Assembly (NCBI GenBank): GCA_005883215.1
Contig: VAYS01000009.1
Span: 124,001 to 188,000, forward strand
Source of the DNA: Actinomycetota bacterium
GTDB taxonomy: Bacteria > Actinomycetota > Thermoleophilia > Solirubrobacterales > Solirubrobacteraceae
DNA: 64,000 nucleotides
Reading direction: 5' to 3'
The position numbers and the translations under genes were made by a program. Below the pieces are notes generated by a model. That model was not told the DNA's origin. It worked only from the letters and a program-made list of their open reading frames with translations, and did no database searches. Shown here piece by piece: positions 1 through 64,000 of this stretch (positions are counted from its first letter, which is position 1; the number at the start of each line of letters is the position of its first letter).

Positions 1-74
1 CGAGCGCGCCCCAGACCCGCCGGCGCATGGGGGAGCTACTCGGGCGGGTTCTGATCATCCGGGCCAGCCTCCTG
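1..74. other. Window edge, no gene assigned
   Basis: This short left edge follows the stop of the nitronate monooxygenase-like gene. On the minus strand an ATG at 28-26 opens a frame that runs off the window (M R R R V W G A L), so another gene of the same minus-strand run may begin here. Nine codons are too few to name it. Confidence 0.2.
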
Positions 75-1235
75 TCACCGGCTCGGGGATCGGCCGTGGT
101 GGCGGGCGGCTGCCGGGGGATCCGCAGGCCCACCGATCTCCGGTGAAGGCGCGTGCGGGCGCGGTTCGTCCTCGCGCCCGACCTCCGGCCCGACCCGCCC
201 GGCAAGCGCGGCCTGAAGCGCCGCGCGGGCATCTCGGTGCAGGCCGCGCACGATCTCTCCCGCGGGCGCCGCCCGGGCCAGGCCGTGCGCCTGGCCGGCC
301 CATAGATTGAAGCCGTCCGCGTCGCCGCGCTTACGCGCCTCGGCGCGCACGGGGGAGGTGAGGTGGTGGATGTGCGGATACGCGCTGGGGGCCGACGTCC
401 CGTGCTCCGCCATGAACCGGTTTCGCAGCCCCCGGGCCCGCCGGCCGCTGAACGCCCGCGTCAGCGCCGTCTCGTCCTCGCCCGCCAGCGCTTCGCGCTG
501 GGCGGGATCGGTCCCCGCCTCGGGCGAGAGCATCAGCGCGGTGCCCACCTGGGCCGCCGCCGCGCCCGCGGCCAGCACGGCGGCCACCGCCGGCCCGTCC
601 GTCAGTCCCCCCGCGGCGATCAGGGGCAGTTCGGTGACCGCCCGGGTCACCCGCAGCAGGGCCAGGACGCCGAATCCCTCGGGGTCGGCCCGATCGTCGA
701 ACGTCGACTGGTGCCCGCCGGCCTCGATCCCCTGGACCACCAGCGCGTCCGCCCCGGCCTGGGCGCCGACACGGGCCTCGCCCGGTGAGGTGACCGTTAC
801 CCACACCTCGCTTCCCGCGCCGCGCAGCTTCTCGAGCACGCCGGCCTCCGGGCAGCCGAAGGTGAACGACACCACGGCCACGCCGGCAAAGCGCAAGACC
901 GCAAGCTTTGCCCCCCATCCGTCGTCGTCGTCGTGGGCCGGGCCGAGCGGCGTTCCATAGCGGGACGCCTCGGGCTCGAGCTCGCGCGCGTAGGCGGCCA
1001 GCGCGTCGCCGTCGGCGGCCCCGGGGCCGGGGACGAACAGGTTGACCCCGACCGGCGCCGAGGTGCAGGCGCGCACCTCCTCGATGTCGGACGCCATCTG
1101 CTCGGCGGTGCGGTAGCCGGCGGCGACGAACCCCAGGCCGCCGGCCTCGCTCACCGCGGCGGCGAGCGCCGGCGTCGAGGGCCCCCCGGCCATCGGCGCA
1201 CCGACGATCGGGCGGCGCAGGCGGTCGAGCAGCAA
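75..1235 (-). CDS. Nitronate monooxygenase / 2-nitropropane dioxygenase family flavoprotein
   Basis: A 386-residue FMN-dependent TIM-barrel protein of the NPD family, whose members oxidise alkyl nitronates. It shows the family N-terminus PIVGAPMAGG (residues 9-18), GVNLF near 63, GIEAGGH near 170 and the phosphate-binding AAGGL near 207. The only plausible start is the TTG at 1235-1233, because an in-frame TAG lies seven codons upstream. The last 60 or so residues are a Pro/Arg/His-rich tail beyond the catalytic domain. It starts 18 nt after the mrp stop, so the two are probably co-transcribed. The substrate is inferred from the family only; some members act as enoyl reductases in lipid metabolism. 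Confidence 0.85.
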   Translation of the reverse strand: MLLDRLRRPIVGAPMAGGPSTPALAAAVSEAGGLGFVAAGYRTAEQMASDIEEVRACTSAPVGVNLFVPGPGAADGDALAAYARELEPEASRYGTPLGPAHDDDDGWGAKLAVLRFAGVAVVSFTFGCPEAGVLEKLRGAGSEVWVTVTSPGEARVGAQAGADALVVQGIEAGGHQSTFDDRADPEGFGVLALLRVTRAVTELPLIAAGGLTDGPAVAAVLAAGAAAAQVGTALMLSPEAGTDPAQREALAGEDETALTRAFSGRRARGLRNRFMAEHGTSAPSAYPHIHHLTSPVRAEARKRGDADGFNLWAGQAHGLARAAPAGEIVRGLHRDARAALQAALAGRVGPEVGREDEPRPHAPSPEIGGPADPPAAARHHGRSPSR

Positions 1236-1253
1236 CGGCGGACGCCCGCCGCG

Positions 1254-2396
1254 CTAGGCCATGGGCAGGCTCATGCCCGCGGGCTGGGGGGCCGCCGGAG
1301 GCTCAGCGGGAGTGGGCTCCTGGATCAGCGGAAGCTCCACCGGCGAAAGCGCGATCAACCCGCGTGCGGTATGGCGCACCGCCTGCGCCGCCGGGTCCGA
1401 GGGCTCGACGAGCACCAGCGGCACGCCGTTGTCGGACTGCTCGCGCAGTGGCAGGGTGAGCGGCACCTTACCCAGCAGCGGCACGTCGAGTTCGTCGGCC
1501 AGCGCCTGGCCGCCACCCTCGCCGAAGATGGCAAAGCGCTCCCCCGACGGGGTCACGAAGCCGGCCATGTTCTCCACCACGCCGGCGATCTCCAGCGAGA
1601 CCTTGTGCGCCATCTCCGCCGCCCGGCGGGCCACCCGCTGGGCGGCGGGCTGGGGCGTGGTGACGATCAGGAACTTGGCCTGGGGCAATAGCTGGGCGAG
1701 GGTCATCGAGACGTCGCCGGTCCCCGGGGGCAGATCGATGAGCAGGTAGTCCAGCTCCCCCCAGGCGACGTCCTGGAGGAACTGGGTAAGCGCCTTGTGC
1801 AGCATCGGCCCCCGCCACACCACGGCGGCGTCTTCTTGCACGAAGAACCCGATCGACATCACGGCGATGCCGTGGGCCTCCAGCGGGACGATCTTGCGCT
1901 CGGCGTTGACCGGCGGGCGCTGGGCACCGAGCCCGTACATGCGGGGGATCGAGTACCCCCACACGTCGGCGTCCAGGATCCCCACGCGCTTTCCTTCGGC
2001 GGCGAGCGCCGCCGCCAAGTTGGAGGTCAGCGTGGACTTGCCCACCCCGCCCTTGCCCGAGCCCACGCACAGGATGTTGGTCACCTGGGCCAGCGAGCCC
2101 TCGGGCAGCCCGCCGCGGCCCAGGCGCTGGGCCAGCGCCGCCTTCTGGTTGGCATCGAGGACGTCGAAGTCGACCTTGACGGTGCTCACGCCGGGAACCC
2201 GCTTGACCGCTTCGGTGACCGCGGTCTGGAAGTGGTTGCGGATGGGACAGCCGGGGGTGGTCAGCGACACGGTGACGTCGACGGCGCCGCCCTCGCGGAT
2301 GTCGATCGAGCGCACCATGTCCAGCTCGACGATCGAGCGGCGCAGCTCGGGATCGATCACCGCCTGAAGCTCGTGGCGGATCTGCTCCTCGGTCAT
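1254..2396 (-). CDS. mrp: Mrp/NBP35-family iron-sulfur cluster carrier ATPase
   Basis: A 380-residue cytoplasmic P-loop ATPase that in this family holds and transfers Fe-S clusters. Residues 1-90 form a MIP18/DUF59 domain with the conserved TTPGCP (C50). The Walker A of the deviant MinD/Mrp type is GKGGVGKS at 114-121, followed by VWGYSIPRM and a DLPPGTGD switch segment. The start is placed at the ATG 2396-2394, where MTEEQIRHEL matches the family N-terminus, rather than at upstream in-frame codons. The usual C-terminal CxxC that bridges the cluster in the dimer is absent: the segment reads FVTPSGERFAIFGEGGG with no Cys. It is followed at 18 nt by the nitronate monooxygenase-like gene. Confidence 0.92.
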   Translation of the reverse strand: MTEEQIRHELQAVIDPELRRSIVELDMVRSIDIREGGAVDVTVSLTTPGCPIRNHFQTAVTEAVKRVPGVSTVKVDFDVLDANQKAALAQRLGRGGLPEGSLAQVTNILCVGSGKGGVGKSTLTSNLAAALAAEGKRVGILDADVWGYSIPRMYGLGAQRPPVNAERKIVPLEAHGIAVMSIGFFVQEDAAVVWRGPMLHKALTQFLQDVAWGELDYLLIDLPPGTGDVSMTLAQLLPQAKFLIVTTPQPAAQRVARRAAEMAHKVSLEIAGVVENMAGFVTPSGERFAIFGEGGGQALADELDVPLLGKVPLTLPLREQSDNGVPLVLVEPSDPAAQAVRHTARGLIALSPVELPLIQEPTPAEPPAAPQPAGMSLPMA

Positions 2397-2545
2397 GCCT
2401 CGATTCTCGCAGACGTTGCGCTCGGTCTCGCACTCGCCGGCCCGCCGGAGATAATTACGCCATCGCCAGCCCCGCGCCCGAAGCCCAGCCCGCACCCGGC
2501 CGTCTCACCGGCATCTATCTGCGCGAGCGCAAGGGCGGCGCCTCG

Positions 2546-2959
2546 GTGGCCGTCGATCGGGCCCAGGCGATCGCCGGCCGGGGGCTCCAGGGCGATCGTT
2601 ACTCCAGCGGCGCGGGCAGCTTCTCGGACCGCGACAAGCCGGGCCGCGAGCTGACGTTGGTGGAGGCCGAGGCCCTGGAGGCGCTGGAGCGCGAGACCGG
2701 GATCGCCCTGGAGCCCGACCAGACTGGGCGCAATCTGCTCACCGCCGGCGTGTCTTTGAACGAGCTGGTGGGTCGGCGCTTTTTCGTCGGATCGATCGAA
2801 TGCGTGGGCACCGAGCGCTGTGAGCCGTGCCGCACCCTGGAACGGCGCACCGTCACGGGCGTGCTCAAGGGGCTGGCCGGTCGGGGCGGCCTGCGCGCCG
2901 ACATCCTGGTGGGCGGCGAGATCGCCGTCGGCGACCGGGTCGAGCTCGAGGCCGCCTAG
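2546..2959 (+). CDS. MOSC domain protein
   Basis: MOSC domains carry the C-terminal sulfur-transfer fold of molybdenum cofactor sulfurases. From GTG 2546 the protein is 137 residues, with GLQGDRY near 13-19, GRNLLT and the conserved ERCEPCRTLE (C92, C95). The frame is open upstream, and the expected first strand of the fold (G-I-Y-L-R-E-R) is encoded at about 2513-2533, so translation probably begins before 2546. No in-frame ATG, GTG or TTG exists there. A GGAG at 2447-2450 precedes an in-frame ATC at 2462, which would add 28 residues. It is divergent from mrp. The reaction is unknown; a role in sulfur transfer is family knowledge. Confidence 0.8.
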   Translation: MAVDRAQAIAGRGLQGDRYSSGAGSFSDRDKPGRELTLVEAEALEALERETGIALEPDQTGRNLLTAGVSLNELVGRRFFVGSIECVGTERCEPCRTLERRTVTGVLKGLAGRGGLRADILVGGEIAVGDRVELEAA

Positions 2960-3033
2960 CCCCACCCGGGACCCCGGGTCGGCGCGCCCGGCTTGGCGCG
3001 ACCTCGCCCCATACACGCGCCGCCCTTAAACGC

Positions 3034-3062
3034 GCCGGGGCGCCCCGATGGGGCGCCCCGGC
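3034..3062. terminator. Strong GC hairpin between convergent genes
   Basis: A perfect 13-bp inverted repeat with a GAT loop (arms 3034-3046 and 3050-3062). It lies between the MOSC gene and the converging basic protein gene. There is no T-tract, so it is read as a bidirectional, actinobacterial-style terminator. Confidence 0.7.
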
Positions 3063-3152
3063 GTGAGGGAGGGTCCTACTTCTGCCGGCGAGGTATGGGC
3101 CGGCAGCCTTCCCGTCTCGGCCGCTCCTCACCGGCCGGCGGGGTAAGCCGGG

Positions 3153-3707
3153 TCAGGCCGAGTTGAGCACCCGCTCCTGGACGCGGGCGGCCAGCTCGTT
3201 GCTCGCCTTGATCCCGTTCTGGACGGAGTTCTCGACCTGGGCCGAAACGTTCTCGACCTGCGCCGAGACGTTCTTGGCCGTGGTGGTGCGCCGGCGGTCG
3301 AACCGGTTGAACGCCCGCTCCACGCGGCGCCGACGCTGGCGCAGCTGGCGCTCGACGCGGGTACGCGTACGACGGACCTCGCGCTCGAGGTTGTTGCGGG
3401 CGCGGGTCCCCCGGCGCTCGAAGCGGCGGAGCTGAGTCTCCGTCTTCTGGCGGTCGGAGTAGGTGGTGATCAGTCCGTTGACCGTGCCTACCACGCGGTC
3501 ACGCGCTTCCAGCGCGACGCCGACGGGGATCAGGACGGCGGTCTGGGCGTAGTCGACCGGCGTCTTGGGAACCTGCCGCTGCGCGGCGGCGCGGCTCCGG
3601 GCGCGGGATGCGGCCGCGCGCTTGGCGGCGGTGGAGCGCCGCTTGGCGGCGGTGCTGCGGCGGGTGCTGGCACGGGTGCCAGCGGTGCTGTTGGGGGTGG
3701 TGGCCAT
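3153..3707 (-). CDS. Ala/Arg/Lys-rich basic coiled-coil protein, histone-H1-like N-terminus
   Basis: A 184-residue very basic protein that I do not recognise. The start is set at ATG 3707-3705 (MATTPNSTAG); the frame upstream does not look coding. Residues 1-50 are low-complexity with repeated T/S-A-A-K-R units like histone H1 tails. The middle has VDYAQTAVLIPVGVALEARD, then a long Arg/Glu-rich helix likely to form a coiled coil. Near the C-terminus a 7-residue unit NVSAQVE occurs twice in tandem, reflecting a 21-bp DNA repeat at 3228-3248 and 3249-3269. Nucleoid association or an HbhA/phasin-like role are possible guesses from composition. It has its own promoter-like sequence upstream and converges on the MOSC gene. 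Confidence 0.7.
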   Translation of the reverse strand: MATTPNSTAGTRASTRRSTAAKRRSTAAKRAAASRARSRAAAQRQVPKTPVDYAQTAVLIPVGVALEARDRVVGTVNGLITTYSDRQKTETQLRRFERRGTRARNNLEREVRRTRTRVERQLRQRRRRVERAFNRFDRRRTTTAKNVSAQVENVSAQVENSVQNGIKASNELAARVQERVLNSA

Positions 3708-3789
3708 AGCTGTAAACGCTTCTCCTGGTGGTCGGGGACCCTCTCTCAGGGCCCATCTAAGGACATTAGTTCTAATAAGGTTCGGGGTA

Positions 3790-3817
3790 ACTCTACCACC
3801 GAACACACGTTTGTAAA
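3790..3817 (-). promoter_or_regulatory. Putative promoter of the basic protein gene
   Basis: In an unusually AT-rich stretch for this genome, the minus strand reads TTTACA (3817-3812), 16 nt, then TAGAGT (3795-3790), which resembles a housekeeping -35/-10 pair. Further downstream lies a short inverted repeat ATTAG-TT-CTAAT (about 3765-3776), a possible operator. Confidence 0.4.
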
Positions 3818-3866
3818 CCGCTCTGTCCGCGCGGTTACAGGCAGAAAAAACGGCCTGTTTCGCTAC

Positions 3867-4913
3867 TTACACGACCGCGGCCCGGGACAGCCAGCGCTCC
3901 GGGTCGCGCAGCTCGTCCAGCGCCGGGAGCGCCGCCGGCTCGGCCCACACCTCGTTGAGGGTCTCGATCCCGCCGGCGGTCACCACCGCGTCGCAGAAGC
4001 GGCGCCCCTCCTCGTACTGGCGCAGCTTGAGCTCGAACCCCAGTAGGCGCTCGATCACCCGCAGCAGGGCGGGCCGCTCGCGCCGACGGCGGTTCAGCGC
4101 CGCCCGCAGGTGGTCCAGGGACGGCAGCACGTCCTCGCCCACGGCGTCCATGACGTGCTCGGCGTAGCCCTCGATCACCGCCATCGTGGCCTGGATGCGG
4201 TCGATCAGGGCGCGCCGCTCGGGCCCGGCCACCAGCGTGATCAGCTCGCCCGCGCGGGCGGCGGCGATCACCTGGCGCACGTCCTCGCCGGTGGGCAGCC
4301 GCACCAGCCGTGAGGGGTTGACCCCCACGTCGATCGTGTCCAGGAGCGAGCGCAGCAGCGAGCCGACGTGCTCGCGCAGCCACGGCACGGCCGAGAACTG
4401 CACGGCGTGGGTCACCTCGTGGAAGGCCACCCAGGCCAAGAGCTCCTCGCGGTCGGCGTCCAGCGCGCGCGTGGCCTCGTCCAGGTTGGGGGCCACGAAC
4501 AGCAGCCGGGCCGGCGTGCCCGGCTCAAGCAGCGGCAGCTCGTACTGGCCCAGCACGCGCTGGGAGAGCATGCCGGTCAGCCCACCCACCTCGACCGCCA
4601 TCAGGTAGCCCAGGCCCCGGCGCAGCGGCGCCCCCAGGGCGCCCACCCCGGCGCCCACCTTCTCGGTCAGGGGGTCGAGCATCGGGCGCATCGAGTCCAG
4701 GTTGGCCCGGATCCACTCGCGCCGGTCCACGGCGATCGGGGCTGGGAGCCGCTCGCCCACCTTCAGCCCGGTGTACTCGCACACCCGCAGCTCGGAGCTG
4801 TGGGCCAGCTCTCCCAGCGCGGGCAGGGCGGGGCTGCGCGCCGGCTGACCGGCGACCAGCGACGCCACCCACTCGGCGGTGTTCCAGTCGATCACGCCTC
4901 CATCATGGCGCAT
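3867..4913 (-). CDS. DUF2342 / zinicin-like zinc metalloprotease family protein
   Basis: A 348-residue protein of the actinobacterial family often labelled zinc-dependent metalloprotease or F420-biosynthesis-associated protein. The metal-binding HEVTH is at residues 165-169 inside AFHEVTHAVQF. An N-terminal WNTAEWVASLVAG and a central LPLLEPGTPARLLFVAPNL fit the family. ATG 4913 is taken as start; a GTG six codons later is an alternative that would give the VIDW N-terminus seen in relatives. It lies 44 nt downstream of the inositol-phosphatase-like gene on the same strand, so an operon is likely. The substrate is unknown, and the F420 link is only a database association. Confidence 0.85.
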   Translation of the reverse strand: MRHDGGVIDWNTAEWVASLVAGQPARSPALPALGELAHSSELRVCEYTGLKVGERLPAPIAVDRREWIRANLDSMRPMLDPLTEKVGAGVGALGAPLRRGLGYLMAVEVGGLTGMLSQRVLGQYELPLLEPGTPARLLFVAPNLDEATRALDADREELLAWVAFHEVTHAVQFSAVPWLREHVGSLLRSLLDTIDVGVNPSRLVRLPTGEDVRQVIAAARAGELITLVAGPERRALIDRIQATMAVIEGYAEHVMDAVGEDVLPSLDHLRAALNRRRRERPALLRVIERLLGFELKLRQYEEGRRFCDAVVTAGGIETLNEVWAEPAALPALDELRDPERWLSRAAVV

Positions 4914-4957
4914 CGCCTCTCAGATTCAGATGAGTCGCCGCCCCGCCGGGGCCGGTG

Positions 4958-5803
4958 TCAGCGGACGGGGATCCGGCGCAGCTGGGCCAGTCCGTGCTCG
5001 CTGCGGGCCGCCAGCACCGGCGAGTGGGGCTCGAGATCGAGCGGCGCCGCCAGGGGCTCGTCGTAGGCGCTGAACGCCACCAGGCCACCGCTCTCGCGCA
5101 CGATCAGCTGGGAGGCCGCCGCATCCACCGATCGACATCGCCACAGCGTGGCCATCCCGTCCACCCGGGTGCAGGCGACCTGGCACATGGACAGCGCGAT
5201 CGAGCCGATCGCCCGCAGGCGGTGGGCCACCTCCTGGAGCCCCTCCGCGGCGGCGGCCACCCAGTCCGGGTGGGCGGACTCGATCGCCACCAGCTCGAGG
5301 CGTCCATCGGGGACGCGGCGCTCGTCGGGGGCGCCGGTCAGCCGCTGTCCGTCCAGGAACGCCCCGCCGTCGCGCCAGGCCATCCACTCCTCGCCGGCGC
5401 CGAAGTCGTAGACGTAGCCGAAGCACACGTCGTCCATGGTGGCGCCGGTGGCCACGGCAAAGGAGAGCGCGTGCGGGCGCAACCCCCGCTTGGCGTTCAT
5501 CGAGCCGTCGATCGGGTCGATCACCACCCGCGTGCCCGGGTCCCCGTAGTCGACCTCGCCGCGCTCCTCCGAAAGGGCCACGAACCGGCGGCCCTCGGCG
5601 TGCAGGCGGTCGAGCTCGGCGAAGATGATCTCCTCCGCCGCGCGGTCGATGACCAGCGCCTGATCGCCGCCCTCTCCCCGGCCGGTCTCCACCGCCCGGT
5701 CGGCGGTGGCGGGATGGTCGCGAAGCATCTGACGCACGCCCTCCACCGAGCGCCGGCATGCCTCGGGCCAATCCGCCGCCGATGCGCTCGAGGCGGGGCT
5801 CAT
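4958..5803 (-). CDS. Inositol monophosphatase family phosphatase
   Basis: A 281-residue Mg-dependent sugar/inositol phosphatase-fold enzyme. The metal-binding motifs are SEERG (E79, E80) and DPIDGSMN (D96-N103). The third motif, usually WDxAAG, is degenerate here (S-V-D-A-A-A). ATG 5803-5801 (MSPASSASAAD) is chosen as start; the frame is open upstream but lies antisense to the divergent helicase gene. The substrate could be inositol-1-phosphate, fructose-1,6-bisphosphate or another sugar phosphate, and nothing in the sequence decides. It precedes the DUF2342 gene on the same strand and is divergent from the helicase with only 19 nt between starts. Confidence 0.85.
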   Translation of the reverse strand: MSPASSASAADWPEACRRSVEGVRQMLRDHPATADRAVETGRGEGGDQALVIDRAAEEIIFAELDRLHAEGRRFVALSEERGEVDYGDPGTRVVIDPIDGSMNAKRGLRPHALSFAVATGATMDDVCFGYVYDFGAGEEWMAWRDGGAFLDGQRLTGAPDERRVPDGRLELVAIESAHPDWVAAAAEGLQEVAHRLRAIGSIALSMCQVACTRVDGMATLWRCRSVDAAASQLIVRESGGLVAFSAYDEPLAAPLDLEPHSPVLAARSEHGLAQLRRIPVR

Positions 5804-5822
5804 CCGCTCATATCCTAGGAGC

Positions 5823-8800
5823 GTGGCCGCGATCCGAGCCCCTGTCCTTCCCCGCGACCTGACGACCGGCCAGCGCACCGCCCTGGACCACCCGGGCGGA
5901 CCTCGGCTGCTAGTCGGCGGCGCCGGCGCCGGCAAGACCCACACCCTGCTGGCGCGCTTCATCGGCCTGGTCTCCGGGGGGGTGCCCCCCGAGGCGGTGC
6001 TGGTGCTCGCCCAGTCCGAGCGCGGCGCCGACCGGCTTCGCCGGGCGCTGGAGGACGCCCTCACCGAGCCCTACGAGGAGCTGTGGGTGCTCAGCGTCGC
6101 CGGCCTGTGCGCGCGGATCCTGCGCGACGCCGCCGCCCAAGCGGGGCTCGATCCGTTCTCGGTCCCCGCCACCCGCGCCGACCGCGTGGCGCTGTTGCTC
6201 GAGCACCTCGACGAGCTGTCCCTGCGCCATCATGACCTGGGCGGACGCCCGGCCGTCGCGCTCGCCCGCCTGGTGGCCCGGGTGGACGAGCTAAAGCGCG
6301 AGCTGGTCACCGCGCCCGACCACGCGGCCTGGGCGGAGGCCCTGCCCGCCGCGGGCGGCGAGGCCGGCGCGGCGCACGCCGAGCGCGAGCGCGAGTTCGC
6401 CCACCTTTATCTCCACCACGACCGCCTGCTCGAGCGGCGCGGGACGCCGGACACCGGCGAGCTCTTGATTCGCACCCTCGGCCTGCTGCGCGAGCAGGCA
6501 TCGGTGCGCGAGCGCCTGGGCCAGCGCTTTGCCCACATCCTCAGCGACGACTACCAGGAGGCCGGTCTCGCCGCCCGCGAGGTGATCGCCGCGCTGGGTG
6601 AGGGCGCCTCCGAACTGCTGGTGGCGGCCGATCCCGACCAGGCGATCGGGCGCCGGCGGACCCTGCCGAACGCCAACCTGCGCGCGTTCTCCGAGCGCTT
6701 CCCGGGGGCGACCACGGTGCGCCTGAAGGACAGCCTGCGCCTGCCGCGCCAGATCGCCGCGGCCGCCGAAGCCGTCCTGGCCCCAGTGCGAGGCCGGGCC
6801 CCGGCCGCGCTGGAGGGCCGCCCGGGCGGCGAGGTGCGCTTCTGGCGCTGCGCCAACGAGCGTGCCCAGGCGCAGGCGGTGGCCGCCGACGTCGAGCGGC
6901 TCGTCACCCGCGAAGGGGTCCCGCCGTCGCGCGTCGCGGTGCTCGTGCGCTCGCTGGCCGGCGAGGGCGAGGCAGTGGATGCCGCGCTGGAGGAGCGGGC
7001 GGTGCCCCACCTGCTGGTGGGTGCGGCGGCGTTCTTCGAGCGCGCCGAGATCCGCGACGTGCTCGCCTGGCTGCGGCTGCTCATCGACCCCCGCGACGCC
7101 GGTGCGGTGGTGCGCGCGCTCGCCCGTCCGCCGGTCGAGCTGCGGTCGATCGATCTGGCCCGCTGCATTCAGATCGCCCGCCGGCGCAAGCTCGACATGG
7201 TCGCCGGGCTGGCGGCGGCGACCGAGTCGCCCCAGGTCCCCCCCGATGCCCGCGATCGCATCCTCGGCTTCCTGCGCCTGCACGCCTCGGCGATGGGCGC
7301 CCTGGACACCACCCGCCCCGACCTGTTCGTGCATCGCCTGATCGAGCGGCTCGGTCTGCGTCGCCAGCAGCTCTACGCCGCCCATACCGACGTCGTCGAG
7401 CGACTGCGCAACCTGGCCAAGCTGACCGAGCTGGCCGCCGCCCACGGGCGGCGCGCCCCCCAGGCCACCGCGCGGGAGTTCGCCGTCTACCTGGCCGCGG
7501 TCGCCGACGCGGGGCTGCCCGAGGAGGAGGCGGCGCCGGCGAACCGGCCCGGCGCCGTGCAGATCATGGCCATGGACCACGCCCAGGGGCTGGAGTTCGA
7601 CCATGTCTACGTGCTGGGCCTGCATTCCGCCCGCATGCCCGGCGCCCGGCGGCCAGGACCCGAGCCGATCCCCGACGAGCTGCTCTCGGGTCCGGTGGTG
7701 GCCGACGACCGCGACGCCCACGTTGCCGAGATGCGGCGCCTCCTGTACGTGGCGATGACGCGCGCCCGGGAGCGGGTCGTGCTCGCCTACCCGGCCTACG
7801 GCGAACGCGGCTCGCTCCAGCATCCCTCGCCGTTTGCCGAGGAGGCCCGGGCGGCCGTCGACGCCAGCTGGGAGGAGCGCGACGAGGAGCTGTTCGGGCC
7901 CGCCGAATCGCTGCACTCGATGTTTCGCCTGCTGCGCGACGAGATGCTGGACAGCGTGGGGCGCGTCGGGGGACGGCTGGGCGAGCTGCGCCTGGACACC
8001 GACCTCGACGTCTCGCACGGCGTCGTGCGCTACCTCGAGCTGGTAAAGCTGGCCGCCCTGCTCGATCGTCCCACCGACCAGAGCATCGGGGACGCCCTGT
8101 CCGACGTCAACGCGCGTGTCCTGCAGGCGGCCACTTCGCTGCAGCGCGAGATCTTCCAGAGCTCCCCTCTGGACGAGATGCTGCTCGACGCCGAACGCTC
8201 GGAGGCCGGTCGCGCGCTGGGGCTCCAGGCCCGGGACGAGCCCTCGCTGGAGGCGTTCCTGCCCCGCCGCGGAGACGGGCTTTTGCTGTCGGCCTCCGAC
8301 ATTGAGACCTACCTGACCTGCCCTCTGAAATACAAGTTCGCCCGGGTCTTTCGCATCCCCCAGGAACCGACGCTCAACCAGCGCTTCGGCATCCTCGTCC
8401 ACCAGGTGCTGGAGCGCTTTCACGGCGCCGGTGGGAGCAGCATCGACGAGCTCCACGGCCTGCTGGCCGCGGGCTGGCGCCGCGGCGGCTTCGGCGACTC
8501 CGAGGAGGAGCGCCAGCTGCGCGAGAAGGCGCGCGCGGCGCTGAGCGCCTACCACCGGCGTTTCTCCCACGAGCAAGGCGAGCCCATGTGGTTCGAGCGC
8601 GCGTTCTCGTTTCGTCTCGGCGCCCACCAGCTGCGCGGCCGCGTGGACCGCGTCGACCGCCTGCCCGGCGGCGGCTACGAGCTGATCGACTACAAGACGG
8701 GCCGTCCCAAGTCCCGCTCCCAGCTCCAGGACGACGTCCAGCTCTCCCTGTACGCGATCGGGGCCCGGGAGGCGTGGCGGCTGGACCCCGAGCTGCGCTC

Positions 8801-8987
8801 CTACTACTACGTCCTCGACGACGAGAAGGTCGCGCTGGAGCCCGATGACGGCGAGGGCGAGGCGATCCGCGAGACCGTGCTCGAGGTGGGCGACGCGATC
8901 ATGGGACAGGGCTTTGAGCCCACACCGTCCTACGCGGCGTGCTCGGTGTGCGAGTACCGGCTGGTCTGCCCGGCGGCCGAGAAGTGA
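5823..8987 (+). CDS. UvrD-like helicase fused to RecB/AddB-type Fe-S nuclease domain
   Basis: A 1054-residue SF1A DNA helicase with a PD-(D/E)XK nuclease end, the layout of AddA/AddB-like double-strand-break processing enzymes. Walker A is GAGAGKT (33-39). Motif II reads L-S-D-D-Y-Q-E instead of D-E-x-Q. The motif III region is VAADPDQAIG, and motif VI is YVAMTRARERV. The nuclease has DYKTG (D956) and QLSLY. Four cysteines (C833, C1040, C1043, C1049) are placed as in the AddB iron-sulfur staple. The GTG start directly faces the phosphatase gene. A partner subunit is not seen nearby, so it may act alone, as in several actinobacterial families. Confident in domains, less so in pathway. Confidence 0.88.
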   Translation: MAAIRAPVLPRDLTTGQRTALDHPGGPRLLVGGAGAGKTHTLLARFIGLVSGGVPPEAVLVLAQSERGADRLRRALEDALTEPYEELWVLSVAGLCARILRDAAAQAGLDPFSVPATRADRVALLLEHLDELSLRHHDLGGRPAVALARLVARVDELKRELVTAPDHAAWAEALPAAGGEAGAAHAEREREFAHLYLHHDRLLERRGTPDTGELLIRTLGLLREQASVRERLGQRFAHILSDDYQEAGLAAREVIAALGEGASELLVAADPDQAIGRRRTLPNANLRAFSERFPGATTVRLKDSLRLPRQIAAAAEAVLAPVRGRAPAALEGRPGGEVRFWRCANERAQAQAVAADVERLVTREGVPPSRVAVLVRSLAGEGEAVDAALEERAVPHLLVGAAAFFERAEIRDVLAWLRLLIDPRDAGAVVRALARPPVELRSIDLARCIQIARRRKLDMVAGLAAATESPQVPPDARDRILGFLRLHASAMGALDTTRPDLFVHRLIERLGLRRQQLYAAHTDVVERLRNLAKLTELAAAHGRRAPQATAREFAVYLAAVADAGLPEEEAAPANRPGAVQIMAMDHAQGLEFDHVYVLGLHSARMPGARRPGPEPIPDELLSGPVVADDRDAHVAEMRRLLYVAMTRARERVVLAYPAYGERGSLQHPSPFAEEARAAVDASWEERDEELFGPAESLHSMFRLLRDEMLDSVGRVGGRLGELRLDTDLDVSHGVVRYLELVKLAALLDRPTDQSIGDALSDVNARVLQAATSLQREIFQSSPLDEMLLDAERSEAGRALGLQARDEPSLEAFLPRRGDGLLLSASDIETYLTCPLKYKFARVFRIPQEPTLNQRFGILVHQVLERFHGAGGSSIDELHGLLAAGWRRGGFGDSEEERQLREKARAALSAYHRRFSHEQGEPMWFERAFSFRLGAHQLRGRVDRVDRLPGGGYELIDYKTGRPKSRSQLQDDVQLSLYAIGAREAWRLDPELRSYYYVLDDEKVALEPDDGEGEAIRETVLEVGDAIMGQGFEPTPSYAACSVCEYRLVCPAAEK

Positions 8988-9068
8988 GGCGCCCGCGCCT
9001 CGAGGGATGCCGGGGCGCGGAGGGATCGCCGCTTGCGCGCCGCGGCGACGGCGCGTAGCGTCTCCTAC

Positions 9069-9500
9069 GTGCCGCGCCGTTTGCTGACCGAGCGCTCCCC
9101 CACCGCCCAGGTGGCGATCGCCATCCTGGCGCCCGCTGCCGTCGGGCTGCTGTGCGGCTTGGCCCTGGGCGTCTCGGCCACCGCCTACGTGGTGGCCGCG
9201 GCGTTCGCGCTCCTGGGCGGCGCGGCGGTCGGCTATGAGCACGCCGACGCCCTGGAGGGCGCCGGGCGCGGGCTGGCCGGCGGCATGCTGCTGGGCACGT
9301 TCGTCCTCTTTGGCGACGCCATCGCCAGCCCTCGCGTCTCGCTGCCCAGCTCGCACGTGCTCCTGCCCGTCTGCACCACCGCGATCTGCGCGGCGTGCGG
9401 GCTGTTCGGGGGCGCGCTGCGCGCCCGCCGGGAGCAACTGGCGGCCCCGCCTCCCGGCCGGGGCGAGCCCAGGGCCGCCGCCCCGGGCCCCGGCGTCTAG
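9069..9500 (+). CDS. Small integral membrane protein, unknown function
   Basis: About 143 residues with three or four hydrophobic helices (VAIAILAPAAVGLLCGLALG, the following AYVVAAAFALLGGAAVG, a Gly-rich GGMLLGTFVLFG, and a C-terminal CTTAICAACGLFGGAL). It ends in a Pro/Gly/Arg-rich tail. GTG 9069 gives a sensible start; a TTG at 9033 would add 12 residues. It follows the helicase-nuclease gene by 81 nt and converges on the PAC2 gene, whose stop is 6 nt away. I do not recognise the family. Confidence 0.65.
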   Translation: MPRRLLTERSPTAQVAIAILAPAAVGLLCGLALGVSATAYVVAAAFALLGGAAVGYEHADALEGAGRGLAGGMLLGTFVLFGDAIASPRVSLPSSHVLLPVCTTAICAACGLFGGALRARREQLAAPPPGRGEPRAAAPGPGV

Positions 9501-9506
9501 GCGCCC

Positions 9507-10391
9507 CTAGGAGCGACCGCCGCCCTCGCGGCCGCGCTGGCGCAAAAAGCGCTGAAACTCGCGCGCGATCAGGTCACCCGAGGGCACGTCCTCGGGTGCA
9601 ATCGTCGACTGCTCGTCCTCGGCGGCGCGCTCGAGCCGCTCGACGAACGCCTGGACATCGGGGTCGCTCTGGACGGCGAGCCCGACCTGGCGCTCGTAGT
9701 CGGCCGCCGCCGACTCGAGCTCGGAGGCGTCGACGGACACCCCGACCAGGCGCTCGAGCTTCCTTACCAGCGCGAGCGCCGCCTTGGGGTTGGGCGCCGC
9801 GGCGACGTAATGGGGGACGCTGGCCCACAGGCTGGCCGACGGAAGCCCGGCCTGGGCACACGCGCTGTGCAGTACGCCGGTGATGCCGGTGGGACCCTCG
9901 TAGGTGCCGGCCGTCAGCCCCAGGCGGGAGACCAACTCGGCGTCCGAGCTCAGCCCGGTGATGTTGACCGGCCGCGAGTGGGGCACGTCGGCGAGCAGCG
10001 CTCCCATGGTCACCACCAGCTGGATGCCCAGCGCCTCGGCCAGATCGACCACCAATCGGCAGAACGCCCGCCAGCGCATCGACGGCTCCGGGCCCTCGAG
10101 CAGGATCAAGTCGCGCGGCGCCCGGGGGACGCGCGCCTCGTAGACGTCGATCTCGGGCCAGCTCAGCTCGCGCGTGCGGCCATCGGTGAGCCGGATGCGC
10201 GGGCGGGTGGACTGAAAGTCGAAGAACTCCTCGGGGTCGACGCGGGCAAAGCGCGTTGCGCCGAGGCCCGCCCCCACGAACGAAAGCGCCGCCGACGCGG
10301 CGTCCCCGGCGTCGTTCCAACCCTTGAATGCACACACCAGTGCGGGAGCGCGAAGCCCATCGGGACGCCGGTCCCAGATCAGCGGCTGCAT
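9507..10391 (-). CDS. PAC2 family protein (proteasome assembly chaperone 2-like)
   Basis: A 294-residue protein of the PAC2 family, common in Actinobacteria, with a fold shared by archaeal and eukaryotic proteasome assembly chaperones. The start is ATG 10391-10389 (MQPLIWDRRP); upstream in-frame codons lie in the divergent promoter region. Recognisable segments are AFKGWNDAGDAAS, the RPRIRLTDGRTREL strand, VVTMGALLADVPHSRP and the late GLPSASLWASVPHYVA. The C-terminal 60 residues are acidic and helical, ending in an Arg/Gly tail. The actual role in bacteria is not established. It is divergent from the HD-domain exonuclease gene with 25 nt between the starts. Confidence 0.88.
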   Translation of the reverse strand: MQPLIWDRRPDGLRAPALVCAFKGWNDAGDAASAALSFVGAGLGATRFARVDPEEFFDFQSTRPRIRLTDGRTRELSWPEIDVYEARVPRAPRDLILLEGPEPSMRWRAFCRLVVDLAEALGIQLVVTMGALLADVPHSRPVNITGLSSDAELVSRLGLTAGTYEGPTGITGVLHSACAQAGLPSASLWASVPHYVAAAPNPKAALALVRKLERLVGVSVDASELESAAADYERQVGLAVQSDPDVQAFVERLERAAEDEQSTIAPEDVPSGDLIAREFQRFLRQRGREGGGRS

Positions 10392-10416
10392 CCGAACCAC
10401 CGTACATGATGGGGCC

Positions 10417-11361
10417 ATGAGCTCCGCCACGCTGAAGCCGGGCCCCGCGGCCGCCGACTCGGAGGCTCCGATCGCCACCCTGCGGGCCGGTGACACGGTG
10501 GACTCGGTGTACGCGTGCGCGCGCAAGGACCGCCTGTTGGCGAGGACCGGGGCCCCCTACCTGAGCGTCGAGTTGCGCGACCGCACGGGGGCGATCGCGG
10601 GGCGCGCGTTTCGCAGCGCCGACGCGCTCGCCTCCACGTTCGAACGCGGCGACCTCGTGCGCGTCACCGGACGGGTGCAGCGCTTCCGCGACCAGCTGCA
10701 GCTCGAGCTGAACACGATCGCCCGCGCCGGCGAGCCGGAGTCGGATCCGGCTGCCTTTCTGCCCGCCGCCTATCGCGACCTGGACGAGCTCGACGGCTTC
10801 CTCGAGCACCTGACCGGCGAGGTCGCCGACCGCCGGCTGCGGGCGCTGCTCGAGGGCCTGCTGTCCGACCCCGAGCTGCGAGCGCAGTGGCGCCGAGCCC
10901 CCTGCACCCGGGGCGGCCACCACGCCTACCTGGGAGGCCTGCTCGAGCACACCGTTGCCGTCGGCACGCTGGCGCTCGAGGTCGCCCAGCTTCACCCCCG
11001 GCTCGACCGCGACCTGCTGCTGGGTGCCGCGCTCGTGCACGACATCGGAAAGACGCGCGAGTTCACCTACGGAGCCGACTTCGGCCTCACCGAGGAGGGC
11101 GCGCTGCTGGGACACATACAGCTGGGCCTGGAGCTGCTCCGGGAGCGCTCTACGCCGGCGCTTGACCGCGAACGCCGCCTGGCGCTCGAGCACTGTGTGC
11201 TGTGCCACCACGGCCCCGACCCGGCGCCCGGGCGCCGGTTTGGCTCGCCCGAGGCGCTCGCCCTCTACCGCCTAAACTCGCTCGAGGCGGCGGTCAAGGG
11301 GACGCTCGAGCACGGGCTGCCCGGCCCGGGTGGCGCGCCGCGCCGGGCCGACGGCGCCTGA
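10417..11361 (+). CDS. OB-fold plus HD-domain 3'-5' exoribonuclease, YhaM-like
   Basis: A 314-residue protein with an N-terminal OB-fold nucleic-acid-binding domain (about 25-105; SVELRDRTGAIAGRAF) and a C-terminal HD metal phosphohydrolase domain. The HD ligands are seen in GGHHAYLGGLLEH (167-178), LVHDIGK (H208-D209) and LGHIQLG. This order matches Bacillus YhaM, a 3'-5' exoribonuclease. ATG 10417 is the first start after the divergent PAC2 promoter. Its stop overlaps the start of the next gene by one base (TGATG), which suggests translational coupling to the SDR gene. The biochemical role is family inference. Confidence 0.82.
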   Translation: MSSATLKPGPAAADSEAPIATLRAGDTVDSVYACARKDRLLARTGAPYLSVELRDRTGAIAGRAFRSADALASTFERGDLVRVTGRVQRFRDQLQLELNTIARAGEPESDPAAFLPAAYRDLDELDGFLEHLTGEVADRRLRALLEGLLSDPELRAQWRRAPCTRGGHHAYLGGLLEHTVAVGTLALEVAQLHPRLDRDLLLGAALVHDIGKTREFTYGADFGLTEEGALLGHIQLGLELLRERSTPALDRERRLALEHCVLCHHGPDPAPGRRFGSPEALALYRLNSLEAAVKGTLEHGLPGPGGAPRRADGA

Positions 11362-12113
11362 TGGCCGGCGTCGCGCTGGTCACCGGCGGGGGGCGCGGGA
11401 TCGGCCGCGCGATCTGCGACGCGCTGGCCGAGGCCGATCACCCGGTGGCGGTCGCCGACCTCGACGCCGACGGCGCCCATACCGCGGCGCAGGAGATCGC
11501 GTCTCGCGGCGGCCCGACCCTGGCGGTCGGGCTCGACGTCACCGACACGCGCTCGGTCGCCGAGGGGGTTCGCCGCGTGGCGGACGAGCTCGGTCCGGTG
11601 GACGTGCTGGTCAACAACGCCGGCTATGACGAGCTGCGCCCCTTCGTGGACACCGACGAGGAGTTCTGGGCACGGATCATCGAGATCAACTTCAAGGGCT
11701 GCCTGCGCCTGTGCCACGCGGTGATACCGGGAATGCTCGAGCGGCGCCGCGGTCGGGTGGTCAACATCGGCTCGGACGCCGGGCGGGTGGGCTCCTCGCT
11801 CGAGTCGGTCTACGCCGGCGCCAAAGGGGCGGTGATCGCGTTTACCAAGACGCTGGCCCGGGAGGTGGCGCGCTCCGGGGTGACCGCCAACTGCGTGTGC
11901 CCCGGCCCCACCGACACCCCCATGCTGCAGGGCATGGCCGCCGAGCAGGGCGGAGGCAGCCGCCTGATCGACGCGCTGACGCGTGCGGTCCCCATGCGCC
12001 GGCTGGGCCAGCCCGAGGAGGCAGCCGCCGCCGTAGCGTTCCTGGCCTCCGAGCAGGCGAGCTTCATCACCGGGCAAACCCTGTCGGTCAGCGGCGGGTT
12101 GACCATGGCATGA
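11361..12113 (+). CDS. badH: SDR dehydrogenase, BadH-like (2-hydroxycyclohexanecarboxyl-CoA dehydrogenase)
   Basis: A 250-residue short-chain dehydrogenase. The NAD(P)-binding motif is TGGGRGIG (8-15), NNAG is at 85-88, and the catalytic triad is S138, Y151 and K155. It closely follows the pattern I recall for Rhodopseudomonas BadH (DVLVNNAGYDELRPF, RVVNIGSDAGRVGSS, CVCPGPTDT, TGQTLSVSGGLTM). BadH oxidises 2-hydroxycyclohexanecarboxyl-CoA to the 2-keto ester during cyclohexanecarboxylate breakdown. The next gene resembles BadI, the following enzyme of that path, and the BadH/BadI pair is the main support for the specific call. A generic 3-oxoacyl reductase remains possible. Confidence 0.7.
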   Translation: MAGVALVTGGGRGIGRAICDALAEADHPVAVADLDADGAHTAAQEIASRGGPTLAVGLDVTDTRSVAEGVRRVADELGPVDVLVNNAGYDELRPFVDTDEEFWARIIEINFKGCLRLCHAVIPGMLERRRGRVVNIGSDAGRVGSSLESVYAGAKGAVIAFTKTLAREVARSGVTANCVCPGPTDTPMLQGMAAEQGGGSRLIDALTRAVPMRRLGQPEEAAAAVAFLASEQASFITGQTLSVSGGLTMA

Positions 12114-12134
12114 GCGCGATCGCGAGGAGATGAC

Positions 12135-12941
12135 GTGGAGCACAAGCTGTCCGACATCCGCTACGAGGTCGAGCGTGGCCTGGCCACGGTCACGATCGAC
12201 CGGCCGGAGCGGCTCAACGCCTTCCGGGCCCAGACGGTAGAGGAGATGATCGGCTGCCTGAAGCGCGCCTGGTCGGACCCCGCGGTCGGCGTGGTCTGCT
12301 TGACGGGCGCCGGCGAGCGCGCGTTTTGCGCCGGCGGCGATCAAAAGCAGCGGGGCGAGACGGGGGATTACGGACCCTCGAGCACCGGCCTGTTCGAGAT
12401 CGAGTACCTGCACCGCCTCATACGCGAGCTACCCAAGCCCTTGATCGCGGCGGTCAACGGCTTTGCCATCGGCGGCGGCCATGTGCTGCATGTGCTCTGC
12501 GACCTGACGATCGCCGCCGAGCACGCCGAGTTCGGACAGGTCGGTCCGCGGGTGGGGTCATTTGACGCGGGCTTTGGCACCGCCTATCTCGCCCGCGTGG
12601 TGGGCGAGAAGCGGGCCCGCGAGATCTGGATGCTCTGCCGCCGCTACGACGCGAGCACCGCCGAGCGCTGGGGGCTGGTCAACCGCGTCGTGCCGGGCGC
12701 CGAGCTGTATGCCGAGGTGCGTCGGTGGGCGGACGAGATCCTGTCGCTGTCGCCCACCGCGCTTCGCTTCATCAAGCAGTCGTTCAACGCCGACAGCGAG
12801 CACATCGCCGGGCTCCAGAAGATCGCCTTCTCGGGCCTAGAGCAGTTCGTTGGCTCCGAGGAGGCGCACGAGGGGGTGCGGGCCTTCAACGAGAAGCGCC
12901 CACCCGACTTCGCGCCCTACCGCGCCGCCGCCTCGCGCTGA
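12135..12941 (+). CDS. badI: Crotonase-family ring-opening hydrolase, BadI/MenB-like
   Basis: A 268-residue enoyl-CoA hydratase/isomerase-fold enzyme starting at GTG 12135, 21 nt after the SDR gene. It has CAGGDQ (65-70), the oxyanion-hole segment FAIGGGHV (110-117) and GQVGPRVGSFDAGFG, all typical of the MenB/BadI subgroup. The C-terminus (SPTALRFIKQSFNADSEH, then EGVRAFNEKR) looks more like BadI, which hydrolyses 2-ketocyclohexanecarboxyl-CoA to pimeloyl-CoA, than like MenB. Naphthoyl-CoA synthase (menaquinone) is the alternative, since no other men gene is nearby to decide. Together with the upstream SDR it would convert an alicyclic ring CoA ester into a straight dicarboxyl-CoA. Confidence 0.7.
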   Translation: MEHKLSDIRYEVERGLATVTIDRPERLNAFRAQTVEEMIGCLKRAWSDPAVGVVCLTGAGERAFCAGGDQKQRGETGDYGPSSTGLFEIEYLHRLIRELPKPLIAAVNGFAIGGGHVLHVLCDLTIAAEHAEFGQVGPRVGSFDAGFGTAYLARVVGEKRAREIWMLCRRYDASTAERWGLVNRVVPGAELYAEVRRWADEILSLSPTALRFIKQSFNADSEHIAGLQKIAFSGLEQFVGSEEAHEGVRAFNEKRPPDFAPYRAAASR

Positions 12942-12998
12942 CGCTCGTCCCGCCAGCAGTGCGCTGGGCCGCGCCCGCCCTGACCTAATCTCCCGCTC

Positions 12999-13090
12999 GG
13001 AGCGGCAGGGGTCTGGTGGCCCATCCGGTCTTCAAAACCGGCAGGGCGTCGCAGCCCGGCGCTTGGAAGGTTCGATTCCTTCGCCGCTCC
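12999..13090 (+). tRNA. selC: tRNA-Sec (anticodon UCA)
   Basis: The 92-nt sequence folds as a bacterial selenocysteine tRNA. The 8-bp acceptor stem (12999-13006 with 13083-13090) and 5-bp T stem (13066-13070 with 13078-13082) stack to 13 bp, the tRNA-Sec hallmark. The D stem (13009-13013 with 13018-13022) closes a minimal 4-nt loop TGGT. The anticodon stem (13025-13029 with 13037-13041) carries a CTTCAAA loop with anticodon TCA at 13032-13034. A long variable arm of about 24 nt contains GGGC/GCCC. The discriminator is G13091 and CCA is not encoded. It reads UGA as Sec with SelB and a SECIS element. No selA, selB or selD lies in this window. Confidence 0.95.
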
Positions 13091-13265
13091 GTGCCGGCAA
13101 ATCCGAACGATGGGCCTCCCTAGCGGGCGGGCGCAGCGAGTCGCCTACGCACCACCGGGGGGCTCGGCCGGCGAATTGGCGAGGGCGTTGATCGCGGGAT
13201 GCCTTGCGCTCATGGCCGGGGGCGGTTAGCGTCGGCGGCAAGGCACCCGAGTCGAGGAGGATCAC

Positions 13266-13631
13266 ATGGCGGAGCTTGTCGGCAAGAGCTTTGACAGCCC
13301 GGACGAGGTCAGGGAGTTCACCGAGGGCAAGGGCCGGGTCGACCTCGTGGACCTCAACGGGAACGCGATCGGCCGTGGAACCTTTGAACCCGGCTGGCGC
13401 TGGTCAGAGAACGTAAAGCCGATCGCCGGCACCGACTCGTGTCAGGTTGAGCACATCGGCTACGTGCTCGAGGGCCGCATGGCGCTGAAGATGGACGACG
13501 GCACCGAGCACGAGTTCGGCCCCGGCGACACTTTCCATATGCCGCCCGGGCACGACGCGTGGATCGTCGGCGACCAGAGCTGCGTCCTGCTCGACTTCGG
13601 GGGTCTCAAGGGGTACGCCCAGACGAGCTGA
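13266..13631 (+). CDS. Cupin-domain protein
   Basis: A 121-residue single-domain cupin with an excellent ribosome-binding site (AGGAGG, 6 nt before ATG 13266). Metal-site candidates are VEHIGYVLEGRMAL (first cupin motif, H then E/G) and FGPGDTFHMPPGHDAWI (second motif). Its family is often annotated as cupin of unknown function, with possible roles as a small sugar epimerase, ligand sensor or dioxygenase. It lies 175 nt after tRNA-Sec on the same strand; no functional link to selenium is visible, and its stop TGA is not followed by a conserved continuation. Confidence 0.8.
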   Translation: MAELVGKSFDSPDEVREFTEGKGRVDLVDLNGNAIGRGTFEPGWRWSENVKPIAGTDSCQVEHIGYVLEGRMALKMDDGTEHEFGPGDTFHMPPGHDAWIVGDQSCVLLDFGGLKGYAQTS

Positions 13632-13937
13632 CCGCTCCAGGGGCCGGGATCTCCCCCAGATCTGACTATGCTGGGGTTGCTCCGCGAGCCTTCGCTCTTC
13701 TCGCTTTTCGGCGAGTTTCGGTCAACGGGCCAGAGAGGCGGCTAGCGATGGCTAGAAAGCAAGCAGCCGCCTGACCGCATCCACGATCGATGCGGCCGGC
13801 CCAGTTCGATCAAGCCCCCACCTAGGCACCAGGCAGCAAGCCCAGCGCGACCCGCAGCGCTCATCCGGCTGTGGCTGGCCGTTCGTGCCTTCGGTCGCCG
13901 ACACCGCAAGCTGGTCGCGGTAGTCGGGTCCCTGGCC
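13632..13937 (+). other. Intergenic region with a possible leader peptide and unclear gene start
   Basis: This 306-nt stretch after the cupin holds a small CTCGC-TTTTCG-GCGAG hairpin near 13698-13713. It also has an 8-codon ORF (M A R K Q A A A) at 13748-13774, preceded by GAGAGGCGG. The frame of the following membrane protein is open from 13745 with hydrophobic content from about 13867, but has no ATG, GTG or TTG before 13938. Either the short ORF is a leader or the downstream gene uses an unusual start. Confidence 0.35.
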
Positions 13938-14813
13938 GTGGCGGGCGCGCTGGCGTTCGTGCTGGCCGGACGCCGCCACCAGTTTGCCACCGCGCTCTCC
14001 AGCGCCTCGATCGTCGTGCTGGCGTTGGCTACCGCACTCCAGGTGGTCGCTCTGCTCGCGCGCACCGAGGCCTGGCATCGCACCATCTGCGCCGCCGGCG
14101 GCACGGTTGCCCGGCGCGTGCTTTACCGGGCCTCGGCGATGGGCTACGTCGGAAGCATCCTCAACACGCAGATCGGGGTGGCGGCGCGGATCGCCGCTCT
14201 GCGTCGGGCGTCGCCGTCCGAGTCCCCGGGCGTCTCGACCTTGATCGCCGCCGAGTTTCCGATCCTGGCGGTCGAGGCGATGCTGGCCGCGATCGCGTCC
14301 TTCACCCTCATCGGACCCCTCGGGTTGCCATGGTGGCTTCCGCTGGTGGCCCTGGCGGTCATGGGCGCGCTGAGCGCTGGACTGCGACACCTCGCGCTGC
14401 GCACCGGACGAGAGTTGTGGAACGGTCTGGCCGTCCTGCGCAGCATGCGTGGCGGTCGGGGCTTGATCGGCCTGGTGCTGATCGCCGTCTTCGCGCAAAT
14501 CTTCCGTAACTGGCTCCTGCTGCAGGCGGTCGGCGTGAACGCTTCGCTGCTCGACGCGATCGCCGTGCTGATCGCCATGGTCGCCATCGCCCAGCTACCG
14601 GTCGGCCCCACCGTGGGCGCCGCAGCCGCGGTCCTGATCCTGGGCCACAACGGCGTCGCCGCCGTCGCGGCGGCGGGCGTGCTGACCACCGTCACCGGCA
14701 CGGTCGGCGGCTTGGCCTTTGCCGGGTGGGCGGGGGCGGACCGGGTCTGGTCTGGTCGCCGAACGCGGGCGGCCCTGCGCCGGTTGCAGCCCAGCGCGGT
14801 TCGGGACGGCTAG
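13938..14813 (+). CDS. Polytopic membrane protein (LPG-synthase/UPF0104-like)
   Basis: At least 291 residues with six to seven hydrophobic helices (for example SSASIVVLALATALQVVALL, WWLPLVALAVMGALSAG, LLDAIAVLIAMVAIAQLPVG). A cytoplasmic-type loop contains AMGYVGSILNTQIGVAARIAALRR. The layout recalls the lysylphosphatidylglycerol synthase transmembrane/UPF0104 family (glycolipid or phospholipid handling), but I cannot confirm this. GTG 13938 cuts into the first helix; the open frame upstream encodes L-W-L-A-V-R and a hydrophobic stretch, so the real start is earlier. It is followed by the methyltransferase and converging desaturase genes, suggesting a membrane-lipid neighbourhood. Confidence 0.65.
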   Translation: MAGALAFVLAGRRHQFATALSSASIVVLALATALQVVALLARTEAWHRTICAAGGTVARRVLYRASAMGYVGSILNTQIGVAARIAALRRASPSESPGVSTLIAAEFPILAVEAMLAAIASFTLIGPLGLPWWLPLVALAVMGALSAGLRHLALRTGRELWNGLAVLRSMRGGRGLIGLVLIAVFAQIFRNWLLLQAVGVNASLLDAIAVLIAMVAIAQLPVGPTVGAAAAVLILGHNGVAAVAAAGVLTTVTGTVGGLAFAGWAGADRVWSGRRTRAALRRLQPSAVRDG

Positions 14814-14861
14814 CCGGCGCGCGCCGCGGCCGCCGGGCCGCCCTTCCCCGCCCCGCGTGGC

Positions 14862-15815
14862 ATGCTGCCCGACGTGGCCACGCGGCGGGACCTGGACTTC
14901 ACCTACTCGCTCATCGATCGCGTCTTTCGCCTCAGCCTGGGGGAGCTGGCCGACTTCAGCGGTGCCAAGTACGACGGCGACTTTTCTCTGACCTTGGAGG
15001 AGGCGCAGCGCCGCAAGCACGAGTACGTGGCCGGCCAGATCGGGATCGAACCGGGCCGGCGGGTGCTGGACCTCGGCTGCGGTTGGGGGGCGCTGCTGGC
15101 CTTCATCCGCGAGCGAGGCGCCGCGGGCGTGGGCGTCAGCCTGTCCTCGGCCCAGGTCGAGGCGTGTCGGCGACACGACCTCGATGTCCATCTTCGCGAC
15201 GCGCTGGACGTGACGCGCGAGACGTTCGGTGGCTTTGACGCGGTGGCGAGCCTCGGTGCCTTCGAGCACTTCTGCTCCCCCGAGGACTACCGCGCCGGTC
15301 GTCAGGAGGCGGTTTACCGCGAGCTGTTCGAGCGGATCGCCAGCCTGCTGCCCATTGGCGGTCGCCTGTACCTGCAGACCATGGTGTTCGGGCCCAACAT
15401 GATCGATCCCGAGGCGGTCGATATCCGCGCCCCGCGCGGCTCGGACGCGTGGTACCTCGCGCTGATGCAGCGTCAGTTCCCCGGGTCCTGGCTTCCCTGG
15501 GGCCAGGAGCAGATCGTGCGCTGCGCCTCACCTAACTTCGGCCTGGTGTCGAGCGAGAGCGGCCGTTTGGACTACATCGAGACGATCCGCCAATGGCGAT
15601 TGCGCTTCGCCGCCCCGAGCTGGCGCAAGAGGCTGCTCAAGCTCAGGCTCGTGCCCCGCTGGCTGACCAGCGCCGACTTTCGCCTCGCCTTTACCTCCGG
15701 GGTGAGCGCCAACGGCGCTTGCTTCGAGCGCGAGCTGCTCGAGCACTACCGCCTGGTGTTCGAAAAGGGTGACCCGGAGGATGCTCCGCGGCCCGCGAGG
15801 CGCCCCGCCGGCTGA
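14862..15815 (+). CDS. Cyclopropane-fatty-acyl-phospholipid synthase-like methyltransferase
   Basis: A 317-residue SAM-dependent methyltransferase of the CFA-synthase/mycolic-acid cyclopropane synthase family. The SAM-binding motif is VLDLGCGWGALL (68-79). It is preceded by the family's YxxGxF-like region (AKYDGDFSLTLEEAQ) and followed by LGAFEHF, where CFA synthases have SIGMFEHV-like sequence. These enzymes add a methylene or methyl group to unsaturated acyl chains of membrane lipids. Context supports this, because a fatty acid desaturase that could supply the double bond converges on it 27 nt downstream. ATG 14862 is used; a GTG four codons later is possible. Confidence 0.8.
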   Translation: MLPDVATRRDLDFTYSLIDRVFRLSLGELADFSGAKYDGDFSLTLEEAQRRKHEYVAGQIGIEPGRRVLDLGCGWGALLAFIRERGAAGVGVSLSSAQVEACRRHDLDVHLRDALDVTRETFGGFDAVASLGAFEHFCSPEDYRAGRQEAVYRELFERIASLLPIGGRLYLQTMVFGPNMIDPEAVDIRAPRGSDAWYLALMQRQFPGSWLPWGQEQIVRCASPNFGLVSSESGRLDYIETIRQWRLRFAAPSWRKRLLKLRLVPRWLTSADFRLAFTSGVSANGACFERELLEHYRLVFEKGDPEDAPRPARRPAG

Positions 15816-15842
15816 TCCACGGGGCCGACGACGCCGCTCGGT

Positions 15843-16892
15843 CTAGGTGCCGGGAATCGGAGACCGCAGCTTTCGGCGGGTCCGCGCGGCACGTTCGCGT
15901 GCCTGGGCGAACGTAACGAGCTGGAGCTGCTCCTCGTCCCAGAGCTTGAACCGCACGGCGCGCAGGCCGTCTCGCACCGACAGCGTCGGCACGCTCTGCA
16001 GCACGGGGATCTCGTCGTGCGCGCGTTGCAGGTTGTAGTTGGGGATGCGGGCGCTCAGGTGGTGGATGTGGTGCAGCCCGATGTTGCCGGTGAAGAACTG
16101 CAGCGGCGGCGGCAGCTTGAGATAGGAGCTGCCTCGCAGAGCTGCGTCGGTGTAGCTCCATTCGTCGCGGTGCTCCCAGTACGTGTCCTCGAACTGGTGC
16201 TGTACGTAGAACAGCCAGATCCCGATGGCGCCCGCGAGCATGAACGTCGGCGCCTGGACGAGCAGGTAGGCCCGCCAGCCCGCCAGCAGGCAGATGGCGG
16301 CTATCGCCACCGCGAGCACGACGTTAGTGACGATGATGCTGCGTCGAATGCGCGCCCGCGCCGACTTGGGCACGAGCCGCGCCTGGAGCAGCATCGACCA
16401 CGTCGGCCCCAGCCCGAACATGATCAGCGGATTGCGGAACAGCCGGTAGCTCAGCCGCCCCCGCCAGGGCAGAGCCTGATACTCGGCCACGGTGAGCGTG
16501 GTGACATCCCCTACCCCGCGCCGGTCCAGATCTCCGGCCGTACCGTGGTGCACGGCGTGACTGTGGCGCCAGCTCTCAAACGGCGTGTAGACGAGCAGCC
16601 CGAGCGCGGTCCCCAGCCAGACATTGGCCCGGCGCCCGGGGAGAAACGAACCGTGGGTGCAGTCATGAAACACGATGAACGTACGCAGCAGGAAGCCGGC
16701 TGCCGGGAGCGCGATCGCCAGCACCAACAGGTAGGACACGCTCAACGCCAGGTACATCGCGACCGAGAGCGCCAGGTAGGGGGCCACCGACGTAGCGAGA
16801 TCGAGCAGGCTGCGCCCCAGGCGGGGCCGCATGTAGGGAGCGAGCACCCCGCGCCACGCTGCGTCTGAGCGGTGCTCGGCCGAGGCGGTCAT
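15843..16892 (-). CDS. Membrane fatty acid desaturase
   Basis: A 349-residue integral membrane di-iron desaturase. All three histidine boxes are present: HDCTH (76-80), HSHAVHH (110-116) and HHIHH (274-278), with hydrophobic helices between them. The arrangement is that of the omega-3/delta-12-type acyl-lipid desaturase family (FA_desaturase). It would insert double bonds into membrane acyl chains, using electrons from a ferredoxin or similar donor that is not encoded nearby. ATG 16892 is the start. It converges on the cyclopropane-synthase-like gene, whose products act on such double bonds. Confidence 0.88.
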   Translation of the reverse strand: MTASAEHRSDAAWRGVLAPYMRPRLGRSLLDLATSVAPYLALSVAMYLALSVSYLLVLAIALPAAGFLLRTFIVFHDCTHGSFLPGRRANVWLGTALGLLVYTPFESWRHSHAVHHGTAGDLDRRGVGDVTTLTVAEYQALPWRGRLSYRLFRNPLIMFGLGPTWSMLLQARLVPKSARARIRRSIIVTNVVLAVAIAAICLLAGWRAYLLVQAPTFMLAGAIGIWLFYVQHQFEDTYWEHRDEWSYTDAALRGSSYLKLPPPLQFFTGNIGLHHIHHLSARIPNYNLQRAHDEIPVLQSVPTLSVRDGLRAVRFKLWDEEQLQLVTFAQARERAARTRRKLRSPIPGT

Positions 16893-17188
16893 CGCGCCCC
16901 CCTGCGCCGAGCGCCGCGCCGGGTGCTTGGCGCGTGCCGAGGACTGTTACCGAGCGCCAGACTGAGCCCTGCCCATGATGAGAACAACACGACCGCTCCC
17001 GATGGGATTGACGTTGCCTTCGCAACGCCCTCGCACGCCGCCATCGGCCGCCGCGAGCGCGTCGATAGATACTCGCTTGCCGAACCCCAGCCACCGCGCC
17101 GCAGGCGCCGCCGGCCAACGTCCAGCTCTCCCAGCGTACACCACCCGCCGCGCGGTCCGCCGGCTCGGCCCGGGCGTAGGTCCCGAGG
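16893..17188. other. Intergenic region, nothing identified
   Basis: About 296 nt between the desaturase start and the stop of the MpsC-like gene. It is less GC-rich around 16970-17090 than its surroundings and likely holds the desaturase promoter on the minus strand. I see no convincing ORF, RNA or repeat. Confidence 0.4.
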
Positions 17189-17632
17189 CTAACCGTCCCG
17201 CCGTGCCTCGTCGGGCGGAGCGGGGTCGACGAGCTCGAGCGCCCCGAATCCGGGGAGCGGGCCGTCCATGAGGAACATCTCGATGGTGAGGTCGGGATCG
17301 ACGTGAGCCTGGCTGAGGAAGGCGAGCACCCGGCGGCCGGTGAGCTCCTCGATCATCCGGCTGTAACGGGTCTTCATCAGGCGCTGAAAGTCGCGACGAA
17401 TCTCGAGTACGCGCTCGGGCTCGCCGGCCTCCATCATCGTTTTCTCGATGGCCGTCAGGCCATCGCTAAGGACGCAGACGATGAGGTTGTCGAGTACGTA
17501 GGTCTTGGCCTTGATTGGCCCGCGACCGTAGTGCTCACGCATGAACGCGACGATCCGGTTGGTGATCTCGGAGAGCAGATTCCCGCCGGCCAGCGGCTGG
17601 CCGGCCGGCTGGCTGGCGCCGGGGCTGCTCAT
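17189..17632 (-). CDS. DUF2294 / MpsC-like protein
   Basis: A 147-residue soluble protein of the DUF2294 family, some members of which are annotated as MpsC of a Na+-translocating system. Core features are EITNRIVAFMREHYGRGP, the strand KTYVLDNLIVCVLSDGLTA and LTGRRVLAFLSQAHVDPD. A GAGGTGAGCG ribosome-binding region precedes ATG 17632. The N-terminal 15 residues are low-complexity. The function is unproven; other workers link the family to stress-related operons. It stands alone between the desaturase and the phosphatase. Confidence 0.8.
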   Translation of the reverse strand: MSSPGASQPAGQPLAGGNLLSEITNRIVAFMREHYGRGPIKAKTYVLDNLIVCVLSDGLTAIEKTMMEAGEPERVLEIRRDFQRLMKTRYSRMIEELTGRRVLAFLSQAHVDPDLTIEMFLMDGPLPGFGALELVDPAPPDEARRDG

Positions 17633-17762
17633 CGCTCACCTCGGAATGACGGCTGCCGTGCTGTGGGTCTCACTGCTACTGGTTGCGCCGCGCCTGCTGG
17701 GCGGGGCCTCGACGTAGGCCGCGCGCCCGCGATCAGCGCTGACCATACCTAACCAGCGCGAG

Positions 17763-18341
17763 CTAGCGCCTTTGCTCCACGGTGCTCGCCGCACGCTCGA
17801 GCGCCGCCCCATCGAACAGGAAGGGGGTGGCGTTGTCGATGTCGTGCACCGGCCCGTCGAACGGGTCTTCGCCAGCGGCCGCGTTGAGCAGGCAGCGGAT
17901 GCCGATCTCGTGGCAGACCGCCACCACGACGTCCTCGCTCAGCGAAACGAGCCACCGGGCGGCTTGCGCGTAGCGCCGGGCGAGGTGCTCAAAGCTCTCT
18001 CCCCCCGGAAACAGATCGAGACGCGAGTGCGCCGCCTTCCAGGCGCGGTAGGCGGCGATGCCCTCGCCCTCGAGCGTGCCGACGTCGATGTCGTCGAGCA
18101 GCGCCTGCTCGGCGAAGGGCACCGATCGTCCCTGCATGGCGATCGAGGCGGTGTGCAGTGCCCGCTCAAACCGGCTATGGGCGCACAGCTCGACGGCGAC
18201 GTTGGCCAGCTGCACCCCTAGCCGAGCCGCCTGCGCCCGCCCCTCCTCGGTGAGCTCGACGTCGACCCGGGGGTCGCCGTTAACGCGGCCCTCGACGTTT
18301 AGAACCGACTGGCCGTGCCGAGCAAGGACGCACACCCGCAT
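17763..18341 (-). CDS. Histidine phosphatase superfamily protein
   Basis: A 192-residue phosphoglycerate-mutase-like phosphatase. The phosphoacceptor motif is ARHGQS (R8-H9-G10) at the N-terminus. A second active-site histidine is in VAVCHEIGIRCL (about 145-156), and R58-like SRFERALHTA follows the pattern of the superfamily. Such enzymes hydrolyse small phosphates (sugar phosphates, cobalamin precursors, RNA ends); the substrate cannot be told from sequence. ATG 18341 starts 44 nt from the divergent FAD dehydrogenase gene. Confidence 0.85.
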   Translation of the reverse strand: MRVCVLARHGQSVLNVEGRVNGDPRVDVELTEEGRAQAARLGVQLANVAVELCAHSRFERALHTASIAMQGRSVPFAEQALLDDIDVGTLEGEGIAAYRAWKAAHSRLDLFPGGESFEHLARRYAQAARWLVSLSEDVVVAVCHEIGIRCLLNAAAGEDPFDGPVHDIDNATPFLFDGAALERAASTVEQRR

Positions 18342-18385
18342 CGGCCAGAGCGTAAGCGCTGCCGGGCGGGTAGGTTTCCTCGTCG

Positions 18386-20101
18386 ATGCCAGCCAACGTT
18401 GCCCGGGGGCAGGTCGTGGTCGTCGGCGCGGGGATCGCCGGCTTGGTGACCACGCTCGAGCTGCTGGACCGGGGGCGCGACGTGTTGCTGCTCGACCGTT
18501 GCCGGCCCGAGGAGCTGGGCGGGCTGGCGCGGGAGGCCTTCGGCGGGATGTTCATGGTCGACACGCCCGAGCAGCGGCGCTCGGGCATTCGCGACACCGT
18601 GGCGTTGGCGCTCGAGGACTGGCTGCGGGTGGCCGACTTCGATCCCCAGGACGACTGGCCACGGCGCTGGGCCGAGCGCTACGTCCAGCGAGCGCGCGAC
18701 GAGGTGGGGGGCTGGCTGCGCGAGCATGGGGTGCGTTTCTTCCCGGTGGTCAACTGGGCCGAGCGCGGCGTGTTCGGCGATGGCAACTCGGTGCCGCGCT
18801 TTCATCTCACTTGGGGAACGGGCAAGGCGCTCGTCGACGCGATGTGGAGTTCGATCGAGCGCCACCCGCGCCGCCAGGCGCTCGACGTGCGCCTGCGCAC
18901 GCGCGTCACGGAGTTAGTGGTCGAGGGCGACGAGGTGACCGGATGTCGCACCGCCCCGGAGGAGGGCGGGCCCCAGTCCGAGGTGGCTGCCGCGGCGGTG
19001 GTCATCGCCGCCGGCGGCATCGGGGGCAACCTGGACCTCGTGCGCCGGGAGTGGCCGTCGAACCTGGGCCCGCCCCCGCGCGACATCCTCATGGGCTCGC
19101 ACTACTACGCCGACGGGGCCATGCACGAGGAGGTATCGCGCATCGGCGGCAACGTCACCCACCTCTCGCGCATGTGGAACTACGCCGATGCCGTGCACCA
19201 CCCCCATCCCCGCCGGCCGCTGCACGGGCTCAAGCTGATCCCTCCCCGCTCGGGGCTCGTGCTCGACCCCCGCGGCCGCCGCTATGGGCCGGTGCCGGTG
19301 ATGCCCACCTTTGACGCCTACCACGCGCTCGAGCGCATGTGCGAGGACGAGCGCAAGTACAGCTGGCTGGTCTGCAACTTCAAGATCGCCAGCCGCGAGC
19401 TCGACGTCTCGGGAGCCGAGCACAACCCCCACCTGCGCGAGAAGCGCCTCGGGCGCTTCGTGGCCAGCGTGCTGCTCGGTAAGCCGGCGCTGGTCCGCTA
19501 CTTCATCCACGGCTGCCCGGACTTCGTCACCGCCGACTCGGTGCCCGAGCTGGCCGCGCGCATGAACGATTGCACCGGCGAGCCGGCGGTGGATGCACAG
19601 CTGCTCGAGCGCGAGGTGCGCCGCTATGACGCCAACCTCGCGCGCGGCAAGAGCCTGTTTAACGACGATCAGCTGCGCCGTATCGCCCAGCTGCGCAACT
19701 GGCGCGGCGATCGCCTGCGCACCGCGCGCTTTGCCCGCATCGACGACGCCAAGGCCCGCCCGCTGATCGCGATTCGCCTGCAGGTCATGGCCCGCAAGAG
19801 CCTGGGCGGGATCCAGACCGACCTGGAGTGCCGCGTTCTGCGGGCCGACGGAACGCCCATACCGGGGCTGTACGCGGCCGGGGAGGCCGCCGGCTTCGGC
19901 GGCGGCGGCCTGCACGGCAAGCGCTCCCTGGAGGGGACGTTCCTGGGCGCGTGCGTCCTCACCGGCCGTGTCGCCGCCCAGTCGGTCGCTTCGCCGGGGG
20001 TCTCGACCGGCGCGCCGGCGGCGGTTCCGACGGCAAGCCTGTCCTCTGTCAGTGGGCCAACGTCTGCCTCGGCGGGCGGCGGCTCGGCGGCGCACGCCTG
20101 A
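18386..20101 (+). CDS. FAD-binding dehydrogenase (fumarate reductase/ketosteroid dehydrogenase superfamily)
   Basis: A 571-residue flavoprotein. The dinucleotide-binding motif VVVGAGIAGL (11-20) is followed by an acidic end of strand (LLLLDRC). A late FAD-contacting segment is GLYAAGEAAGFGGGGLHG, where the superfamily has LYAAGE-x-G-G-x-H-G. The middle domain is the substrate-capping region. The last 45 residues are a Ser/Ala/Gly/Pro tail. Family members remove two hydrogens from steroid-like or acyl substrates. The benzoylformate-decarboxylase-like gene begins only 22 nt downstream, which implies an operon and possibly a shared 2-oxo-acid or aromatic substrate; the exact reaction is unknown. 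Confidence 0.8.
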   Translation: MPANVARGQVVVVGAGIAGLVTTLELLDRGRDVLLLDRCRPEELGGLAREAFGGMFMVDTPEQRRSGIRDTVALALEDWLRVADFDPQDDWPRRWAERYVQRARDEVGGWLREHGVRFFPVVNWAERGVFGDGNSVPRFHLTWGTGKALVDAMWSSIERHPRRQALDVRLRTRVTELVVEGDEVTGCRTAPEEGGPQSEVAAAAVVIAAGGIGGNLDLVRREWPSNLGPPPRDILMGSHYYADGAMHEEVSRIGGNVTHLSRMWNYADAVHHPHPRRPLHGLKLIPPRSGLVLDPRGRRYGPVPVMPTFDAYHALERMCEDERKYSWLVCNFKIASRELDVSGAEHNPHLREKRLGRFVASVLLGKPALVRYFIHGCPDFVTADSVPELAARMNDCTGEPAVDAQLLEREVRRYDANLARGKSLFNDDQLRRIAQLRNWRGDRLRTARFARIDDAKARPLIAIRLQVMARKSLGGIQTDLECRVLRADGTPIPGLYAAGEAAGFGGGGLHGKRSLEGTFLGACVLTGRVAAQSVASPGVSTGAPAAVPTASLSSVSGPTSASAGGGSAAHA

Positions 20102-20123
20102 CCCTCTAACCGCAGGAGGTTTC

Positions 20124-21722
20124 ATGCCCACCGTCCGCGAGGCCACCTTCCAGTTCCTGCGCCAGCGCGAGATGACGACGATGTTCGGGAACCCGGGTTC
20201 GACCGAGCTCCCTTTCCTGGCCCAGTTCCCCGAGGACTTCCGCTATGTGCTCGGGCTACAGGAGGCGGTCGCGGTGGGCATGGCCGACGGATACGCCCAG
20301 GCCAGCGGTCGGCCAACCCTGGTCAACCTCCACACCGCCCCCGGCGTGGGCAACGGGATGGGGGCGATCTTCAACGCCCAGGCCAACAAGTCTCCGCTGG
20401 TGGTCACCGCCGGTCAGCAGGCGCGCTCCCTGATGACCCTGCAGGCCAACCTCACCAACCGCGACGCGGTGCGCATGCCCCACCCGCTGGTCAAGTGGAG
20501 CTATGAGCCGCCGCGCGCCCAGGACGTGCCGCACGCTCTGGCCCGGGCCGTGCACCTGTCCGCGCTCCCGCCCCGAGGTCCGGTGTTCGTCTCTATCCCC
20601 ATGGATGACTGGGACGTCGAGGTCGACCCCGGCGACGTGGCCCACCACACCGCCCGGCGCGTGGTCGGGCGCGCCGGCGCCGACCCACAGGAGGTGGCCG
20701 ACCTGGCACACGCGCTCTCGGAGGCCAAGAGCCCGGTGCTGGTGGTGGGTCCCGACGCCGACTCCAGCGTCGCCTGGGAGGCGGCGGTCGCCCTGGCCGA
20801 GCGCCAGCGCCTGCCGGTGTGGGCCACCCCGGCGCCCGGAGGCGGGCGGATCGGCTTTCCCGAGGATCACCCGAACTTCCGGGGGATCCTCCCGCCGGCG
20901 ATCGGGCCGGTGTCCGAGACGCTCGGGGGCCACGACCTGATCCTGGTCGCCGGGTCCTCGGTGTTCCCCTACTACCCGAACATCCCCGGTCCCCTGCTCC
21001 CGGACGGGGCGCGCCTGGTGGCGTTGACCAGCGACCCCGACGAGGCGGCGCGGGCGCCGATGGGAGACGCTCTGGTCGCCGACGTGGGCCTGACCCTCGC
21101 CGCGCTGGTCGAGGCCGTGGGCGACAGCGACCGTCCGGCGCCCGATCCGCGCTGGCCGGCCGAACCGCCCCCCGAGGAGGATCCGATCAACCCCTCGGCG
21201 GCCATGGCGGCTCTGGCCGAGGTGTTTCCCGACGAGGGCATCGTCGTGCTCGAGTCACCTTCGAGCACGCTGGCGCTGCGCAACCGGCTGCGCCTGAGGC
21301 GCCCCGGCTCCTACTACTTCGGCGCCGGCGGCGGCCTGGGCTTCGGCCTGGCCGCCGCGATCGGGGTCCAGCTCGCGCGGCCCGACCGCCCGGTGGTGTG
21401 CGTGATGGGCGAGGGCTCGGCCCAGTACGCGATCCAGGGCCTGTGGACCGCGGTCGCCTACCAGGTACCGGTCACCTTCCTCGTCGTGCGCAACGACGAA
21501 TACGCGATCTTGAAGTGGTTTGCCACCATGGAATCCGTCACCGGGGCTCCGGGGCTGGACCTCCCGGCGCTCGACTCGGTCGGCGTCGCCACCGGCTATG
21601 GCATGCGCGCGCGCCGGGTCGCCGGTGTCGAGGAGCTGTCCGAGGAGCTTGGACGGGCGATCGCCTCCGATGCCCCCGAGCTGGTCGAGGTCAAGGTGGC
21701 ACCGGGCATGGCGCTGGCCTGA
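20124..21722 (+). CDS. mdlC: Thiamine-diphosphate-dependent benzoylformate decarboxylase-like enzyme
   Basis: A 532-residue ThDP enzyme very like Pseudomonas benzoylformate decarboxylase. AGGAGG precedes ATG 20124. Known active-site residues of that enzyme are matched at identical positions: S26 (NPGSTELP), E47 (LQEAVAVG) and H70 (NLHTAPGVG). The ThDP pyrophosphate motif is GEGSAQYAIQGLW...VVRNDEY. The second catalytic histidine (H281 in Pseudomonas, in F-R-Y-H-Q) aligns with Y284 here (F-P-Y-Y-P), so chemistry or substrate may differ. It probably decarboxylates an aryl or branched 2-oxo acid to an aldehyde. It is co-transcribed with the upstream FAD dehydrogenase. Confidence 0.8.
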   Translation: MPTVREATFQFLRQREMTTMFGNPGSTELPFLAQFPEDFRYVLGLQEAVAVGMADGYAQASGRPTLVNLHTAPGVGNGMGAIFNAQANKSPLVVTAGQQARSLMTLQANLTNRDAVRMPHPLVKWSYEPPRAQDVPHALARAVHLSALPPRGPVFVSIPMDDWDVEVDPGDVAHHTARRVVGRAGADPQEVADLAHALSEAKSPVLVVGPDADSSVAWEAAVALAERQRLPVWATPAPGGGRIGFPEDHPNFRGILPPAIGPVSETLGGHDLILVAGSSVFPYYPNIPGPLLPDGARLVALTSDPDEAARAPMGDALVADVGLTLAALVEAVGDSDRPAPDPRWPAEPPPEEDPINPSAAMAALAEVFPDEGIVVLESPSSTLALRNRLRLRRPGSYYFGAGGGLGFGLAAAIGVQLARPDRPVVCVMGEGSAQYAIQGLWTAVAYQVPVTFLVVRNDEYAILKWFATMESVTGAPGLDLPALDSVGVATGYGMRARRVAGVEELSEELGRAIASDAPELVEVKVAPGMALA

Positions 21723-21734
21723 CCTCGCCCCCGC

Positions 21735-22592
21735 TCACGGGCGGTTCGCCGCGCGCGGTCCGCACACCGGCCACGGCCTGAGCCCTCGGCGGCGCAGCAG
21801 GATAAGCGCCCGACGGCGCTGCTCGCTGGGCGGCGCCGCGGCCGGGTCGCCGCGGCCGCCGACCGAGCGCCAGGTCTCGATGTCGAACTGGAACGCCCCC
21901 CGGTAGCGCCCTGCGTCATAAATCAGGCCCGGCCGAAACGACGATTCGCAGCGCGCGATCCGGTGAAGCAGCGCCCGCTCATGGGCCCGCCGGTGGATCG
22001 CCCCGGGGCGAGGCCGGCTGGGCGCAGACGGCCCTGCGGCCGCCGCCGAGGGCTCGGCGCCCGGCCCCAGGGAGCGTCCGGCGCCGTGCATCCGGGCGGT
22101 GAGCACTCCCCCGACGGCGGCCAGCATGGCCAGCCACGCCAGGGCCGTTCGCCGTCGCCGCGCGCGGACGGCCGCGCGACGCCGGGCCCGGTGGATCTGG
22201 CGCGGCGAAGGTGGGGGAGGCGCATAGGTCGGCAGGGGCGGGGGCAGGGCCTTGGCCGAGGCGATCCGCGGTCGGGCCAGCGCCACCGCGGGGCTCGGCG
22301 CCGCGGCCGCTGCAGCGGCGGCGGGCCCCGGTCTGAACGAGGGCGTCTTGCGCGCCGACTCGGGCGCCCGCCGGCGCCCGGCAGTGGGGGCGGCCGCGCG
22401 CCGCCCGCCGCCGACCGACTGGGCGCGCCGGTGGCCAGGGGAGCCCTGGGGTTCGCCCACCAGCGACAGCGGCCGCGCGCGCTGACGGCGCCGCGGACGC
22501 TCCCAGCGCAGCTCGGAGTCCTCCCACAGGCGGGCCGGTTGGGGAGCGATCGGGGCGCGACGTGCCAGCGGCGGCCTGGCGCGTTTTGCCAT
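21735..22592 (-). CDS. Membrane-anchored Rpf-like / transglycosylase-like protein
   Basis: About 285 residues. A basic, Pro/Ala-rich cytoplasmic part (1-150) precedes one membrane helix (TALAWLAMLAAVGGVLTA) and an extracellular C-terminal domain. That domain follows the resuscitation-promoting-factor pattern: IARCESSFRPG, YRGAFQFDIETWRSVGG, EQRRRA and a final PWPVCG, with the two Cys that form the family disulfide. Rpf domains cleave peptidoglycan and help cells leave dormancy. The catalytic Glu is in RCESS. ATG 22592 is used; a GTG seven codons upstream is possible. The domain is partly degenerate (long RPGLIYDAG loop), so activity is inferred. Confidence 0.72.
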   Translation of the reverse strand: MAKRARPPLARRAPIAPQPARLWEDSELRWERPRRRQRARPLSLVGEPQGSPGHRRAQSVGGGRRAAAPTAGRRRAPESARKTPSFRPGPAAAAAAAAPSPAVALARPRIASAKALPPPLPTYAPPPPSPRQIHRARRRAAVRARRRRTALAWLAMLAAVGGVLTARMHGAGRSLGPGAEPSAAAAGPSAPSRPRPGAIHRRAHERALLHRIARCESSFRPGLIYDAGRYRGAFQFDIETWRSVGGRGDPAAAPPSEQRRRALILLRRRGLRPWPVCGPRAANRP

Positions 22593-22696
22593 TGGCGCCC
22601 GCGTTACCCACAACTGCGCTCGCAGTCACGTGCGGGCGCGGGACTCGCCACCCCACCCGGCCCGACGAGACCGCCGGCGGGCCCTTGCGCCCGGCC

Positions 22697-24208
22697 TCAG
22701 GCCGCCGGCGCCAGGGCCGGCTCCGGCGCGCGTTCGCCCACCGGCTGCACCACGTAATCGCTCGGCGCGAAACGAGCCGTGCGACGGCGAAAGTCAAACG
22801 TAAAGCCGGGCCACAGCGTTGAGTTGCGGCCCTGGGAATCGAGGTACCAGCTCGCGCAGCCTCCCGCCGTCCATACCGTTTCGCGCATCTGCTCCTGGAC
22901 CTCGGCGTTGAAGCGCGCCTGCACCTCCGGGCGTACATCGATCGTGGCCAGCCCCTGCCGGCGCATCGTCCGCAGCGCGTCCATGATGTAAGCCAGCTGG
23001 GACTCGATCATGTACACGATCGAGTTGTGCCCCAGCCCGGTATTGGGGCCAACCAGCGCGAACAGGTTGGGAAAGCCCGAGATCGTGGTGCCCAGGTAGG
23101 CCCGGGGGCTGCCCTGCCAGACGTCGTTGAGGGTCTGTGCGTCGCGTCCGAGGACCCGGTCGGCCCACGGCATCTCGGTCACCCGGAAGCCGGTTCCGAA
23201 GATGATCGTGTCCACCTCGCGGCGGGCGCCGTCCCGGGTCACGATCGCGTTGGCCTCGACGCGCTCGATGCCCTCGGTGACCACCTCGACATTGGGCTGG
23301 GTGATCGCCGGGTAGTAGTCGTTGGAAAGCAGGATGCGCTTGCATCCGATCGTGAAGCCGGGAGTGAGCCTGCGGCGAAGCTCCGGGTCGGGGACCTGCC
23401 GGCGCAGATGGCGGCGCGCCAGCAGCTCGGGCAGCTTCATCAGTCCCCGGTGGCCGGCGAGCCCCAGCACGAGCCACTCGCGCGACAGGTAGATGCTCGC
23501 GCGCGTCAACCGCTGGAGGAAGGGAAGCATCCGGTACAGGCGCCGCTCGGCGTGGGAAACCGGGCGGTCCGAGTGCGGCAGGACCCACGTGGGCGTGCGC
23601 TGGAAGACGTGCAGTGAACTCGCCTGCGGCTGAATCCGGGGGATGACCTGGATCGCCGAGGCGCCGGTGCCGATGACCGCCACGCGCTCGCCCCCGAGGT
23701 CGTGCTCGTGGTTCCACTGCGCCGTGTGAAAGGCGGTGCCCTGGAAGCGGTCGAGTCCCGGCAGCTCCGGGGTCGATGGCTCGCTCAGACCACCGACGGC
23801 TGAGATAATGACGTCGGCGCACAGCGGCCCGTGCGAGGTGTCCAGTCGCCAGCGCCGCTCCTCCTCGCACCACGCCGCCCCCAGCAGCTCGTGATCGAAG
23901 CGGATGTGCTCGATCAGGCCGTGGCGCTCGGCGCACCGGCGCAGGTAGGCCCAGATCTCGGGCTGGCAGGAGAACGTCCGGCTCCAGTCGGGGTTGGGCT
24001 CGAACGAGAACGAGTACAGGTGCGAGGGCACGTCGCACTGACACCCCGGGTAGGTGTTGTCGTACCACGTGCCGCCCACGTCGGCCCGGCGCTCGAGTAC
24101 GACGAAGTCGTGCATCCCCGCCTGCTTGAGCCGGATGGCCATCCCCAGGCCCGAGAAGCCGGCGCCGACGATCGCCACCCTGACGGCGTCCGGAGCCGCC
24201 GCGCTCAT
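22697..24208 (-). CDS. Flavin-containing (Baeyer-Villiger type) monooxygenase
   Basis: A 503-residue class B flavoprotein monooxygenase. It has the FAD Rossmann motif GAGFSG (15-20), the NADPH motif GTGASA (180-185) and the full BVMO fingerprint F-x-G-x3-H-x3-W between them (F155 to W165). An ATG conserved for MSAAAPDAVRV is at 24208, and its first bases overlap the stop of the upstream membrane protein gene (ATGA), so the two are translationally coupled. Such enzymes oxidise ketones to esters or hydroxylate amines and sulfides using NADPH and O2; the ketone substrate here is unknown. The coupling to a membrane protein is unusual and may indicate a membrane-bound substrate or uptake. Confidence 0.85.
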   Translation of the reverse strand: MSAAAPDAVRVAIVGAGFSGLGMAIRLKQAGMHDFVVLERRADVGGTWYDNTYPGCQCDVPSHLYSFSFEPNPDWSRTFSCQPEIWAYLRRCAERHGLIEHIRFDHELLGAAWCEEERRWRLDTSHGPLCADVIISAVGGLSEPSTPELPGLDRFQGTAFHTAQWNHEHDLGGERVAVIGTGASAIQVIPRIQPQASSLHVFQRTPTWVLPHSDRPVSHAERRLYRMLPFLQRLTRASIYLSREWLVLGLAGHRGLMKLPELLARRHLRRQVPDPELRRRLTPGFTIGCKRILLSNDYYPAITQPNVEVVTEGIERVEANAIVTRDGARREVDTIIFGTGFRVTEMPWADRVLGRDAQTLNDVWQGSPRAYLGTTISGFPNLFALVGPNTGLGHNSIVYMIESQLAYIMDALRTMRRQGLATIDVRPEVQARFNAEVQEQMRETVWTAGGCASWYLDSQGRNSTLWPGFTFDFRRRTARFAPSDYVVQPVGERAPEPALAPAA

Positions 24209-26100
24209 GCTGGCAGGGGCGCCCCGGCGCCCAGCTCGGTACGGACCCGCGGGCGGTCGGTCTCGACGGCCCCCACCTCTAGCCGGCGCAGCCCGAAGCC
24301 CAGCCCCACCAGCCACAGGGTGGCGATGCCGAACAGGACCAGGTAGGCCGGCACCTCCAGCCACGCCGACCCCCCGACCGCCTCGCGCTGCAGGATCTTC
24401 TTATCGCGCAGGAAGGAGCGGGTGACCCCGTTGGCGGCCGGCACCCCCTTGGCCGGGATGGCCGAGTCCTCGGGAAGGTAGATCGGGGCCGCTTGCAGCG
24501 CGCGGCCGTTCTCCATGCGCAGGATCGCCTTCCACTGACCGTAGACGGGGATCGGCCGGGTCGTCTCATAGGTACCTGGCGACACGCGGCGCAGGCGATC
24601 GACGATCAGACCGCCCCCCTGCCAGGCGGTGGCCGTCAGCCACTGGGCGTGGCGAGCGGGGTCGCCGGGCGACAGGGTGGCGCGCACCGCCACGGTCTGG
24701 TGGGGCGGTGGCTGCACGGTGGCGAGCGTGAGCGTGGCCTGGGTGGGGTGCCCCGAGGTCATGGGCAGGGGGAAGGCAATCACGCCGACCGCGACCACCG
24801 CCGCCAGCGGCAGGACCCACCGCGGGGGCCGCTGGGTGGGCCGGCCCTGGCCGGAGGTCAGCGCCCGGCCGACGTACCCGCCCAGCACGCCGCCGGCCAG
24901 CGCCCCGGCCAACCCCAGCGCCAGCGCCTGTCCGAGCAGCGAGCCGGGCCAGGGCAGGGGCATCCACACGTGCGACCAGCCCCATTCCGCCGCCAGCCCC
25001 ACGGTGCCGATGAGGAACCCGCTCACCGCCCCCAAAGTGACCGGCCGGCGCGGGGAGATCACCAACGCCGCCAGCTCGACGATGATCGCCTCGGGAAGGT
25101 AGAGCGGGAAGTGCAGGATGCTCATGCCGAGGATCGGTCCGATGACCACGGTCAGCAGGCCGCGTACGAACAGGTAGAAGCCGACCGCCTGCAGTGCCCC
25201 CAGGCGCCCGAGGTAGACCCGCGCCGCCACCAGGCCACAGCCGGCGGCGAGCATCAGCATGATCGGCTGATAGACGAGCTGGAACTGGGGGACGCCGAAG
25301 TCGAACTCGGCTTGCAGGGAGGAGAGGCCGAGGAGGAAGGCGCCGGCCAGCTGGACCGAGCGAAAGTGCGTGAACGCGCGCAGCGCCCGCGAGGGCGGCG
25401 GACCGCCCCTGGCCCGGGTCGCGCGCCAGCCCTCGACCAGCAGCACCCACACGCCCAGGGTGGCCAGCGACGCGCCCGCGATCATCAGCACGTGGGTGGG
25501 ACCCCACAGGGTGACGTCCTGACCGAACAGCGAGTGCCACACGTCGTCAAGCGGAAAGCCCGACAGGGCAAACGCCCCGCACAAGAAGATCAACCCGCCG
25601 CCCAACGAGACGTGCCAATCGCGCGTGATGCGCAGGGAGGTCGCGCTGCGCGGGGCGCCCATGATGATCGACAGATAGCCGGCCAGGGCGATCCCGGCCA
25701 GGCCAGCCAGGATCGGATAGTGCGCTGGGGTTCCGAACGGGCTGGGATCGCGCCCGGTGTCGATGTGCTTGGCCACGTCCCAGTAAAAGCCGAACACCGC
25801 TAGGAGCAGCGCCCCTCCCGCTACTCCGGCGGGCACGGCGGCCCAGCTGGGCAGCCCGGAGACGCGCGCCGAGAAGGCCCCCAGGCGCTGCAGCGCGGGC
25901 AGGCCGCGACGGCGGTGCACCACCCCGGCCCACACGGCCAGGAGGGTGAGGAGGGCCGCTACGCCGGTGCCCCAAACGATGTCCCCCAGACGCGCCCCCT
26001 TGGCCGGCGGGGGGCCCGCGGCCACGGCCGCCGGGGCGAGCGCCAGCGCCAGCGCCAGGGCAGCGGTCGCCGCGACGCCGACGCGTCCCAGGGTGCCCAT
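24205..26100 (-). CDS. Large polytopic membrane protein with signal peptide and C-terminal extracytoplasmic domain
   Basis: About 631 residues, unrecognised. MGTLGRVGVAATAALALA followed by AVAAGPPPAKG is a good signal peptide, so ATG 26100 is preferred over an upstream GTG at 26175. Roughly a dozen hydrophobic helices follow. The stretch after about residue 445 (TSGHPTQATLTLATVQPPPHQ) looks like a beta-rich domain outside the membrane before one last helix near the C-terminus. Conserved-looking His/Asp residues occur in the loops (FYWDVAKHIDTGRDPSPFGTPAH, WHSLFGQDVTLWGPTHVLM), which could bind a metal. It overlaps the monooxygenase start by 4 bp. A palindromic operator-like site lies 59 nt upstream. 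Confidence 0.75.
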   Translation of the reverse strand: MGTLGRVGVAATAALALALALAPAAVAAGPPPAKGARLGDIVWGTGVAALLTLLAVWAGVVHRRRGLPALQRLGAFSARVSGLPSWAAVPAGVAGGALLLAVFGFYWDVAKHIDTGRDPSPFGTPAHYPILAGLAGIALAGYLSIIMGAPRSATSLRITRDWHVSLGGGLIFLCGAFALSGFPLDDVWHSLFGQDVTLWGPTHVLMIAGASLATLGVWVLLVEGWRATRARGGPPPSRALRAFTHFRSVQLAGAFLLGLSSLQAEFDFGVPQFQLVYQPIMLMLAAGCGLVAARVYLGRLGALQAVGFYLFVRGLLTVVIGPILGMSILHFPLYLPEAIIVELAALVISPRRPVTLGAVSGFLIGTVGLAAEWGWSHVWMPLPWPGSLLGQALALGLAGALAGGVLGGYVGRALTSGQGRPTQRPPRWVLPLAAVVAVGVIAFPLPMTSGHPTQATLTLATVQPPPHQTVAVRATLSPGDPARHAQWLTATAWQGGGLIVDRLRRVSPGTYETTRPIPVYGQWKAILRMENGRALQAAPIYLPEDSAIPAKGVPAANGVTRSFLRDKKILQREAVGGSAWLEVPAYLVLFGIATLWLVGLGFGLRRLEVGAVETDRPRVRTELGAGAPLPA

Positions 26101-26158
26101 CGTCAAACGTCGCACGGCGGTCCTCCCGCGTAGAGGTGCATCGGACGGAGGGAATATT

Positions 26159-26172
26159 ACACGAAATCGTGT
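26159..26172. promoter_or_regulatory. Palindromic operator-like site (ACACGA-AA-TCGTGT)
   Basis: A perfect inverted repeat with 6-bp arms and a 2-bp centre in a locally AT-rich patch. Reading the minus strand it is followed at once by TAATAT (a -10-like element), so a dimeric repressor here, for example of the TetR type, would block transcription of the membrane protein-monooxygenase pair. No regulator gene is adjacent. Confidence 0.5.
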
Positions 26173-26244
26173 CACATAGCTTGGTGCCTACGTCGCCGGC
26201 CCCGCGGGGGCGTCCGCCACATCGCCGGTCGGCGCCGCCGGCGA

Positions 26245-26745
26245 CTAGCCGTGGCCGATCGAGGAACCCGAGAGCAGGAAGAACCACCCTTCGAACGCCA
26301 CCACGGCGAGCACCACGCTGATGACCATGATCCGCTCCATGGCCCCCAGGCCCCGGCGCTCGGTGGAGTGCGTAGGGCGCTCGTCGCGCATGCTGCGCAT
26401 CCAGCTCGCCCGCTCCGGGCGGCGCGGCGCGCGGCCGGCCGCACGCTCGTAGGCCGCGCCCAGGCGTCCCAGCGCCGCGATCAACGCGATCTCGAAGATC
26501 ACCAGCGCGGCGATCACCGAGAACACCGCGCCCATGCTCAGCGAGGTGCTGGTGCGCTGGACTTTGGAGCCGATCCACACCGCCAGCAGCGGGCTGCCCG
26601 TCCACACGTTGACGCTGGCCAGGGCGATCAGAGCAGCCAGGATCACGCGCTTGACCCACGACTTGCGGGGCGGCGGCTCGGGGGCAGCCCGTCGGCGGAC
26701 CGGGGCGCCCGCCCGTTGTCCACCCGTGCCCGCGTGCGTTTCCAC
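26245..26745 (-). CDS. Small membrane protein, three helices
   Basis: About 166 residues with three predicted helices (VILAALIALASVNVWTG, MGAVFSVIAALVIFEIALIA and IMVISVVLAVVAFEGWFFLL). They are separated by an Arg-rich loop, and the N-terminus is basic and Pro-rich. It is not recognised. The GTG at 26745-26743 is preferred; a TTG two codons upstream is equally open. It is divergent from the selenoprotein gene (62 nt between starts), and the intervening DNA holds the 8-bp sequence AAGGGGTA twice (26750 and 26788 regions), a possible shared control site. Confidence 0.65.
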   Translation of the reverse strand: METHAGTGGQRAGAPVRRRAAPEPPPRKSWVKRVILAALIALASVNVWTGSPLLAVWIGSKVQRTSTSLSMGAVFSVIAALVIFEIALIAALGRLGAAYERAAGRAPRRPERASWMRSMRDERPTHSTERRGLGAMERIMVISVVLAVVAFEGWFFLLSGSSIGHG

Positions 26746-26807
26746 CCCCAAAGGGGTACCACGTCCGTCCGCCGCGCGCCAATACCGGAAGGGGTAGCGT
26801 CTGACCC

Positions 26808-27869
26808 GTGATCCTCACCGCACCCGAGATCGACCCCGGCGCCTTCGCCGAGCACACGGGCTGGGAGATCAAGCCGGAGGGCGCCTGCAAGGCCGACCGC
26901 TGCGTGCCCCTGCCCGGTGCGCCCGAGGAGGGTCCGGTGCCGGCCGCACTGCTGGCCGAGCCCCTGGGCATGGCGCTGGTCCACGACGCTCCTCGCGCGC
27001 TATGGGCGCTCGGCCCCGAGTCGGGGGGGCGGGCGCTGCTGTCGGCGCAGATGCCCGAGCTCGAGCTGCCCGACCGCCACGGACGGCCGTTCTCGCTTGG
27101 CTCGCTTCGGGGGACGCGCGTGGTGATGGTCGCCTGGGCCTCGTGGTGAGGCTGCCGCTTTGACCTGCCCGTGTGGCAGGAACTGCGCGAGGAGCTGGTA
27201 CCCCAGGGCGTCGAGGTCCTCACCGTCGCGCTCGACAGTGGCGGAGCCGAGGCCGCCGGACCGTTCATCGATGCCGCCAACCCGCGGCATCCCTCGTTGA
27301 TCGACGCCACGCACCGGCTCGACGAGCTGCTGGGCATCAACAACGTCCCCATGGGCGTGTGGATCGACGAGCAGGGCACGCTGGTGCGGCCCCCCGAGAT
27401 CGCCCACCCCGGCACCAGCGTTCTGCGCGACATGCTCGCCGAGCACGGCGTGCCCCAGGACGCCCCGCCGCTGCTGCTCGAGACGCTGGCCGAGGCGGCC
27501 AAGATCAGGGTCGATCCCGAGCGCTACGGCGCCGCCCTGCGCGACTGGGCACGGCGCGGCGGCGAGTCGCCCTATGCGCTCTCCCCCGACGAGGTAGTCG
27601 AGCGCTCGCGTCCGCGCCCGCCCGAGCTCTCCGAGGCCGCCGCCCACTTCGAGCTCGGCGTCCATCTACGCGCCGAGGGGGACGTCGACGCCGCGCGCGA
27701 GCACTTCCGGGCGGCCCATCGTCTCGATCCGGGCAACTGGACCTACAAGCGTCAAGCCTGGTCGCTCGAGGATCCTCTCCAGGGACCGACCGAGTACTAC
27801 GAGGGCGACTGGCTCAAAGACGTGCGCGCCAGTGGGGCCGAGCACTACTACCCGCGGCCGGACCTCTAG
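26808..27869 (+). CDS. Selenoprotein: TlpA/ResA/AhpC-like thioredoxin-fold protein with in-frame UGA (Sec)
   Basis: A single frame from GTG 26808 to TAG 27869, interrupted only by TGA 27147-27149. Read as Sec, it is 353 residues. An N-terminal region has TGWEIKPEGACKADRCVPLP (C27, C32). The thioredoxin-like domain runs from about 80: MPELELPDRHGRPFSLGSLRG, then WASW-U-GCR (U114, C116), with NVPMGVWID carrying the probable cis-Pro (P181). A TPR-like helix pair is at about 275-313, followed by a Trp/Tyr-rich tail. The TGA falls where thioredoxins have the attacking Cys, and a SECIS-like hairpin follows. Codon use and conserved fold continue past the TGA. No signal peptide is seen, so it is probably cytoplasmic. 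The substrate is unknown; peroxide or disulfide reduction is likely. Confidence 0.93.
27164..27180 (+). promoter_or_regulatory. Bacterial SECIS element of the selenoprotein mRNA
   Basis: CCTGCC (27164-27169), loop CGTGT (27170-27174) and GGCAGG (27175-27180) form a perfect 6-bp hairpin. It begins 14 nt after the UGA, and its loop G-U lies about 24-25 nt from the U of the UGA. A GU in a small apical loop at this distance is what SelB recognises in E. coli fdhF. It lies inside the coding sequence (P-V-W-Q region). Confidence 0.88.
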
Positions 27870-29174
27870 CTAGGCGCCGTAGCCGACGATCGAGTCGCCG
27901 CTGGGAGCGACCACCAGGTCGCCGCTGACCGCCGGCGAGGGAAATGAGTTCTCGCCTCCGCCCACGTCCGCGCTCGCCCGCGCGGCGCCATTGGCCAGGC
28001 CGACCACGCGCAGGCTGGACTTGTCGCTGATGTAGAGGACGCTGTCCCCCGCCACCACCGGTGTGCCGGCGTTGCCCTCGTCGCTCCATGCCACCGAGAA
28101 GCGACTCCCGGACAGCCGCAGCGCGACCAGGCTGCCGGCGCAGGGCACGAGCAGCGTCGAGCCGGCCAGCGCCGGAGCCCCGAACGCCGATCCGCAGATG
28201 TGGCGGCTGAACTGCTGGCGTCCGATTCCGCCCATCCGCCGGCCGATCACGTAGCCGACGCCGTTCTTTCCGCTCTGAAACACCCGCCCGCCGGGGAGCC
28301 CGATCGGCGAGATCGAGCCCACGTCGGTGTCCGAGCCCGACAGGGTGGACCAGTCGGCCGGCGCCCAGAAGCCCCGCCGAGACAGCGTGGGCGACAGCCG
28401 CACGACCGCGTTTTGCAGGCCGAACCCGGGGCCGTTTCCGTTGCCGGTGGTGGTCAGGATGGAGCCGGCCTGCTCGCTTTCGCCGCCGGGAGACCAGATG
28501 CCGGCCTGGCCCGAGGGGGTGCGGAACGTGCGCCGGGCGCCCCCGCGGGTGGTCACGGAGACGATGTAGCCGCGGTAGGGCCCGCAGTCTCCGTCCAGGC
28601 CGCCGTAGGGCACGTAGACGCGGCCGTGGAAGACCAGCAGCGCCCCGCGCTCCTGCTGGACGATCGGGTTGGGAGGATCGAGGCGCTTTTGCATCCGCAC
28701 GGCGCCGGTGTTGGTGTCCACCGCGACGAGCACGTGACGGTGGCCGCTGAAGGTCACGGCGTAGAGGCGGTTGCCGGAGATCGCCGGCGTGCCGGTGATC
28801 CCGGTGGGATCGATGTTTCCGCAGGGCAGATCGCTCTTGGGCACCGGGCGCCCGAAGTGATGGCGAAACACCTGGGCCCCCGCGGTGGTGAAGGCATAGA
28901 CGCTGTTGTTTTCGGTGGCCACGTAGACGCGGCCGCCCGCGATCAGGGGCTGGCCGTAGACCTGTCCGTCGAGGCGGCGGGCAAAGCGGCGGTGCAGGGC
29001 GTGGAAGGAGCGAGCGCCGGGGGCCACCCCGGTCCGGGCGTCGTTGGCCTGAAACGTGGGCCAGTCGCCCGCGGCGCTGGCCCGGGCGCTAGCGCCCGCC
29101 GGGGGCGCCGCCGGCGCGCCGACGCCGAAGATGCTCACCAGTGCCCCGGGCAGGATTCGCAGCAGCGGATGCAT
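27870..29174 (-). CDS. Secreted PQQ-like beta-propeller repeat protein
   Basis: A 434-residue exported protein. The N-terminus MHPLLRILPGALVSIFGVG plus an Ala/Pro-rich stretch is a signal peptide. The rest is made of WD/PQQ-like beta-propeller blades with repeated G-R-V-Y-V and NSVYAFTTAG-type motifs (GRVYVATENNSVYAF, NRLYAVTFSG, GRVYVPYGG, GRVFQSG, SVLYISDKS). No PQQ-dehydrogenase catalytic signature is evident, so a binding or scaffold role at the cell surface is more likely than a quinoprotein enzyme. Cys pairs may form disulfides. It ends one base after the converging selenoprotein gene and lies downstream of tatA on the same strand. Confidence 0.75.
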   Translation of the reverse strand: MHPLLRILPGALVSIFGVGAPAAPPAGASARASAAGDWPTFQANDARTGVAPGARSFHALHRRFARRLDGQVYGQPLIAGGRVYVATENNSVYAFTTAGAQVFRHHFGRPVPKSDLPCGNIDPTGITGTPAISGNRLYAVTFSGHRHVLVAVDTNTGAVRMQKRLDPPNPIVQQERGALLVFHGRVYVPYGGLDGDCGPYRGYIVSVTTRGGARRTFRTPSGQAGIWSPGGESEQAGSILTTTGNGNGPGFGLQNAVVRLSPTLSRRGFWAPADWSTLSGSDTDVGSISPIGLPGGRVFQSGKNGVGYVIGRRMGGIGRQQFSRHICGSAFGAPALAGSTLLVPCAGSLVALRLSGSRFSVAWSDEGNAGTPVVAGDSVLYISDKSSLRVVGLANGAARASADVGGGENSFPSPAVSGDLVVAPSGDSIVGYGA

Positions 29175-29259
29175 CCCGGACGCAGGCTAGCTGCCCGGGC
29201 TTGGTGGCGAAGGCGCCGTCGGCGGTCGCCGGAGGGGCGGCTGGGCCGTCGGCCCCGGG

Positions 29260-29550
29260 CTACCGACGGGTGGGGGGCGCGGCCGGAGGCTGGGAGGGGG
29301 CGGGAGGCGGGGGGGCCGACGCCGGTGCCTTGGCGGGCTCGGACGGCGCGGCGGCGGCCTGGGTCTCGTCGGCGGACCGGCCCTCCAGGCGGGCGCGCTC
29401 CTCCTTGGACTCGCCGCTGATGGCGTCCTTGAACCCGCGCATGCCCTCACCCAGGGACCGTCCCAGCTCGGGCAGGCGCCGGGCGCCGAACACGAGCAGC
29501 ACGATCACCAGCAGCAACGCCAGGTGGAGGGGATTCTCAAGAAATCCCAT
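29260..29550 (-). CDS. tatA: Twin-arginine translocase subunit TatA
   Basis: A 96-residue TatA/E-family subunit of the Sec-independent export pore for folded proteins. It has one N-terminal membrane helix (LHLALLLVIVLLVFGARRLPELGR) with the F-G-x-x-x-L-P-E hinge. An amphipathic helix SLGEGMRGFKDAI follows, then an acidic/Pro-rich tail. ATG 29550 starts 9 nt after the stop of the TauE/SafE-like gene. TatC is not in this window. The genome's folded, cofactor-bearing exported proteins would be its clients. Confidence 0.93.
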   Translation of the reverse strand: MGFLENPLHLALLLVIVLLVFGARRLPELGRSLGEGMRGFKDAISGESKEERARLEGRSADETQAAAAPSEPAKAPASAPPPPAPSQPPAAPPTRR

Positions 29551-29559
29551 TGGGACAGT

Positions 29560-29952
29560 CTACTCGCCGGGCGAGCGCTCCTCCTTGGCTGGCTGGCGCC
29601 ATGCACGACGCACGAGTTGGGCCGCCACCGCGACCATCAAGGCGGCAAAACCGGCGCGCAGGACGTCCTCGGGCAGCAGGTCGGCGAGCTCGGCGCCGGC
29701 GACCGCCCCCGCCACCGACAGCGCGCCGATGACGACCCCGTCGCCCAGGCGGACGTTGCCGTAGCGATGTTGGCGCCAGGCTCCCACCGCAGCCACCGGG
29801 ATGATCGCCACCAGCGAGGTCGCCTCGGCGTCGACCTGGTGCAGGCTGAGCACCAGGGTCAGGCCCGGGACGAACAGGATGCCTCCGCCTACTCCGAGCA
29901 GGCCGGCGACCACCCCCGCCGCCACCCCGACGGCCAGCGCCTCGGCGATCAC
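29560..29952 (-). CDS. TauE/SafE family transporter, single half
   Basis: A 130-residue membrane protein corresponding to one of the two repeats of TauE/SafE sulfite/sulfonate exporters. GLLGVGGGILFVPGL is the hallmark Gly-rich motif, followed by ATSLVAIIPVAAVGAWRQHRYGNV and two more helices. GTG 29952 overlaps the stop of the upstream half-gene by 4 bp (GTGA). In related genomes two such half-genes are adjacent and presumably dimerise. Here the partner is a remnant, so whether this half still works alone is uncertain. It precedes tatA with 9 nt. Confidence 0.8.
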   Translation of the reverse strand: MIAEALAVGVAAGVVAGLLGVGGGILFVPGLTLVLSLHQVDAEATSLVAIIPVAAVGAWRQHRYGNVRLGDGVVIGALSVAGAVAGAELADLLPEDVLRAGFAALMVAVAAQLVRRAWRQPAKEERSPGE

Positions 29953-30109
29953 CGCACCACCAGGTCGACCGCCACGCCGACCAGCAGGGCGGCGAACAGC
30001 AGCGAGATGGCGCGCGCGGGCAGCTTACCCCGAACAGCCCGCTGAACAGCCCGGCGGCGGTGCCGATCAAGCCGAGCGTTAACGGTCGGCCGAGCGGCAT
30101 GCGCGCCAT
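29949..30109 (-). pseudogene. Decayed first half of a TauE/SafE transporter
   Basis: The minus strand encodes MPLGRPLTLGLIGTAAGLFSGLFGV, the usual start of a TauE/SafE repeat, from ATG 30109 or 30100. After about nt 30027 the coding shifts to another frame, K-L-P-A-R-A-I-S-L-L-F-A-A-L-L-V ... V-V-R-stop, which matches the end of such a repeat. The middle 70 or so residues are missing and the frame is broken (161 nt is not a multiple of three). So it looks like an internal deletion, leaving only the ends. An assembly error is an alternative explanation. Confidence 0.75.
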
Positions 30110-30923
30110 ACTACGGTCCGTGTCCGCTGCCGCCACGCTGGAAGGGGTATTGGCACCCCTGCGTGCCGACCCGGGCCGCGCCGCGATCCTGCTCGATGTG
30201 GACGGAACGCTGGCCCCGATCGTCCGCCACGCCACCGATGCCAGCGTTCCCGAGGCCACCCGTCTGAAGCTGATCGCGCTCGCCCGCGCCTACGCGCTGG
30301 TGGCCTGCGTGAGCGGCCGTCGCGCCGCCGAGGCCCGCCAGATGGTGTCGATCGGCTCGATCGCCTATCTCGGCAACCACGGGGGGGAGATCCTCCGGCC
30401 GGGGAGCACCGAGGCCCAGCTCGACCCCGAGATCGAGGCCGGGGGGCGCCAGGTGCGCGAGTTCGTCGATCGGGTGTGGAGCCGCGAGCACGACCGGGTC
30501 CGCGTGCGCCGGGAGGACAAGGGTGTGATCGCCGCGTTTCACTGGCGTGGCGCCCCCGACGAGGAGGCGGCGCGCAGACTGGTCGAGGAGCTCGCCGAAC
30601 GGGCCCAGGAGGCCGATCTAAACGTCCACTGGGGACGCAAGGTGCTCGAGGTGCGCCCGCCGCTGCCGCCCGACAAGGGTCGCGGCGTGGCCACGCTGGT
30701 GGGGGCCGCCGACGTCGACGCCGCCCTTTACGTGGGGGATGACACCACCGACGTGGACGCCTTCCGCGGGCTGCGCGGGCTGCGCGAGGAGGGACGGCTG
30801 GCCACGGCGGTGTGCATCGGGGTGCGCTCGGAGGAGACGCCGCCATCGCTGCAGCAGGAGGCCGACCTGCTCGTGGACGGCCCCGAGGGCGTGCGGCGCC
30901 TGCTCGACGCGCTGCTCGACTGA
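30099..30923 (+). CDS. otsB: Trehalose-6-phosphate phosphatase
   Basis: A roughly 274-residue HAD-superfamily phosphatase that makes trehalose from trehalose-6-phosphate. Motif I is LLDVDGTLAPI, motif II is VACVSGRRA, motif III is the Lys in PPDKGRGVATL, and motif IV is YVGDDTTDVDAF. The cap-domain GNHGGEI and WGRKVLEVRPP segments fit OtsB. ATG 30099 is used, with GTG 30120 also possible; both lie at or inside the divergent TauE remnant. The next genes (membrane protein at 30930, glycosyltransferase at 31465) follow within a few bases, forming an operon. otsA is not in the window. Role: compatible solute or envelope trehalose. Confidence 0.88.
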   Translation: MRAILRSVSAAATLEGVLAPLRADPGRAAILLDVDGTLAPIVRHATDASVPEATRLKLIALARAYALVACVSGRRAAEARQMVSIGSIAYLGNHGGEILRPGSTEAQLDPEIEAGGRQVREFVDRVWSREHDRVRVRREDKGVIAAFHWRGAPDEEAARRLVEELAERAQEADLNVHWGRKVLEVRPPLPPDKGRGVATLVGAADVDAALYVGDDTTDVDAFRGLRGLREEGRLATAVCIGVRSEETPPSLQQEADLLVDGPEGVRRLLDALLD

Positions 30924-30929
30924 GCCCTC

Positions 30930-31460
30930 GTGCGGTTCGTCGACTTCCTGAAGACCACCGTGCTGCTCAACGCCGGCTCGGCCACCGTCCTGGGCGCAAT
31001 CGCGGTGGCGGGCGCCGGGGCTCGCTCGGATACCCAGGCCGCGGTGGTGTCGGTGGGTTGGTGGCTCGTGGCCACGGCGATCGGGCTGCTCCTCGGTCGC
31101 CGGGCCGAGGTAAACCCGCCCATCGCCCGCCTGCTGGCGACGGCCAAGGCGTCCAACACGCTGCCCGAGCAGCGGCCGGCCGCGCTTTTGCTCAACCGCC
31201 TGTGGCCGCTGCTCCTGCTCACGATCGGCGCCGGCGCCGCCGGCCTGCTCGCGCCCCAGGTGCCCGGCATCGCCGCCGGGTTCCCGGTCATCTGGGCGCT
31301 GTACTGGCGCCGTCAGGAGGCGGCGGTGGCCGCGATCGAGGAGCGCGATGGGGCGCAGTTCTTCGTCGAGCGCACCTCACCGCTGCGCCCGATCAAGCTG
31401 GTGCGGGCGACCGGCTTTCGCGCCTTCCGGCCCCAGCAGCTAAACGGCGCCGCCCGCTGA
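30930..31460 (+). CDS. Four-helix membrane protein, unknown
   Basis: A 176-residue membrane protein beginning with GTG 30930, 6 nt after otsB. Helices are at about 10-32 (LNAGSATVLGAIAVAG), 37-56 (VVSVGWWLVATAIGLLLG), 90-110 (LWPLLLLTIGAGAAGLLA) and 112-127 (FPVIWALYW). A charged C-terminal tail of about 45 residues is rich in Arg/Glu and probably cytoplasmic. I do not recognise a family. Tight linkage to otsB and the glycosyltransferase suggests one transcription unit. Confidence 0.7.
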   Translation: MRFVDFLKTTVLLNAGSATVLGAIAVAGAGARSDTQAAVVSVGWWLVATAIGLLLGRRAEVNPPIARLLATAKASNTLPEQRPAALLLNRLWPLLLLTIGAGAAGLLAPQVPGIAAGFPVIWALYWRRQEAAVAAIEERDGAQFFVERTSPLRPIKLVRATGFRAFRPQQLNGAAR

Positions 31461-31464
31461 GCCG

Positions 31465-32508
31465 GTGCCCGCCCCGGCGGCCGCCGCGGCCCACCTCACC
31501 GCGCGCGGCGGGCGCGCCGATCCCGACCTTCTCCTCGTCTCGCTGGGCTCGACCGCCGGGCTGCGCGCCGCCGACGCCGATCTGAAGGCCTCGCTCGAGC
31601 GGGGCGGGGCCCGGGTCGCGCTGGCGGCCGCCGAGCCCCGGCGCGACCGACGCACGTTCGCCTTGACCGATCTGGCCTGGGCCCGCGCCGCGCGCCGCGC
31701 GGCGCGCCGCGCGCTGGCCGCCCAGAACCCACGCGCCCTGCTGTATTCGACCGTGACCGCCGCGCTGCTGTGGCCGCGCCCGGGCGCGGTCCGCTTCGAT
31801 GCCACCGCGGCGGCCAATCGGCCCGGGCGCCATGGGATCTGGCAGCGTCCGGCCGAACGCCGGCGGCTGCGCGCGGCGCCGCTGCTCGTGCCCGCGACCG
31901 AGGCGGCGCTGACCGAGTCGGGGCTGGCGGACGAGCCCGCGGTGGTGGTGCCGATCCCGGTCGAGCCCTCGGGTCCGCCCGCGGCGCGCGACATTGCCGC
32001 GCTGACCTACGCCGCCGACCCGGTCAAGAAGGGGCTCGAGCGGGTGCTGGGCGCCTGGGAGCTGGCCCGCCGCCCCGGCGAGGAGCTGGTGGTGGCCGGT
32101 CTGGCCCCGGCCCGCGTGGCCGAGCTCGTCGGGGCCGATCCGGCCACGGCGGGCATCCGGGCGGTGGGCTCTTTGCCCCGCGACCAGTACCGCGCGCTCC
32201 TGCGCCGCGCGCGGGTGTTCGTGACCGCACCCCGCCGCGAGGACTACGGTGCGGCCCAGCTCGAGGCGCTCGCCGACGGCTGCGTGCTGGTGAGCACCCC
32301 GGCCCCGGGCCCCTACCCCGCGCTGGAGCTCGCCTGGGAGCTCGATCCCCAGCTGGTCTCCGAACAGCTCGGCCCCGCCCTGCGCGTCGCGCTCGACGAG
32401 CCGCGCCCCGCCTACCCCGAGCGGGCCGCCGAGCTGCTGTCGCCCTTCCGGCGCGCCGCCGTGGACGCGGTGGTGGCCGAGCGGTTGCTGCCGGCGCTGC
32501 TCGGTTAG
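31465..32508 (+). CDS. Glycosyltransferase, GT4-like
   Basis: A 347-residue GT-B-fold glycosyltransferase. The C-terminal half shows the GT4 donor-site pattern: LTYAADPVKKGLERVLGAW, VVAGL, FVTAPRREDYGAAQLEAL with the E-x7-E motif, and GCVLVSTPAPG. The N-terminal acceptor domain is Ala/Arg-rich and less conserved. GTG 31465 follows the membrane protein stop by 4 nt. Acceptor and sugar are unknown; trehalose-derived or envelope glycans are plausible from the otsB neighbour. Its stop overlaps that of the converging polX by 2 bp. Confidence 0.75.
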   Translation: MPAPAAAAAHLTARGGRADPDLLLVSLGSTAGLRAADADLKASLERGGARVALAAAEPRRDRRTFALTDLAWARAARRAARRALAAQNPRALLYSTVTAALLWPRPGAVRFDATAAANRPGRHGIWQRPAERRRLRAAPLLVPATEAALTESGLADEPAVVVPIPVEPSGPPAARDIAALTYAADPVKKGLERVLGAWELARRPGEELVVAGLAPARVAELVGADPATAGIRAVGSLPRDQYRALLRRARVFVTAPRREDYGAAQLEALADGCVLVSTPAPGPYPALELAWELDPQLVSEQLGPALRVALDEPRPAYPERAAELLSPFRRAAVDAVVAERLLPALLG

Positions 32509-34286
32509 CCCTTGCCCGCGCGCTTGCGCAGCGCGGCAAAGCGCTGGTAGGGCAGCGTGTTGGCGACGTTGGCGGCCGACAACCATGCGCGCCGGGCGGT
32601 GGCCACCCCCCAGCGCACGACGCTCAGCGTGTTGGTCCCGTGCGCGTCGGAGTTGATCAGGATCGGGACGCCGGCGTGGGCGGCCGCCCGGGCAGGCCCC
32701 TCTGCGAGGTCGCGGCGGTCGGGGTTGGAGTTGATCTCGATCATCGTCCCGGTGCGCGCCGCTGCGTCGATCACCTCGTCGAGTGCCACCGCGTAGGGCA
32801 CCCGCCGCTCGATCAGTCGCCCGGTCGGGTGCCCGAGCGCGTCGACCAACGGGTGCTCTAGCGCGGTGATGATGCGGTCGGTCATCTCGCGCTCGTCCAT
32901 GCCAAACGCGGTGTGGACGCTGGCGATAACCCAGTCCAACTCGGCGAGCAGGTCGTCGTCGTAGTCGAGGCCCCCGTCGGGCATGATGTTGACCTCGCTC
33001 CCGGCCAGCAGCTCGATGCCCTCGATCGCGGCGTTGGCCTCGGTCACGCGCTCGATCTGGCGCCGCAGCTCGTCGGGGGAGACGTCGTTACCGAAGCCGT
33101 GGCTGGCCGAGTGGTCGGTGATCGCCAGATACTCGTACCCGCGCTCGCGCGCGGCGAGCGCCATCTGTTCGATCGTGTTGCGCCCATCGGAGGCGACGGT
33201 ATGGCAGTGCAGGTCGCCGCGCAGGTGCTCCGCCCGCACGAGCTCGGGCAGCGCCCCGGGGCCGTCCAGCGCGGCGGCCTCCAGCTCGCCGCGGTTCTCG
33301 CGCAGCTCGGGCTCGATGTAGGCCAGGCCGAGCAGGCGGTAGACCTCCTCCTCGACCGAGCACCGGTGGGTCTCGCCGCTAGCGTCCTCGAGCACGCCGT
33401 ACTCGGAGACGTGAAGACCACGGCGCACGGCGGCCTCGCGCAGCGCCATGTTGTGCTCCTTGGAGCCGGTCAGGTGCTGGAGCAGGTTGCCGAACTGGTC
33501 ATGCTCGACCACGCGAAAGTCGATGGCCAGCCCGGTATGGGCCCGCGCCCGGGCGCCGGCGTCACCGGTACGCTCGCAGCTCTCGACTACGTCGAGCTCG
33601 GCCAGCGCCGAGGTGAGCAGCGCCGGATCGGCCCCGGCGGCGACGATGTCGAGATCCTTGACGCTGTCGGCCATCCGGCGCGCCGAGCCGGCGACCTCGA
33701 CGCGCACCTCGGGCCCCCCGGCCGCCACCAGGCCCTCGACTAGGCGCTCGGCCTGGCCCAGGGCGCGGTGCAGCAGGAACCGGGGCGCCGTGCGTTCGGC
33801 CACGCCGGCGTCCAGCGCGGCCAGAACCGTCTCCTCGAACTTGGCTCCGAACCCGCGTAGGCCGCGCAGCCGTTGCGCCGCGGCCGCCTCGCGCAGCGCC
33901 TCCAGCGAGGCCAGGCCGAGCTCGTCGAAGAGGCGGCGCGCGCGCTTGGGGCCCATGCCGGGCAACCGGGTGAGATCGATCAGGCCAGGGGGAAACCTCG
34001 AGCGCAGCTTCTCGGCGGCGGCGAGGGTGCCCGTGTCGGCGAGCTCGACGATCTTCTGCTGCAGCGTCTCGCCTATGCCCGACAGCTCGGTGGCCCGGCC
34101 CTCGCGGGCCAGCGCGGCCACCGACACCGGCGCGTCGCGCACCGCGCGGGCGGCGCTGCGGTAGGCGACCACGCGGTGGATGATCGCCCCGTCGAGCTCG
34201 TAGAGGTCGCCCAGCTCCTCGAACGCCGCAGCGATCGCCCCGTTGGAGGGATTTGGCGGCGCCGGGGGCTTGGGGGTCGGGGGCAC
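32505..34286 (-). CDS. polX: DNA polymerase X with PHP phosphoesterase domain
   Basis: A 593-residue PolX-type repair enzyme. From the N-terminus it has helix-hairpin-helix segments (ELSGIGETLQQKIVEL, LPGMGPKRARRLFDELG, LRGLRGFGAKFEETVL), the nucleotidyltransferase palm (EVAGSARRMADSVKDLDIV, with AIDFRVV supplying the third carboxylate) and a C-terminal PHP metal-dependent domain (GDLHCHTVASDGRNTIEQM, ITDHS, SEVNIMPDG, INSDAHG). It fills short gaps and trims ends in base-excision repair. GTG 34286 (V-P-P-T-P-K) is taken as start because the open frame before it is antisense to the next gene. It is divergent from the Dpm1-like gene with 24 nt. Confidence 0.88.
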   Translation of the reverse strand: MPPTPKPPAPPNPSNGAIAAAFEELGDLYELDGAIIHRVVAYRSAARAVRDAPVSVAALAREGRATELSGIGETLQQKIVELADTGTLAAAEKLRSRFPPGLIDLTRLPGMGPKRARRLFDELGLASLEALREAAAAQRLRGLRGFGAKFEETVLAALDAGVAERTAPRFLLHRALGQAERLVEGLVAAGGPEVRVEVAGSARRMADSVKDLDIVAAGADPALLTSALAELDVVESCERTGDAGARARAHTGLAIDFRVVEHDQFGNLLQHLTGSKEHNMALREAAVRRGLHVSEYGVLEDASGETHRCSVEEEVYRLLGLAYIEPELRENRGELEAAALDGPGALPELVRAEHLRGDLHCHTVASDGRNTIEQMALAARERGYEYLAITDHSASHGFGNDVSPDELRRQIERVTEANAAIEGIELLAGSEVNIMPDGGLDYDDDLLAELDWVIASVHTAFGMDEREMTDRIITALEHPLVDALGHPTGRLIERRVPYAVALDEVIDAAARTGTMIEINSNPDRRDLAEGPARAAAHAGVPILINSDAHGTNTLSVVRWGVATARRAWLSAANVANTLPYQRFAALRKRAGKG

Positions 34287-34310
34287 GCGGGCACTAGGGT
34301 ACGCCGCCTG

Positions 34311-35120
34311 TTGAGCGGTCCCGCTTGGCTCATCCTCCCCACCTACAACGAGGCCGAGAACCTCGAGCCGATCGTGACCGCCGCCCACCAGGTGCTGGCG
34401 AGCGCCGCCCCCGAGGGATTCCGGATCCTGGTGGTCGACGACACCTCTCCCGACGGGACCGGGGAGCTGGCCGACCGGCTGGCCGAGCGCCTGGCCGAGG
34501 TGTGCGTGCTTCACCGCACCGAGCGCCAAGGCCTGGGTCCCGCCTACCTAGCCGGCTTCGCCCACGCGCTGGCCCACGGCGCGGGCTACGTGATGGAGAT
34601 GGACGCCGACTTCTCCCACGACCCGGGCGACCTGGCCCGCCTGCTCGACGCCGTGCACGCCGGCGCCGACCTTGCGCTGGGCTCGCGGTACGTGCCCGGT
34701 GGCGGGGTCAGCGACTGGGGGCCGCTGCGCCGCTTCATCAGCCAGGGGGGCTCCACCTACGCGCGCTGGGTCCTGAGCATCCCGATCAAGGACCTGACCG
34801 GCGGCTTCAAGTGCTTCCGGCGCGAGGTGCTGGAGTCCATCGATCTGCCCACCGTGCGCTCCCAGGGCTATGCCTTTCAGGTCGAGCTCACCTACCGCAC
34901 GCTGCTCATGGGCTTCGACGTAGTCGAGGTCCCGATCGTGTTTCGCAACCGCCGCGTGGGCACGAGCAAGATGTCCTGGCACATCGCCGTCGAGGCGATG
35001 TGGCTGGTGCCCCAACTGCGCTTCGGCCGCTCGCACCGATTCGAGGGACACCCGCGCGCCAAGGCCCCGCCGGGGCCCGAAGCCGACCCGGCCAGCGAGC
35101 GCGAGCCGGCCGGCCGCTAG
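34311..35120 (+). CDS. Polyprenol monophosphomannose synthase-like glycosyltransferase (GT2)
   Basis: A 269-residue GT-A enzyme of the Dpm1/Ppm1 family, which transfers mannose from GDP-mannose to polyprenyl phosphate. Motifs: LPTYNEAENLEPIV at the N-terminus, VVDDTSPDGTGELAD, and the DxD-region MEMDADFSHDPGDL. LTGGFKCFRREVLESID and RNRRVGTSKM follow. The start is TTG 34311 (or the CTG before it); no ATG or GTG is available. It would supply mannosyl donor for lipoarabinomannan-type or glycoprotein glycans. It converges on a secreted-protein gene whose stop is 5 nt downstream. Confidence 0.85.
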   Translation: MSGPAWLILPTYNEAENLEPIVTAAHQVLASAAPEGFRILVVDDTSPDGTGELADRLAERLAEVCVLHRTERQGLGPAYLAGFAHALAHGAGYVMEMDADFSHDPGDLARLLDAVHAGADLALGSRYVPGGGVSDWGPLRRFISQGGSTYARWVLSIPIKDLTGGFKCFRREVLESIDLPTVRSQGYAFQVELTYRTLLMGFDVVEVPIVFRNRRVGTSKMSWHIAVEAMWLVPQLRFGRSHRFEGHPRAKAPPGPEADPASEREPAGR

Positions 35121-35124
35121 CTGC

Positions 35125-35847
35125 TCAGCGGGGGACCGACTGGCGCTGGCCGCTGGTCGTGCGCCACGTGATCGCGCTGCGGTCGATGCTGATCGAGCGG
35201 TATACCAGGCCGCCGTGGAGGGCCCGGTAGACGACCCTGGCCTTGGCCAGCCTGGGTCCTCGCTGGGCCAGCAGGCCGACTTGCTGCCCGCTGCCGGTTC
35301 CACCCCCGCCGCCGATCACGGCGATCGATCCGTCCGGGGCGATCGCATAGCCCACGGCGCCGTCGGGGATCTGCGGCTGGCCGGGGTCGCCCCCCTCGCC
35401 GGCATTGATCAGCCCGACGCGGACCGTCGCCGTGCGCAGGTCGATCCACCCCACGTCGGTCTCCGAGCCGTTGGCGAAGCCTTCGATGTGAAAGACGAAC
35501 CCCAGCCGGCGGCCGACGATGCGAAGGCCATAGCGCCGCGTCACCACGTACGGCTGCCCGTGGTCGATCAGGCGGGGGCGGCGCAGCGTTGGACTGCACA
35601 CGTAGGTGTCCTCATAGGCCGCGCGTCCCTCCGCGACGCGGTAGTAGCGCGTCACGAAGAAGGCTCTGACCCCGTGCCGGGCGAATACCGTGCGTCCCGA
35701 CGAGCGACAGCTCAGGCGCGCGGCGCCTAATCCGTCGCTCGGGACGCCGGCTGCCAGCCCGAGGGCTAGGGTCACGCCGGCGACGATCCGCGCCGCACGG
35801 GGCAGAGATGGCCACGAGATCACGCGAGTCTTAACGCTCGCGGGCAT
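35125..35847 (-). CDS. Secreted protein, unknown
   Basis: A 240-residue exported protein. MPASVKTRVISWPSLPRAARIVAGVTLALGLAAG reads as a Sec signal sequence, so ATG 35847 is chosen. The mature part has two Cys (SCRSSGRTVF, YVCSPTLRR) that could pair, a PDGAVGYAIAPDGSIAVIG strand-rich middle with Gly-rich linker, and a C-terminal SISIDRSAITWRT segment. Beta-propeller-like or lectin-like folding is a guess from the strand pattern. I do not recognise a family. Confidence 0.65.
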   Translation of the reverse strand: MPASVKTRVISWPSLPRAARIVAGVTLALGLAAGVPSDGLGAARLSCRSSGRTVFARHGVRAFFVTRYYRVAEGRAAYEDTYVCSPTLRRPRLIDHGQPYVVTRRYGLRIVGRRLGFVFHIEGFANGSETDVGWIDLRTATVRVGLINAGEGGDPGQPQIPDGAVGYAIAPDGSIAVIGGGGGTGSGQQVGLLAQRGPRLAKARVVYRALHGGLVYRSISIDRSAITWRTTSGQRQSVPR

Positions 35848-35948
35848 CAAACGGACCGCCTGGCGTGGCGGGAGGGCCCGCCCCGGCCATTCGTCGGTGC
35901 CCGGGCCGTCGGCTGGGCGGCCGCCGCGCTCCTGCCGATGTCCCGGCC

Positions 35949-36644
35949 ATGGATGCCCAGCATATGGCGCTGGTCCAGGGTTGGGATCGGACCCGCTTGG
36001 CGCTGGCCGGCTGGAACCGCGATCCCGGGCCCGCCCTGGGCCGCTGGGCGGCGGGCGGCCTGACCGTGGCCTTGGTGCTGCTCGTCGGGGTGTGGGCGGT
36101 GGCATCGGTGTCCACCCCCGATCCCTCCCCGCTGGCGCGGGGAGCCACCCGCTCGGGGACGTGGTCCGATGTGGCCTCGGTGCTCTGGCGCAACTCGCTC
36201 GTGCTCGCCCTGCACGCCATGGCCTGCGTGGCGGGGTTCATCGCCGGCAGCTCGCTGCCCCTGGTGGCCCAGGAGAAGCGGGGCGCGTGGCGGGTGATCC
36301 ACGACCGCGCGGGACCGCTGGCGATCGCCTTCGTGGCCGGCGCCACCCTGTTCTCGCTGAGCACCCAGGCCTACGTGCTGGGGGCATCGGCGAGCACGGT
36401 GGCCGCCCATCTGCACATCTCGCCGGCCCGGCTGCTGGTGGCGCTGGCCCCCCACGCCCTGCTGGAGCTGACCGCGCTGTTCCTGCCGCTGGCCGCGTGG
36501 ATCATGGCCAGCCGCCGGGGACGCTGGGACGAGCTCTTGGCCGCCACCCTCGTAACCGTGGGCCTGGCGGTGCCCGCCCTGGTGGTGGCGGCGCTGCTCG
36601 AGGTCTATGTGTCCCCCCACCTGGTCGCCTTCGTCCGCGGCTAG
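35949..36644 (+). CDS. SpoIIM/stage II sporulation protein M-like membrane protein
   Basis: A 231-residue membrane protein of the SpoIIM superfamily. Features include VLWRNSLVLALHAMACVAGFIAGSS, the family's conserved A-P-H-A-L-L-E-L segment (normally P-H-G-x-x-E), and a final helix VTVGLAVPALVVAALLEVYVSP. The superfamily is widespread in non-sporulating bacteria, often near transporters or DUF58 proteins. Its function there is unproven. ATG 35949 (MDAQHM) is used. It precedes trxA by 62 nt, but trxA has its own promoter-like site, so they may be separate. Confidence 0.75.
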   Translation: MDAQHMALVQGWDRTRLALAGWNRDPGPALGRWAAGGLTVALVLLVGVWAVASVSTPDPSPLARGATRSGTWSDVASVLWRNSLVLALHAMACVAGFIAGSSLPLVAQEKRGAWRVIHDRAGPLAIAFVAGATLFSLSTQAYVLGASASTVAAHLHISPARLLVALAPHALLELTALFLPLAAWIMASRRGRWDELLAATLVTVGLAVPALVVAALLEVYVSPHLVAFVRG

Positions 36645-36650
36645 GCCGCT

Positions 36651-36667
36651 ACTATATTTTGTATAGT
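36651..36667. promoter_or_regulatory. Inverted repeat ACTATA-N5-TATAGT upstream of trxA
   Basis: A perfect 6-bp inverted repeat with spacer TTTTG, in a notably AT-rich patch 40 nt before the trxA ATG. The right arm can serve as a -10 (TATAGT), so a regulator binding the repeat would control trxA. A hairpin in the transcript is the alternative reading. Confidence 0.5.
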
Positions 36668-36706
36668 GACTGACGGACCCCGCCCCGTCCGCACAAAGGA
36701 GCCCAC

Positions 36707-37033
36707 ATGGCAGGCCGCATCGCCGAAGTGACCGACAGCAACTTCCAGGCCGAGGTGATCGAGTCCGAGGCCCCCGTGCTGGTCGATTTCTGGGCGCCCT
36801 GGTGCGGGCCCTGCCGGGTCGTGGCGCCCGTGCTGGAGGAGCTCGCCGACGAGCGCCAAGAGCTCAAGATCGTCAAGCTCAACGTGGACGAGAACCAGCA
36901 GACCGCGGTCAACTTCGACGTCCTGTCGATTCCTACCCTGATCCTGTTTCGCGACGGGGAGGCGGTCAAGAAGGTGATCGGGGCCTACCCCAAGAAGAAG
37001 CTCGAGGCCGAGCTCCAGCCGGCGCTGGCCTAG
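36707..37033 (+). CDS. trxA: Thioredoxin
   Basis: A 108-residue cytoplasmic thioredoxin with WCGPC (C33, C36) in DFWAPWCGPCRVVAP and the cis-Pro in LSIPTLILF. An AAAGGAG ribosome-binding site is 6 nt before ATG 36707. It reduces protein disulfides using thioredoxin reductase (not in the window). It lies downstream of the SpoIIM-like gene and upstream of an MBL hydrolase. The AT-rich inverted repeat just upstream suggests its own regulated promoter. It is a standard Cys thioredoxin, unlike the U-G-C selenoprotein at 26808. Confidence 0.95.
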   Translation: MAGRIAEVTDSNFQAEVIESEAPVLVDFWAPWCGPCRVVAPVLEELADERQELKIVKLNVDENQQTAVNFDVLSIPTLILFRDGEAVKKVIGAYPKKKLEAELQPALA

Positions 37034-37039
37034 CCCCCG

Positions 37040-37075
37040 CCGAGCACCGCCGGGACCTCCGAGCACCGCCGGGAC
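37040..37075 (+). repeat. Two 17-bp direct repeats before the MBL gene
   Basis: The 17-bp sequence starting CCGAGCACCG occurs at 37040-37056 and again at 37059-37075, separated by 2 nt. The second copy ends directly before the TTG start of the next gene, so the repeat fills the space where a ribosome-binding site would be expected. Confidence 0.6.
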
Positions 37076-37795
37076 TTGATCCACCGCGCGGGGACCGAGA
37101 TCGTCAACTGGTACCTCCTCGAGGAGGATGGTCGGGTGACGATTGTCGACACGGGCTGTCCGGGCTACCGACCCCAACTGGAGGAGGCCCTGCAGCAGAT
37201 CGGGCGCACGATCGACGACGTCGAGGCGGTCGTGCTCACCCACGCCCACATCGACCACGTCGGCTTTGCCCAGGCCCTCCAGGACCAGCGCGGCACGCCG
37301 GTCTTTGCCCACCAAGCCGAGGTGCCCCAGGCGACGACGGGCAAGGCGCCCAAGACCGAGGGAAGCGTATTGGGGGCCATGCGCCACCGCACCGGGCGCA
37401 AGGTGATCTTCCACATCGTCCGCAACGGCGGCGCCCGGCCTCCCAAGGTGTCCCGCGTCGAAAGCTTCGTCGACGGCGCCGAGCTCGATGTGCCCGGCCA
37501 CCCGCGGGCGATCCACACCCCCGGCCACTCGCCCGGTCACTGCGTGCTGCACGTGGCGGCCGAAGGCGCCCTGTTCGCCGGCGACGCGCTGTGCGGCTGG
37601 AACACGGTCACCGGCCGCCCCGGCCCGATCCTGCCGCCTCCCGCGTTCAGCAACTCCATGCAGCGGGCCCGCGCGTCGCTCGAGCGGATCGCGGCGATCG
37701 ACGCCCAGACGCTCTACTACGGCCATGGCGATCCGTGGACCGGGGGCACGGCGGCGGCGGTGGCCGAAGCGCGCTCGCGCGAGGCCGAGGGCTGA
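37076..37795 (+). CDS. Metallo-beta-lactamase-fold hydrolase
   Basis: A 239-residue MBL-superfamily enzyme with the dinuclear metal site THAHIDH (H56, H58, D60, H61) and HTPGHSPGH plus GDAL downstream. DTGCPGYRPQLEEAL is the typical beta-alpha start of glyoxalase-II-like members. The substrate is unknown (thioesters, lactones or phosphodiesters are family options). TTG 37076 is the only start in the frame after an in-frame TAG at 37031; it lacks a clear ribosome-binding site and abuts a direct repeat. The PPOX-family gene starts 2 nt after its stop. Confidence 0.82.
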   Translation: MIHRAGTEIVNWYLLEEDGRVTIVDTGCPGYRPQLEEALQQIGRTIDDVEAVVLTHAHIDHVGFAQALQDQRGTPVFAHQAEVPQATTGKAPKTEGSVLGAMRHRTGRKVIFHIVRNGGARPPKVSRVESFVDGAELDVPGHPRAIHTPGHSPGHCVLHVAAEGALFAGDALCGWNTVTGRPGPILPPPAFSNSMQRARASLERIAAIDAQTLYYGHGDPWTGGTAAAVAEARSREAEG

Positions 37796-37797
37796 AC

Positions 37798-38259
37798 ATG
37801 CCCGGCCCGCTCGAGCCGCTGAGGGGCGCCAAGACGATCCTCCTCACGACCTACAAGCGCGACGGATCGGCCGTCGCCACCCCGGTGAGCATCGCCTTCG
37901 ACGGCGATCGCGCGTTCTTTCGCTCCTATGACAAGGCCTGGAAGACCAAACGACTGCGCGCCAACCCCCAGGTCGAGGTGGCGCCCGCGACCCTGCGCGG
38001 CAGGCCGACCGGGCCAGCGATCCCGGCGCAGGCCAGGCTGCTGGAAGGCGCCGACGCCGACGCCCGGCTCGCCGCCCGGGCCCTGGCCCGGCGCCACCGC
38101 GTCCTGCAGGCGGTCCTGGTCCCCCTCAGCCACCGGCTGATGCGCTACCAGACCATGCACTACGAGCTCGAGCCCCGCCGTGATCGCGGTGATCGCGGCG
38201 ATCAGCCCAGGCCCCCGGCGCCCGGCTCGGCCTCAGGCGCGGCGCAGCCCGATCAGTAG
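37798..38259 (+). CDS. PPOX-class F420-binding oxidoreductase, Rv2061c family
   Basis: A 153-residue split-barrel protein. PLEPLRGAKTILLTTYKRDGSAVATPV is the characteristic N-terminal strand pair; KTKRLRANPQVEVAPATLRGRPTG is the cofactor-binding stretch of the Rv2061c-type PPOX/F420 proteins. Family members use F420 or flavin for reduction of small molecules. It follows the MBL gene with 2 nt between, so they are one operon. The last 25 residues (Pro/Arg/Asp-rich) overlap the 3' end of the converging ileS gene by 27 bp. Presence of this family suggests the organism makes coenzyme F420 (inference). Confidence 0.85.
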   Translation: MPGPLEPLRGAKTILLTTYKRDGSAVATPVSIAFDGDRAFFRSYDKAWKTKRLRANPQVEVAPATLRGRPTGPAIPAQARLLEGADADARLAARALARRHRVLQAVLVPLSHRLMRYQTMHYELEPRRDRGDRGDQPRPPAPGSASGAAQPDQ

Positions 38260-41200
38260 CTCGCGCCCGTCGATGACGGTGGATTCCGGCTCCGTGCCCC
38301 CGCCGTTGAACGAAAGCTCCACGGCCAGCGTCTCCCCGGCCACGTAGGCCTGGTGATCGCGCGCCGCCGCCACGAGCTCCGCGTCGCCGCCCAAGTCAAG
38401 GACGATGCGGTCCTCCACGGCCAGACCGGCGGCCTTGCGCGCGCTCTGCACCGCGTGCACTACCTCGCGCGCCAGGCCCTCGCGCTCGAGCGCCGGGTCG
38501 AGCTCGAGCTCCAGCGCCACCGCGTGGGACCCCTCGCGCTCGACCGCATAGCCCTCCGGCGGCGCCAGCACCAGCTGCAGGTCCTGCGCCGACAGCTCGT
38601 GCTCGCGCCCGTCGACGGACAGGCCGACCGGGCGTCCGGCTCCCATCGCCTCGGCCACCGCGCCCGCGTCTAGCGCCGCCACCGCGTCGGCCACCCGGGG
38701 CATCGACTTGCCAAACCGGGGGCCGAGCGAGCGATAGTTGGGCCGCACCTCGTAACGCCCGAGTTCCTCGGCCCCGGCCACGAAGCGCAGCTCCTTGACG
38801 TTGAGCTCCCCGGCCACGATCGAGCTCAGGCGCTCGATCGCCTCGCGCTCGGAGCCGGTGGCGACCACCACCCCGGCGCGCAGCGGCTGGCGCAGCTTGA
38901 CCTTGGCCTGGCTGCGGGCGGCCAGGCCCAGGCGGACCGTCTCGCGGGATACCGCCATCGCCCGCTCGAGCTCGCGATCGTGCGCGTCGGCCTCGGGGGC
39001 GGGGAAGTCGCACAGGTGCACGCTGGGCTCCGAGCCGTCGAGATTGTCATAGATCTCGTCGGACATGAACGGCGTAAACGGCGCCAGCAGCCGGCTGACC
39101 GACACCAGGCAGTGGTGCAGGGTGGCGAACGCCGCCGGGTCGCCGTCCCAGAAGCGCCGGCGCGAGCGGCGCACGTACCAGTTGGACAGCTCATCGACGA
39201 ACCCGGCGATCGCCCGCCCCGCCGACGTCGCGTCGTAGGCGTCCAGCCGCGAGCGCACCGTCTCCACCGTCGCCGACAGGCGCGAGCGCGCCCACCGGTC
39301 GAGCAGCCCCGCCGCTGCGTCCTCCGCCCCCGCCCCCGGCCCCCGTCCCGCAGAAGGCGAGCTCGGGGGTGTGCCCCCTTCCGCCTCGATCGCGTTGGCG
39401 TTGGCGTAGAGCACGTAGAAGCCGTATGTGCTCCACAGCTGGCGCAGGAACAGGCGCACCCCCTCGCCCACCGACTCGACCGAGAAGCGGTACCCGTCCC
39501 ACGGCGCCTTGGAGGTGAAGAAGTACCAGCGGAGGGCGTCGGCGCCGTAGCGGTCGATCACGTCTCCGGGCACGACGATGTTGCCGCGCGACTTGGACAT
39601 CTTCTGTCCCTCGGCGTCGAGGATCAGGCCCAGGCACACGACGTTGCGATAGGGCGCGCGGTCATAGAGCAGGGTGGATACCGCCAGCAGCGAGTAGAAC
39701 CAGCCGCGCGTCTGATCGAGCGCCTCGCAGACGAAGTCGGCGGGGAACTGCGTCGCGAAGCGTTCCTCGCCCTGAAACGGCGCGTGGTACTGGGCGAAGG
39801 GCATGGCCCCGGAGTCGAACCACACGTCGATGACCTCGAGCGCGCGCTCCATGCGCTCGCCGCACTCGGGGCAGGCAAAGCCGACGTCGTCGACGAACGG
39901 GCGGTGGTGGTCGGACAGCTCGCGACCCGAGAGCTCGGCCAGCTCGGAGAACGACCCCACGCAGTGCACGTGCCCGGCCGGACACCGCCAGATCGGCAGC
40001 GGAGTCCCCCAGTAGCGCTCGCGCGAGAGCGCCCAGTCGACGTTGCCCCGCAGCCACTCGCCGAAGCGCCCGTGCTTGATGTGCTCGGGGTGCCAGCTCA
40101 CGGTCTCGTTGGCGGCCAGCAGGCGGTCGCGCAGGCGCGAGGTGGCGATGTACCACGAGGGCTTGGCGTAGTAGAGCAGCGGGGTGCCGCAGCGCCAGCA
40201 GTGGGGATAGGAGTGCTCGTAGGCCTCCGCGCGCCACAGCCGCCCGCGCGCGCGCAGGTCCTCGACCAGGTCGGGGTCGGCGTCCTTGACAAACCGCCCG
40301 GCGAACGGCCCGATGCGCTCGTCGTAGGTGCCGTCGGCGCGCACCGGGTTGACCACCTCGAGCCCGTACTGCTCGCCCAGGCGGTAGTCGTCCTCGCCGA
40401 AGGCGATGGCCGTGTGCACCAGGCCCGTGCCCTCCTCGGCCGAGACGAAGTCGGCCGCCAGCACGGTGTGCCCGCGTTCGCCATAGGCCTCGGCGCCGAT
40501 GAAGTCGAACGGGGGCTCATAGCGGGCGCCGACCAGCTCGGCCCCCGCGAAGCGGTCGAGCACCTCGGCGCCCTCGCCCAGCACCGCCTCGGATCGCGCC
40601 TCGGCCACCACCAGCTCGGCCCCTCCGCCGGGCGGGCGGGCGCGCACGTAGGTCATCTCCGGGTCGACGGCCACCGCCGCGTTGGAGACCAGCGTCCACG
40701 GCGTGGTGGTCCACACCAGCAGCTCCGAGTCGGCGGCCAGCGGTCCGGCCCCACCGCGCACGGGCAGGCGCACATAGATCGAGGGGTCGGTGACGTCGCG
40801 GTAGCCCAGCGCCACCTCGTGGGAGGACAGCGCCGTCCCGCACCGGGGGCAGTAGGGGACGACCTTGTGGCCCTCGTAGAGCAGGCCCTTGTCATAGATC
40901 TGGCGCAGCGCCCACCAGACCGACTCGATGTAGCTCTCATCCAGCGTGCGGTAGGCGTCGTCGAGGTCGATCCAGAAGCCGATGCGCTCGGTCAGCCGCT
41001 TCCACTCCTCCACGTAGGCGAACACCGACTCCCGGCAGCGGGCGTTGAACGCGGCGATCCCGTAGGCCTCGATCTGGTCCTTGGAGGTGATCCCCAGCTC
41101 CTGCTCGACTGCGATCTCGACCGGCAGGCCGTGGCAGTCCCACCCCCCCTTGCGCTCGACCCGGTGACCGCGCATGGTCTTGTAGCGCGGGTAGATGTCC

Positions 41201-41397
41201 TTGAACACCCGCGCCAGCACGTGGTGCGAGCCCGGCGGCCCGTTGGCGGTCGGCGGCCCCTCGTAGAACACCCACGGCTCGGCGTCGGCGCGGCGGCGCA
41301 GCGACTCGGCGAACACGTCGCGCTCGCGCCAGCGGGCCAGCACCTCGAGCTCGAGCTCGGGCAGCGCCAGCTGGGGGTCGACGGGACGGTGGGGCAC
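38233..41397 (-). CDS. ileS: Isoleucine-tRNA ligase
   Basis: A 1054-residue class I aminoacyl-tRNA synthetase charging tRNA-Ile. The nucleotide-binding signature is GPPTANGPPGSHH (47-59), the variant G-S/T-H-H of the HIGH motif seen in eukaryote-like (type 2) IleRS, and KMSKS is at 599-603. The editing domain (CP1) lies between. Four Cys in VVPYCPRCGTAL and HCWRCG sites and CPECGE fit zinc knuckles. GTG 41397 gives VPHRPVDPQLAL, and the frame before it is not coding. The gene is the last of a same-strand run of regulators. Type 2 IleRS are associated with natural mupirocin tolerance (family knowledge). Confidence 0.95.
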   Translation of the reverse strand: MPHRPVDPQLALPELELEVLARWRERDVFAESLRRRADAEPWVFYEGPPTANGPPGSHHVLARVFKDIYPRYKTMRGHRVERKGGWDCHGLPVEIAVEQELGITSKDQIEAYGIAAFNARCRESVFAYVEEWKRLTERIGFWIDLDDAYRTLDESYIESVWWALRQIYDKGLLYEGHKVVPYCPRCGTALSSHEVALGYRDVTDPSIYVRLPVRGGAGPLAADSELLVWTTTPWTLVSNAAVAVDPEMTYVRARPPGGGAELVVAEARSEAVLGEGAEVLDRFAGAELVGARYEPPFDFIGAEAYGERGHTVLAADFVSAEEGTGLVHTAIAFGEDDYRLGEQYGLEVVNPVRADGTYDERIGPFAGRFVKDADPDLVEDLRARGRLWRAEAYEHSYPHCWRCGTPLLYYAKPSWYIATSRLRDRLLAANETVSWHPEHIKHGRFGEWLRGNVDWALSRERYWGTPLPIWRCPAGHVHCVGSFSELAELSGRELSDHHRPFVDDVGFACPECGERMERALEVIDVWFDSGAMPFAQYHAPFQGEERFATQFPADFVCEALDQTRGWFYSLLAVSTLLYDRAPYRNVVCLGLILDAEGQKMSKSRGNIVVPGDVIDRYGADALRWYFFTSKAPWDGYRFSVESVGEGVRLFLRQLWSTYGFYVLYANANAIEAEGGTPPSSPSAGRGPGAGAEDAAAGLLDRWARSRLSATVETVRSRLDAYDATSAGRAIAGFVDELSNWYVRRSRRRFWDGDPAAFATLHHCLVSVSRLLAPFTPFMSDEIYDNLDGSEPSVHLCDFPAPEADAHDRELERAMAVSRETVRLGLAARSQAKVKLRQPLRAGVVVATGSEREAIERLSSIVAGELNVKELRFVAGAEELGRYEVRPNYRSLGPRFGKSMPRVADAVAALDAGAVAEAMGAGRPVGLSVDGREHELSAQDLQLVLAPPEGYAVEREGSHAVALELELDPALEREGLAREVVHAVQSARKAAGLAVEDRIVLDLGGDAELVAAARDHQAYVAGETLAVELSFNGGGTEPESTVIDGRELLIGLRRA

Positions 41398-41461
41398 CGG
41401 CGCCGATTCTAGGTTTTGGGATAGGGGCGCCTGACGGCGCCCGGGCTCGTCGGCGCTTTGC

Positions 41462-41893
41462 TCAGGCCGCCAGCTTGCGACAAATCCGGGCCAGGGAGAG
41501 CTTCTCGGACTCGTCGAGCGCGGCGAAGGCGCTGGCCACGCGCTGGGTGTGCTCGGGGAACACCCGCTGCACGGTGGCCGCACCGGCTGCTGTCAGCAGC
41601 ACTGCTGCGGCGCGCCGATCGCGGACCAGACGCCGGCGCTCGACGAGCCCGCGGGCGGCCAGGGTGGAGACGATCTCGGTCAGGTTGGCCTTGGAGGTGC
41701 CCAGCCGGCGGCGCAGGGTGCGCAGCTCGAGCTCGCCGCCGGCGGTGGCCAGGATCACCAGCACCTCGAAGCCAGGGCCCGAGAGCCCCTCGCGCTCCAG
41801 GCCGGCGGTCAGCGCCCGGCGCAGGCTGCTCTGGGCGCGCAGCAGGGACTCCAGCGCGCGGTGGGCGAGGTGGTCGCCGACCGGGAGTGACAC
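41462..41893 (-). CDS. MarR-family transcriptional regulator
   Basis: A 143-residue winged-helix repressor. The recognition part shows GFEVLVILATAGGELELRTLRRRLGTSKANLTEIVSTLAARGLV, followed by the wing ERRRLVRDRRAAAVLLTAAG and dimerisation helices at both ends. GTG 41893 starts 46 nt after the MerR-like gene's stop, and the gene ends 64 nt before ileS. MarR proteins sense phenolic or oxidant ligands. Its target could be the neighbouring regulators or itself; nothing ties it to ileS. Confidence 0.85.
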   Translation of the reverse strand: MSLPVGDHLAHRALESLLRAQSSLRRALTAGLEREGLSGPGFEVLVILATAGGELELRTLRRRLGTSKANLTEIVSTLAARGLVERRRLVRDRRAAAVLLTAAGAATVQRVFPEHTQRVASAFAALDESEKLSLARICRKLAA

Positions 41894-41939
41894 CGACGCC
41901 GACGCTAGCGCCCGGGCCGGACACGCAGTGGGGCGTCGC

Positions 41940-42803
41940 TCAGCCGGTGGCCGAGGCGCCCGTGCTGGCGGCCGGGCGCTCGTCCAGGGCGGCCAGCAGC
42001 GCGTCGCGCGCCTGCATCGCCCCGGGGCCGATGCGGGTCACGGTGCTGCCGCTCGCCTCGGGCAGCGCCCCGCGGTAGTCCAGGACCCGCACGCTCTCTC
42101 CGCGGTGCCGGGCGGCGAACACCACGCGGGCCAGGGCGTCCATGCTCGCCCGCCGCCCGCCGAGCACGACGGCGGCCGGGTCCAGCGCGCGCAGCGCCCG
42201 GGCCAGGCGCTCGGGCGACAGGGCCACCGCGAGGGCCAGCGTGCGCAGGCCGGCCCGCCGCAGGCACAGCTCGAGCGCCTGGACGTAGAGGGCGTCGAGG
42301 TCCCCCGCCTCGCTGGCGTCGAAGATCAGGATCCCCGGGTCGCGATGGGCGGGGGGCGCCGCCCGCTGGATCGCCGCCAGCCAGCCGGTGGCATAGCGCC
42401 AGGCGAACCCGTACTCGGGACCCGTCTCGGCCTCGGAGCCGCCCAGGGAGGAGACGGTCGGCAGCAGCACTTCCTCGACGGTGCGCTCCACCGAGCGCAC
42501 GGCCAGGCTCTCCTCGAGCACGCGGTCACAGCGCGGCTCGTCAAAGCGCGAGAACGCCGAGCGCAGACGCACCGGCGACGCGGGACCCTCGCCGCGCTCG
42601 CGGGCGATGGAGACCGCCGAGGAGATGTTGTGCGTCTGCTCGAAGGCCTCGCGCAGGGCCTCGATCTCGGCCAGGTCGAACTGACGGTGACCCCCCGGGG
42701 TGCGCCGCGGGCGGGGAAAGCCAAACCGGCGCTCCCAGCTGCGCAGCGTGTTCGGGCTCACGCCGAGCATGCCGGCGGCGGCGTTGGTGCGCACCACGCT
42801 CAT
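41940..42803 (-). CDS. MerR-family regulator with B12-binding-like C-terminal region
   Basis: A 287-residue regulator. The N-terminal MerR HTH is clear: NAAAGMLGVSPNTLRSWERRFGFPRPRRTPGGHRQF. The long C-terminal part resembles the two-domain cap and Rossmann layout of CarH/LitR-like cobalamin sensors (helical RTVEEVLLPTVSSLGG, then a beta-alpha domain with GILIFDASEAGDLDALYVQALELCLR and RVLDYRG). The diagnostic E/D-x-H-x-x-G cobalamin ligand motif is not seen, so ligand binding may be lost or different. ATG 42803 (MSVVRTN) is the start. It sits in a same-strand run with a PAS-like and a MarR gene. Confidence 0.75.
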   Translation of the reverse strand: MSVVRTNAAAGMLGVSPNTLRSWERRFGFPRPRRTPGGHRQFDLAEIEALREAFEQTHNISSAVSIARERGEGPASPVRLRSAFSRFDEPRCDRVLEESLAVRSVERTVEEVLLPTVSSLGGSEAETGPEYGFAWRYATGWLAAIQRAAPPAHRDPGILIFDASEAGDLDALYVQALELCLRRAGLRTLALAVALSPERLARALRALDPAAVVLGGRRASMDALARVVFAARHRGESVRVLDYRGALPEASGSTVTRIGPGAMQARDALLAALDERPAASTGASATG

Positions 42804-42919
42804 GGCAGGATGTATGGAGGCTGGGCGGGGTTTGGGCAAGGAGGGCAAGCATCCCTGCAAATCGGGCATTTCGCTGCATGGGCAGGAGACCCCTCCGGCG
42901 CGCCGACGGACGGCGAGGA

Positions 42920-43423
42920 TCAGTCGCGATCGTCCAGGACCAGGAGCGCGGCGGGCGGCGGCCCGCAGGCTCCCAGGCGCGCCCGCAGGGGCCGCCCCGG
43001 GGCGTGGGTGCAGCGCACGAGCAGGGCGGGCAGCGGCGCCGCGCCCGTGGCCAGGCGGGGGATCGCCTCCACCAGCCGCGCCCAGTCGGCGGGCCGTTCG
43101 GCGTCGGGGGCCAGGAACTCGGCCAGGTCGCGGTTGACCGCCTCGGCCTCACCGACGCCGAGCAGCCGCTCGGCGCGGTCAGAGACCGCGCCGATCTCCC
43201 GGCCGGCGCCGATCACCAGGAACGCCTCGCGCGCCGCCGGCGCCGCCGCCGGCGCCGCGCGCAGGATCAGTCCCAGCTCGCACGCGGAGCACACGCGCGA
43301 GGGCGCGGCCAAGCCCGGGCGGGCACGCGGGCGAGCGCCGCAGTGCCCGCAAAAGGCGACCGTGGTCTGGGCCCCGTTGGTCACCACCGCGCTGAGCGCC
43401 CTCCGTGGCGCCCGGGCCGACAC
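42920..43423 (-). CDS. Zinc-ribbon plus PAS-like protein
   Basis: A 167-residue protein. Residues 20-55 hold a zinc-ribbon pattern (CGHCG, then CSAC 20 residues later). After an Ala-rich linker, residues 66-165 look like a PAS-type sensor domain (AFLVIGAGREIGAVSDRAERLLG, DLAEFLAPDAERPADWARLV, ALLVLDDRD). GTG 43423 is the start. It is encoded immediately before the MerR-like gene on the same strand, so it may modulate that regulator. The family is not recognised; redox or ligand sensing is a guess. Confidence 0.6.
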   Translation of the reverse strand: MSARAPRRALSAVVTNGAQTTVAFCGHCGARPRARPGLAAPSRVCSACELGLILRAAPAAAPAAREAFLVIGAGREIGAVSDRAERLLGVGEAEAVNRDLAEFLAPDAERPADWARLVEAIPRLATGAAPLPALLVRCTHAPGRPLRARLGACGPPPAALLVLDDRD

Positions 43424-43459
43424 TAGACCCAGGCCCCCGGCGTCCTGCGAGCACCGCGG

Positions 43460-43882
43460 TTACTCATCGGACAGGTGCGTGTTGGCCCAGCGCTGGAGCG
43501 CGATCAGGATCGGGTAGAGGTCGATGCCCGCCTGGGTGAGCCGGTACTCGTGCCAGTCGCGGCCCGAGGCCTCGCGGTGATAGGGCCGCGGCTGCAGGAT
43601 CTCGCGCGCGACCAGCGCCTTGAGCCGGGCGCTGAGCACGGTCTTGGCGATTCCCAGATGGCGATGGAGTTCGCCGAAGCGGCGATGCCCGGCGACGATC
43701 TCGCGCACGATCAGCAGCGACCACCGGTCGCCCACGATCTCCATCGCCCGGGAGATCGGGTCCTCGGGGCCCGTGCCGGCGCCAACCTGGGCGCGCAGCT
43801 CCCGTTCCAGTGCGTTGGTCTCGGCCCGGCGCGCGCTCGCCCGGGGACCGCCTGGGCTGGTGGGCGTCATCGGCCCGAACAT
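43460..43882 (-). CDS. HxlR-family transcriptional regulator
   Basis: A 140-residue winged-helix regulator of the HxlR/DUF24 family. Core: IVGDRWSLLIVREIVAGHRRFGELHRHLGIAKTVLSARLKALV, then a wing with ILQPRPYHREASGRDWHEYRLTQAG. These proteins often respond to aldehydes, quinones or other electrophiles through a Cys; here no Cys is present, so a non-thiol mechanism is likely. ATG 43882 or the ATG four codons later could start it. It lies 129 nt downstream of the MFS gene in the trpB2-aldehyde dehydrogenase-MFS run and may control that unit. Confidence 0.82.
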   Translation of the reverse strand: MFGPMTPTSPGGPRASARRAETNALERELRAQVGAGTGPEDPISRAMEIVGDRWSLLIVREIVAGHRRFGELHRHLGIAKTVLSARLKALVAREILQPRPYHREASGRDWHEYRLTQAGIDLYPILIALQRWANTHLSDE

Positions 43883-44011
43883 CGGCCGACCGGGGCCAAC
43901 CGCCCTGCCGGCCCTCGACTTTGCAGACCTTTGGCTTGCCCGGGCGCCAGGGTCGGTGCAGCCTCCCGGTCCCTCCCCGGGCGGGCCAGGGGCGATCGGC
44001 GTGTGACCCGC

Positions 44012-45499
44012 CTATGCGGGTGCCGTCGCGCGCGGGCCGCCGCGCCCTTCTGCGCGCTCTACGCGCGCCAGCCAGAGCGCCCCGAGCGCGGTCAGCCCGG
44101 CGGCGATCGCCTCGTAGTACCACGCGGCGACGAAGACGTGGTGCGGGCCGACCGTGCCGGCATGGCCGACGATCGCCACCGCGCCGGCGATGCCCAGAAC
44201 GCCCCCGAGCTGGCGGGCGGTGGAGTTGACCGCCGAGCCCGTGCCATAGAGCCGGCCGGGGAGGGCGTAGACCGCCGCCGCGGTGAGGGTGGGAAACGCC
44301 AGCGCGATGCCCGCTCCGGTGAGCACGGTTCCGGGAAGCCAGTCGGCCGCGTAGTGGGCGCTGGTGCCGGCTCGGAGCGCATACCACGCGCAGCCGCATG
44401 CGTAGACGATGGCTCCTAGGCCGCTGGTTGGCCCGAGGCCGCGACGCCTGGCCAGGCGCGCGGCGGGGGCCGCCAGCAGCACGGTGAACAGCGGGCCGGG
44501 GGTGATGGCAGCACCCGCCTCGAGCACGGAGTAGCCCCACACGGAGGTGAGAAAGAGGACGTCGGTGAGGATCTTGGCGTAGAAGGCCGCGGCAAAGACG
44601 ACCACCGCCAGGTTTGCCGTCCTGACCGAGCGAAGACGCAGGAACAGGCGCTCGGTCCCGTATTCGCGCCCCCGTGGGCGGGCGGCGACCAGCGCGAGCA
44701 GGCCGACGGCGGCGGCGAAGCTGCCCAGGATCCGGGGGTCGTCCCAGCCCCAGTCGGGCCCCTGGGTGACCCCTAGGGCGAGCAGGCCCACGGCGATGGT
44801 CAGCAGCACCACCGTGGGGATGTCCGGCACCTCGCCGTGCTCGGGGTCGCGCTGCTCGCGCAGGGCGCGGCGGCCGACGAGCCAGGCCGCCGCGCCGAGG
44901 GGGAGGTTGACCAGGAACACGAGCCGCCAGCTCGAGGCGCGCACCAGGACGCCACCCAGCGGGGGGCCCACGGCGGCCGCCACCGCGGCGGACGCCGACA
45001 GCAGGGTGACTCCGGCGATCCGACGGTGGGCGGGGAGCTCTCCCAGCACCAGCGCCAGCGCGGCTGGGACCACCAGGGCAGCGCCCGCGGCCTGGACTGC
45101 TCGCAGCGCTATGAGAAGCTCGGATGACCCGGCCCCGGCGCACGCCGCCGAGGCCGCGGTGAACATCGCCAGCCCGACCATGAACACCCGCCGCCGACCC
45201 ACCAGGTCGGCGATCTGTCCGGCGGGTACCAGCAGCGCCGCGAAGACGATGTTGTAGCCGTTGAGCACCCACGACAGCCAGGAGGTGGCGACGTGGGGAA
45301 AGGACCGGTGGATGCTGGGGAAGGCGATGTTGACGATCGTGGCGTCAAGGAACGCCATGAACGCGGCGATCGAGCACACGACGAGCACTCCCCGCGTGCG
45401 GGATGTTCGAGGATGGACGCCCGCGCGGGAGGTCGGCGGCACCGGGATCGCAGTATCGGCGTTGGCGCCGGTGCGCGCCGGCGCGGGCGCGGCGCCCAC
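44012..45499 (-). CDS. MFS transporter, DHA2 (14-helix) drug/metabolite exporter family
   Basis: A 495-residue transporter with about 14 helices. FLDATIVNIAFPSI is the DHA2 motif D1, GQIADLVGRRRVF is motif A, and GPPLGGVL carries the motif C-like Gly pattern of antiporters. DHA2 proteins export drugs or secondary metabolites using the proton gradient. GTG 45499 follows the aldehyde dehydrogenase stop by 9 nt, so it is in the same operon and may export that pathway's product. The N-terminal 35 residues are Pro/Ala-rich and cytoplasmic. Confidence 0.88.
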   Translation of the reverse strand: MGAAPAPARTGANADTAIPVPPTSRAGVHPRTSRTRGVLVVCSIAAFMAFLDATIVNIAFPSIHRSFPHVATSWLSWVLNGYNIVFAALLVPAGQIADLVGRRRVFMVGLAMFTAASAACAGAGSSELLIALRAVQAAGAALVVPAALALVLGELPAHRRIAGVTLLSASAAVAAAVGPPLGGVLVRASSWRLVFLVNLPLGAAAWLVGRRALREQRDPEHGEVPDIPTVVLLTIAVGLLALGVTQGPDWGWDDPRILGSFAAAVGLLALVAARPRGREYGTERLFLRLRSVRTANLAVVVFAAAFYAKILTDVLFLTSVWGYSVLEAGAAITPGPLFTVLLAAPAARLARRRGLGPTSGLGAIVYACGCAWYALRAGTSAHYAADWLPGTVLTGAGIALAFPTLTAAAVYALPGRLYGTGSAVNSTARQLGGVLGIAGAVAIVGHAGTVGPHHVFVAAWYYEAIAAGLTALGALWLARVERAEGRGGPRATAPA

Positions 45500-45508
45500 C
45501 GAGCGGAC

Positions 45509-47122
45509 CTAGCCCACAGTGCGCTGGGGAAGGCCTATCGCGTCGATCAGATCTTGCTCGCTGTAGGTCCCGGCGGGAACGACGGCGGCGCCCTGGAGGT
45601 GCGATGTGCGCAGCGGGGGGTAGTTCATCTCCCCGTAAGGGCCGCCGGTGCGCCCGGTGCCACCGTGGGTCGCCAGCACGGGAGCGAACGCGATGTGCGA
45701 CTCGTTGACCTTGAGCAGACCGGCGTTGCTCACCTCGGTGACGAAGCGGTCGACCACGGCCGGGTCCTTCGCCCACAGCGAGTTTCTCAGCCCGTACTCG
45801 TTGGCGTTCAGGAACGCGATCACGCGATCCAGCAGCCCCTCGACCTCGTCGGGGGCGGGGACGATCACCGGGAGCAGGGGAAAGAACGTCTCCTCGCGCA
45901 CGCAGGTGAGCGTGCGGGCTTCGGTCATGCCGTCCACGCGCAGGAGCGTCGGCTCCAGGAAGAAGCCCTCGGTGGAGCGATTGCCCTCGACGTCGACGCG
46001 CTCTCCGCCGCACAGGATGTCCACGCCCCCCTGACGTGCTTCGGCGAGGCAGTCGAAATAGCGGTCGGCCTTCAGCACCGGGGAGAGGACGACGTCGGGG
46101 TCCTCGGGCATGCCGGGACGGATGTCCTCCATCCGCCCCAGCACGCGCTCGATCAGCTCATCGGCGATCGCCGGGTGGGCCACGGCGTACTTGGGGACCA
46201 TGCACACCTGGCTTGAGCCGTAGAAGCACTCGCACATCGCCACCGCGGCCGCGTCCAGGTCGGCGTCGTCCCAGATCACGATGCCGTCGTTGCCCGACAG
46301 CTCGAGGATCGCCTTCTTGCCGTTGGTCACCAGGTCCTTGCCCACCTTTAACCCGACGGCGCTGTCGCCAAAGAACATGACGTCGTTGACCAGGGGACTC
46401 TCGGTCCACTGGCGCAGGATCTCCTTGGTGTCGCCGGAGATGATGTTCAACGTGCCGGGGGGCGCCCCGTGCGCGTCGAGGATCGGCGCGACGATCTCGT
46501 GGTAGAGGAACATCACCGACAGAGGGGTCGAGCGGGGCGCCTTGACCACGAGCGTGTTGCCCGACAGCAGCGCGCCGACCGCCAGGGCCGAGTTGGACCC
46601 GGCGGCGTTCTGGGGCGGGTTCAGGCACACCACGCCGTCGGGCTTGCGCTGGAGAATGAGCTGACGCTTGCCCTGATCGATGTGCTGGCGCAGCTGGGAG
46701 AAGTACCAGTCCATCGTCTCGGGGCAGGTACCGTCGATCACGCCGCGCAGCTCCCACTCGGCGACGCGCCTGGGGTGTCCCTCGGCGATCAGGATCTCGA
46801 TCAGGTCCTCGGCCCGCTCGCACACAGCCTGTCCGAAGTCGGCGGCGATCTCGCGCCGCGTGCTCATCGGCGTGCGCGAGTACTCCGGAAACGCGCGCGC
46901 CGCGGCCTCCAGCGCCTCGGCGCTGTCCCGGCGATCGCCGAACGCGCAGCGCCCGATCACTTCCTCGGGCGCCTCCCCGGGATCGCGCTCGCCGAGCTCC
47001 AAGGCGCGCTTGAGGCCGAACGCGCCCATCGGGTCGGCGATCAGCGCCGAGGCGCGCACCACGTAGTTCCAGCCTTGGCCGTCGCGTACTTGTCCGTCGA
47101 TGAGCAGCGGGTAGGACCTCAT
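45509..47122 (-). CDS. Aldehyde dehydrogenase family protein
   Basis: A 537-residue NAD(P)-dependent aldehyde dehydrogenase-fold enzyme. The catalytic Cys is C307 (GSSQVCMVP), and the general-base region is ELSGND (E274), where most ALDHs have ELGGK. The Rossmann part includes PDGVVCLNPPQNAAGSN and NTLVVKAPRSTP. A Val-Asp-Gly-rich N-terminus (MRSYPLLIDGQVRDGQGWNYVV) is longer than usual. AGGAGG precedes ATG 47122, which overlaps the trpB2 stop (ATGA). Unusual substitutions (Asn for Gly at E-L-S-G-N-D) suggest a specialised acyl or semialdehyde substrate. Its role with a TrpB-like enzyme is unknown. Confidence 0.82.
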   Translation of the reverse strand: MRSYPLLIDGQVRDGQGWNYVVRASALIADPMGAFGLKRALELGERDPGEAPEEVIGRCAFGDRRDSAEALEAAARAFPEYSRTPMSTRREIAADFGQAVCERAEDLIEILIAEGHPRRVAEWELRGVIDGTCPETMDWYFSQLRQHIDQGKRQLILQRKPDGVVCLNPPQNAAGSNSALAVGALLSGNTLVVKAPRSTPLSVMFLYHEIVAPILDAHGAPPGTLNIISGDTKEILRQWTESPLVNDVMFFGDSAVGLKVGKDLVTNGKKAILELSGNDGIVIWDDADLDAAAVAMCECFYGSSQVCMVPKYAVAHPAIADELIERVLGRMEDIRPGMPEDPDVVLSPVLKADRYFDCLAEARQGGVDILCGGERVDVEGNRSTEGFFLEPTLLRVDGMTEARTLTCVREETFFPLLPVIVPAPDEVEGLLDRVIAFLNANEYGLRNSLWAKDPAVVDRFVTEVSNAGLLKVNESHIAFAPVLATHGGTGRTGGPYGEMNYPPLRTSHLQGAAVVPAGTYSEQDLIDAIGLPQRTVG

Positions 47123-48510
47123 GCGCTTACCTCCTGAAAGGCGGGTGGCCTTGGCGAATCGGTGGATTGCTCCAGCGACTCGACGTCTTGCAGCTCGCCG
47201 GAGTTGAAGCGACCGTAGGCGCCCAGGTCGAGCAGCCCGTGGCCCGAGTAGGAGAAGAGGATCGTCGCCTTGCGGCTCTGCTCCCGGCACCGGCGAGCGA
47301 TGTCGATCACGGCCCGGATCGCGTGCGCGGTCTCCGGGGCGGGGACCAGCCCGGTCAGCCGCGCAAACAGGGCCCCGGCCGAGAACACCTCCGTCTGGCG
47401 GTAGGCGATCGCGTCCAGGATGCCCTCGTGCCGCAGCAGGCCGACCAGCGGCGCGGCGCCGTGGTAGCGAAGGCCCCCGGCGTGGATGGGCGGGGGCACG
47501 AACTCGTGGCCCAGCGTGTAGGTCCGCGTCGACGGGCCCTGCCCCATCGCGTCGGCGTAGTCCCACCGGTACTCGCCCTGCGTGAGCGTGGGACAGGCGG
47601 TCGGCTCGACGCCGAGCATCGTGATCTGCGCTCCGCGCAGCTTGTCTGCCATCCACGGCAGCATCAGGCCGCCCAGGTTTGACCCGCACCCCACCGACGC
47701 GACCAGGTAGTCGACGTCGGAGGCGCCGGCGAGCGCCAGCTGCTCGCGGGCTTCGAGGCCGATCACCGTCTGGTGCAGCAGGACGTGGTTGGCAAACGCG
47801 CCCATCGAGAAGCGGGCGTCGGGGTCCGAGCGCACCACCTCCAGGGCCTCGGTGACCGCGGTGGCCTCCGAGCCCGGGTGCTCGGGGTCCTGGGAGAGGA
47901 AGGATCGGCCGGCGGCGGTGGTCGTGCCCGGGCTGGGCAGGACGGTGGCGCCGTAGGTCTCCATCAGGTGACGCCGCCCGGGCTTGTGGTGGTAGGAGGC
48001 CCGCACCATGTAGACGGTGACCTCGATCCCGATCAGCGCGCCGGCGAGCGCGAGCGCCGAGCCCCACTGCCCGGCGCCGGTGTCGGTCACCAGACGCCCT
48101 ACGCCCTCCTGCTTTGCGTAGTACGCCTGAGCCAGCGCGGAGTTGAGCTTGTGGCTTCCCGACGGCGACTGTCCCTCGTACTTGAAGTAGATCTCGGCCG
48201 GGGTGTCGAGCTCGCGCTCGAGCGCCCTCGCCCGGTACAGCGGCGTGGGACGCCATATGCGGTAGAGGCCGGCGACCTGGTCGGGGATGCTCACCCAGCG
48301 CTCCAGGGAGCGATCCTGGGCCAGCAGCGCCGCCGGCGCGAGCCGGCGCTGGTATTCGTCGCTCACCGGCTCGCCGGTCGCCGGATCGATGAACGGGTCC
48401 GGAAGCCGAGGCAGGTCAGGGAGCGCGTTGTACCAGCGCTCGGGGATCGCGCTGGCCGGCAGATCCCAGCGCTGAAGCGGCGGCGACTGGACCTGGGCTC
48501 CTACGCGGAT
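47119..48510 (-). CDS. trpB: TrpB2-type tryptophan synthase beta chain-like enzyme (ATC start)
   Basis: A 463-residue PLP enzyme of the TrpB2 branch. The PLP Lys is K121 (SPSGSHKLNSA), the phosphate-binding loop is GCGSNLGG, and SYSGHGLLDL ends the fold. The conserved TrpB2 N-terminus (SPPLQRWDLPASAIPERWYN) is encoded upstream of the first GTG (48366), so translation must begin earlier. The only well-placed ribosome-binding site (AAGGAAGGAG, 48526-48517) stands 6 nt before an ATC at 48510. An in-frame TAG bounds the frame. No trpA is nearby; TrpB2 may use free indole and serine or another acceptor. Its stop overlaps the aldehyde dehydrogenase start. Confidence 0.85.
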   Translation of the reverse strand: MRVGAQVQSPPLQRWDLPASAIPERWYNALPDLPRLPDPFIDPATGEPVSDEYQRRLAPAALLAQDRSLERWVSIPDQVAGLYRIWRPTPLYRARALERELDTPAEIYFKYEGQSPSGSHKLNSALAQAYYAKQEGVGRLVTDTGAGQWGSALALAGALIGIEVTVYMVRASYHHKPGRRHLMETYGATVLPSPGTTTAAGRSFLSQDPEHPGSEATAVTEALEVVRSDPDARFSMGAFANHVLLHQTVIGLEAREQLALAGASDVDYLVASVGCGSNLGGLMLPWMADKLRGAQITMLGVEPTACPTLTQGEYRWDYADAMGQGPSTRTYTLGHEFVPPPIHAGGLRYHGAAPLVGLLRHEGILDAIAYRQTEVFSAGALFARLTGLVPAPETAHAIRAVIDIARRCREQSRKATILFSYSGHGLLDLGAYGRFNSGELQDVESLEQSTDSPRPPAFQEVSA

Positions 48511-48832
48511 CTGCGGCTCCTTCCTTGTGCGCGCGCGGACAATGTGTGAGCCGACGTCCCCTAGTCGTAGTAGTCGGCGCGGACTAGTGCGTACTCGATA
48601 CCGGTGGACAAATGTTCTAGCCGGATCGTGAAGGCCCCCAGTCGGCCGGCGGCGGGGGCCGCGGGGGGCATTTCGGCGCTCAGGATGGCCTGTGGTTCAG
48701 GGGCCGGCGCCGAAAAACCGGTTAGCGGCCAGACGGGGTCCCCGCGGCGGGTTCGCGCAGGTTGGCCGCCCAAACGTCCGCAAATTGGCGCCAGCCCAAC
48801 CGGAGGCGCCGGCGGTGCCGACAAGGCTCTCA
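48511..48832. other. Divergent intergenic region trpB2 / EAL protein
   Basis: This 322-nt region separates the trpB2 ribosome-binding site from the EAL-protein ATG and must hold both promoters. A minus-strand frame from 48833 down to 48561 (or an ATG at 48671, 36 codons, ending A-L-V-R-A-D-Y-Y-D) is open and could be a small peptide, but no supporting ribosome-binding site or family is seen. I looked for a c-di-GMP riboswitch and a Trp leader and found neither convincing. Confidence 0.35.
48517..48526 (-). promoter_or_regulatory. Ribosome-binding site deciding the trpB2 start
   Basis: On the minus strand AAGGAAGGAG is followed by CCGCAG and then ATC CGC GTA GGA. Spacing to the ATC is 6 nt, ideal for initiation. 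No ATG, GTG or TTG is in frame between the upstream TAG and codon 49 (GTG 48366). Confidence 0.6.
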
Positions 48833-50758
48833 ATGGCGGCCACGTCCAACTGGCTGTGCCCGACCGAGCTTGACCGTGAGCGGCTCATCGGGAGTGTCCG
48901 CCTGGTCCGGGGTGCCCGGGCGGCGATGTTCGTCCTCATCACCGTGGTGGCCCTCGCCTCGGCGCCCAAGTACGGGCTCTGGCCGCTCATCCCGATCGGG
49001 GTCGCAGCGATCGTCTCCAGCTATCTCTATCGCGGCCTCGAGCGCCGACGGCGCCCCGAGTACTGGGCGGTCGGCGGCTGGCTGTTCACCCAGGTCCCGT
49101 TGGCGATCGGCATCGGGATCAGCGGCGGAGCGCACAGCCCGGCGCTGCCCTGGCTGGCCATCTCGGTGGTGTCGCTCGTGGCGCGCTTCTCGCACAACGC
49201 GATCCGCGCCGGGATGGCGTTTCTGTTCGTCCTGCTCGCCGCCCTGACCATCGGCGTCGACCCGGGCGGACTCGTACAGCATCCGTGGCTGTTCGTGATC
49301 CCCGCGGCGCTGCTGTTCTCGGTCTGGGTTTTCGCCCAGGCGCTGCTTCGCCAAGACCTCCAGCACCGCGACTACGACAAGCTCACCGGGCTGGCCAACA
49401 ACGCCACCTTCACCGAGCGGCTGCGCCTCGTGGTCACCCGCCACCAGCGCGTGGGGGGCGCGCTCGCGGTTCTGGCCGTCGACCTAGAAGGCTTCGCGCT
49501 GGCCAACGAGACGTTGGGTCCCTCCGTGGGGGACGATCTCCTGCGCCAGGCGGCGAGTCGACTCGCCCGCACCGCCGCCGCCGCCGGCGCCGAGCTCATC
49601 GCCCGTCGCTCGGCCGACGAGTTCCTGATCCTGCTCGCCGACCTCCACCCCTCGCGCGGCACGCGCCCCCCCGTCGGACCCTGGCTGGACACCCGGCAGA
49701 CGGCCGAGGAGGTCGCCCGCTCGCTGCAGGCGGCGCTGGCCGAGCCGTTGCAGGCCAACGGGCGCCCGATCTACCTGGGCGCGAGCATCGGCATCAGCAT
49801 TCTTCTGGCCGAGGAGCGGGTCGGCGACCCAACCGGCACCAGCGAGCGGCTGCTCGCGCAAGCCCAGCAAGCTCTGTCCACCGCCCGCGCCGCCGGGCAG
49901 GGCAGCATCCTGCACTTCGATGTCGAGCACCCCGACGCCCGTCGCCGGCTGTCCCTGATCACCCGACTCCGCCAGGCGGTTGATCGCGAGGACTTCCTCC
50001 TCTACTACCAGCCGACGGTCAACCTCCACACCCGCGAGATCACCGGGGTCGAGGCGCTGCTGCGCTGGGATGACCCCGAGCGCGACGGCGTGGTGGCCCC
50101 CGGCGAGTTCATCGACGTCGCCGAGCAGACCGGGCTGATCGAGCCCATCGGCGAATGGGTCCTGCACGAGGTCGCGCGCCAGGCCAGAATCTGGGAGGAG
50201 CGCCAGCTCGATCTGGAGGTGGCCTTCAATCTCTCTCCGCGTCAGCTGTGGCAACCCGAGCTCGTGCCCACCATGCTCGCCATCCTTGCCACCGCCGACG
50301 TCGGCCCCGAGCGCCTGCTCGTCGAGATCACCGAATCCAGCGCCCTGCGCGACCCCGAACGCACCTATGCCCTGCTCCGGGACATCACCCAACGCGGCTT
50401 CCGGCTGGCGATCGACGACTTCGGCGTGGGTCTCTCATCCCTGTCGCGGCTGCGCACCCTCCCCGCCGACGTGCTCAAGATCGACCGCAGCTTCATCGCC
50501 GACATCACCCGTACCCCGCAAGGACCAGTGATGGTCCAGACGGTCGTCCAGCTCGCCCGCAACCTCGGCATGGAGCCGCACGCGGAAGGCATCGAGCACG
50601 AGGACGAGCTGCGTTTCCTGCTCGAGCACGGCTGTACGCAGGGCCAGGGCAATCTGTTCGCGCGCCCCTGTCCCCCGGACGCCATCGAGGCGCTGTACCT
50701 GCAATCGCTGGCCTCCCGGGTCGTGGCGCTTCCCGGCAAGGCTGGCCTCCCCGCCTGA
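48833..50758 (+). CDS. Membrane-bound degenerate GGDEF plus EAL c-di-GMP phosphodiesterase
   Basis: A 641-residue signalling protein. Five or six N-terminal helices (MFVLITVVALASAPKYGLWP and following) are joined by a short linker to GGDEF and EAL domains. The GGDEF signature is degenerate (R-R-S-A-D-E-F), so cyclase activity is unlikely. The EAL domain keeps EALLRW, FNLSPRQL, EITESSAL, IDDFGVG, LKIDRSFI and AEGIEHE, so c-di-GMP hydrolysis is expected. The late QGYLF-type loop is QGQGNLFARP. ATG 48833 is the best start. It would lower c-di-GMP in response to a membrane signal. It is divergent from trpB2. Confidence 0.88.
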   Translation: MAATSNWLCPTELDRERLIGSVRLVRGARAAMFVLITVVALASAPKYGLWPLIPIGVAAIVSSYLYRGLERRRRPEYWAVGGWLFTQVPLAIGIGISGGAHSPALPWLAISVVSLVARFSHNAIRAGMAFLFVLLAALTIGVDPGGLVQHPWLFVIPAALLFSVWVFAQALLRQDLQHRDYDKLTGLANNATFTERLRLVVTRHQRVGGALAVLAVDLEGFALANETLGPSVGDDLLRQAASRLARTAAAAGAELIARRSADEFLILLADLHPSRGTRPPVGPWLDTRQTAEEVARSLQAALAEPLQANGRPIYLGASIGISILLAEERVGDPTGTSERLLAQAQQALSTARAAGQGSILHFDVEHPDARRRLSLITRLRQAVDREDFLLYYQPTVNLHTREITGVEALLRWDDPERDGVVAPGEFIDVAEQTGLIEPIGEWVLHEVARQARIWEERQLDLEVAFNLSPRQLWQPELVPTMLAILATADVGPERLLVEITESSALRDPERTYALLRDITQRGFRLAIDDFGVGLSSLSRLRTLPADVLKIDRSFIADITRTPQGPVMVQTVVQLARNLGMEPHAEGIEHEDELRFLLEHGCTQGQGNLFARPCPPDAIEALYLQSLASRVVALPGKAGLPA

Positions 50759-50816
50759 CCGCCGCCGCCGGGCTCGGTGGGCTCGGTGGGCTCGCCCCGG
50801 ACTCTACGATCCCGCC

Positions 50817-51278
50817 ATGGGCCGCCGAGGAGCGCGCGCGCTGATGGCGATCGCCGCCCTTGCGGCTCCGGCCGCCGGGTGCCGGGAGTCGACCCGGCCG
50901 CCCCCGGCGGCGTGCACCGCGCGCCCCGAAACGATCGCCGCCGCCCTGGGCGGCGCCCCGGCTCGGGTTCGGCTCGCCGGCGGCGTCGCGCTGTCGGAGT
51001 GCGTGTCCCGGGCCCGCGCCGACGCGGACCTGCAGAGCGTCGGATCGGTCCTCACCGGGGTGGCCGACGGGCTGCGCACGCGCGCCTTGGCCCACGCCGA
51101 CGCCGCCCTGAGGCTGGGCTATCTGGTGGGCGCCGTCGAGCGGGGCGGGAGCCATACCAATGGCATCCACGCCGAGCTGATCCGTCGGGTCGAGCAGGAC
51201 GCGGCGCTGCCCGGGGCCCGGGCCGCGGCCGTGGCGGCGTTCGGGCGGGGCCGGCAGGCGGGCCGGCTCTACGGATGA
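50817..51278 (+). CDS. Small lipoprotein, unknown
   Basis: A 153-residue protein with a lipobox: a basic start MGRRGARALMAIAALAAPAAGC, where the Cys at 22 would be lipidated. The mature part is Ala/Arg-rich with two further Cys (AACTARPE and LSECVSRA) that could pair, and long helices. I do not recognise a family. It ends 57 nt before the alpha/beta-hydrolase-like gene, and the intervening DNA holds a 20-bp tandem repeat with start codons. Confidence 0.65.
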   Translation: MGRRGARALMAIAALAAPAAGCRESTRPPPAACTARPETIAAALGGAPARVRLAGGVALSECVSRARADADLQSVGSVLTGVADGLRTRALAHADAALRLGYLVGAVERGGSHTNGIHAELIRRVEQDAALPGARAAAVAAFGRGRQAGRLYG

Positions 51279-51290
51279 CCGGGCCGCGGG

Positions 51291-51350
51291 ACGAATGAGG
51301 CTGCGCCCGGACGAATGAGGCTGCGCCCGGACGAATGAGGCTGCGCCTTT
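51291..51350 (+). repeat. Triplicated 20-bp repeat carrying the start codon
   Basis: The unit ACGAATGAGGCTGCGCCCGG occurs at 51291-51310, 51311-51330 and, as a 17-nt partial copy, 51331-51347. Each contains ATGAGGCTGCGC. Because 20 is not a multiple of three, the three ATGs (51295, 51315, 51335) are in three frames. The first two open 7-codon ORFs (M R L R P D E, stop) whose TGA overlaps the next ATG as ATGA. Only the third runs into the hydrolase gene. Confidence 0.85.
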
Positions 51351-52210
51351 ACCACCACCACGACGGCGCCCGCGTGGCCTACCGCGAGGCCGGCGCCGGG
51401 CCGGTGATCGCGCTGCTTCACTCGGCCTACCTCTCCCACAAGGAGTTCGAGCCGGTGGTCGAGCACCTCGCCGACCGCTTCCGGGTGGTGCTCCCCGACC
51501 TGCCGCTGCACGGGGACTCCGAGCACCGGGCCCACCACCCCTACACCCTCGACTGGATGGCCGAGGTCATGTCCGGCTTCAGCGCCGAGGCCCTGGGCCC
51601 GCGTCCGCTGATCGGCGGCCACGGGATGGGGGCGGAGATCCTCGTGCAGGCGGTGATCAGCGGTCGCCTGCGGCCGCCGCGGATCGTGTTGCTGCCCAAC
51701 CGCATGCATCGCCGTCCCGAGCGGCCCTGGATGCGCTCGGGCCTGCGCGCGGCGGCCTGGCCGGCGCGACTGCCGGTGATCGATCGCGCCCTCTCCCACC
51801 TCGCGCGGGCCGCCTTTCGCCCCGACCTGCTGGCCGGGCGCCTGAGCGCCCGCGGGACGTCCACCGCGCGCGACCTGGTGCGCCACGCCTTCGCCGACGT
51901 GGGGGGAAACGCCGAGTTGGCGCGCTCGTGGTCGAGGTTCGCCCGCGCCTGGCCGCGGGGAGCTCAAAGCCATCTCCTCGACGCCTACCCCCGCATCGAC
52001 GGGGACGTCCTGCTGCTGTGGGCCGACGAGGATGAGTGGCATCCCGTCGACTCGGCCGAGGAGGCGCTCGACCTGCTCCCCCACGCCGAGCTGCGCGTGC
52101 TCTCGGGCGCGGGCTTCCTCCTCGCCCACGACGATCCGGTGGGGCTGGCCCGCGAGCTCGCCGCCTTCAGCGTCCGCGGCGTGCGTCCGGCGCCGGGGCG
52201 GCTGAGCTAG
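51335..52210 (+). CDS. Alpha/beta hydrolase-fold protein lacking the nucleophile Ser
   Basis: A 291-residue alpha/beta-hydrolase-fold protein: ALLHSAYLSHKEFEPV at the oxyanion strand, RVVLPDLPLHGDS, LLLWADEDEWHP (acid region) and a late GFLLAHDDP His region. The nucleophile elbow, normally G-x-S-x-G, reads G-H-G-M-G (near residue 91), so the catalytic Ser appears replaced by Gly. It may bind but not hydrolyse a ligand, or use a different chemistry. The ATG at 51335 is the last of three repeated starts. The family is otherwise like chloroperoxidase/esterase relatives. Confidence 0.8.
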   Translation: MRLRLYHHHDGARVAYREAGAGPVIALLHSAYLSHKEFEPVVEHLADRFRVVLPDLPLHGDSEHRAHHPYTLDWMAEVMSGFSAEALGPRPLIGGHGMGAEILVQAVISGRLRPPRIVLLPNRMHRRPERPWMRSGLRAAAWPARLPVIDRALSHLARAAFRPDLLAGRLSARGTSTARDLVRHAFADVGGNAELARSWSRFARAWPRGAQSHLLDAYPRIDGDVLLLWADEDEWHPVDSAEEALDLLPHAELRVLSGAGFLLAHDDPVGLARELAAFSVRGVRPAPGRLS

Positions 52211-52249
52211 CGTTCAGAACGCGTTCACGCCGACAGGAGGAGCGAGCCG

Positions 52250-53671
52250 GTGGCCCGGACCAAGGCCCTGTGGGGCAAGGAGACCAGCAAGGCGGTGGAG
52301 AACTTTCCCGTCTCGGGCGAGCGCGTGCCGCGGTCGGTGATCCACTGGCTGGCGCGGATCAAGGGCGCGGCGGCCGAGGTCAACGCCGAGCTCGGCGAGC
52401 TCGACCGCGGCCGGGCGCGGCGCATCAGCAGAGCGGCCGCCGAGATCGCCGCCGGGCGCCACGACGACCAGTTCCCGATCGATGTCTTTCAGACCGGCTC
52501 GGGCACCTCGACCAACACCAACACCAACGAGGTGATCGCCGCGCTGGCCGGTTCGGGCGTCCACCCCAACGACCACGTAAACCGTGGTCAGTCGTCAAAC
52601 GACGTCTTTCCCTCCGCGGTGCACCTGGCCGCAATGGAAGGCGCCACCAACGGCCTGCTGCCCGCGCTCAGGCGCCTCGAGCGCTCGCTGGCGGCCAAGG
52701 CACGCCGGTTCGACGCAATCGTCAAGTCGGGGCGCACCCACCTGATGGACGCCGTGCCGGTCACCCTGGGGCAGGAGTTCGCCGGTTACGCCGCCCAGGT
52801 GCGCCTGGGCCGCGCGCGCGTGGACTCGGCCCTGGAGCACGTGGCCCAGATCCCGCTGGGCGGTACGGCCACCGGCACGGGGCTCAACACCCACCCCAGA
52901 TTCGCCCAGCGGGTGCGGGGGCGCCTGCGGGCCGAGACCGGGCTGACCCCCCGCCCGCCCGAGGACCCGTTCGAGGCCAACAGCAACCGCGACGCGCTGG
53001 TCGAGCTCTCGGGCGCCCTGAAGGTGGTGGCCGTCTCGCTGAGCAAGATCGCCAACGACATCGCCTGGATGGGCTCGGGGCCCCGGGCGGGGCTCGGGGA
53101 GCTGTTTTTGCCCGAGCTGCAGAAGGGCTCCTCGATCATGCCGGGCAAGGTCAACCCGGTCATGTGCGAGGTCGTGCTTCAGGTCGGCGCCCAGGTGATC
53201 GGAAACGACGCCGCCATCACCATCGGCGGGCTGCAGGGCAACTTCGAGCTCAACGTGCGGATCCCGCTGATCGCGCGCAACCTGCTGGAGTCGATCCGCC
53301 TGCTCACCGCGGGGGCCACGCTGTTCGCCGAGCGCTGCGTCGACGGCATCGAGGCCAACCGCGAAGGGTGTGCCCGCAGCGCCGAGGCGACCCTCGCCCT
53401 GGCCACGGCGCTCAACCCTCACATCGGCTATGACCGTGCCGGCGAGGTCGTCCAGAATGCGGCCGCCACCGGTCGCACCCTGCGCGAGGTCGCCCGCGAG
53501 CTCGGCGTCGAGGAGCAGGTCCTGGAGGAGGCGCTTGACCTGGAGGCGGCCGCCCGGGGCAACCGGCCCCCGCCGCGGCGGGGCTCCGCCGGCTCCTCGC
53601 GCTCCAGCAACTCCAAGCGCCCCAACGGCGCCCGGACCGCGCGAAAGCGGCCCCCGTCGCGCCGTTCCTAG
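52250..53671 (+). CDS. fumC: Class II fumarate hydratase
   Basis: A 473-residue tetrameric TCA-cycle enzyme that interconverts fumarate and malate, without an iron-sulfur cluster. The signature GSSIMPGKVNPV is present, as are TGSGTSTNTNTNEV, SGRTHLMDAVPVTLGQE and a C-terminal HIGYDRAGEVVQ. GACAGGAGGAG precedes GTG 52250, a strong ribosome-binding site. The N-terminus is short, starting at the equivalent of the ALWG segment. The last 35 residues are an unusual Arg/Ser/Pro-rich tail (RSSNSKRPNGARTARKR), not part of the enzyme fold. It starts 39 nt after the hydrolase-like gene. Confidence 0.93.
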   Translation: MARTKALWGKETSKAVENFPVSGERVPRSVIHWLARIKGAAAEVNAELGELDRGRARRISRAAAEIAAGRHDDQFPIDVFQTGSGTSTNTNTNEVIAALAGSGVHPNDHVNRGQSSNDVFPSAVHLAAMEGATNGLLPALRRLERSLAAKARRFDAIVKSGRTHLMDAVPVTLGQEFAGYAAQVRLGRARVDSALEHVAQIPLGGTATGTGLNTHPRFAQRVRGRLRAETGLTPRPPEDPFEANSNRDALVELSGALKVVAVSLSKIANDIAWMGSGPRAGLGELFLPELQKGSSIMPGKVNPVMCEVVLQVGAQVIGNDAAITIGGLQGNFELNVRIPLIARNLLESIRLLTAGATLFAERCVDGIEANREGCARSAEATLALATALNPHIGYDRAGEVVQNAAATGRTLREVARELGVEEQVLEEALDLEAAARGNRPPPRRGSAGSSRSSNSKRPNGARTARKRPPSRRS

Positions 53672-53701
53672 CCCCGTTCGCCGCCGCCCGGGCGCCGTTT
53701 T

Positions 53702-53727
53702 GCCCGCTCGCCTGCGGGTAAGCGGGC
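53702..53727 (+). promoter_or_regulatory. Hairpin just before the next start codon
   Basis: GCCCGCT (53702-53708) can pair with AGCGGGC (53721-53727), leaving a 12-nt loop and ending 4 nt before ATG 53732. It could act as terminator of fumC without a T-tract, or mask the ribosome-binding region of the next gene. Confidence 0.4.
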
Positions 53728-53731
53728 GGCT

Positions 53732-54142
53732 ATGAAGATCTTGATCCTGGCCAGCGAGCCGGTGTCCGCGCCGGACGTGCGCGACGCGGTCGGCGAGGAT
53801 GTCAGCGACGCCGAGGTGATGGTCGTCTCGCCCGCCTTGACCCATTCGCCCCTGCGCTTCTGGGCTTCGGACGTCGACGAGGCGATCGAGCACGCGCAGT
53901 CCACCCAGCGCCAGACGGTGAAGCGGCTGCGCGAGGAGGGGATTCCGGCCCAAGGCGACTCGGGCGAGAGCGCCCCGCTCCAGGCCCTCGAAGACAACCT
54001 CGCGCTGTTTGCCGCGGACCGCATCGTCATCTTCAGCCACCCCGAGGGCGAGCGCGACTACCGCGAAGACGAGCTCGAGGAGGCCGAGCGCCGGTTCGGC
54101 ATCCCGGTGACCCATCGCCGGCTCTCGCGCTCGGCGCGCTAG
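53732..54142 (+). CDS. Small protein, UspA-like fold suspected
   Basis: A 136-residue protein. It begins MKILILASEPVSAPDVRDAVGEDVSDAEVMVVSPAL, a beta-alpha-beta opening that recalls universal stress proteins. A helix-rich middle (EAIEHAQSTQRQTVKRLREEG) follows, then ALEDNLALFAADRIVIFSHPEGE, where USPs have the ATP-binding strand. The G-x2-G-x9-G(S/T) motif of ATP-binding Usp proteins is missing. Databases sometimes call this family indole-3-glycerol phosphate synthase, which the sequence does not support. Its start sits behind a hairpin. Confidence 0.6.
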   Translation: MKILILASEPVSAPDVRDAVGEDVSDAEVMVVSPALTHSPLRFWASDVDEAIEHAQSTQRQTVKRLREEGIPAQGDSGESAPLQALEDNLALFAADRIVIFSHPEGERDYREDELEEAERRFGIPVTHRRLSRSAR

Positions 54143-54154
54143 CGCCGGCGGCGG

Positions 54155-56302
54155 TCAGCCCGCGGGCAGGCCGGCGAACGCCCGGCGCACGGCGCCCACC
54201 GCCGGCTTGGGGCGGCCGTCGTAGTCGTAGAGCCCCTTCTGGTTGAGGCCCTTGAGCAGGCGGATGCCGGGCACCTGGCGGTGGATCGAGCCGCCGGCGA
54301 AGCTGGGGGTCACCGCGAAGTCGCGCAGATTCCAGACCAGCATGCCGCTGAGATCGGAGAGCTGGCGGTAGGTGCGGATGTGCAGCCGGAGCAGCCGCGC
54401 CTGGAAGCCGATGCCGCCCGGCGCGCCGCGCCGGTTGAGGTAGTTGGCCTCGGCGCCGAACTCCGAGACGATCAGCACCCGGCCGGCGAACACCCGCCGC
54501 AGATGCTCGACGCGCGCCCGGATGTCGCGCTGGACGGTGCCGGCGGGCGCGAACGTGTCCTCATACCAGCCCACGTAGTCGGTCGCCCCGATCGCGTCGA
54601 CGCCCCGGTAGATGGGTCCGGCGACGCGGGGCGGGCGCTGACCCCACACGTCGAGGGCCACCAGCCGACCGGGATCGCTGGCGTGCAACTGACGCGCGAG
54701 CGTGTTGACGTAGCCGACCTGGCCGCCGCTGTGGCCGTTGTTGGCGATCTCGTTGGCCAGGTTCCAGGCGATCACCGAGGGGTGCAGGCGCTCCTCGCGC
54801 ACGGTGGCGCGCGCCCGGTCCTCGGCCAGGCGGGTCAATCTCGGGCCCTGCGAGGACCAGTTGCCGGGCGCGTCGACCGGGCCGATGCCCTGCCAGACGA
54901 GGATCCCCGCCGCGTCCAGGCGCGCCAGCAGCTGGTCGTCGAGCGGATGCTGGGAGCGCGTGGCGTTGGCGCCGATCGACTTGAGGCCGTTGACGATCGC
55001 GTCCTGGTCGGCGCCGGTGAGCGCGTCGCCGCGCCCGCGCACGTCCTCTTCGATCGACGCTCCGTGGAGGGCAAGGGGTCGGCCGTTGAGGAAGATCCGA
55101 CCGCCCGACCAGGTGAGCTGGCGCAGGCCCACCCGGGCGCGGTATCCGCTCTCGCCCGCCACCCCCAGCTGGAGGTCATAGAGGTTGGGGTGCGACGGCG
55201 ACCACAGCGCGGGGTCTGAGATCGAGACCGTGCTGCGCAGCACGGCGGTGCCGCGGGCGGCGAAGCTGCGGGTGGCGAAGGGCAGCTTGATTCGCTTGTC
55301 GCCGTGGGCCAAGGTCCCGGCGAGCAGGATCGGGCGCGCGCGGACGTGGTTTCGCACCCCCACCGAGAGGGTCACCAGCGCGCGGTGGCCGTCGGGGCTC
55401 AGCCGCGTGCTCAGCGACGGCGAGAGCACCTCGCTGGGGGCGATCGGCCTGATCGTCACACCGCGATTGATGCCCCCGAAGTTGAACCACGTGCGGTGAA
55501 AGCCATCGCGCGCCATCTGCAGCGGGTCGCGCCAGTCGACCTTGACCACCAGGTTGTGGGTGCCCGCCGCGGCGGGAAAGCGGAACTCGAACGGCTGGTA
55601 GGTGCCGGCGTGCGAGCCCAGCCGGCGGCCGTCCATCCACACCGTGGCCCGGTGGTTGACCGAGGCGAAGCGCACGGCATAGGTGCCGGCCCCGGCCACG
55701 CGGAAGGCGGTCCGGTACCAGGCCACCGAGCCGTCGTAGTTGCGGGCCCCGGCCGTGCGGGTGATGGGCGCCGGGTTGGCAACGTTGGGCACCCACACCG
55801 TGCGGCCCGGGAAGCGGCCAGCCGCCCAGCCGCGCAGGCTCCCGCGGTCGCCGGGATCGTGGGACACCGTCCACGGCCCGTTCAGCGCCACCGCCCCGGT
55901 CGGGCCCTGGGCCACCGGGGGTCCGCTGCCGGCTCCGCCGCGCGCCGAGCTCGAGAGGCCCAGGAGCCCGGCGAGCGCCAGCGGCGCGGCGACGAAGGCG
56001 AGCACGGCCAAGAGCACCGGGCCGACCCGACCGGCGCCGACGCGGCGAGGCAGACGGCGCGGGCCACCGCCGGGACGGGCGGGGGCGGGCTCCCATTCGA
56101 TCGGCCCCCAGTCGTCGGGGCCGCCGTTGCGGCCGTTGCCGTTGGCGCCGGGGCTCGGTAGCTCCGGCGGGGCGGCGGGCGGGGGCGGCGCCGGCGCGCG
56201 CCGGCCCGGGGCGGTGGGCGCGCGGCCGGACGCGGGCACCCCGGTCTGGCGCTCGCGCTCGGCGCGGCGCTGCTGGAAGTTGGATGTTCTGATCCCGCTC
56301 AT
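54155..56302 (-). CDS. Membrane-anchored glycoside hydrolase family 2 protein
   Basis: A 715-residue GH2 enzyme (beta-galactosidase/glucuronidase/mannosidase group). Residues 1-90 are Pro/Arg/Gly-rich and cytoplasmic, and VGPVLLAVLAFVAAPLALAGLLGL (about 95-118) anchors it with the catalytic part outside. The sugar-binding jelly roll (NYDGSVAWYRTAF, GTYQPFEFRFPA) and TIM barrel follow. The acid/base Glu is in NLANE and the nucleophile Glu in IVSEFGAE. It likely trims external oligosaccharides. The ATG at 56302 fits. It converges on the Usp-like gene. Confidence 0.85.
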   Translation of the reverse strand: MSGIRTSNFQQRRAERERQTGVPASGRAPTAPGRRAPAPPPPAAPPELPSPGANGNGRNGGPDDWGPIEWEPAPARPGGGPRRLPRRVGAGRVGPVLLAVLAFVAAPLALAGLLGLSSSARGGAGSGPPVAQGPTGAVALNGPWTVSHDPGDRGSLRGWAAGRFPGRTVWVPNVANPAPITRTAGARNYDGSVAWYRTAFRVAGAGTYAVRFASVNHRATVWMDGRRLGSHAGTYQPFEFRFPAAAGTHNLVVKVDWRDPLQMARDGFHRTWFNFGGINRGVTIRPIAPSEVLSPSLSTRLSPDGHRALVTLSVGVRNHVRARPILLAGTLAHGDKRIKLPFATRSFAARGTAVLRSTVSISDPALWSPSHPNLYDLQLGVAGESGYRARVGLRQLTWSGGRIFLNGRPLALHGASIEEDVRGRGDALTGADQDAIVNGLKSIGANATRSQHPLDDQLLARLDAAGILVWQGIGPVDAPGNWSSQGPRLTRLAEDRARATVREERLHPSVIAWNLANEIANNGHSGGQVGYVNTLARQLHASDPGRLVALDVWGQRPPRVAGPIYRGVDAIGATDYVGWYEDTFAPAGTVQRDIRARVEHLRRVFAGRVLIVSEFGAEANYLNRRGAPGGIGFQARLLRLHIRTYRQLSDLSGMLVWNLRDFAVTPSFAGGSIHRQVPGIRLLKGLNQKGLYDYDGRPKPAVGAVRRAFAGLPAG

Positions 56303-56455
56303 GGCGTCGAGCCGCTGCGCGCTGCCCCGGCCGGGCCTGCCTAGCCCCGGCTGTCCGCTGCCGGCGCCGGTGCGGCGCGCGAACCCCAGGGGCGACAGGC
56401 GCGCAGGCCGCGCGCCCCCCTTACCGGTAGATCCGGAAGATTAACCAGACCGGGA

Positions 56456-58762
56456 TCAGGCGAGCGTAGCGGGTGCACCCGCCCTTGTGAGCATTCGCTC
56501 AAACAGACGCCGGGCGCCGGCCTTGGACAGGGGCTCGTTGAGGTTGCCGCACTTGGGCGATTGCACGCACGACGGGCAGCCGTCGCGGCACGGACACTCG
56601 GCCACCAGCGCGCACGCGTCGGCGGTGAGCTCCTCGAAGCGGGCAAACGCCTGCCGGGCGATCCCGATCCCGCCGGGGTGGCCGTCGTAGATGAAGATCG
56701 TCGGGCCCCCCGTCTGGGGGTGGGCGTTGGTCGACAGCCCACCGATGTCCCAGCGATCGCACATCGCCAGCAGGGGCAACACCGCGATCTGGCTGTGCTC
56801 GGCGGCGTGCAGGGCCCCGAGCATGGCGCCGATCGGAAGGCTCGAGTCGAGCAGCTCCTCGTCGAGCTCGTACCAGATCGCCTGGGTGGTGAAGGTGCTC
56901 GAGGGCAGGTCGAGCACCTGGAAGTCGATGACCTGGTGGTCGGCCACGCGCTTTCGCTGATAGCCGAGCACGGTGTCGGTCACCTGGACCTGGCCCAGCG
57001 ACAGGGAGACCCCCAGCGTCCGGCGCCGGTCGAGCAGGCGCACGATGGCGGTATCGGTCTCGCGCTTGGGCTGGGTGTAGTAGTCGCCCGCGAAGGGGGC
57101 GACCAGGGCCCGCCGGCGATCGGTGTCCAGGGCCGCCACCTCATAGGCGCGGCCGAGGTGCAGGTACACGGCGCCCGGGTGCACGGTGTGCGGGGCGCGG
57201 GCCGACTCGGTGGTCCCCAGCAGCTCGCCCGAGCTGGTGTCGACGATGGCGTAGCTCTCGGGCGAGGAGGAGCGCAGCGACACGCGCGCCGCCGGGTAGT
57301 CCTCGGGCGCCGCCAGGCACAGGCGCCCCCGCCGGGCAACGAGCTCGCCGGCGTCCACGAGCTGCTCGGCGTAGGCCTTCCAGCGCGGCCCCAGGACGGC
57401 GGCGTCCTCCTCCGCCAGCGGCCCCTCGTGGGCGGCGCACAGCAGGTGGGCGAGGTGGATCTGCTCGCTCTCATGGTCGAGGATGGCCGCCTCCACCGGC
57501 CGGTCGAGGAACTCGTCGGGGTGACGGCAGAAGAACTGGTCCAGGGCGTCTTCGCCGGCGACGTAGACCGCCAGGCCGCGGCCACGGCGGCCCGCGCGCC
57601 CCCACATCTGGCGCAGGCTGGCCACCGTGCCGGGGAAGGTGACCACCAAAGCGGCATCAAGGGCCCCGATGTCGATCCCCAGCTCCAGCGCGTCGGTGGT
57701 GACGATCGCCCGCAGGTCGCCGGCCACCAGCCGCTGCTCGAGCTCGCGTCGCTGCTGGGGGGTGTAGCCGGCGCGGTAGGGGGCCACGCGCTGGGCCAGC
57801 TCCGGGTCGCTCGCCGCCAGGCGCTCGGAGACCAGGCGGCTGAGCAGCTCCACGCCGCGCCTGGACTTCTGAAAGCAGATCGTGCGCGCCCCGCCCGCCA
57901 CCAGCCCGGCGAGCAGCTCGGCGGCTTCGCCGAGGGCCGAGCGGCGCGTGCCCAGGGCCTCGTCGCTGAGCGGCGGGTTCCACATCGCCACCCGGCGCCG
58001 GGCGCGGGGGGAGCCGTCGCGCTCGACCACCTCCACCTCCTCAAAGCCGGTCAGGCGCTCGGCCAGCTCGGCAGGGTTGGCGATCGTCGCCGACGCCAGC
58101 AGGAAGCGGGGCTCGGTGCCGTAGGCGGCGGCCACCCGGCGCAGGCGGCGCAGCACGTTGGCCACGTGCGAGCCGAACACCCCCCGATAGACGTGGGCCT
58201 CGTCGACCACCACCACGCCCAGGTTGGAGAACAGGTCCCCCCACGCGGGGTGGTTGGGCAGGATGCCGACGTGGAGCATGTCCGGGTTGGTGAGCACCAC
58301 GTTGGCCTTGCGGCGGATCGACGCGCGCGCCTGGCGCGGCGTGTCGCCGTCGTAGATCGCCGGCCGCACCCGGCGCCGGGGGCCGAGCTCGGTCAGCGCC
58401 CGCGCCTGATCCTGGGCCAGGGCCTTGGTCGGGTACAGGTACAGGGCCCGGGCGCGGATGTCGCGGCACAGCAGGTCCAGGGTGGGCAGGTTGAAGCACA
58501 GCGACTTCCCCGACGCGGTCCCGGTGGTGACGATCGTCGGGCCCCGGTCGGCCGCGGCCAGCGACTGGGCCTGGTGGGTGTAGAGGCCGTCGATGCCCGC
58601 GGCGCGCAGTGCCTGCAGCAGCTCGGGCGCCAGGCGCTCCTCGGGCAGCGGCTCGAGCTCGGCGGCCCGGGCGTGCTCGAGCGTCTCGGCGACGAGCCGG
58701 CCGTCGCGGCTCGCCGCCTCGAGCAGGGCCTTCCAGGGCTCGCGTTCAGATGTGACGGCCAC
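56456..58762 (-). CDS. mrfA: DEAD/DEAH-box helicase of the MrfA (YprA) family
   Basis: A 768-residue SF2 helicase with a C-terminal DUF1998/MrfA zinc domain. Walker A is GTASGKS (81-87), the DEAH box is VVVDEAHVYRG, and the SAT motif is LLASATIANPAE. Helicase_C follows (TTDALELGIDIG, QMWGRAGRRG). The four-Cys zinc motif C-P-C-R-D-G-C-P-S-C-x4-K-C is near the C-terminus. In Bacillus MrfA repairs mitomycin-induced crosslinks. GTG 58762 (MAVTSE) starts it, 23 nt from the divergent gpgS. A repair role here is family inference. Confidence 0.88.
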   Translation of the reverse strand: MAVTSEREPWKALLEAASRDGRLVAETLEHARAAELEPLPEERLAPELLQALRAAGIDGLYTHQAQSLAAADRGPTIVTTGTASGKSLCFNLPTLDLLCRDIRARALYLYPTKALAQDQARALTELGPRRRVRPAIYDGDTPRQARASIRRKANVVLTNPDMLHVGILPNHPAWGDLFSNLGVVVVDEAHVYRGVFGSHVANVLRRLRRVAAAYGTEPRFLLASATIANPAELAERLTGFEEVEVVERDGSPRARRRVAMWNPPLSDEALGTRRSALGEAAELLAGLVAGGARTICFQKSRRGVELLSRLVSERLAASDPELAQRVAPYRAGYTPQQRRELEQRLVAGDLRAIVTTDALELGIDIGALDAALVVTFPGTVASLRQMWGRAGRRGRGLAVYVAGEDALDQFFCRHPDEFLDRPVEAAILDHESEQIHLAHLLCAAHEGPLAEEDAAVLGPRWKAYAEQLVDAGELVARRGRLCLAAPEDYPAARVSLRSSSPESYAIVDTSSGELLGTTESARAPHTVHPGAVYLHLGRAYEVAALDTDRRRALVAPFAGDYYTQPKRETDTAIVRLLDRRRTLGVSLSLGQVQVTDTVLGYQRKRVADHQVIDFQVLDLPSSTFTTQAIWYELDEELLDSSLPIGAMLGALHAAEHSQIAVLPLLAMCDRWDIGGLSTNAHPQTGGPTIFIYDGHPGGIGIARQAFARFEELTADACALVAECPCRDGCPSCVQSPKCGNLNEPLSKAGARRLFERMLTRAGAPATLA

Positions 58763-58785
58763 GCGGGTCTCGTAGGGTAAGGCGC

Positions 58786-59715
58786 ATGTCCGCCGACGCC
58801 GTCGACCGGGCGCGGCGCTGGATGCGCGAGCGCTCCTTCGACCACGCGGAGTTCACCGCCCGGCGGTCGGCGGACGGGTCGCGGCCCACCGTCTCGGTCT
58901 GCCTGGCGGCGCGCGAATGCGCCGCCACCGTGGGCGAGGTGGTCTCGGCGCTGGTGGGGTTGCGCGAGGCCGACGTCCTCGACGAGGTAGTGGTGGTGGA
59001 CGCCGCCTCGGCCGACGGGACCGCCGAGCGCGCCGAGCGAGCGGGCGCGACCGTCCACCAGGAGGCCGAGCTGCTGGCCGAGCACGGGCCGGTGCTGGGC
59101 AAGGGCGACGCGATGTGGCGCGCGCTGTCGGTGCTCTCGGGCGAGCTGGTGTGCTTCCTGGACGCCGATACCGAGAACTTCTCCCCCCACTTCGCCTGGG
59201 GCCTGCTGGGCCCGCTTATCGCCCACCCCGAGGTGTCGTTCGTCAAGGCCTGCTATCGGCGCCCGTTTGAGGTGGACGGCGTGGCCCTGGCCGAGGGCGG
59301 CGGCCGGGTCAACCACCTGGCGGCGCGTCCCGCGCTGGCCCTGTTCTTTCCCGAGCTGGGCGGGGTGCGACAGCCGCTGGCCGGCGAAGTGGCCGCCCGC
59401 CGGGCGCTGCTCGAGCGGATCCCCTTCGCCACCGGCTACGGCGTGGAGATCGCGATGCTGCTCGACGTGTGGGGGGAGGTGGGGCTGGCGGGCATGGCCC
59501 AGGTCGACCTCGGCGTCCACCACAACCCCCACCAGCCGCTGCCCGCCCTTAGCCGCATGGCCTTCGCGGTCCTGTCGGTCATCGCCGAGCGTCTGCGCCG
59601 GGAGGGGCGCCTGACCGGGGAGGCCCCGCCCGCCCTGCTCGACGCCGTCTCCGGCGAGCGCCACGAGGTCCCGGCGCTCGAGCGTCCGCCGCTGGCCCAG
59701 GCGCGGACGGGCTGA
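58786..59715 (+). CDS. gpgS: Glucosyl-3-phosphoglycerate synthase
   Basis: A 309-residue GT-A (family GT81) enzyme that transfers glucose from NDP-glucose to 3-phosphoglycerate, the first step to glucosylglycerate and methylglucose polysaccharide precursors. Motifs include VVVDAASADGT, the donor-binding DADTENF (DxD), GKGDAMWRAL, and the substrate-loop YRRPF and HHNPHQPL. ATG 58786 opposes the mrfA start. The HAD phosphatase at 59727 begins 11 nt downstream and probably completes the pathway. Product: compatible solute or capsular-type polysaccharide precursor. Confidence 0.92.
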   Translation: MSADAVDRARRWMRERSFDHAEFTARRSADGSRPTVSVCLAARECAATVGEVVSALVGLREADVLDEVVVVDAASADGTAERAERAGATVHQEAELLAEHGPVLGKGDAMWRALSVLSGELVCFLDADTENFSPHFAWGLLGPLIAHPEVSFVKACYRRPFEVDGVALAEGGGRVNHLAARPALALFFPELGGVRQPLAGEVAARRALLERIPFATGYGVEIAMLLDVWGEVGLAGMAQVDLGVHHNPHQPLPALSRMAFAVLSVIAERLRREGRLTGEAPPALLDAVSGERHEVPALERPPLAQARTG

Positions 59716-59726
59716 GCTAAGCGGCG

Positions 59727-60536
59727 ATGCGCTGCCTGTACGTGGATCTGGACGGCACGCTGCTGGGCCCCAACGGCTCGCTGCTGCACGACGCCGAAGG
59801 CCGCCCCTCGCTGCTGGGGGCGCGGGCGATGGAGGCCTGCCTGCGAGCCGGGGTTGAGGTGGTGGTGGTGTCCGGTCGCCGGCGCGCCCAGACGGGCGAG
59901 GACGCCCGCCTGCTCGGGCAGCGCTGCTACGTAGCCGAGGCCGGCGCGCTGCTGATCCTCGACGGCGAGGAGCACTGGCTGACGGGAGAGCTTCGCCCCG
60001 GCGAGCGCACCATCCACCAGCAGATCGAGGACTCGGGGGCGCCGGCCCTGCTGCTCGAGCGCTACCCCGGGCGCCTGGAGCACCACGACCCCTGGCACCG
60101 CGACCGCGAGGTCTCGCACCTGTTCCGGGGCCTGGTGGACGCCGACGAGGCCGACGCCCTGCTCGCCCAGCACAGCCTGGGCCACCTGCGCCTGGTCGAC
60201 AACGGGGTCGTGCACCGTCGCTCGGCGGCGCTGGCCGACCTGCCCCAGGTGCGCGGCTATCACCTGGTCCCGGCGGCTTCGTCCAAGGCCGGCGCGGTGG
60301 CCGTCCACATGCGGGCGCGGGGCTATGCCCGCTCGGAGGCGATCGGGGTCGGGGACTCGCGTGAGGACCTGGCGGTGGCGGCGCACGTGGCGCGCTTCTG
60401 GGTGGTGGCCAACGCGCTCGAGCGCGATCCCACGCTCGCCGACGCGCTGTCGGGCCATGACAACGTCAGCGTCTGCCAGGAGTCCCACGGCGCCGGGGTC
60501 TACGAGGCGGTCGTCACCACGCTGGCCACGCGTTGA
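59727..60536 (+). CDS. HAD-family phosphatase, probable glucosyl-3-phosphoglycerate phosphatase
   Basis: A 269-residue HAD phosphatase. Motif I is YVDLDGTLLG, motif II VVVVSGRRRAQ, and motif IV is IGVGDSREDLAVAA. A C2-type cap lies between. These are the Cof/MPGP-like features. Sitting 11 nt after gpgS, it very likely removes the phosphate from glucosyl-3-phosphoglycerate (GpgP role), although no direct sequence test is possible here. The actual GpgP of mycobacteria belongs to another family (phosphoglycerate-mutase-like), so this would be a non-orthologous replacement. Confidence 0.75.
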   Translation: MRCLYVDLDGTLLGPNGSLLHDAEGRPSLLGARAMEACLRAGVEVVVVSGRRRAQTGEDARLLGQRCYVAEAGALLILDGEEHWLTGELRPGERTIHQQIEDSGAPALLLERYPGRLEHHDPWHRDREVSHLFRGLVDADEADALLAQHSLGHLRLVDNGVVHRRSAALADLPQVRGYHLVPAASSKAGAVAVHMRARGYARSEAIGVGDSREDLAVAAHVARFWVVANALERDPTLADALSGHDNVSVCQESHGAGVYEAVVTTLATR

Positions 60537-60564
60537 GGCCGGGGACGCTGTGATACTGGCGCCC

Positions 60565-61029
60565 GTGGCACGAAGCCGGTGCAAGCTGACGGGGGCGGTG
60601 GCCCTGGCCTGCGTGCCGGCCCTGAGCGGCGCCCCGGCGGCGGCGCGCCCGGCGGTCGTCGGGGCAAAGGTCGTCCGCTACGTGGGCAGGCTGCCCGGGG
60701 GCTCGATCCGCCTCCGGGTGCGCGCGAGGCGGGTGACGATCACCTTTCAGGCATCGGCGGGGTGCGGCGAGCTGCCGTCGGGGACCTTTCCGGCCACGGT
60801 TACCAGGCTGCGCGGGGGGCGCTTCTCGGCCCATCGGGTGGCCTCGGTCTCGGGCGCCACGGACGAGAGCCAAGGCACACCCACGGGCACGCTGACCGTG
60901 AGCGGCCGCCGACGCGGCGGGCGGGTCACCGGCCAGCTGCGCTACGACGAGAGCAGCAGCTCGCTGTTCGTCGGCACCTCCGGTCACCACTGCTCGATCT
61001 CGAGCAGCTACTCCGCCCGCCGGCGATAG
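60565..61029 (+). CDS. Secreted protein, unknown
   Basis: About 154 residues. GTG 60565 (or GTG 60550) starts a signal peptide (RSRCKLTGAVALACVPALSGAPAAA). The mature region is strand-rich, with VRARRVTITFQASAGCGELPSGTF and TGTLTVSGRRRGGRVTGQLRY, and two Cys (GCGELP and HHCSIS) that can pair. A beta-sandwich fold is likely. It is not recognised. Two GGGC-GAA-GCCC hairpins follow its stop. Confidence 0.65.
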   Translation: MARSRCKLTGAVALACVPALSGAPAAARPAVVGAKVVRYVGRLPGGSIRLRVRARRVTITFQASAGCGELPSGTFPATVTRLRGGRFSAHRVASVSGATDESQGTPTGTLTVSGRRRGGRVTGQLRYDESSSSLFVGTSGHHCSISSSYSARRR

Positions 61030-61038
61030 CCGGCCCCC

Positions 61039-61066
61039 GGGCGAAGCCCCGTCCGGGGCGAAGCCC
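61039..61066. terminator. Tandem GGGC-GAA-GCCC hairpins
   Basis: Two short identical hairpins with GAA loops, at 61039-61049 and 61056-61066. They can also pair through GCCCC-GTCC-GGGGC, and are followed by TCTTTGCTT. They separate the secreted-protein gene from the converging polysaccharide enzyme and probably terminate transcription from one or both sides. Confidence 0.5.
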
Positions 61067-61087
61067 TCTTTGCTTGCCCGGTGTGGG

Positions 61088-63373
61088 TCAGCCGGCGACC
61101 TCGACGCTGCCCGTACGCTCGAGGTGGCCCCAGCGCAGGCGCGTGCCGAGCATGGCCGAGATGATCGACTCGATCACCACCAGGTACATGAGCTGGCGGT
61201 AGACGAACTGCTGCAGGGGCATCGACCACAACGGGCGCATGGACTCGCCGTCGAGGTGGAAGGCGTAGATCGCCAGCACGAGCTGAAACAGGTTGAAGCC
61301 CCCCCAGAACAGGAGCACGATGAACGGGTTCAAGAACAGCAGGCCGTAGACGGCGAACAGGTCGATCACCGGGGCCAGGATGGGCAGCAGGATCTGAAAC
61401 AGGGCCAGGTAGGGCAGCGCGCGCCGGCCGATGTTCGATTCCCCGGGATGGCGCACGGCGCCCTTGTGCTTCCAGACCGCCTGGATCGTCCCGAACGCCC
61501 AGCGGTAGCGCTGGCGCCAGAGCTGCCCCAGCGTCTCGGGCGCCTCGGTCCAAGCGCGGGCGTCGTCGACGTAGATCACCCGCCAGCCGTGGCGCCCGAT
61601 GTCCATCGTGATGTCGGTGTCCTCGGCCAGGGTGGCGGCCGAGACGCCGCCGATCTCCTGCAGGGCGGCGCGGCGAAAGCCGCCGATCGCCCCGGGCACG
61701 GTGGGCATGCAGTTGAACACCTCGTACATGCGTCGGTCGAGGTTGAAGCCCATCACGTACTCGATGTGCTGCCAGCGCCCGAGCAGCCCCCGGCGGTTGC
61801 CCACCTTGGTGTTTCCCGACACCGCGCCGACGTCGGGCTCGGAGAAGCCCTGCACCAGGCGCTCGAGCGTCTGCTCCTCGAAGACGGTGTCGGCGTCGAC
61901 GGTGATCAGGATCTCGTGCTCGGCGGCGGCGATGCCGCGGTTGAGCGCCGCCGCCTTGCCCGCGTTGGGCTGGCGGATGAGCCGCACCGTGGGCTCGCCC
62001 AGCTCCTCGACGATCTGGGCCGAGCGGTCGGTGGAGCCGTCGTCGACCACCACCACCTCGAAGTCGTTGGGGTAGCGGCTGGCGGCCAGCGAGCGCACGG
62101 CGCGTCCGATCCCCACCTCCTCGTTGAAGGCGGGGACGATGATCGACACCGGTGGCGTGTTGGGCTCCTGGGCGCCGGCGGCGCGCCGGCGGCGCACGTG
62201 TCGGCGCGCCAGCAGCAGGACCGCGAGCATGCGCAGCGCCACCAGCGCCCCGACGATCACCACGCAGATGTTCAAGATCGTGGTGGCGATGCGCGAGACG
62301 AGCAGCCCCCCGAGCAGCAGGTTTCCCCGCAGCTTGTCCCCGCCGCTGGCCGGGAGCTCGACCTCCGGGCGCGACAGGCCGGCGAGCTGGGAGACGAGCA
62401 CGAACCGGTAGCCGGCGGCCTGCAGCCGCGCGACGACCAGCTTCAGCGCGCTCACGGTCTGAGCGCGGTTGCCGCCGGCGTCGTGCATGAGGACGATCCC
62501 CCCCGGTCGCCCGGGGAGCTGATTGATCCCGTTGTCGATGACGTTCTTGACGATCTCGCCCACCCCGGGGCGCGCCCAGTCGTCGGAGTCGTAGTCCGAC
62601 AGGGTCACCACGTAGCCATCCTGGGCCAAGGGGAGGATCGCGTTGTACTGGGCGTCGGTCAGGGCGTTGGGGACCGAGGAGTAGGGCGGGCGCATGAGAC
62701 GGGGACGGATGCCGATCGCCCCCGCCACCGCCGACTCGGTCGCCTGCAGCTGCAGCTTGCGCTGCCACAGCGGGAGCCTCACCAGGTCGGCGTGGGTGAA
62801 GGTGTGATTGCCGATCTCAAAGCCGTAGCGGTGCTCGTCGCGCACCAGGTTGGGATGGCGCGCCACCTGGCTGCCGACCACGAAGAAAGTGGCCGGTACG
62901 CGGTAGCTGCGCAGGACGGCCATGATCTTCGGCGTCCAGGTGGGATCGGGGCCGTCGTCGAAGGTGAGCGCGATCTGCTTGCCGGGCGGGGGCTCGGCGG
63001 AGGTCAGCGCGTTGCCCTCGGCGTGCAGGATCGGGCGTCGGCAGTCGGGCTGTCCGGTCTGCTGGTTGATGCCGTGACACAGGGGGGCATTGGCCAGGCC
63101 CTTGGCGGTGGGGGTGGAGCTGGCCCCCACCGTCTTGGTGGTCAGCCCCTGGACCAGCAAGAGGAGCAGGATCATCACCAGGCAGAAGCTGAGCAGCACC
63201 CAGTGGGCCTGGGGGCGGCGGATGCGCCGGCGGATGCTGGCGGCCGTCGGGCGCGAGAGCGGCTCGCGGCGAAGGGGATTCCTCACCGCGGGGTGCGTGG
63301 GGGTGGGACTGCGAGGGTCATGTCGGGCGGGGACGCGGGAGCCGGCGCCCCGGCAGCGAGCAGCTTGGCGCAT
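61088..63373 (-). CDS. Fusion of polysaccharide deacetylase (NodB) and GT2 polysaccharide synthase
   Basis: A 761-residue membrane fusion. Residues 55-78 are the first helix (VLLSFCLVMILLLLLVQGL). The NodB homology domain follows, with TFDDGPD (about 138-144), HTFTHADLV and RPPYSSVPN. After two helices comes a processive GT2 domain: SIIVPAFNEEVGIG, VDDGSTDRS, LITVDADTVF (DxD), EDTDITMD and QRYRWAFG (QxxRW). C-terminal helices complete a channel like HasA/BcsA. Such fusions both polymerise and deacetylate a GlcNAc-type polymer at the surface (biofilm, PNAG-like). ATG 63373 is used. Confidence 0.88.
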   Translation of the reverse strand: MRQAARCRGAGSRVPARHDPRSPTPTHPAVRNPLRREPLSRPTAASIRRRIRRPQAHWVLLSFCLVMILLLLLVQGLTTKTVGASSTPTAKGLANAPLCHGINQQTGQPDCRRPILHAEGNALTSAEPPPGKQIALTFDDGPDPTWTPKIMAVLRSYRVPATFFVVGSQVARHPNLVRDEHRYGFEIGNHTFTHADLVRLPLWQRKLQLQATESAVAGAIGIRPRLMRPPYSSVPNALTDAQYNAILPLAQDGYVVTLSDYDSDDWARPGVGEIVKNVIDNGINQLPGRPGGIVLMHDAGGNRAQTVSALKLVVARLQAAGYRFVLVSQLAGLSRPEVELPASGGDKLRGNLLLGGLLVSRIATTILNICVVIVGALVALRMLAVLLLARRHVRRRRAAGAQEPNTPPVSIIVPAFNEEVGIGRAVRSLAASRYPNDFEVVVVDDGSTDRSAQIVEELGEPTVRLIRQPNAGKAAALNRGIAAAEHEILITVDADTVFEEQTLERLVQGFSEPDVGAVSGNTKVGNRRGLLGRWQHIEYVMGFNLDRRMYEVFNCMPTVPGAIGGFRRAALQEIGGVSAATLAEDTDITMDIGRHGWRVIYVDDARAWTEAPETLGQLWRQRYRWAFGTIQAVWKHKGAVRHPGESNIGRRALPYLALFQILLPILAPVIDLFAVYGLLFLNPFIVLLFWGGFNLFQLVLAIYAFHLDGESMRPLWSMPLQQFVYRQLMYLVVIESIISAMLGTRLRWGHLERTGSVEVAG

Positions 63374-63488
63374 CGCAGGTGGCGCTGCCTGTTAGCCGCG
63401 CTTCGGCCCTGTTAGGAACTGCAAAGAACGGCGTAAGGTCCGAGGAGGACCCCTTGATCGGCCCCGCCGCGGCGCCGAGTATGGGGTC

Positions 63489-63791
63489 ATGGCCACATTT
63501 CACACCGCCGTGCCCGCGGTGGCGGTCCCCGCCCCCGGGCTAGGGCTGCCCCGGCGCCCGGCGGGCCCGGCGCCGATCCCGGATCGCGAGCTGCCCGTGT
63601 TCTTCGACGGCAGTGGCCGCCGCGCGCGGCTCGTGCGCTGGGCGGGACGGGGCCCGGCGCGCCCGCCAGCGCGCCGCCAGGCGCCTGAACGGGCCCGCGC
63701 CCCGGCGCCAGCGCGCGGGCGGCGGCGCGGTGGTGCGCACCAGCGCCACCCACTCATCGAGCGGGAGCTCTCCCGAGATCAGCCCGCTTAG
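63489..63791 (+). CDS. Possible remnant: N-terminus of a NodB-GT2-like gene
   Basis: An ATG at 63489 opens a 100-codon frame. Its first 54 codons (ending DGSGRRARLVRWAGR) look like the cytoplasmic start of proteins such as the NodB-GT2 fusion, where a membrane helix would normally follow. After that the frame is Arg/Ala-rich and antisense to gpsA, without any helix. It may be the truncated 5' end of a paralogue fused to the gpsA 3' end, or simply chance reading. Low confidence. Confidence 0.3.
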   Translation: MATFHTAVPAVAVPAPGLGLPRRPAGPAPIPDRELPVFFDGSGRRARLVRWAGRGPARPPARRQAPERARAPAPARGRRRGGAHQRHPLIERELSRDQPA

Positions 63792-64000
63792 CCCCGCCGT
63801 CACCGGGGCCGGCACCTCGGCCCGGGCAAGCGCGCTGGCCAGCAGCGGCACCGAGCGCAGGGCCTCGACCGCCTGGCCGATGTGGAGGGGGATCTGCTCG
63901 GCGGGCACGCCCTGGGCCAGCAGCTCGCCGGCACGGCGGTTGCGGCTGCGCGGGGCCAGCGCGGTGGCCACCAGGTCGCCGGTCCCCGCCAGCCCGATGA
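63540..64000 (-). CDS. gpsA: Glycerol-3-phosphate dehydrogenase, C-terminal part (gene runs off the window)
   Basis: The window holds the last 150 or so codons of GpsA, which makes glycerol-3-phosphate for membrane lipids. Seen: GLAGTGDLVATALAPRSRNRRAGELLAQG (substrate-binding GDL-SRN motif), QIPLHIGQAVEAL and ELPLDEWVAL. The 5' part lies beyond 64000. After VALVRTT the protein continues with about 65 Arg/Pro/Ala-rich residues (PPPARWRRG and onward), unusual for GpsA, and antisense to the plus-strand ORF at 63489. The tail may be read-through into a deleted neighbour. Confidence 0.85.
   Translation of the reverse strand, partial: IGLAGTGDLVATALAPRSRNRRAGELLAQGVPAEQIPLHIGQAVEALRSVPLLASALARAEVPAPVTAGLSGLISGELPLDEWVALVRTTAPPPARWRRGAGPFRRLAARWRARRAPSRPAHEPRAAATAVEEHGQLAIRDRRRARRAPGQP

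What the first reader, a model, noticed from the sequence alone, without database searches (positions are those of the whole stretch)
26808..27869. Selenoprotein: UGA read as Sec in a TlpA/AhpC-like redox protein
Seen: the frame continues for 240 codons after TGA 27147 with the thioredoxin-fold features intact, including a cis-Pro candidate in NVPMGVWID. The TGA sits where the catalytic Cys is expected (W-A-S-W-U-G-C-R). A bSECIS-like hairpin with GU in its loop follows at the right distance. The same chromosome segment encodes tRNA-Sec 14 kb away. A gene finder would split it into two false ORFs (26808-27149 and 27171-27869).
Basis: partly seen in the sequence, partly recalled or inferred. 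Interest (0 to 1): 0.92.

Follow-up and report, generated by a model that had tools for sequence, protein, structure and literature searches.

The report
Known-family UGA-selenocysteine thioredoxin-like protein gene
An actinobacterium carries a redox-protein gene whose internal stop codon is most likely read as selenocysteine; the reading is well supported, but the protein belongs to a family that public annotators already recognise as a selenoprotein.

Summary
One frame runs 26808-27869 with a single in-frame TGA at 27147-27149, codon 114 of 353. Read as one protein, it matches NCBIfam NF041054 (WAxxUGC_long, "ResA-like WAxxUGC motif-containing protein") over its whole length at 528 bits, cut-off 300. 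In 48 scored relatives, codon 114 is TGA in 40, TGC (Cys) in 7 and TAG in 1. The 6-bp stem that starts 14 nt after the TGA shows two-sided compensatory changes across Sec-type relatives, and is complete in 40 of 41 Sec-TGA sequences against 3 of 7 Cys ones. The genome has tRNA-Sec(UCA), SelB, SelD, SelA and an FdhA-like gene with an in-frame TGA. One flaw: selA as assembled lacks about 55 residues and shifts frame, by assembly error or real lesion. The protein probably works as a disulfide or peroxide reductase with a Sec-Gly-Cys site, an N-terminal domain holding an invariant Cys pair, and a C-terminal TPR-containing domain. The selenoprotein interpretation is supported; the finding is a new member of a known family, of modest interest.

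The parts
26808..27869 (+). Selenoprotein gene, 353 aa, NF041054 family (ResA-like WAxxUGC motif-containing protein)
   Evidence: one in-frame TGA; 528 bits over residues 2-352
27147..27149 (+). TGA, Sec codon 114
   Evidence: aligned to TGA (40), TGC (7) or TAG (1) in 48 scored relatives
27164..27180 (+). bSECIS-like hairpin: 6-bp stem, 5-nt loop CGTGT, 14 nt after the TGA
   Evidence: 99.5% of cells paired, 8 two-sided compensatory cells against 0.8 in shuffles
26886..26903 (+). Codons 27-32: N-terminal Cys pair C27-x4-C32
   Evidence: Both invariant in the 42 aligned rows
27048..27389 (+). Thioredoxin-fold (AhpC-TSA/redoxin) domain, about residues 81-194, with U114-G-C116 and cis-Pro candidate P181
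   Evidence: best PDB match 1st9_A, ResA, E 1.1e-10
27636..27737 (+). TPR repeat, residues 277-310, in the C-terminal helical domain
   Evidence: PF07719, 28.6 bits, cut-off 27; helices in the model
12999..13091 (+). tRNA-Sec, anticodon UCA
   Evidence: ARAGORN; RF01852, 69.2 bits, gathering 47

Best explanation
The gene encodes a Sec-containing thioredoxin-fold oxidoreductase of the NF041054 (WAxxUGC_long) family. SelB delivers Sec-tRNA(UCA) at UGA 27147, directed by the stem-loop just downstream. Shown by sequence comparison: family membership, Sec/Cys interchange at residue 114, the covarying stem and the Sec machinery genes. Inferred: Sec114 is the attacking nucleophile and Cys116 the resolving residue, forming a selenenylsulfide that is then reduced by a thiol donor; the enzyme works in the cytoplasm (no signal peptide or membrane segment is seen by eye) as a disulfide or hydroperoxide reductase. 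The substrate is unknown; disulfide reductase is the first choice because the fold is ResA-like.
For: NF041054 at 528.2 bits (cut-off 300) over its whole length. Position 114 is TGA in 40, TGC in 7 and TAG in 1 of 48 scored relatives. At least 5 Sec/Cys changes on the tree. Stem covariation: 3 of 6 pairs changed on both sides; 8 such cells against a shuffled mean of 0.8, 0 of 500 shuffles as high. The stem is complete in 41 of 42 TGA rows (window included, one row a duplicate, so 40 of 41), and in 3 of 7 Cys relatives. The Leu codon in the stem ends in G in 41 of 41 rows that have Leu there, against 539 of 1183 Leu codons elsewhere in these genes. tRNA-Sec, SelB, SelD and SelA hits in the genome and an FdhA-like gene with TGA in the context NQARIUHSSTV. 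TGA carriers in a phylum sample have selA in 17 of 18 genomes, against 215 of the other 378. Model with pLDDT 95.4, best PDB match ResA.
Against: selA in this assembly lacks about 55 residues at a conserved place and shifts frame there, while G100, G121 and G272 of the same family have it whole; if real, Sec synthesis would probably fail. The hairpin is no more stable than dinucleotide shuffles (z -0.25), and synonymous recodings of the window stretch fold as well in 35% of trials. The stem overlaps codons for a conserved DLPVWQE stretch, so most of its conservation could be protein-driven: 3 of 7 Cys relatives also keep it whole (L003, L094, L095). The covariation rests on few sequences. The selA co-occurrence test is not corrected for kinship. 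No protein-level data.
Confidence: 0.94

Rival explanations
1. A Cys gene made to look like a Sec gene by a sequencing or assembly error (TGC or TGT read as TGA).
For: The genome is a draft in 54 contigs, and selA in it looks damaged.
Against: 40 relatives have TGA at the same codon, from separate records of at least three phyla; the stem is kept; Sec genes are present.
Confidence: 0.02
2. A decaying gene: the Sec trait has been lost recently (selA lesion) and the UGA is now a true stop.
For: selA as assembled lacks about 55 residues and shifts frame; no further piece of selA is found in the genome at E 0.001. In the sampled genomes of the same taxonomic family the other three carriers have Cys, and two of those lack selA.
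Against: The gene has no other stop, GC3 is alike on both sides of the TGA (0.91 and 0.89), the stem is intact, and tRNA-Sec, SelB, SelD and the FdhA-like UGA gene are present.
Confidence: 0.03
3. Two separate genes, 26808-27149 and 27171-27869, made independently.
For: Standard ORF calling gives this.
Against: The TGA falls inside the thioredoxin domain between a strand and a helix, and 7 relatives encode the region as one uninterrupted Cys protein.
Confidence: 0.01

Closest known systems
NCBIfam NF041054 WAxxUGC_long (ResA-like WAxxUGC motif-containing protein)
   Same: Whole-length match well over cut-off (528 vs 300 bits); same motif and length
   Different: No difference found in what was compared (score, length, motif)
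Prx-like (UGC-containing) selenoprotein of the GOS survey (PMC2398784, passages seen); PMC13188914 (passages seen) lists a UGC-containing TlpA disulfide reductase family protein and cites that survey
   Same: AhpC-TSA/TlpA-type domain with a UGC motif
   Different: Whether those sequences have the N-terminal Cys pair and TPR domain was not tested
Sec-TAG AhpC selenoprotein of Blastococcus saxobsidens (PMC5330540, passages seen)
   Same: AhpC-type protein with recoded Sec; the Blastococcus relative L015 found here has TAG at residue 114
   Different: The window uses UGA and a UCA anticodon; that the published protein is of this same family is inference
ResA / TlpA (PDB 1st9, 1jfu)
   Same: Thioredoxin fold; among the best structural and sequence matches
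   Different: UGC in place of CxxC, no membrane anchor seen by eye, extra N-terminal and TPR-containing domains

Membership tests
NF041054 WAxxUGC_long | Score above the curated cut-off over the whole length | tested here: met
   528.2 bits vs 300, residues 2-352 on 2-353 of 354
NF041054 WAxxUGC_long | WAxx[U/C]GC active site (read from the model's name) | tested here: met
   WASWUGC in the window; U/C114 and C116 invariant in 42 rows
Bacterial selenoprotein | In-frame UGA aligned to Sec or Cys in relatives | tested here: met
   48 of 48 scored relatives: 40 TGA, 7 TGC, 1 TAG
Bacterial selenoprotein | Structured element right after the UGA | tested here: met
   Covarying 6-bp stem with an invariant G in the loop; folding energy by itself not significant; 3 of 7 Cys relatives keep the stem too
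Bacterial selenoprotein | tRNA-Sec, SelA, SelB and SelD in the genome | tested here: inconclusive
   tRNA-Sec, SelB and SelD met; SelA over cut-off (345.6 bits) but as assembled lacks about 55 residues and shifts frame
Bacterial selenoprotein | Selenium incorporated in the protein | not testable with these tools
   Needs labelling or mass spectrometry
TlpA/ResA thiol-disulfide oxidoreductase | Thioredoxin fold with cis-Pro | tested here: met
   Foldseek 1st9_A E 1.1e-10, TMt 0.75; P181 invariant in 42 rows; cis geometry not checked
TlpA/ResA thiol-disulfide oxidoreductase | CxxC active site | tested here: not met
   U-G-C spacing instead
Typical peroxiredoxin (AhpC) | PxxxTxxC catalytic motif (motif recalled) | tested here: not met
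   W-A-S-W-U-G-C at the site, although Pfam AhpC-TSA scores 40.3 vs 26

The most novel reading that the evidence does not exclude
The family is a self-contained redox relay: the N-terminal C27-x4-C32 pair, invariant in all 42 aligned rows whether Sec or Cys stands at residue 114, takes the oxidising equivalents from the U114-C116 selenenylsulfide, so that an external reductase acts on the N-terminal pair while the TPR-containing domain docks the substrate.
Probability: 0.3. Interest if true: 0.4.

Novelty: new member of a known kind. Interest (0 to 1): 0.22.

Why it matters
It shows that blind reading of raw sequence can recover a selenoprotein gene that standard ORF calling splits, and it adds a member with Sec, Cys and UAG relatives that bears on how Sec is gained and lost in Actinomycetota. 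It does not add a new kind of system: the family is already in NCBI's annotation models.

Tried and rejected
Conserved gene neighbourhood: window ORFs of 120 aa or more (stop to stop) overlapping 20-34 kb were compared with 56 loci, whose flanks are short (at most 3 kb a side for those, about 1.5 kb for those of the genome search). Apart from the own-genome locus L056, only the gene itself and frames antisense to it matched broadly; one ORF (19767-21719) matched 2 loci, L022 and L023, at about 27% identity, taken as unrelated. No operon partner was found, so context gives no function.

Plasmid carriage: no match at 1e-20 in the plasmid collection. Defence: no PADLOC match.

Folding energy as evidence for the SECIS: rejected. 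z = -0.25 for 44 nt; mean z = -1.1 over 42 TGA rows against synonymous recodings. Covariation was used instead.

Distance from C27/C32 to U114 in the model: not measured; no model file is in the Python box.

One search read loci of minus-strand matches on the wrong strand; it was discarded and redone.

Rows dropped: L066 (frameshifted) from the codon count; L025, L026, L067, L070 (residue 114 not covered); L056 and L031 (the window itself); duplicates L093 = L003, L062 = L013, L070 = L026. L062 stayed in A1, in the tree and in the 42 TGA rows. L016 and L029 are 95% alike around the site and both counted. L076-L083 scored under 200 and are ordinary CxxC TlpA-like proteins; not counted. Matches for which no locus was returned (for example second copies in G146, G113 and G173) were not scored. 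The selA co-occurrence count uses only TGA matches of 80 bits or more; two weaker TGA matches (G242, G231, 64 bits) and one TAG match (G211, 50 bits) were left out.

Full report
What is there. The frame 26808-27869 (+) starts with GTG, has a single in-frame TGA at 27147-27149 and ends at TAG 27867-27869. The window is 73% G+C and full of long ORFs (230 of 100 aa or more), so the open frame alone proves nothing.

Identity. The joined protein hits NCBIfam NF041054.1 WAxxUGC_long, an equivalog model described as ResA-like WAxxUGC motif-containing protein, at 528.2 bits (cut-off 300) over residues 2-352. Pfam gives AhpC-TSA at residues 80-191 and a TPR at 277-310. An AlphaFold2 model from 42 rows has mean pLDDT 95.4; its best PDB matches are ResA structures (1st9_A, E 1.1e-10, target TM 0.75). 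The sequence search of solved structures ranks a thioredoxin-family protein, TlpA and ResA highest.

Residue 114 in relatives. The search for related loci gave 30 loci; 28 of 30 cover the site: 25 TGA, 2 TGC, 1 TAG. A phylum sample (396 genomes, 13 with a match over cut-off) and a family sample (146 genomes, 4 over cut-off) added more. Without duplicates and the window itself, 48 scored relatives remain: 40 TGA, 7 TGC, 1 TAG. In the family sample the other three carriers (G479; G510, whose gene is identical to that of Patulibacter minatonensis; and G399 with two copies) all have TGC. The tree needs at least 5 Sec/Cys changes. The TAG case is a Blastococcus; PMC5330540 (passages read) reports CUA-anticodon tRNA-Sec in Geodermatophilaceae and a Sec-TAG AhpC in Blastococcus saxobsidens, so it is an expected variant. 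Blastococcus's own tRNA-Sec was not sought here beyond the fetched 7.1 kb, which holds no tRNA gene.

SECIS. A 6-bp stem with a CGTGT loop starts 14 nt after the TGA (27164-27180). In 42 sequences (37 distinct; window, 40 TGA, 1 TAG), 99.5% of cells pair, 3 of 6 pairs have changes on both sides, 8 cells are compensatory (shuffled mean 0.8; 0 of 500 as high), and versions slid by 1-3 columns score lower on every measure. L071 has three of the six pairs replaced and still pairs throughout. The stem is complete in 40 of 41 TGA sequences, window included. Of seven Cys relatives four break it (L018, L068, L074, L092) and three keep it (L003, L094, L095). Against the stem: its energy is not unusual, synonymous recodings reach the window's energy in 35% of trials, and it lies in conserved codons, which alone can keep it in Cys genes.

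Machinery. tRNA-Sec with anticodon UCA is in the window. SelB-like (307.8 bits, cut-off 242.25) and SelA-like (345.6, cut-off 267.9) genes lie together on contig C9, SelD (380.5, cut-off 125) on C24. An FdhA-like gene on C2 has TGA in NQARIUHSSTV, a second probable selenoprotein; none of its match pieces reaches the TIGR01591 cut-off. In the phylum sample 17 of 18 TGA carriers (matches of 80 bits or more) have selA at 1e-30, against 215 of 378 others (Fisher p 0.0007, not corrected for kinship). The exception, G036, has a UCA tRNA-Sec. Of five Cys carriers looked at, G374 and G166 (not among the matches), G479 (21 bits only) and G510 (no match) lack selA, and G399 has it, in two frames.

The flaw. 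The window genome's selA is matched in two pieces, model positions 27-87 and 142-451, in different frames. Translation shows the break after VIVHTN, resuming at VNN, where G100 has about 55 residues between. I cannot tell an assembly error from a real lesion. If real, this genome may be losing Sec use.

Mechanism. Invariant residues in the 42 aligned rows include C27, C32, U/C114, C116, N179, P181 and W185. Inference: Sec114 attacks, Cys116 resolves, and the N-terminal pair may pass electrons. No signal peptide is seen by eye. No conserved neighbour was found in the short flanks held. The substrate is unknown.

Novelty. The family is in NCBIfam, and UGC-containing Prx-like/TlpA-like selenoproteins are in print (PMC2398784, passages; PMC13188914, passages). 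The string WAxxUGC was found in no held paper, and NF041054 and ResA do not occur in the main text of PMC13188914. The listings showed no title on this protein's function; that is a statement about those listings only. One likely relevant paper was not held. Verdict: a correct, well-supported call of a known kind.

Noticed in passing
L033 / G000:C9:183991-185080: selA of the window's genome lacks about 55 conserved residues and shifts frame at the junction; relatives G100, G121 and G272 have it whole.
   Followed up: partly
L085 / G000:C2:39331-40083: FdhA-like gene with an in-frame TGA in the context NQARIUHSSTV: a second probable selenoprotein.
   Followed up: partly
L015:3334-3336: Blastococcus sp. 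relative has TAG, not TGA, at the Sec codon with the stem intact, consistent with published UAG-Sec in Geodermatophilaceae.
   Followed up: partly
L103, L105 (G399:C1:3792836-3794034): selA of G399 is also matched in two frames, in a genome that has tRNA-Sec(UCA) but TGC forms of this family.
   Followed up: no
window 24205-26811: About 2.6 kb upstream of the gene in which none of the ORFs scanned matches NCBIfam or Pfam.
   Followed up: no
window 5823-8987 (+): 1054-aa UvrD/PcrA-like helicase with a C-terminal Cas4-like nuclease stretch.
   Followed up: no
window 32505-34529 (-): Protein with HHH, DNA polymerase beta thumb and PHP domains, a PolX-like arrangement (the name PolX is recalled).
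   Followed up: no
L066 / G237:C1:2560989-2562026: A frameshifted copy of this family, beside a second copy in the same genome (C1:422945-423958) with one TGA and one TAG.
   Followed up: no
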